The position numbers were made by a program, and so were the translations under genes. The notes below the pieces were generated by a model. It did no database searches. It was given only the letters and a program-made list of their open reading frames with translations, and was not told where the DNA came from. Source: Sulfurimonas sp. (GTDB lineage Bacteria > Campylobacterota > Campylobacteria > Campylobacterales > Sulfurimonadaceae). From it: a stretch of 17,765 bases of DNA. This document shows positions 1 through 17,765 of the stretch, piece after piece; the stretch's first letter is position 1; every line of letters starts with the position of its first letter. The DNA lies in NCBI GenBank assembly GCA_030673275.1, contig DAOVJL010000003.1:1-17765 (forward strand). Reading direction: 5' to 3'.

Positions 1-219
1 GATTTACAATGGCTTGAAGATGAGCTTTATGATGTAAATCAAGATGAAGTCAATCTTAACTGGAATAAACAACGTAAATGTGTTGAACATCAGTTTTCAG
101 ATGATTGGGAAGTTGAATACTGCGTTTTAGAGCATTGGGCTAGTCATGTTGGTGCACAATTTAATATGACGGAAAGCACAAATAAAGATGGATACTATTC
201 TGCTTTTATTTATAGATAA
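1..219 (+). CDS. Hypothetical protein, 3' end only
   Basis: Frame 1 is open from the first base to a TAA at 217-219, giving 72 residues whose start lies outside the window. The peptide begins DLQWLEDELYDVNQDE and ends GYYSAFIYR. It is acidic and rich in Trp and aromatic residues, and has no signal peptide, membrane segment or motif that I recognise. It converges on the minus-strand mogA gene, with a small inverted repeat between them. No function is assigned; confidence refers to it being a real coding 3' end. Confidence 0.6.
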   Translation, partial: DLQWLEDELYDVNQDEVNLNWNKQRKCVEHQFSDDWEVEYCVLEHWASHVGAQFNMTESTNKDGYYSAFIYR

Positions 220-241
220 CTCTCTTATATAAAGAGAGTTA
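217..241. terminator. Inverted repeat between convergent genes, possible bidirectional terminator
   Basis: Bases 217-226 (taactctctt) are the exact reverse complement of 232-241, giving a 10-bp stem around a 5-base loop. It begins at the stop codon of the + strand partial gene and lies 5 bases past the stop of mogA. Neither side is followed by a proper T run, so termination is inferred from the stem and the convergent placement only. Confidence 0.45.
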
Positions 242-245
242 AACG

Positions 246-779
246 TTATTTGGCTTTTGGTCTAAAGGCTTTGATAACCTCTTCATTAGTCTCTATAAAT
301 GGGCCTTCAATTAGGTCTATACAGTATGGAACTGCTGGAAATACTGCATCTAAACACTCACGGATTGACTTTGGCTTACCAGGTAGATTTATAATCAAAC
401 TCTTACCTCTAATTCCAGCAGTTTGACGAGAAAGAATAGCAGTTGGCACATACTGTAAGCTCACTTGACGCATAAGCTCACCAAATCCTGGCATCATCTT
501 CTCACAGACATTTTCAGTTGCCTCAGGAGTAACATCTCTTAAAGCTGGACCTGTTCCACCGGTTGTAACAACTAAACAACACCCCGCCTCATCACAAAGT
601 TCTTTCATAGTACTCTCAAGAATATCCTGTTCATCTGGTATACATCTGTAAACTATCTCAAATTCACTAGTTAAATAATCTTTCATAGTATCTTGAATTG
701 CTACTCCGGATATATCTTCATATATCCCTTTACTTGCTCTGTCACTTGCTGTTATTACGCCTATTTTTATTTCACTCAT
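246..779 (-). CDS. mogA: Molybdopterin adenylyltransferase (MogA/MoaB family)
   Basis: This enzyme adenylylates molybdopterin with MgATP, which prepares it for molybdate insertion in molybdenum cofactor synthesis in the cytoplasm. The 177-residue protein has the single MoCF-binding fold: MSEIKIGVITASDRASKG at the N terminus, the family signature TTGGTGPALRDVTPEAT at residues 72-88, and NLPGKPKSI at 131-139. The length is normal for stand-alone MogA. The ATG is preceded by AAAGGGAT at good ribosome-binding distance. An AT-rich TATAAAAT on the minus strand (complement of 800-807) could be its -10 box. It is separated by 287 bases of structured non-coding DNA from the upstream bioV gene, so it probably has its own promoter. 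The related MoaB subfamily cannot be fully excluded. Confidence 0.93.
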   Translation of the reverse strand: MSEIKIGVITASDRASKGIYEDISGVAIQDTMKDYLTSEFEIVYRCIPDEQDILESTMKELCDEAGCCLVVTTGGTGPALRDVTPEATENVCEKMMPGFGELMRQVSLQYVPTAILSRQTAGIRGKSLIINLPGKPKSIRECLDAVFPAVPYCIDLIEGPFIETNEEVIKAFRPKAK

Positions 780-899
780 ATTCTTATCCCTTTAATTTTA
801 TTTTATAAAATGAAAGGAAACCCTCTCATTAATTTATTACAGTATTGGAAGTAATTCCACTACTTACACTATCGTTTGGATTCCTTCAGCAGGAAGCTC

Positions 900-915
900 A
901 TGACACTAGTGTCAT
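900..915. repeat. 16-bp perfect palindrome
   Basis: ATGACACTAGTGTCAT equals its own reverse complement. As DNA it could be a dimeric repressor operator. As RNA it makes a 6-bp stem with a CTAG loop. It abuts base 916, the 3' arm of the enclosing 863-871/916-924 stem, which suggests it is part of the larger RNA fold. Confidence 0.6.
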
Positions 916-959
916 TAGTATAAGTTTTATTAGTTTACTGAGTAGATTTTTTAACGGTT

Positions 960-1001
960 CTAAAAATTATTAAAAATTCAAGGATGAATTTTGATTTTTA
1001 G
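960..1001 (+). other. Long hairpin with apical AGGA loop (CsrA-type element 1)
   Basis: The outer arms 960-967 (CTAAAAAT) and 994-1001 (ATTTTTAG) pair perfectly. The inner arms 973-980 (AAAATTCA) and 985-992 (TGAATTTT) also pair perfectly. The apical tetraloop is AGGA at 981-984, closed by CA/TG. The loop context CAAGGATG matches the core of the CsrA SELEX consensus. On the minus strand the same stem is followed by AT-rich sequence and could act as a weak terminator for the bioV operon. Confidence 0.5.
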
Positions 1002-1002
1002 C

Positions 1003-1033
1003 CTCGGAGAAACTACAAGGATGTAGTTTTGAG
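1003..1033 (+). other. Hairpin with apical AGGA loop (CsrA-type element 2)
   Basis: The arms 1010-1017 (AAACTACA) and 1022-1029 (TGTAGTTT) form an 8-bp stem around the AGGA loop at 1018-1021. A second stem, 1003-1005/1031-1033 (CTC/GAG), leaves a further GGA (1006-1008) in an internal bulge. CTACAAGGATGT matches 11 of 12 positions of the CsrA consensus RUACARGGAUGU. The loop lies 37 bases from that of element 1. Confidence 0.5.
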
Positions 1034-1066
1034 AATGAGTTAATAAATTTACTTAGTAAACGTCAA

Positions 1067-1588
1067 TCACCTTACTTGTAAAAAATGATTTGCATCTTTA
1101 ATATATGTAACAGTAGCTACATGTAAAAAGAATTCTCTAGCAGACTCAACATCTATAATCTTATCTTCACTACCAAGATAAACCTCAATTTTAATACCTT
1201 TTTTTGCTAAAGACTTAAGTTCTTCTATGTCCCATTCATAATTAAGCAACTCTTCTAATTCATCGACATTAGTCTCATAATGCTCAATATTTTTTTTACT
1301 ATATGGAGAAAAACACAAATCTAAAAAATCTTTCAGATACTTGTTTTTATCTTTTCTATATCCAATTAACTGAAGCTTTTTGAATTTAGCACCTTTAGTC
1401 TGAAAAAAAGCAGGAGAAAAAAGTTGTAAAGTATCTACTCTTGCACCAGACAGTAACTGTTCTTTGGCATATTCAAATGCCCCAAGAGCACCGTAACTAA
1501 ATCCACAAACGTTATAATCCGTATAGTTTATATACTCATCAAAAAGTGTCTGCTCATTTTTTAAAGAAAAACCACTCTTAAATATCAT
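1067..1588 (-). CDS. bioV: Pimeloyl-ACP methyl ester esterase (BioV type)
   Basis: BioV is the Campylobacterota counterpart of BioH. It removes the methyl group from pimeloyl-ACP methyl ester and ends the pimelate stage of biotin synthesis. The 173-residue length fits the short BioV family (about 170). Visible features are the N-terminal FKSGFSLKNEQTLFDEY block, the nucleophile elbow GFSYG with Ser31, a probable acid Asp142 in GSEDKIID, and His168 in KDANHFLQ near the C terminus. This order matches the H. pylori BioV sequence as I remember it. Its ATG overlaps the 3' end of the FtsH-like gene by 11 bases, so translation is probably coupled. It is the last gene of the block before the structured gap. 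A generic small alpha/beta hydrolase is the alternative. Confidence 0.82.
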   Translation of the reverse strand: MIFKSGFSLKNEQTLFDEYINYTDYNVCGFSYGALGAFEYAKEQLLSGARVDTLQLFSPAFFQTKGAKFKKLQLIGYRKDKNKYLKDFLDLCFSPYSKKNIEHYETNVDELEELLNYEWDIEELKSLAKKGIKIEVYLGSEDKIIDVESAREFFLHVATVTYIKDANHFLQVR

Positions 1589-3218
1589 CTATTAACTTTT
1601 TAACATCTTCTTTAGTGATACTTTCTCTCTCAAATAGAACAGCCTCTACGCTATTCATAACTTCAGGCAAAGAATCTAAAAGTTGTTTAGTTTCTTCATA
1701 CAGTCTCTTCATAAGAACTTCTTGTTCTGACTCATTAGATATCAAAAATGAACCCATTCCATACTCTTTGAGCATCTTATCTACTAACACTTTTGCTTCA
1801 TCTAAATCAACTTTAGCACTACTTGCATGTTCATTGTACTTAATATCACATGCGACCATACCTGCTAAAAACATTTTAACTCTTGATTCTAGCTCATGCT
1901 TAATAAGCGGTTCATCTGTGGACGGAGTAAGTTTTTCATTTGAAAGAAGAAGTTTCTCAAATGGCAGATCAAAATATGTTGCACATATAGCTTTAGCAGC
2001 TTGATAAGTCACATGATACTCTTTTTGTTTTTCACTTAACATCTGAAGTTTTTTCTTTCCAAACATTACCTTATCTTTTACTTGATGGAAATGTTCTATT
2101 GTAACTTGAAAATCATGTTGTCTTATTGCAAGAAGAGATGCCTCATTTACAAGTGCTGCCAGTGAAGCACCATTAAATCCTACTGTCATATTTGCAACTG
2201 CCTTTACATCTAACTCATGAGGAACTTTATCTAGATACTTGACTAAAATTGATTCTCGCTCTCTTTTTGTTGGAAGTTCAACAAAAACTCTTCTGTCAAA
2301 TCGTCCAGCCCTAAGAAGTGCTGAGTCTAAAACATCTATTTTATTTGTTGCAGCTATAACTATAACTCCACTGGAACCTTCAAAACCATCCATCTCAGTT
2401 AATAGTTGATTTAGGGTAGCTTCTCTCTCATCATTTCTCTGTCCATCTCTTTTTTTACCAACAGCATCTATCTCATCGATAAAAATAATTGAAGGAGAAT
2501 TGTTTTTAGCAGCCTGAAAAAGATCGTGTACTCTTTTTGCACCCATACCTACATATATCTGAACAAATGAAGCACCACTTTGATAATAAAACGGAACACC
2601 TGCCTCATGTGCCACAGCTTTTGCTATCATAGTTTTACCAACACCGGGAGGACCTACTAAAAGTACACCTCTTGGCATTCTTGCACCAAAACTTTTGTAG
2701 CGTTTTGGTTTTTTCATAAAGTCTATAATCTCTTCAAGCTCAATTTTAACATCACTTATTCCACCGATATCGCTAAAAGTAACATCACTTTTTATAGACT
2801 CAATTGGTGATTGTTCTTCTAAGGAGCCAAATATATTATTATTGGTATTTTTATTTTTAGCAATAGCATCTTTTTTTTGATACCATCTAAAAAGAAGACT
2901 TCCCCCACCAAGAAGCAGAACTAAAAACAGAAGATATACAACAAAACTTGAGCCACTTCTTACTTCCACTTCATAATCTAAAAACATCTCCGGTGTGACC
3001 TGTGAAGATGCTATTTTATAAACATCTTTATCTGTTTTAAGATAAATATACTCATCTGAAGCGATTACACTTTTTACTGAATGATTTTTTAATATGGTTT
3101 TTGCATTATTAAGGGTTATTGAATTTGCATTGTCTCTTAATATTGCAAATAAAACTAATATAATTACTAAAAAAGCTGATGCATAAAGTACTACTCTATT
3201 TGACCTATACTTTGCCAT
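1578..3218 (-). CDS. FtsH-like membrane AAA+ ATPase lacking the HExxH protease site
   Basis: The 546-residue protein has FtsH architecture: TM1 (about 9-28), a small periplasmic domain, TM2 (about 91-110), and a cytoplasmic AAA+ domain. That domain has Walker A GPPGVGKT (189-196), pore motif YVGMGA (222-227), Walker B IIFIDEID (244-251) and the second region of homology up to GRFDRR (305-310). The C-terminal peptidase-like domain is present, but the zinc-binding HEAGH is replaced by QAAKA (406-410). The distal Asp region (KVDLDEAK, about 469-476) is kept. It should therefore hydrolyse ATP and unfold or remodel membrane proteins without cutting them; this is inference. It is shorter than canonical FtsH (about 630-650). 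Its ATG overlaps mtaB by 14 bases and is preceded by GAGGAG. A paralogue at the same position is known to me in H. pylori and C. jejuni, which also have a canonical FtsH elsewhere. Confidence 0.9.
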   Translation of the reverse strand: MAKYRSNRVVLYASAFLVIILVLFAILRDNANSITLNNAKTILKNHSVKSVIASDEYIYLKTDKDVYKIASSQVTPEMFLDYEVEVRSGSSFVVYLLFLVLLLGGGSLLFRWYQKKDAIAKNKNTNNNIFGSLEEQSPIESIKSDVTFSDIGGISDVKIELEEIIDFMKKPKRYKSFGARMPRGVLLVGPPGVGKTMIAKAVAHEAGVPFYYQSGASFVQIYVGMGAKRVHDLFQAAKNNSPSIIFIDEIDAVGKKRDGQRNDEREATLNQLLTEMDGFEGSSGVIVIAATNKIDVLDSALLRAGRFDRRVFVELPTKRERESILVKYLDKVPHELDVKAVANMTVGFNGASLAALVNEASLLAIRQHDFQVTIEHFHQVKDKVMFGKKKLQMLSEKQKEYHVTYQAAKAICATYFDLPFEKLLLSNEKLTPSTDEPLIKHELESRVKMFLAGMVACDIKYNEHASSAKVDLDEAKVLVDKMLKEYGMGSFLISNESEQEVLMKRLYEETKQLLDSLPEVMNSVEAVLFERESITKEDVKKLIDDI

Positions 3219-4452
3219 AGTTAGACTCCTCTTTTGCTGTGTAATTTTGTATATTTATCCAATTTCCTAGCAAATCTTCACTAGAATCAATCAAAATTTT
3301 ATTAAAGTGTTGGTCATACCCGACATACAGACCATCTTTTTCACTCTCTACTAGAACATCTAAATTACCGCCAAAAGCTTTTCTAAACTCAAAATTTTTC
3401 GATTTAACTATAGCTTCAAGCTCATGCAATCTCTCTTTTGCTAATTTACCATTTACTTCCGGTTTCATTATCGCAGATGGTGTACCATCTCTTTTTGAAT
3501 ATGTAAACGCATGCAGGTGTGTTAATGGCAACTCTTTAACATTTTTCATAGCTTCATCCCAAAGTTCTTGGCTCTCACCTGGATGACCTGTTATAAAATC
3601 GGTACCAATTGCAAAACCTTTATCTGCTAACAATTCAAACAGTTCCCTATCTTGCTTATATACATTTCGTCTGTTCATATGTTTAAGCATTTGAGGCGAT
3701 GTATGCTGAAGTGCAATATGTAAATGTCGCTCCAACCAAGGCTCTGCTAGTATCTCTTTAAACTCATCAGATATCTGAATTGGCTCAACGCTGCCAAGTC
3801 TTATACGTCTAACCCCTCTTATTTGAGAAATACGCTTCATAAGTGAAGCTATAGAACTATCTGTTTTTTGCCCATAACTTCCAACATTTGTACCGGTTAA
3901 GATAAATTCACCAAATCCATTAAGCGCCAATTTTGTGATCTGCTCTAGGATTCTTTCTTCATCCATACTTCTGGCATCACCGCGAACAAACGGGATAATA
4001 CAGTAAGAACAACGAAAATCGCAACCCTCTTGAATCTTTATAAATGCCCTACTCTTACCGACAAAATCATCAACAACTGCCTCGTCAATATAGTTTAGAT
4101 CACCAGGTTCATAAAAAGGTTTTTCTCGTGAAAGCATTGTATCAATACGAAGTTTTTCACTTTGACCAAACACACCGGCAACTCTGCCCTGTTCTAGCAG
4201 CTTTTCACCTTTTGTATGTGCTCCACAACCTGTTAAAAATACTTTAGCATCACCTATCTTTTCTACGTGTGAAAGGTATGAGCGCACATGAGAATCGGCA
4301 CCATTAGTTACTGTACAAGAGTTTACAACAACTACATCAGCCTCACTCTCATTCTCTGTAACATCATAATCTTGCGTTGCGCTCATCATGACTTGAGAGT
4401 CGTAAAGGTTTGTTCTGCAACCAAAAGTCTTAAAGTACACTTTTTGTTTCAC
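3205..4452 (-). CDS. mtaB: tRNA N6-threonylcarbamoyladenosine methylthiotransferase MtaB
   Basis: MtaB converts t6A37 to ms2t6A37 in ANN-decoding tRNAs, using two 4Fe-4S clusters and SAM. With the GTG at 4452 the protein has 415 residues. The N-terminal MTTase cluster ligands are Cys12 (TFGCRTN), Cys46 (VNSCTV) and Cys76 (TGCGA). The radical-SAM CxxxCxxC is CDFRCSYC (Cys144, 148, 151), and a TRAM-like domain ends the protein. The FKTFGCRTN N terminus fits the MtaB branch better than MiaB or RimO. I chose this start because AGAAGGAG sits 8 bases upstream and the family begins near KVYFKTFGC. An upstream in-frame GTG at 4485 has its own AGAGGAA and would add 11 residues. The gene follows the MscS gene by about 130 bases and overlaps the FtsH-like gene by 14. 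Confidence 0.9.
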   Translation of the reverse strand: MKQKVYFKTFGCRTNLYDSQVMMSATQDYDVTENESEADVVVVNSCTVTNGADSHVRSYLSHVEKIGDAKVFLTGCGAHTKGEKLLEQGRVAGVFGQSEKLRIDTMLSREKPFYEPGDLNYIDEAVVDDFVGKSRAFIKIQEGCDFRCSYCIIPFVRGDARSMDEERILEQITKLALNGFGEFILTGTNVGSYGQKTDSSIASLMKRISQIRGVRRIRLGSVEPIQISDEFKEILAEPWLERHLHIALQHTSPQMLKHMNRRNVYKQDRELFELLADKGFAIGTDFITGHPGESQELWDEAMKNVKELPLTHLHAFTYSKRDGTPSAIMKPEVNGKLAKERLHELEAIVKSKNFEFRKAFGGNLDVLVESEKDGLYVGYDQHFNKILIDSSEDLLGNWINIQNYTAKEESNYGKV

Positions 4453-4582
4453 TATAAAATCTCCTTCTTCGCGAACAAAGTCCACAAAGAATTCCTCTCA
4501 CTTTTGTCTAAAGACTTATGCAGAGAAATCACTAAATGATTTCCTGTAAAGCTAGCCCTTTGGGCAGAGATAAAAAACTTCA
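4453..4582 (-). other. Hairpin-rich leader between the MscS gene and mtaB
   Basis: This 130-base gap within the minus-strand series carries three inverted repeats. GAAATCA (4525-4531) pairs perfectly with 4537-4543 around a 5-base loop. GCCC (4555-4558) pairs with GGGC (4562-4565). GTCT (4506-4509) pairs with AGAC (4512-4515). None is followed by a convincing T run on the minus strand. The region may be a structured leader or an mRNA processing site for mtaB; its function is not established. Confidence 0.35.
4460..4468 (-). promoter_or_regulatory. Ribosome binding site deciding the mtaB start
   Basis: The complement reads AGAAGGAG followed by ATTTTATA and then GTG. This is a near-ideal Shine-Dalgarno at 8-base spacing for the GTG at 4452, and it supports that start over the in-frame GTG at 4485. 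Confidence 0.65.
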
Positions 4583-6217
4583 TTAAACTACTTCTTCATC
4601 AGTTGCAAATGGCGGTTTTCTTTTAGCAGATTCTTCCATATGTAACATTTGAGTAGGGTATGCAATCGTGATGTCTTCTTCTGCCATAAAGGCATCTACA
4701 ATCTCAGTTGATATAACGCTTCTAAGGGTAAGTGTAGCATAAGCGTTTGTCAAATACCACGCATCACCAGATATACCGTTAGGTTCTATAAAAGAGAATA
4801 CTCTAGGTTCAACATTAGTATTTTTAAGACTGTAGTTATTTCTCAATTTATTTAGTTGCTTTCTTGTAATATCAGTATAACCTTTTGAGAATTTTTTAGT
4901 AATCTCTTTAGCTATATGAATCGCTTTTTTATGGTTTGAATCGTATGTAATAGTGACATGTACTCCATCCCAAACAGTTTTTAGTGAAGAGTGCGTGTAA
5001 TTTGCTATCATTCTTGTAAACACATAATTATTTGGAACAAATATAATTCTACCCGCACGTCTATTTTGCAGAATAGATGTCAAAGTAATATCCTCTAAAA
5101 TCGTCATACGAAGCAGTGATATATCCATAACATCTCCCACATACTTCATACCATCCATATCAACACGAATTCTATCACCTACATGTATACTACCGCCAAA
5201 AATAATAACTAGCCAGCCAAGGATACTCATAAACCAATCTTTCATGGCAATTGCGATACCGGCTGATGCAAACCCGAGTATGGTTACTAAATAGCTTACA
5301 TTTTCAATGTAATTAAAAAATAGAATTAAAATGATAAGAATAAAGTTGGCAAAAGTGATAACCTTATTTGCCATATAAAATCGTTCATGGTCAGTAATAT
5401 ACTTTTTAACAACTAGTTTAAGTAGAAAAAATATAATAAAGACTACTAAGATAATTACACCTATCTTAGCTATTTTCATAATTTGAGTATTCACATCCTT
5501 ATTAATATTTATCTTGGTAATATCCAATCTTTTTTGATAAACATCTACTGTTACGCTCATTGTATCTAAGGCACTTTCAAACCTCTCTAGCTGTTTTGCT
5601 TTTTTTTGGGCTTGAAGATTATATTCTTTCTTGGTATCCACTGCTTCTATCTCTTTATAAATTCGTCCCTCTGCTCTTAAAAGGGATATTAAAGAAGCTA
5701 ACTCATCTTTCTTTAAAATATAATCACTATAACCTTTATTTAGTGTTTTAATAAGAGAAATACCTGTAAAAATATCAAATGGATTTGTAATAGCAGGAAT
5801 CTCTTCAATATTTGGAGGAGTTAAAAGATTTGCAAAAGGTGAACTATCTTTTTTCTTAAGCTTTTCTATTTGTGATGCTAAAATTTTCTCTCTTGATATA
5901 AGTGCATTTAATTCATCTCTTTGAGTTAAAGATTTTTTTCTTTTTTTCTGAAGATAATTTATTCTTTTTTTAATTTTCTCAAGAGACTCTCTAACATCAA
6001 GTGATGTAAGGTAAGATGCATAACTATTCATCCAAACACTGTTTTTATTAGCTATCTTATCTTCAATCTCTTCCAAATCAGCAACAGATTCAGCAATCTT
6101 CTCTTTTTTAATATCTTCTTGCTCAAGCTCTATACGAACTAAATCCTGCTTATCTTTAATACTATTTGCTGCCATTAAAGATGAAACAAGCAGTAAAAAA
6201 AGAACTATATTTTTCAT
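4583..6217 (-). CDS. MscS-family mechanosensitive channel with a long N-terminal coiled-coil domain
   Basis: This is a predicted inner-membrane small-conductance mechanosensitive channel, which would release solutes on hypo-osmotic shock. The 544-residue protein starts with a signal peptide (MKNIVLFLLLVSSLMAA), followed by about 230 periplasmic residues rich in Lys/Glu heptads (coiled coil, about 25-125 and 165-245). Membrane segments follow at about 251-270, 284-302 and 307-325. The MscS core includes the pore-helix region GFASAGIAIAMKDW and the beta domain GDRIRVD...YVGDVMDISLL, IIFVPN and IANYTH. It is roughly twice the size of E. coli MscS, owing to the N-terminal domain. The start codon overlaps the aroB stop by 4 bases (ATGA), which indicates coupling. 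Confidence 0.88.
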   Translation of the reverse strand: MKNIVLFLLLVSSLMAANSIKDKQDLVRIELEQEDIKKEKIAESVADLEEIEDKIANKNSVWMNSYASYLTSLDVRESLEKIKKRINYLQKKRKKSLTQRDELNALISREKILASQIEKLKKKDSSPFANLLTPPNIEEIPAITNPFDIFTGISLIKTLNKGYSDYILKKDELASLISLLRAEGRIYKEIEAVDTKKEYNLQAQKKAKQLERFESALDTMSVTVDVYQKRLDITKININKDVNTQIMKIAKIGVIILVVFIIFFLLKLVVKKYITDHERFYMANKVITFANFILIILILFFNYIENVSYLVTILGFASAGIAIAMKDWFMSILGWLVIIFGGSIHVGDRIRVDMDGMKYVGDVMDISLLRMTILEDITLTSILQNRRAGRIIFVPNNYVFTRMIANYTHSSLKTVWDGVHVTITYDSNHKKAIHIAKEITKKFSKGYTDITRKQLNKLRNNYSLKNTNVEPRVFSFIEPNGISGDAWYLTNAYATLTLRSVISTEIVDAFMAEEDITIAYPTQMLHMEESAKRKPPFATDEEVV

Positions 6218-7266
6218 TTAGACTCTCCAAACTTATTTAATACACACATAACTGTTCCCACATCAACTTTATCTGTAATGGTAACATCACCGATACCAAT
6301 CGGAATAATAAATGTTATAGATGAATCTGAACTTTTTTTATCTAAAAAAAATGCTTCATAAAACTTTTTAGAGTTTTCAATATGATAAGTAATCGGCAAA
6401 TTATACTTTTGTAAAAGTGCCTTTACTCTTGCAGCTTCTTTTTCACTCATTAAATTCATCTTTATAGCTGTTTCATTAGCCATAATCATTCCAATTGCTA
6501 CAGCTTCACCATGAAGAAACTCTTTGTAGTTAGTCTCATTCTCTATAACATGACCAAAAGTATGCCCATAGTTAAGAGCAGCTCGTATACCGTGCTCTTT
6601 TTCATCTTTAGCTACTACATCTGCTTTAGTTTGTACAGCTTGTTTTATCGCTTCTTGAAGCACATCCGGATTATTCAAATCAGCACTCTCCAAAAATTCA
6701 AAAAAATCTTTATTAAATGTTACTGCCATTTTTACTATCTCAGCAACACCGGCACTAAATTCCCTTGAAGGCAGAGTAGTTAAAAAATATGGGTCTATAT
6801 ATACAGCACGAGGCTGATGAAATGCACCTACAAGATTCTTTCCATACTTATTGTTCATACCAGTTTTTCCACCGACACTGGCATCAACCTGAGAAAGGAG
6901 TGTTGTAGGAATCTGTATAAAATCAATGCCTCTTTGGTAGATACTTGCAGCAAATCCTGTCATATCTCCAATAACACCACCGCCAAAAGCAATAAGCATA
7001 GATTTACGATTAAAACGATTTTCAAACATCGACTCCAAGATTGTATCAATACTCTCTTGGTTTTTATACTCTTCACCATCTTTTAGAGTTATTACATGTA
7101 GCTCTTTAGCAGAGATTTTTGTAAAAAGATATTCCAAATGTAATTTAGATACAGTTGAATTAGTAACAATGGCTACTTTTGTATCAAAATGAAGTTTGGG
7201 AAGAGTGTCTATCGTTATATCGTATGAGTTATCTACAACTTTTTTAAGAGCTATGTTTACTTGCAT
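6214..7266 (-). CDS. aroB: 3-dehydroquinate synthase
   Basis: AroB converts DAHP to 3-dehydroquinate, the second step of the shikimate pathway, with NAD and a divalent metal in the cytoplasm. The 350-residue length is typical. Visible motifs are GGGVIGDMTGFAAS from residue 95, IPTTLLSQVDASVGGKTG (119-136), NLVGAFHQP (144-152), a metal-ligand Glu176 in AEIVKM, His235 in NYGHTFGH and His252 in LHGEAVAIG. All expected active-site blocks are present. It follows the TrkA-domain gene by 76 bases of AT-rich DNA; that gap carries a minus-strand TATTATATAAAT that could be a weak promoter. It overlaps the MscS gene downstream. Confidence 0.97.
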   Translation of the reverse strand: MQVNIALKKVVDNSYDITIDTLPKLHFDTKVAIVTNSTVSKLHLEYLFTKISAKELHVITLKDGEEYKNQESIDTILESMFENRFNRKSMLIAFGGGVIGDMTGFAASIYQRGIDFIQIPTTLLSQVDASVGGKTGMNNKYGKNLVGAFHQPRAVYIDPYFLTTLPSREFSAGVAEIVKMAVTFNKDFFEFLESADLNNPDVLQEAIKQAVQTKADVVAKDEKEHGIRAALNYGHTFGHVIENETNYKEFLHGEAVAIGMIMANETAIKMNLMSEKEAARVKALLQKYNLPITYHIENSKKFYEAFFLDKKSSDSSITFIIPIGIGDVTITDKVDVGTVMCVLNKFGESK

Positions 7267-7342
7267 TATCAGTCCAAAATTTTAATTAAATTATTATTTA
7301 TATAATACTCAAAAAAGACTAATAAATCGCTAAACGTTGACT

Positions 7343-8749
7343 TTAAATCTGAACAGGGATAAATATTTGGTGATAATCATCAAGTTTGTGGTAAAGTTTT
7401 TCACTATCTGTTGATAAAATAGAATAAATTTTTCTATTAGTCAACTTTTTTGTAAAGGGTAAGAGTTGAATAAAGTTATCTTTTTGTTTTAAAATCTTTA
7501 TAGGATTTTCACTCTCTTTGATAATTTTAATACTCCTAGAAAATATTGTAGATAGATTTTGAAAATGCTCAATAACCTGCTCTTTCGCCTCTTGATGTTC
7601 ATTAGTATAGTTATATAGTTCTATATTGTAACTCATCTGTTCAGATATATCAAAAATAGTTGAAGATATCTTCTCTATATCACGGTTATCTCCTAAAATA
7701 ATAGAAGCATCTTTTACAGATGAAAATGATTTATCAGCAATCTTAAATACCGGGACATGTGCTTCATATAGAGTTGTTCTCATGTTAAAATCATTAAACA
7801 TTTCCTTTGAAACCACAACTAAACCTATATGATAAGTTTTTATATCATTAAAAAACTTCTCTTTTAAATTATAATTTTCATACTCTATATCAATAATAAC
7901 ATTTGTATTTCTATACTCTTTAATTTTCCATATTACAGATATATCACTAGGATTTACTATTTTAATAATTAATTTGTGTTCAAGCCTTTTGTGAGCAAAA
8001 ACAGCTCTCCTGATAAAATCATCAACTGTTGAAAAATTTATTATATTCATATCTAAATATAAATACAAGTTGGAACCAAATGGTTCTGGAAACTGACCAA
8101 GTTCTCTCTTAATTGCACGATATACAGACTTAAGCACTGCTGGTTTACCAACTAGAACAAGCAGATCATTAGGCTGAATCATTCTGCGTCGATTAGGCAT
8201 AATTAGTTTTCTATTTCTATATATAGCTACTATTCGCCACTCTTTTTGTTCAATAACACCAAGGTGACGATAAACAAATGAACTCCCAAATGGAACTAAA
8301 ACTTCCATAATTTCACCCTCACCTATACCAACATTTTGGGCTATTACCGGTACATTTGGCATATAATCAAGAAGTCTTGAAGCTAATATTTCATTTGAGT
8401 TTATTAAAACAACATTAGAGTCTTCATTCTCTATATTCCATTTACATAAAACAATGATTCTAAGCTGTTTCTTTACACTTCTGATATTTTTAATTGTATG
8501 CTCAACATCGAGCTGATTATCCATAGCTACTATAACTTGAACAAATTCCATCTTTAATAAATTTGCAATTTTATAAAGACTTGTAGGATCAAATTCATAA
8601 AATTTAAAACGAGACGGGTTCGCATTCTCATATTCTATAACCTTAGACTGAACCACGTAATAAATATTTTCACCGGTAGAAGTCTCTATTATTCTTTGAA
8701 TAAAGTGCTTACCAGCGTTGCTGTCACTAATAATTAAAATTTTTTTCAT
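7343..8749 (-). CDS. TrkA-N/RCK_C domain protein (COG3400-like), function unknown
   Basis: The 468-residue soluble protein opens with a Rossmann-like TrkA-N segment (MKKILIISDSNAGKHFIQRI) in which the usual GxGxxG is degenerate. An RCK_C/TrkA-C-like domain follows at about 143-216 (EGEIMEVLVPFGSSFVYRHL, then IMPNRRRMIQPNDLLVLVGK). The remaining 250 residues have alternating strands and helices that I cannot assign. TrkA-C domains bind small ligands and gate K+ transporters, but no transporter gene lies next to it, so a K+ role is only a family-level guess. Its position just upstream of aroB appears conserved in Campylobacterota. A good extended -10 precedes it. Confidence 0.75.
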   Translation of the reverse strand: MKKILIISDSNAGKHFIQRIIETSTGENIYYVVQSKVIEYENANPSRFKFYEFDPTSLYKIANLLKMEFVQVIVAMDNQLDVEHTIKNIRSVKKQLRIIVLCKWNIENEDSNVVLINSNEILASRLLDYMPNVPVIAQNVGIGEGEIMEVLVPFGSSFVYRHLGVIEQKEWRIVAIYRNRKLIMPNRRRMIQPNDLLVLVGKPAVLKSVYRAIKRELGQFPEPFGSNLYLYLDMNIINFSTVDDFIRRAVFAHKRLEHKLIIKIVNPSDISVIWKIKEYRNTNVIIDIEYENYNLKEKFFNDIKTYHIGLVVVSKEMFNDFNMRTTLYEAHVPVFKIADKSFSSVKDASIILGDNRDIEKISSTIFDISEQMSYNIELYNYTNEHQEAKEQVIEHFQNLSTIFSRSIKIIKESENPIKILKQKDNFIQLLPFTKKLTNRKIYSILSTDSEKLYHKLDDYHQIFIPVQI

Positions 8750-8773
8750 AATTATCTTTATAATTTTTTTATT

Positions 8774-8782
8774 ATTATATCA
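8774..8782 (-). promoter_or_regulatory. Extended -10 promoter element for the TrkA-domain gene
   Basis: The complement reads TGATATAAT, an extended -10 (TGN plus a perfect TATAAT), 24 bases upstream of the ATG at 8749 and in T/A-rich DNA without an evident -35. This fits the Campylobacterota sigma-70 promoter style. It suggests that the genes from here toward aroB can be transcribed separately from the flagellar operon. Confidence 0.5.
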
Positions 8783-8819
8783 TTTTTATGTTTCTTCGAT
8801 ATTCACAAATATAATATAA

Positions 8820-9485
8820 CTACTTTTTAGACACTTGTACTATTTTAATCCACATCTCTTTTTTGGATTTTTGCCATTTTTTATTTATAAAATATCCCGT
8901 AACCTGGATCCAAGTTTTTGTTTTTTTGTTAGATGTAAAACTTCTTCCCCTCTTCCATCTATAAATTTTTTTACCATCTATAGAATTATAAAGATTGCTG
9001 TCAACATTCAATTGAAATGGTTTTGCTTTAAAATTTATAATTTTTTCTTTTCTTGTATAACTATTATTTTCTTTATGCTCTTTTTTTATCATCAATTCTG
9101 GAAATTCATTTACTTGTTTACATTTATTAGCACTGTTTTTTAATAGTTTTTTTATCTTATTATCTTTGACTATTAAAAGTTTTTCTTGCTTTTTAACTCG
9201 TTTTTCCAATTTTTCGACTGATTTATTTAAACTACTGCTACTTGGGAAAAATGGACTAGTATAATCAGTTTCAACTTTTAATTTAATATTCTTTTTCTTC
9301 TCTTCTTCATATAAATCTTTATAATATTTGACTTGGTCTTCTGATTTTTTACCATTTAATTCAGCTTGACACTTCTCATAATCTCCGCGAAGATTAGTAA
9401 TATCTTCAACAATTGCCTCAATTCTTTTCATTTCATTTGAATGTAAATATGATAATAACAGTAAAGCTAAAAATATTATTTTCAT
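8820..9485 (-). CDS. Secreted coiled-coil protein with C-terminal SH3-like domain, hypothetical
   Basis: The 221-residue protein has a signal peptide (MKIIFLALLLLSYLHSN), a highly charged Lys/Glu helical region (about 18-130), and a C-terminal block (about 155-221) resembling a bacterial SH3 fold: FQLNVDSNLYNSIDGK, WKRGRSFT, KTWIQVTGYFINKKW, MWIKIVQV. Such domains usually bind peptidoglycan or the cell wall, so a periplasmic role is inferred. No lipobox is seen. Its ATG overlaps the trmA stop in a TAATG, so it is translationally coupled to a tRNA methyltransferase with no obvious link. Very lysine-rich with AT-rich codons. No specific family recognised. Confidence 0.65.
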   Translation of the reverse strand: MKIIFLALLLLSYLHSNEMKRIEAIVEDITNLRGDYEKCQAELNGKKSEDQVKYYKDLYEEEKKKNIKLKVETDYTSPFFPSSSSLNKSVEKLEKRVKKQEKLLIVKDNKIKKLLKNSANKCKQVNEFPELMIKKEHKENNSYTRKEKIINFKAKPFQLNVDSNLYNSIDGKKIYRWKRGRSFTSNKKTKTWIQVTGYFINKKWQKSKKEMWIKIVQVSKK

Positions 9486-10600
9486 TACATACTACCCTTT
9501 TTTACTAACTTTACACCCATCTCCACATGATGAGTATATGGAAACTGATCAAATAAAGCCATGTCTTCAACTACATGTGTTTTACATAATATTTCCAAAT
9601 CCCTAGCCAATGTCTCTGGGTTACAAGATATATATAGTATATTATCATACCTTGATGAAAATTCACATGAAGCTTCATCCATCCCACTTCTTGGAGGATC
9701 AACAAATATACTCTTGATACTATATGTATCTAAGCTTATTTCTTTCATTCTTCTAAACTCTCTAACACCATCAAGCGCTTCAACAAACTCTTCAACGCTC
9801 ATTCTGACAAACTCAATGTTATGAACATCATTTAAAAACATGTTAGCCTTAGCTGCATTTATGGATGACTTGGAGATTTCAGTAGCTAAAACCTTATCAA
9901 ACTTTTTTGCAAAAGGTATAGTAAAATTCCCTGCGCCACAATAGAGTTCCAGTAAATCTCCACCAGTATTTGATAAGTTTTTAAGAGCCCATGAAATCAT
10001 ATGCTCATTAACTTTAGAGTTTGGCTGGGTAAAGCTGTTTTCTATATATTTAAATCTATATATTTCATTATTTATGTTTAGAGACTCGGTAATATAATCC
10101 TGTCCCACTATAACTTTCTGTTTACGACTTCTACCGATTATATAAATACCAAGTTCATCAGCGATACTTGTTGCTTTGCTTTGCCACTCTTCATCTAACT
10201 TTCTGTGATAAAGCAGTGAGACAACTATCTCTCCACTATTTGAACTTAAAAAATCAGCACCAAAAAGTTTAAAGCCTATTTTTGCATCGGTTATTGCTTT
10301 AAGAAGTTTTGGCATTAAAGATGCAATATAAACACTGACTTGCGGACACTCATCTATAAACACAACACCTTTTTTATCAACGTGATTCATTGCATAACGG
10401 ATAATATCACCGTCATGCCAAATCTTAAATTCACTTCTTGAACGATAGTTTTGCTGGGGAGACTCGTAAACAGATATTTCTTCAGTGTAAAACTCTTTAA
10501 ATCTATCTCTGTTCAGGTTTAGTTTTTGGTTTAATTGGTTTTCATATCCATTGTCATATACAATACAAGCACCACACTCTCCAAAATGTTTACATTCCAT
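9485..10600 (-). CDS. trmA: tRNA (uracil-54-C5)-methyltransferase TrmA
   Basis: TrmA forms ribothymidine (m5U54) in the T-loop of tRNAs using SAM. The 371 residues show the FTQPN...VNEHM block (190-201), SAM motif ELYCGAGNFT (218-227), the TrmA-type GVREFRRM insertion (278-285), VDPPRSG (300-306), nucleophile Cys326 in YISCNPETLARD, and FDQFPYTHHVE with the general base Glu360. The C-terminal half is clearly TrmA rather than RlmC/D. The N terminus (MECKHFGECGAC) and Cys85 form a Cx5Cx2C plus distant Cys set like the 4Fe-4S site of RlmD, which E. coli TrmA lacks. The start lies 6 bases after the fliP stop. No good Shine-Dalgarno is visible, so translation may depend on coupling. Confidence 0.9.
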   Translation of the reverse strand: MECKHFGECGACIVYDNGYENQLNQKLNLNRDRFKEFYTEEISVYESPQQNYRSRSEFKIWHDGDIIRYAMNHVDKKGVVFIDECPQVSVYIASLMPKLLKAITDAKIGFKLFGADFLSSNSGEIVVSLLYHRKLDEEWQSKATSIADELGIYIIGRSRKQKVIVGQDYITESLNINNEIYRFKYIENSFTQPNSKVNEHMISWALKNLSNTGGDLLELYCGAGNFTIPFAKKFDKVLATEISKSSINAAKANMFLNDVHNIEFVRMSVEEFVEALDGVREFRRMKEISLDTYSIKSIFVDPPRSGMDEASCEFSSRYDNILYISCNPETLARDLEILCKTHVVEDMALFDQFPYTHHVEMGVKLVKKGSM

Positions 10601-10606
10601 AACTGT

Positions 10607-11341
10607 TTACTTGATTGAGGCTATAAGATTGCCTATAAGCAAATTCCATCCATCAATAAGAACAAATACTAGTATTTTAAAGGGCAGTGCTATCATAATA
10701 GGTGGAAGCATCATCATACCCATAGACATAAGAATAGATGCAACAACCATATCTATTACTAAAAATGGTAAAAATAGTAAAAAACCTATCTCAAAGGCAG
10801 TTTTTAATTCACTTATAACAAATGATGGAATTATTACAGACAGAGGTACCTCTTCAACAGTTGCGGGATTTTCCATTTTTCTTATTCTTAAGAATAGAGC
10901 TAAATCTTTCTCTCTTGTATTTCTAATCATAAAATTTTTAAATGGCAAAGTTGTCTTATCAAATGCCTCTTCATAGCCGATTTTCTCTTCTATATATGGC
11001 TTAATTCCATTCTCATAAGCCTTTGTTCCAACTGGCTCCATAACAAAAAAAGTTAAAATCATTGCAAGCATAACTAAAAGTTGAGTTGGAGGTACTTGTT
11101 GCGTTCCAAGAGCTTGTCTTAAAAAGCCAAAAACAATGACAAACCTCGTAAAAGTTGTCATAACTAAAACCATACTTGGTGCTAAAAACAGTAGTGTAAG
11201 AAGAACTAATACATTTAGTGAACTAACTAATTGCTGAGGGGAACTTGGAGCAGAAAGCTCAAAATTCATTGTTGGAATCTGTACAGCTTCAGCCCCTAAA
11301 AAAGAGCTAAGCCCTAGAACTAATAAAAACAATCTTAACAT
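10607..11341 (-). CDS. fliP: Flagellar type III export gate protein FliP
   Basis: FliP, with FliQ and FliR, builds the export gate of the flagellar secretion apparatus in the inner membrane. The 244-residue protein has an N-terminal signal-like segment (MLRLFLLVLGLSSFLGAEA) and hydrophobic helices at about 43-63, 86-102, 184-203 and 207-235. It also has the family blocks TTFTRFVIVFGFLRQALGTQ with QVPPTQ, and EVPLSVIIPSFVISELKTAF. Length and order are normal. The start overlaps the motB stop in a TAATG. This ties the export gate to stator expression. Confidence 0.96.
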   Translation of the reverse strand: MLRLFLLVLGLSSFLGAEAVQIPTMNFELSAPSSPQQLVSSLNVLVLLTLLFLAPSMVLVMTTFTRFVIVFGFLRQALGTQQVPPTQLLVMLAMILTFFVMEPVGTKAYENGIKPYIEEKIGYEEAFDKTTLPFKNFMIRNTREKDLALFLRIRKMENPATVEEVPLSVIIPSFVISELKTAFEIGFLLFLPFLVIDMVVASILMSMGMMMLPPIMIALPFKILVFVLIDGWNLLIGNLIASIK

Positions 11342-12123
11342 TACTTATCTGCCGCCTGATCTAAAACTGATTTTTTAATTTTATCCTTATCATCAGGTGT
11401 TGCACTATAAAAATGCAGCTCAACTCTACGATTCTTTTCTCTACCGCTTTTAGTAACATTAGTCGCTTTTGGGGAAAATTCAGCATATCCTGATGCACTT
11501 ATTCTTTTAGGATCTACTCCATCAAGAAGCAACTCTTGTAAAACTGAAATTGCTCTAGCAGATGAGAGTTCCCAGTTGTCTTTGAATATGCTTTTTGCGC
11601 CTGGTCCTTGATTATCGGTATGACCCTTAACGCTTACCAGTGTTTCATTTGGAAACTCTTCTATAATAAGAGCTATTCTCTTTAAAAATAGCAAAGCATC
11701 ATCATTTTGAATTGTTGCACTTCCTGAATTAAAAAGCAGCGCAGCGGGAAGTTCTATTACAAAACCATCTTGAGCCTCTTCTAGAGAAACAGCAGGTCCT
11801 TGACCTTTTCCTATCATCTCATTTGTCTCAGCCACAGCCTGAGCAACTCTATTTACTTCTTGAGCAGTTTCAGTTTGAGCATCAATAGGTGTTGATTGCA
11901 CCATACGCTCTTTAGAAATCTCACTTTTTGTTCCACCCTCTAAAACACTCATAGCACCTGAGAGAGAACCAATAGCTTCAGAAATTTTCTTTGTATCCAT
12001 ACTTGACATGGAAAGAAGCAAAACAAAAAAGCATAGAAGAAGAGACATCAAGTCCCCGAAGGCTGCCAGCCAGTTTGGAAGACATCTCTCACAAGGGGGA
12101 CATTTATCTTTTTTTCTAGCCAT
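11341..12123 (-). CDS. motB: Flagellar stator protein MotB, PomB-like
   Basis: This is the peptidoglycan-anchored B subunit of the flagellar stator. The 260-residue protein has a short cytoplasmic tail with a CxxCxxC (Cys8, 11, 14), one membrane helix at about 21-40 containing the ion-binding Asp24 (AFGDLMSLLLCFFVLLLSMS), a linker, and an OmpA-like domain (about 130-245: SVKGHTDNQGPG, ELSSARAISV, NRRVEL). The helix matches Vibrio PomB (DLMSLLMCFFVLLLSFSEMD, from memory) more closely than the C. jejuni or H. pylori MotB pattern (ADFLSLLLALFIALYA), which suggests a sodium-type stator. It overlaps motA and fliP through TAATG junctions. Confidence 0.94.
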   Translation of the reverse strand: MARKKDKCPPCERCLPNWLAAFGDLMSLLLCFFVLLLSMSSMDTKKISEAIGSLSGAMSVLEGGTKSEISKERMVQSTPIDAQTETAQEVNRVAQAVAETNEMIGKGQGPAVSLEEAQDGFVIELPAALLFNSGSATIQNDDALLFLKRIALIIEEFPNETLVSVKGHTDNQGPGAKSIFKDNWELSSARAISVLQELLLDGVDPKRISASGYAEFSPKATNVTKSGREKNRRVELHFYSATPDDKDKIKKSVLDQAADK

Positions 12124-12887
12124 TAGTTAAACTGACTCACACGATCTGCAGGAGCCAAGTAACTTAGAAGTTTTGCTTCTAGCGCTCTTGGTGCATCTCC
12201 CGATTGAATTGACATAATTCCTGTTAGAATCAACTCTTTAACTAGAGTCTCATCATCATTTCTAATACCTAATATAATCGCAATTGGCGTACCAACAACA
12301 TTACCGATAATTGCACCGTACATTGTAGTAAGTAAAGCAACCGCCATAGATGGACCAATCGCAGATGGATCAGCCATATTTAGAAGCATTGCAACAAGAC
12401 CGATCAGCGTACCAACCATACCCATTGCACCAGCCAGAGCCGCCCACTGAGAAAAAATAGTACCATTTACTTTATGGCGGGTACTTGTCTGTTCCATCTC
12501 TATCTCTAAAAGATCTCGTATATTATCAGGTTCATTTCCGTCAATTGCCATAGATAAACCTTTTCTCAAAAACTCATTTGGTTCATCATTTACTTCACCC
12601 TCAAGTGCTAAAATACCATCTTTTCTAGCTTTTGTTGCAAAAGAGACAAGTTTTTTTATTAGTTCCACTTTATCCTCTTCAGGAGGTTTAACAGCTATCA
12701 TAAATATTTTTACAAATGATCTCATCTGCACTGGTTTGAATGAAATCATCAAAGCACCAATACTACCACCAATAACGATCAAAACAGAAGGAATATCGAT
12801 ATATGCACCAACACCAACACCCATACTCATTGCGCCTGCAAGAAGCGCCATGATTAAAACAATACCAATAACCGTACCTAAATCCAT
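12123..12887 (-). CDS. motA: Flagellar stator protein MotA, PomA-like
   Basis: This is the A subunit of the stator, forming the ion channel with MotB and pushing on FliG. The 254-residue protein has four membrane helices (about 4-22, 30-50, 147-170, 180-205). The cytoplasmic loop carries ARKDGILALE (87-96), with the charged residues that face FliG. The block AMGMVGTLIGLVAML (154-168) and then AIGPSMAVALLTTMYGAIIG is very close to PomA. The protein begins MDLGTVIG, as in PomA (MDL), and its 254-residue length matches PomA rather than the longer E. coli MotA. It is the first gene of the motA-motB-fliP-trmA series. A weak AAGG lies before the ATG. Confidence 0.94.
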   Translation of the reverse strand: MDLGTVIGIVLIMALLAGAMSMGVGVGAYIDIPSVLIVIGGSIGALMISFKPVQMRSFVKIFMIAVKPPEEDKVELIKKLVSFATKARKDGILALEGEVNDEPNEFLRKGLSMAIDGNEPDNIRDLLEIEMEQTSTRHKVNGTIFSQWAALAGAMGMVGTLIGLVAMLLNMADPSAIGPSMAVALLTTMYGAIIGNVVGTPIAIILGIRNDDETLVKELILTGIMSIQSGDAPRALEAKLLSYLAPADRVSQFN

Positions 12888-12917
12888 TCAAATACCTTAT
12901 AACAAAATATTAGGCTT

Positions 12918-12923
12918 ATAATA
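12918..12923 (-). promoter_or_regulatory. Candidate -10 element for motA operon
   Basis: The complement reads TATTAT within GGTATTATAAGCC, about 30 bases upstream of the motA ATG. No sigma-28 (CGAT-type -10) or sigma-54 (GG-N10-GC) pattern was recognised. This would make the stator operon a sigma-70 transcript, but the call is weak. Confidence 0.35.
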
Positions 12924-12997
12924 CCACAAAAAATATTAGCCCAAACACTAAAAGATAAATTTTGTGAATTTTATTTCAAATATAACACCTAAAAGGG

Positions 12998-13003
12998 TAT
13001 AAT
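12998..13003 (+). promoter_or_regulatory. Candidate -10 element (TATAAT) for glmU
   Basis: A perfect TATAAT lies 27 bases before the chosen glmU ATG, in the 142-base divergent region shared with motA. The upstream sequence is A/T-rich with no clear TTGACA -35. Confidence 0.5.
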
Positions 13004-13029
13004 TCAATCAATTAACTAAAAGAGTGCAT

Positions 13030-14340
13030 ATGAACAGAGATAAAATAAGTATAATAATTTTAGCTGCCGGGAAAGGCAGCCGTATGAAATCTCCTACGGC
13101 AAAGGTTCTGCATACCATAAGCGGTAAGCCTATGCTCTATCATATTATAAAATCATCTCGTGAGATAAGTGATGATATTACAGTAGTTATATCCCATCAA
13201 AAAGAGGCTGTACAAGAACAGATGAGCTCTTACTTTAATAATATAAACTTTGTAGTCCAAGATGCGCAAAACTTCCCGGGAACTGGTGGAGCTATGAAAA
13301 ATATCTCTGTTAAAAATGAAAAAGTATTGGTTTTAAATGGGGATATGCCTCTTATCACCGCTGATGCTCTTCAAAATTTTTTAGATAATGATAATGAAAT
13401 CATTATGTCTATATTTGATCTGCAAAATCCTGATGGATATGGTCGTGTAATTATAAAAGATGATAAAGTTCAACGAATAGTAGAACAAAAAGATGCTTCT
13501 AATGAGGAGTTAAAAGTAACAACTGTAAATGCAGGAGTATATGCTTTTTCAAAAACTATTATAGATAAATACATCCCTCTTTTAAGTAATGATAATGCAC
13601 AAGAGGAGTACTACCTGACTGATGTTATATCCATGGCAAAAGCAGATGGACTCAACATTGCTCCACTTCTTGTTGATGAAGAAAACTTCAAAGGCGTGAA
13701 CTCTAAAAAAGATTTGGCTGACTCTGAAGAGATTATGCAGACAAGAATAAAAACAAAACTAATGAATAATGGCGTTATTATGCAACTTCCTTCAACTATC
13801 TACATTGAAGAGGGAGTGACTTTTGAAGGCGAGTGTATAGTTGAAAACGGCTGTCGTTTAACTGGAGAGACGCTTATTCACAACTCACATGTCAAAGCTG
13901 GAACTGTTATAGAAGATAGCATCATTAAAAACTCAGATATTGGACCTCTTGCACATATTCGCCCTGCTTCATATATAGAAGATACTCATATTGGAAATTT
14001 TGTAGAGGTAAAAAAGAGTTCTCTAAAAGGTGTAAAAGCTGGACATCTGAGCTACATTGGCGATGCTCAAATTGATGAGGGAACAAACATAGGTGCCGGT
14101 GTAATAACATGTAACTATGATGGTATTAAAAAATATAAAACTATCATAGGTAAAAATGTTTTTATAGGAAGTGACAGCCAGCTTATAGCGCCTGTAACCA
14201 TAGAAGATGATGTAATGATAGCTGCTGGAACAACTGTTGCTGAGCGTAAAATTGAAAAAGGCTCCCTAGCTATCAGCAGAACAAAAACAAGAACAATTAA
14301 AGATTTTTACTATAATTTTTTTAGTAAAATAAAACAATAA
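13030..14340 (+). CDS. glmU: Bifunctional GlcN-1-P acetyltransferase / UDP-GlcNAc pyrophosphorylase
   Basis: GlmU acetylates glucosamine-1-phosphate and couples it to UTP, giving UDP-GlcNAc for peptidoglycan and LPS. The protein has 436 residues. The N-terminal nucleotidyltransferase has LAAGKGSRM (11-19), Lys25, PGTGGAM, LNGDMPL and VNAGVY. The C-terminal left-handed beta-helix has [29 protein letters not shown], and [12 protein letters not shown], with TVAERKI near the end. The ATG at 13030 is chosen over the in-frame GTG at 13024, because AAAGAG gives proper spacing only to the ATG. It is divergent from motA and leads the + strand series. Its place beside fliP matches C. jejuni as I recall it. 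Confidence 0.96.
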
Positions 14341-14357
14341 TTTTAAGGACATAAAGA

Positions 14358-15425
14358 ATGAACCGTTTAATATTTACAAGTTTGATTTTAATTTTAATTA
14401 ATTCAAGTTTTTTGCATGCAGAAGTAAAAAAAATAAAACATAAACATAATAAAGATGATGTGCATAAGTGTGTAGAGTGTCATGATATGGGTAAAGGGAG
14501 AAAATACTTCCACAAACCTGTTAAAGCTGGTTTATGCACAAATTGTCATAGTTTTTATAACAATAATGAGAAATTACTAATGGCCAAGAACAGCCCTAAA
14601 CTATGTACAATGTGTCACACTGGAAAAGAAAAAATTATTCAAGAAGATAAAAATGTTCACCCTGCAATAAAAATAAATTGTACTGGTTGTCATGACCCTC
14701 ATTCCGGAGATCGTCAATTTAGACTAAAACATGATAAAAGAAAAGATCTCTGTTTAAGCTGTCATACTGAGAAAAAAGAGTGGATATCAACTGTAAAAAA
14801 TCAACATGGAGCAATAAACCTAGAAGATGGCGGATGTTTTGCTTGTCATGATCCTCATGGGACAACAAGACCCAAAATGCTAAGAGTAGACAGCACAAAA
14901 GAGCTCTGTCTCTCATGTCACAACAAACCACTCAAAAGAGATGAAGACGGTGTAATGCTAATGAATATGGCAGAACATCTAAAAAACAATGAAAAATGGC
15001 ATGGTCCTATTATAGCTGGAGAGTGTACGGGATGTCATAATCCTCATGGTTCAAATAATCTAAGAATGCTTAGAGGTCCATATCCAAGTACTCCTACAGC
15101 AAAATTTAAACCTGAGAGCTATGTCTGTTTTATATGCCATGACAGTAAAAAAATAACTGAAGCATCTACCACAACAATGACAAATTTTAGAAAAGATAAA
15201 AAGAATTTGCATACCGTTCATGTTAAAACTTCATCTATTATATGTGGTACATGTCACGATTTTCACGCGGTAAAAGATCCTATCCCTTTGCTAAAAAACA
15301 AGACAAACTATGGAGCTGCAAAATTTAAATTAAATTACAACAAAGCGGCTGATGGAGGTTCCTGTAACCCTATTTGTCATGAAAAAAGAGAGTACAAAAG
15401 AGGTTCTGTAGAACCAAAACCATAA
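14358..15425 (+). CDS. Periplasmic multihaem cytochrome c (doubled CXXCH type)
   Basis: The 355-residue secreted protein has a signal peptide (MNRLIFTSLILILINSSFLHA) and ten CXXCH haem sites: Cys38, 60, 83, 108, 132, 160, 184, 223, 257 and 296. An eleventh, atypical CX3CH (CNPICH, 336-341) lies near the C terminus. GCHDPHSG, ACHDPHG and GCHNPHG are typical of doubled-CXXCH domains, in which pairs of haems stack. It probably carries electrons in the periplasm to or from a respiratory complex; the partner is unknown because no oxidoreductase is adjacent. It begins 17 bases after glmU with AAGGA at good spacing, so it is probably co-transcribed with glmU. No membrane anchor is seen beyond the signal peptide. 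Confidence 0.9.
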   Translation: MNRLIFTSLILILINSSFLHAEVKKIKHKHNKDDVHKCVECHDMGKGRKYFHKPVKAGLCTNCHSFYNNNEKLLMAKNSPKLCTMCHTGKEKIIQEDKNVHPAIKINCTGCHDPHSGDRQFRLKHDKRKDLCLSCHTEKKEWISTVKNQHGAINLEDGGCFACHDPHGTTRPKMLRVDSTKELCLSCHNKPLKRDEDGVMLMNMAEHLKNNEKWHGPIIAGECTGCHNPHGSNNLRMLRGPYPSTPTAKFKPESYVCFICHDSKKITEASTTTMTNFRKDKKNLHTVHVKTSSIICGTCHDFHAVKDPIPLLKNKTNYGAAKFKLNYNKAADGGSCNPICHEKREYKRGSVEPKP

Positions 15426-15432
15426 ATAATGA

Positions 15433-15438
15433 TATAAT
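15433..15438 (+). promoter_or_regulatory. Candidate -10 element (TATAAT) for the EAL-HDOD gene
   Basis: A perfect TATAAT lies in the 36-base gap after the cytochrome stop, 23 bases before the EAL-HDOD ATG. It is followed by an AAGGA ribosome-binding site at 15449-15453. This would allow expression independent of glmU and the cytochrome. No -35 is evident, and the upstream part would overlap the cytochrome gene's end. Confidence 0.4.
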
Positions 15439-15461
15439 GTACAAAATTAAGGATATAACGC

Positions 15462-16673
15462 ATGAATGTGATTAATATTTCTAAACAAAAGATACTTGAT
15501 AATAAAAAACAATTATACGCTTATGAGCTTGTTTTTAAGGATAGTTCAAATCACACGACCGGTTTTTCAACCAGCGTTGTAGGAACAGCGAAATTGATTA
15601 TAAGTTCTATCACCAGTAAAGAGTTAGATAAATTATTAGGTCGCAGGACCGTAGCTTTTATAAATGTTGATGAAAGTACTTTATTAAAAGGCATCTTAGA
15701 TGTTTTGGACAATGATAGATTTATTTTAAATATACTAGAAGATATAGATTTAACAGAAAAAGTTATTGCTAAAATAATCCAATATAAAAAAAGAGGGTTT
15801 AGATTATCTCTGGAGCATTTTGATTCAAGTGCTGAGATGATTACAAAATTTAGTAGACTGTTTAATTACATTGATATAATAAAAATGGATATAGTACTCT
15901 CTGAGCCCAAAAATTTAGAAAAAGTTATGGCAAAGTTTAAAGGTACAAGAATCAAATTGTTAGCCCAAAACATTGAAACAAATGAAGATTTTCACAAATA
16001 TTTAGCTATGGGTTTTGATTATTTTCAAGGCTTCTATTTAGATAAACCAGAAACAATAGAAATAATCGGTTCAAAAGAGCCCGCTCAATTTATAATAATA
16101 CAGTTGATTAAAATTATAAAAGATAATAATACTACTGAACAATTAGAATTTTTTATAAAAAAACAACCTGATCTGTCTTTTAAACTTGTTGAGTTTTTTA
16201 ATAATTCCAAAAAATTCAATGTAAACATTGAGTCTATAACTCAAGTGATTACTTTAATGGGAAGAGAAAAATTATTAAGATGGTTAATGGTATATTTATA
16301 CTCTGAAGTTTCTCAAAACTCAGCATCTCAAACCATATTGACACTGGCTATAAAAAGAGCAGAAAGAATGGAAGCGGATGCTAATCCTGTAAATAAAGAC
16401 AAAGCCTATTTAGCCGGTATGTTTTCAATGCTAAGTTCTATTTTTGAAACAGATATTAAAGAGTTAATGAATCATATAAAAATGGACAAAGATATCACAT
16501 CTTTAGTCCTCGAGAAAAAAGGGATTTTTGCTTCTAGTTTAATTAGAGCAGAAGAAGCAGAAAAAAATTATTTAAGAAAAGTAATGATGGCTAATTTTGA
16601 TAAACTTGATACTACTGATTTAATTTATACATTGGAAGACGGTGGAGTTGAAATTGACAAAAGTAAACTTTAG
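15462..16673 (+). CDS. EAL-HDOD domain signalling protein (YuxH family), probably inactive as phosphodiesterase
   Basis: The 403-residue soluble protein has an N-terminal EAL-like domain (about 1-200) and a C-terminal HDOD domain (about 205-390; PDLSFKLVEFFNNS, then SITQVITLMGREKLLRWL). In the EAL domain YEL (21-23), Asn68, Glu93, the Lys141/Asp143 pair and FDYFQGF (185-191) remain. The metal-binding DDFG is replaced by EHFD (118-121), and the AExVE motif reads AQNIET, losing its first Glu. It is therefore probably not a c-di-GMP phosphodiesterase but a sensor or adaptor; members of this architecture regulate motility and biofilm. It sits beside a cytochrome gene, with its own TATAAT and AAGGA. 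Target unknown. Confidence 0.85.
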   Translation: MNVINISKQKILDNKKQLYAYELVFKDSSNHTTGFSTSVVGTAKLIISSITSKELDKLLGRRTVAFINVDESTLLKGILDVLDNDRFILNILEDIDLTEKVIAKIIQYKKRGFRLSLEHFDSSAEMITKFSRLFNYIDIIKMDIVLSEPKNLEKVMAKFKGTRIKLLAQNIETNEDFHKYLAMGFDYFQGFYLDKPETIEIIGSKEPAQFIIIQLIKIIKDNNTTEQLEFFIKKQPDLSFKLVEFFNNSKKFNVNIESITQVITLMGREKLLRWLMVYLYSEVSQNSASQTILTLAIKRAERMEADANPVNKDKAYLAGMFSMLSSIFETDIKELMNHIKMDKDITSLVLEKKGIFASSLIRAEEAEKNYLRKVMMANFDKLDTTDLIYTLEDGGVEIDKSKL

Positions 16674-16700
16674 GGCACCTCTAATTAATTAAGCCTTTTA

Positions 16701-16709
16701 TGCTAAAAT
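16701..16709 (+). promoter_or_regulatory. Extended -10 element for coaBC
   Basis: TGCTAAAAT is an extended -10 (TGN plus TAAAAT), 24 bases upstream of the coaBC ATG in the 60-base gap after the EAL-HDOD gene. No strong -35 is seen. Confidence 0.4.
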
Positions 16710-16733
16710 ACGACAAATATTACAAGGTTTGTT

Positions 16734-17765
16734 ATGCTTATTCCATCAGATTTATTAAAAGACAAAAAGATACTTTTAGGTGTAACCGGTTCGATTGCAA
16801 TATACAAGTCACTTGATCTTATTAGACTTTTTGTAAAAGCAGGTGCAGAGGTCAAAGTTGTTATGAGTGAATCTGCTAAAAAATTTGTAACTCCTCTTAC
16901 TTTTGAGGCTATCTCTTCAAACCAAGTACTCGATGACACCAACGAATCATGGGCAAATGATCACAATCATATTAAAACCGGAGAATGGGCAGATCTGTTT
17001 GTTATAGCTCCTGCGACCGCAAATACCATAGCTAAGCTTGCGAATGCAATTGCTGACAATATGCTTTTACAGACAGCTTTAGCATATCCGCATGCCAAAA
17101 TACTTGCACCATCTGCAAATACAAATATGCTTGAAAATCCAATAACAAAAGCCAATTTAAAAATGCTCTCTATTGCGAACTATCAAATAATTGATACACA
17201 AACAAAAGAGCTTGCTTGTAAAACAACCGGTGATGGTGCAATGGCTGAGCCGTTAGAAGTTTTTTGGCACTGTGCAAAAGCTCTGCTTAAAGATGATTTT
17301 TGGGAAAATAGAAGAGTTATAGTTACCGGTGGCGGAACAATTGAAAAGATAGATGATGTAAGATATTTATCTAACTACTCAAGTGGGAAGATGGCTTCAT
17401 CTTTAGCTACAGCTCTTTACTGCAAGGGTGCAGATGTAAACCTAATCTCTACAAAATTTGATGAAGATTTACCACAAGATTTATACACTATAGATGTAAA
17501 GAGCTCAGATGAGATGCTTGAATATCTAACTGACTCTATTCGCGTTGCTAAAAAAGGAAAACTCTCCAAGGCAACTCTTATGAGAGATGAGCAGATTCAC
17601 TTGATTCAAAAGAAACCATATCTCTTTATGGCAGCTGCAATCAGTGACTATGTTCCAGCCTTTGCACAAGAGGGGAAACTAAAAAAAGAAGCGCTTGGCA
17701 ATGAGTGGGATTTGAAACTAAAACAAAATATAGATATTTTGGATTCTATTGATAAAACGGATATA
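16734..17765 (+). CDS. coaBC: Phosphopantothenoylcysteine decarboxylase / synthetase CoaBC, 3' end cut by the window
   Basis: CoaBC joins cysteine to 4'-phosphopantothenate (CoaB, CTP-dependent) and then decarboxylates the product (CoaC, FMN-dependent), two steps of coenzyme A synthesis. The open frame runs 344 codons from the ATG at 16734 (AAGG at 6-base spacing) to the last base; the family is about 400 residues. The CoaC half shows LLGVTGSIAIYKSLDLIR, NHIKTGEWADLFVIAPATAN with the catalytic His, PSANTNML in place of the usual PxMNxxM, and LACKTTGDGAMAEP with the active-site Cys. The CoaB half shows TGGGTIEKIDDVRYLSNYSS, then GKMA, and AAAISDY. The last part of the CoaB domain lies beyond the window. 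Confidence 0.95.
   Translation, partial: MLIPSDLLKDKKILLGVTGSIAIYKSLDLIRLFVKAGAEVKVVMSESAKKFVTPLTFEAISSNQVLDDTNESWANDHNHIKTGEWADLFVIAPATANTIAKLANAIADNMLLQTALAYPHAKILAPSANTNMLENPITKANLKMLSIANYQIIDTQTKELACKTTGDGAMAEPLEVFWHCAKALLKDDFWENRRVIVTGGGTIEKIDDVRYLSNYSSGKMASSLATALYCKGADVNLISTKFDEDLPQDLYTIDVKSSDEMLEYLTDSIRVAKKGKLSKATLMRDEQIHLIQKKPYLFMAAAISDYVPAFAQEGKLKKEALGNEWDLKLKQNIDILDSIDKTDI

Follow-up and report, generated by a model that had tools for sequence, protein, structure and literature searches.

Background

The element described below combines two familiar types of component: MITE-like repeats and hairpins that bind CsrA. The decoy sRNAs of Gammaproteobacteria (CsrB/CsrC and RsmX/Y/Z) resemble it in carrying GGA motifs in hairpin loops, with loops of the CANGGANG type. 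The decoys have many such sites, whereas the element has two, at the arm tips of a three-way junction; it is also dispersed by insertion, shows no promoter of its own and occurs even where csrA was not detected. According to the sources cited here, CANGGANG hexaloops are high-affinity targets of CsrA/RsmE (PMC4894983; PMC6692469), the CsrA sites of Campylobacter jejuni are (C/A)A(A/U)GGA within hairpin loops (PMC4894983) and the RsmN motif is ANGGAN (PMC3791407); the loops of our locus, CAAGGATG, fit all three motifs as given there. C. jejuni is described as having no decoy sRNAs and using FliW (PMC6692469). The flaA mRNA leader of C. jejuni, a target and titrator of CsrA, is like the element in having two adjacent hairpins with ANGGA loops, but in the cited account it is a single cis leader with a spacing of 21 nt, while the element is intergenic, lies in either orientation and mostly has a spacing of 36–40 nt (PMC4894983).

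Prokaryotic MITEs, as characterized in PMC10969869, are comparable in being short, with inverted ends and many copies; in the element no conserved ORF was seen, and target duplications accompany it in one genome (G295). It differs from MITEs in that its inner core is conserved across phyla, with the outer stem, P1, conserved only by pairing. In MITEs the pattern of conservation is usually the opposite. REP/BIME, ERIC and similar sequences are, as is the element, intergenic palindromic repeats in high copy; the element differs from them in size, in its three-way junction and in its cross-phylum core. The TwoAYGGAY RNA motif (RF01731) also consists of two hairpins with GGA-type loops. No Rfam match supported placing the element there, with the window region searched at E 10 and 10 relatives at the cut-off.

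Fold of the window locus

A sequence-only reading of the window (the whole stretch of 17,765 bp of Sulfurimonas DNA that was analysed) had pointed to two adjacent hairpins with identical AGGA loops 37 bases apart. Both are located as claimed, with perfect 8-bp stems (AAAATTCA-AGGA-TGAATTTT and AAACTACA-AGGA-TGTAGTTT) and loops at 981–984 and 1018–1021, and the offset was given correctly. No other AGGA-loop hairpin with a perfect 8-bp stem is present on either strand of the window; among 300 dinucleotide-shuffled windows, two had at least one such hairpin and none had two. The region 960–1033 marked in that reading is the inner part of a larger fold, in which the two loops are the tips of arms P2 and P3. 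Positions 930–1063 fold as a single three-way junction at −42.5 kcal/mol, compared with a mean of −19.66 (SD 3.1) in 200 shuffles, none of which was as good (z −7.37). The twin hairpins are genuine, and a chance palindrome is ruled out by the fold z-score and by the hairpin counts in the shuffled windows. The junction, whose core is near-invariant, is closed by the long stem P1, and an unpaired strand leads from P3 back to P1. The features of the locus are listed below.

246..779, − strand: flanking gene for a molybdopterin-binding (mog/moaB-like) protein (Pfam PF00994, E 2.1e-25)
933..1061, + strand: whole element copy with three-way-junction fold (fold; match of covariance model R1 at 941–1052, 109.2 bits; absent at 22 of 30 orthologous sites)
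933..955, + strand: 5′ arm of stem P1, paired with 1039–1061 (fold; two-sided changes in 13 of 14 modelled P1 pairs, 13 copies)
956..1003, + strand: arm P2 with AGGA tip at 981–984, GGA at 982–984 (fold; covariation)
1004..1034, + strand: arm P3 with AGGA tip at 1018–1021, GGA at 1019–1021 (fold; covariation; GGA positions)
within 1004..1034, + strand: conserved UCGGA at the P3 foot, GGA at 1006–1008 (GGA positions)
1030..1039, + strand: conserved core stretch TGAGAATGAG at the P3–P1 joint (GAGAATGA in 45 of 45 rows of alignment A6)
1039..1061, + strand: 3′ arm of stem P1 (fold)
1067..1588, − strand: flanking gene for a putative alpha/beta hydrolase (PF12146, E 0.0005, below the cut-off), the anchor for the empty-site test

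Between the mog gene and the element lie ∼150 bp (780–932) that have no counterpart of that length in the relative G133 and contain a perfect 14-bp palindrome, TGACACTAGTGTCA, at 901–914. Beyond the hydrolase gene, an FtsH-like AAA protein is encoded at 1578–3218 (− strand); its Peptidase_M41 match covers only positions 49–109 of 191 and HExxH is absent, so the protein is perhaps a protease-dead paralogue.

Selection on pairing and on strand

The same reading had suggested that loops and pairing are under selection, and the relatives bear this out with strong covariation: 30 of the 34 modelled pairs show two-sided changes in a set of 45 diverse copies. In this set 92.3% of the cells of the 34 pairs are paired, two-sided-change cells number 519 against 158 in shuffles and the covariation score is 0.795 against 0.168; the count of further pair types separates less sharply from the shuffles (101 compared with 95.6, and 35 of 500 shuffles as high). 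Four pairs are invariant and lie at the feet of P2 and P3, two in each arm. RNAalifold, applied to the same alignment, recovers the three helices with two-sided changes in 27 of 31 pairs and pairs the P3 foot two bases further on. Alignments A3–A9 lean towards the model, being fitted to it; alignment A2, made with MAFFT from 13 copies, is not model-fitted and has two-sided changes in 22 of 34 pairs, counted on a structure written after looking at that alignment.

G-U pairs outnumber A-C mismatches by 62 to 10 in the helices and by 414 to 146 in P1 under neutral scoring, where related copies inflate both counts; in genome G731 alone the numbers are equal, six of each. This excess of G-U over A-C identifies the + strand as the strand selected to fold. 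It marks selection on the folded + strand, either as RNA or as single-stranded DNA, with RNA the most likely form.

Relatives and spread across phyla

The Sulfurimonas genome has a second copy, 81% identical, which has lost the P2 GGA and lies between two ORFs whose translations are purH-like and cbpA-like. In the family, 14 of 151 genomes have DNA matches at E 0.001. Covariance model R1, built from 13 copies, detected the element at E 0.01 in 23 of 228 family genomes and in 15 of 397 class genomes, six of these 15 being single matches (E 0.0064–0.0094) within one genus that are not relied on. The copies in two Sulfurimonas contigs are identical to copies of the same-genus genomes G211 and G212. 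Among the listed matches of a pattern scan that were examined (81, L122–L202, of L122–L242), carriers belong to Nitrospirota, Desulfobacteraceae including Desulfospira joergensenii, Spirochaetes, Omnitrophota, Sulfurospirillum, Sulfurimonas and other Campylobacterales. The P1 energy cut was passed by 64 of the 81 matches; six were dropped by eye and two sub-cut matches were added, so that 60 were used, three of them duplicating copies already in the set.

Model R2, built from 45 diverse copies, was applied to 11 carriers at E 0.001 and gave 142, 127, 49, 42, 33, 26, 8, 8, 5, 5 and 1 matches; up to 150 candidates were scored per genome, so that the largest counts, 142 (a MAG of Nitrospirota) and 127, are lower bounds. 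For both R1 and R2, matches to the copies on which the model was trained follow from its construction. Within Nitrospirota, 55 of 295 genomes carry the element at E 1e-4. Searches of Rfam 15 gave no model at the curated cut-off for the window and 10 relatives, and no match at E 0.1 for 18 further relatives. No published description was found in a limited literature search at the level of titles and abstract openings. The element is apparently an undescribed, dispersed three-armed RNA-like fold present in several phyla.

Mobility of the element

Thirty orthologous sites were compared (the best of 117 hydrolase-bearing genomes): 22 hold only 16–36 bp between the hydrolase and mog genes, and the element is present at three (own genome, G133 and G101). 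The unit including P1 is therefore an insertion, and the shortness of the 22 empty sites excludes insertion of the core into a hairpin that was already there. Other inserts of 116–172 bp, some of which themselves contain palindromic repeats, occupy five sites (L245, L253, L254, L263 and L272); the equivalent of 780–1066 is an insertion hot spot.

The campylobacterotal genome G295 has 23 copies with common ends. Their flanking direct repeats have a mean score of 6.91 compared with 4.88 (SD 0.18) in partner shuffles, 0 of 300 of which were as high; the score is 8 or above in seven of the 23 copies, and the aligned flanks suggest a target duplication of ∼10 bp. No duplication signal was seen in Sulfurimonas (28, L051 and L052 left out), in the contigs of pattern-scan genomes (59) or in G526/G559 (10 copies). 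Each of the 32 matches to the end sequence of G295 lies next to an element copy, and a search for an autonomous transposon with the same ends, made in G295 as the sole genome, found none. In its many short copies, inverted ends and lack of coding capacity the element resembles a MITE. When 662 flanking ORFs were clustered and the 25 largest clusters judged by eye on the first 70 residues, the two largest clusters with mixed contexts were an ABC transporter and a helicase; these were the two mixed-context clusters scanned, so a rare mover among the others could be missed.

In G574 (54 copies) six P1 groups of at least five copies have a common core; P1 differs between groups with pairing kept. 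At least two of the groups contain the core in both orientations within the same outer ends (L317/L323; L278/L311), a pattern that recombination between the P1 arms would produce by inverting the spacer. At L128, L170, L201, L373 and L374 two or three copies lie close together on one strand. Six D. joergensenii copies (L134, L147, L153, L157, L167 and L202) form a longer unit with an extra outer arm beyond P1, the ends of which are GGTTCTCAAAA-like and TTTTGAGAAC-like.

An origin from phages or plasmids was rejected, as there were only a 23-nt phage match and a 32-nt plasmid match, both at E 0.03. The former is an exact match of the window P3 hairpin to positions 115174–115196 of Aeromonas phage AerS_266 (OR496884.1), where no feature is annotated. 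A single pattern match in IMG/VR has a weak P1 and was taken as chance. A dispersed palindromic repeat had been named as the alternative to a CsrA-binding RNA; the element is indeed such a repeat, and this is compatible with the CsrA reading.

Tip loops and csrA

In a census of 183 copies (nine of 192 were dropped), GGA occurs in 173 P3 arms and 149 P2 arms, and CANGGANG in P3 of 122, as counted over arms and not over loops alone. Of 19 chosen carriers 17 have a detected csrA gene, as do 3 of 14 control genomes; the two carriers without a match are the Sulfurimonas genome and the MAG G579. The csrA gene that the CsrA-binding reading presupposes was not found in the Sulfurimonas genome itself, which is 68.6% complete, and is present in all three same-genus relatives tested (G053, G133 and G101). 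There are single deviations in both directions: the Desulfobacteraceae MAG G579 has GGA tips and no csrA match, and G052, outside Nitrospirota, has csrA and a sole copy with a GAA tip.

Among the 295 Nitrospirota genomes, carriers of the element do not have csrA more often than non-carriers (28 of 55 and 139 of 240, p 0.37), and 12 of the 24 genomes with eight or more matches have no csrA match; CsrA thus does not explain the spread of the element. The lack of this link might be read as refuting a CsrA role, an objection that is overturned by the loops of the copies from genomes without csrA. GGA lies within a predicted hairpin loop of P2 or P3 in 22 of 22 csrA-positive and in 2 of 25 csrA-negative carriers, with p 2e-11 in a test that ignores descent. 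The comparison uses 114 copies from best matches, which sample 47 of the 55 carriers (eight unsampled). Counted per copy, the tip GGA is present in P3 of 41 of 47 csrA-positive and 6 of 67 csrA-negative copies, and in P2 of 33 of 47 and 5 of 67. The two csrA-negative exceptions are G731 (tip GGA in five of five copies), where csrA may, as a guess, be unassembled, and G719 (two of eight). Once G731 is set aside, the csrA-negative copies have the tip GGA in 2 of 62 cases and CANGGANG in none of 62, and the core CTCGGA in 60 of 62; over all copies the core CTCGGA is kept in 43 of 47 csrA-positive and 65 of 67 csrA-negative cases. In 34 two-tip copies the GGAs are 29–44 nt apart, and 36–40 nt in 28 of them (window, 37 nt). 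Some of the csrA absences in MAGs and Nitrospirota genomes may be false.

The CsrA reading of the loops, put forward from the window sequence, is supported by this contrast in tip GGA between sampled Nitrospirota carriers with and without csrA. The tips are likely to be CsrA docking loops.

Interpretation

The main rival is shared descent: the element would be a structured mobile repeat unrelated to CsrA, its fold and tips recognized, as RNA or single-stranded DNA, by a mobilizing enzyme, and the csrA link would reflect ancestry. We regard this as possible yet the weaker reading. It agrees with the independence of element presence from csrA, with a core conserved without csrA and with one P2 type common to many csrA-negative copies. 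The element tree (86 columns) is weak, and its well supported branches hold one forced change of csrA status and one independent pair. Against ancestry, the best tree needs eight changes of csrA status (7–9 in bootstraps) compared with 15.8 in shuffles, the tip motif is kept across phyla, and what is lost corresponds exactly to the CsrA motif of the two tips, with the core GGA retained.

Two further alternatives concern the transcript. In a portable cis switch, insertion into a leader would put the downstream gene under CsrA control, and the position of copies in short intergenic gaps, several Sulfurimonas copies lying 26–55 bp from a start codon, would suit such a role. The folded strand in the window is, however, antisense to both neighbours, and by a simple ORF caller the flanks of 93 copies are both antisense in 23, both sense in 14, divergent in 14 and convergent in 10, the remainder being unresolved or within an ORF call; in a second set of 102 (3 of 105 copies dropped) the numbers are 21, 17, 9 and 9. 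In a consensus scan of the window there was a single promoter-like site (− strand), compared with 1.8 in shuffles, and no terminator-like site. The antisense context and these scans argue against the cis switch, which we consider very unlikely, and do nothing to favour a dedicated sRNA gene. A riboswitch or fixed cis leader was rejected given the unrelated contexts and free orientation.

The sequence-only reading had raised the possibility of such a gene, a CsrB/RsmZ-type sponge RNA, here taken as having its own promoter and being copied around. The twin CsrA-type hairpins speak for it, as do U-tracts directly 3′ of P1 in L114 and L115 and a site common to 10 distinct Sulfurimonas copies beside a gene named mnmG from its translation; this common site suggests that the copy there has been retained and may be of use. 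That part of the reading is not supported, given the lack in the window of a promoter-like site above chance and of a terminator-like site, the antisense strand and the dispersal by insertion. Moreover, the G295 copies end at P1 and abut target duplications, so that a promoter of their own could not fit outside P1, and we hold a dedicated gene to be very improbable.

The explanation that we favour, by a modest degree, is of a short non-coding MITE-like element whose + strand folds, most likely as RNA, into a three-way junction held by P1 and which would dock or capture CsrA where the host has it. In csrA-positive hosts, CsrA would bind the P2 and P3 tips, of the CANGGANG type with GGAs ∼37 nt apart, as loop sequence and spacing suggest; the two tips would most simply be bound by both faces of one CsrA dimer. 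Transcripts containing the element in + sense could then capture CsrA, and the captured protein may shield the RNA of the element. At high copy number the element would draw CsrA off its mRNA targets and act as a mobile decoy. The junction core stays where csrA was undetected and the tip GGAs are missing, which indicates a separate, CsrA-independent task, probably recognition by the mover of the element. A more far-reaching version, which we put forward as speculative, is of a cross-phylum mobile RNA family that uses CsrA as a host factor, presents a pair of CsrA docking tips per copy on a conserved junction, spreads via the folded RNA in a SINE-like manner, drains or rewires the CsrA network and sheds its tips in lineages without csrA.

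What appears to be new here is the union of a mobile repeat with CsrA hairpins, together with the cross-phylum core and the csrA-linked tips; no title or abstract among those listed in the limited literature search describes this union. The one-strand bias in the paired arms raises the question of by what route selection came to act on the folding of a single strand in a MITE-like DNA element. The lineages that lack both csrA and the tips form a natural experiment, and the CsrA claim is directly testable. If CsrA binds the element, mobile RNA decoys of CsrA exist outside Gammaproteobacteria. A large structured family that is absent from Rfam 15 and reaches >100 copies in some genomes would join the non-coding sequence of bacteria.
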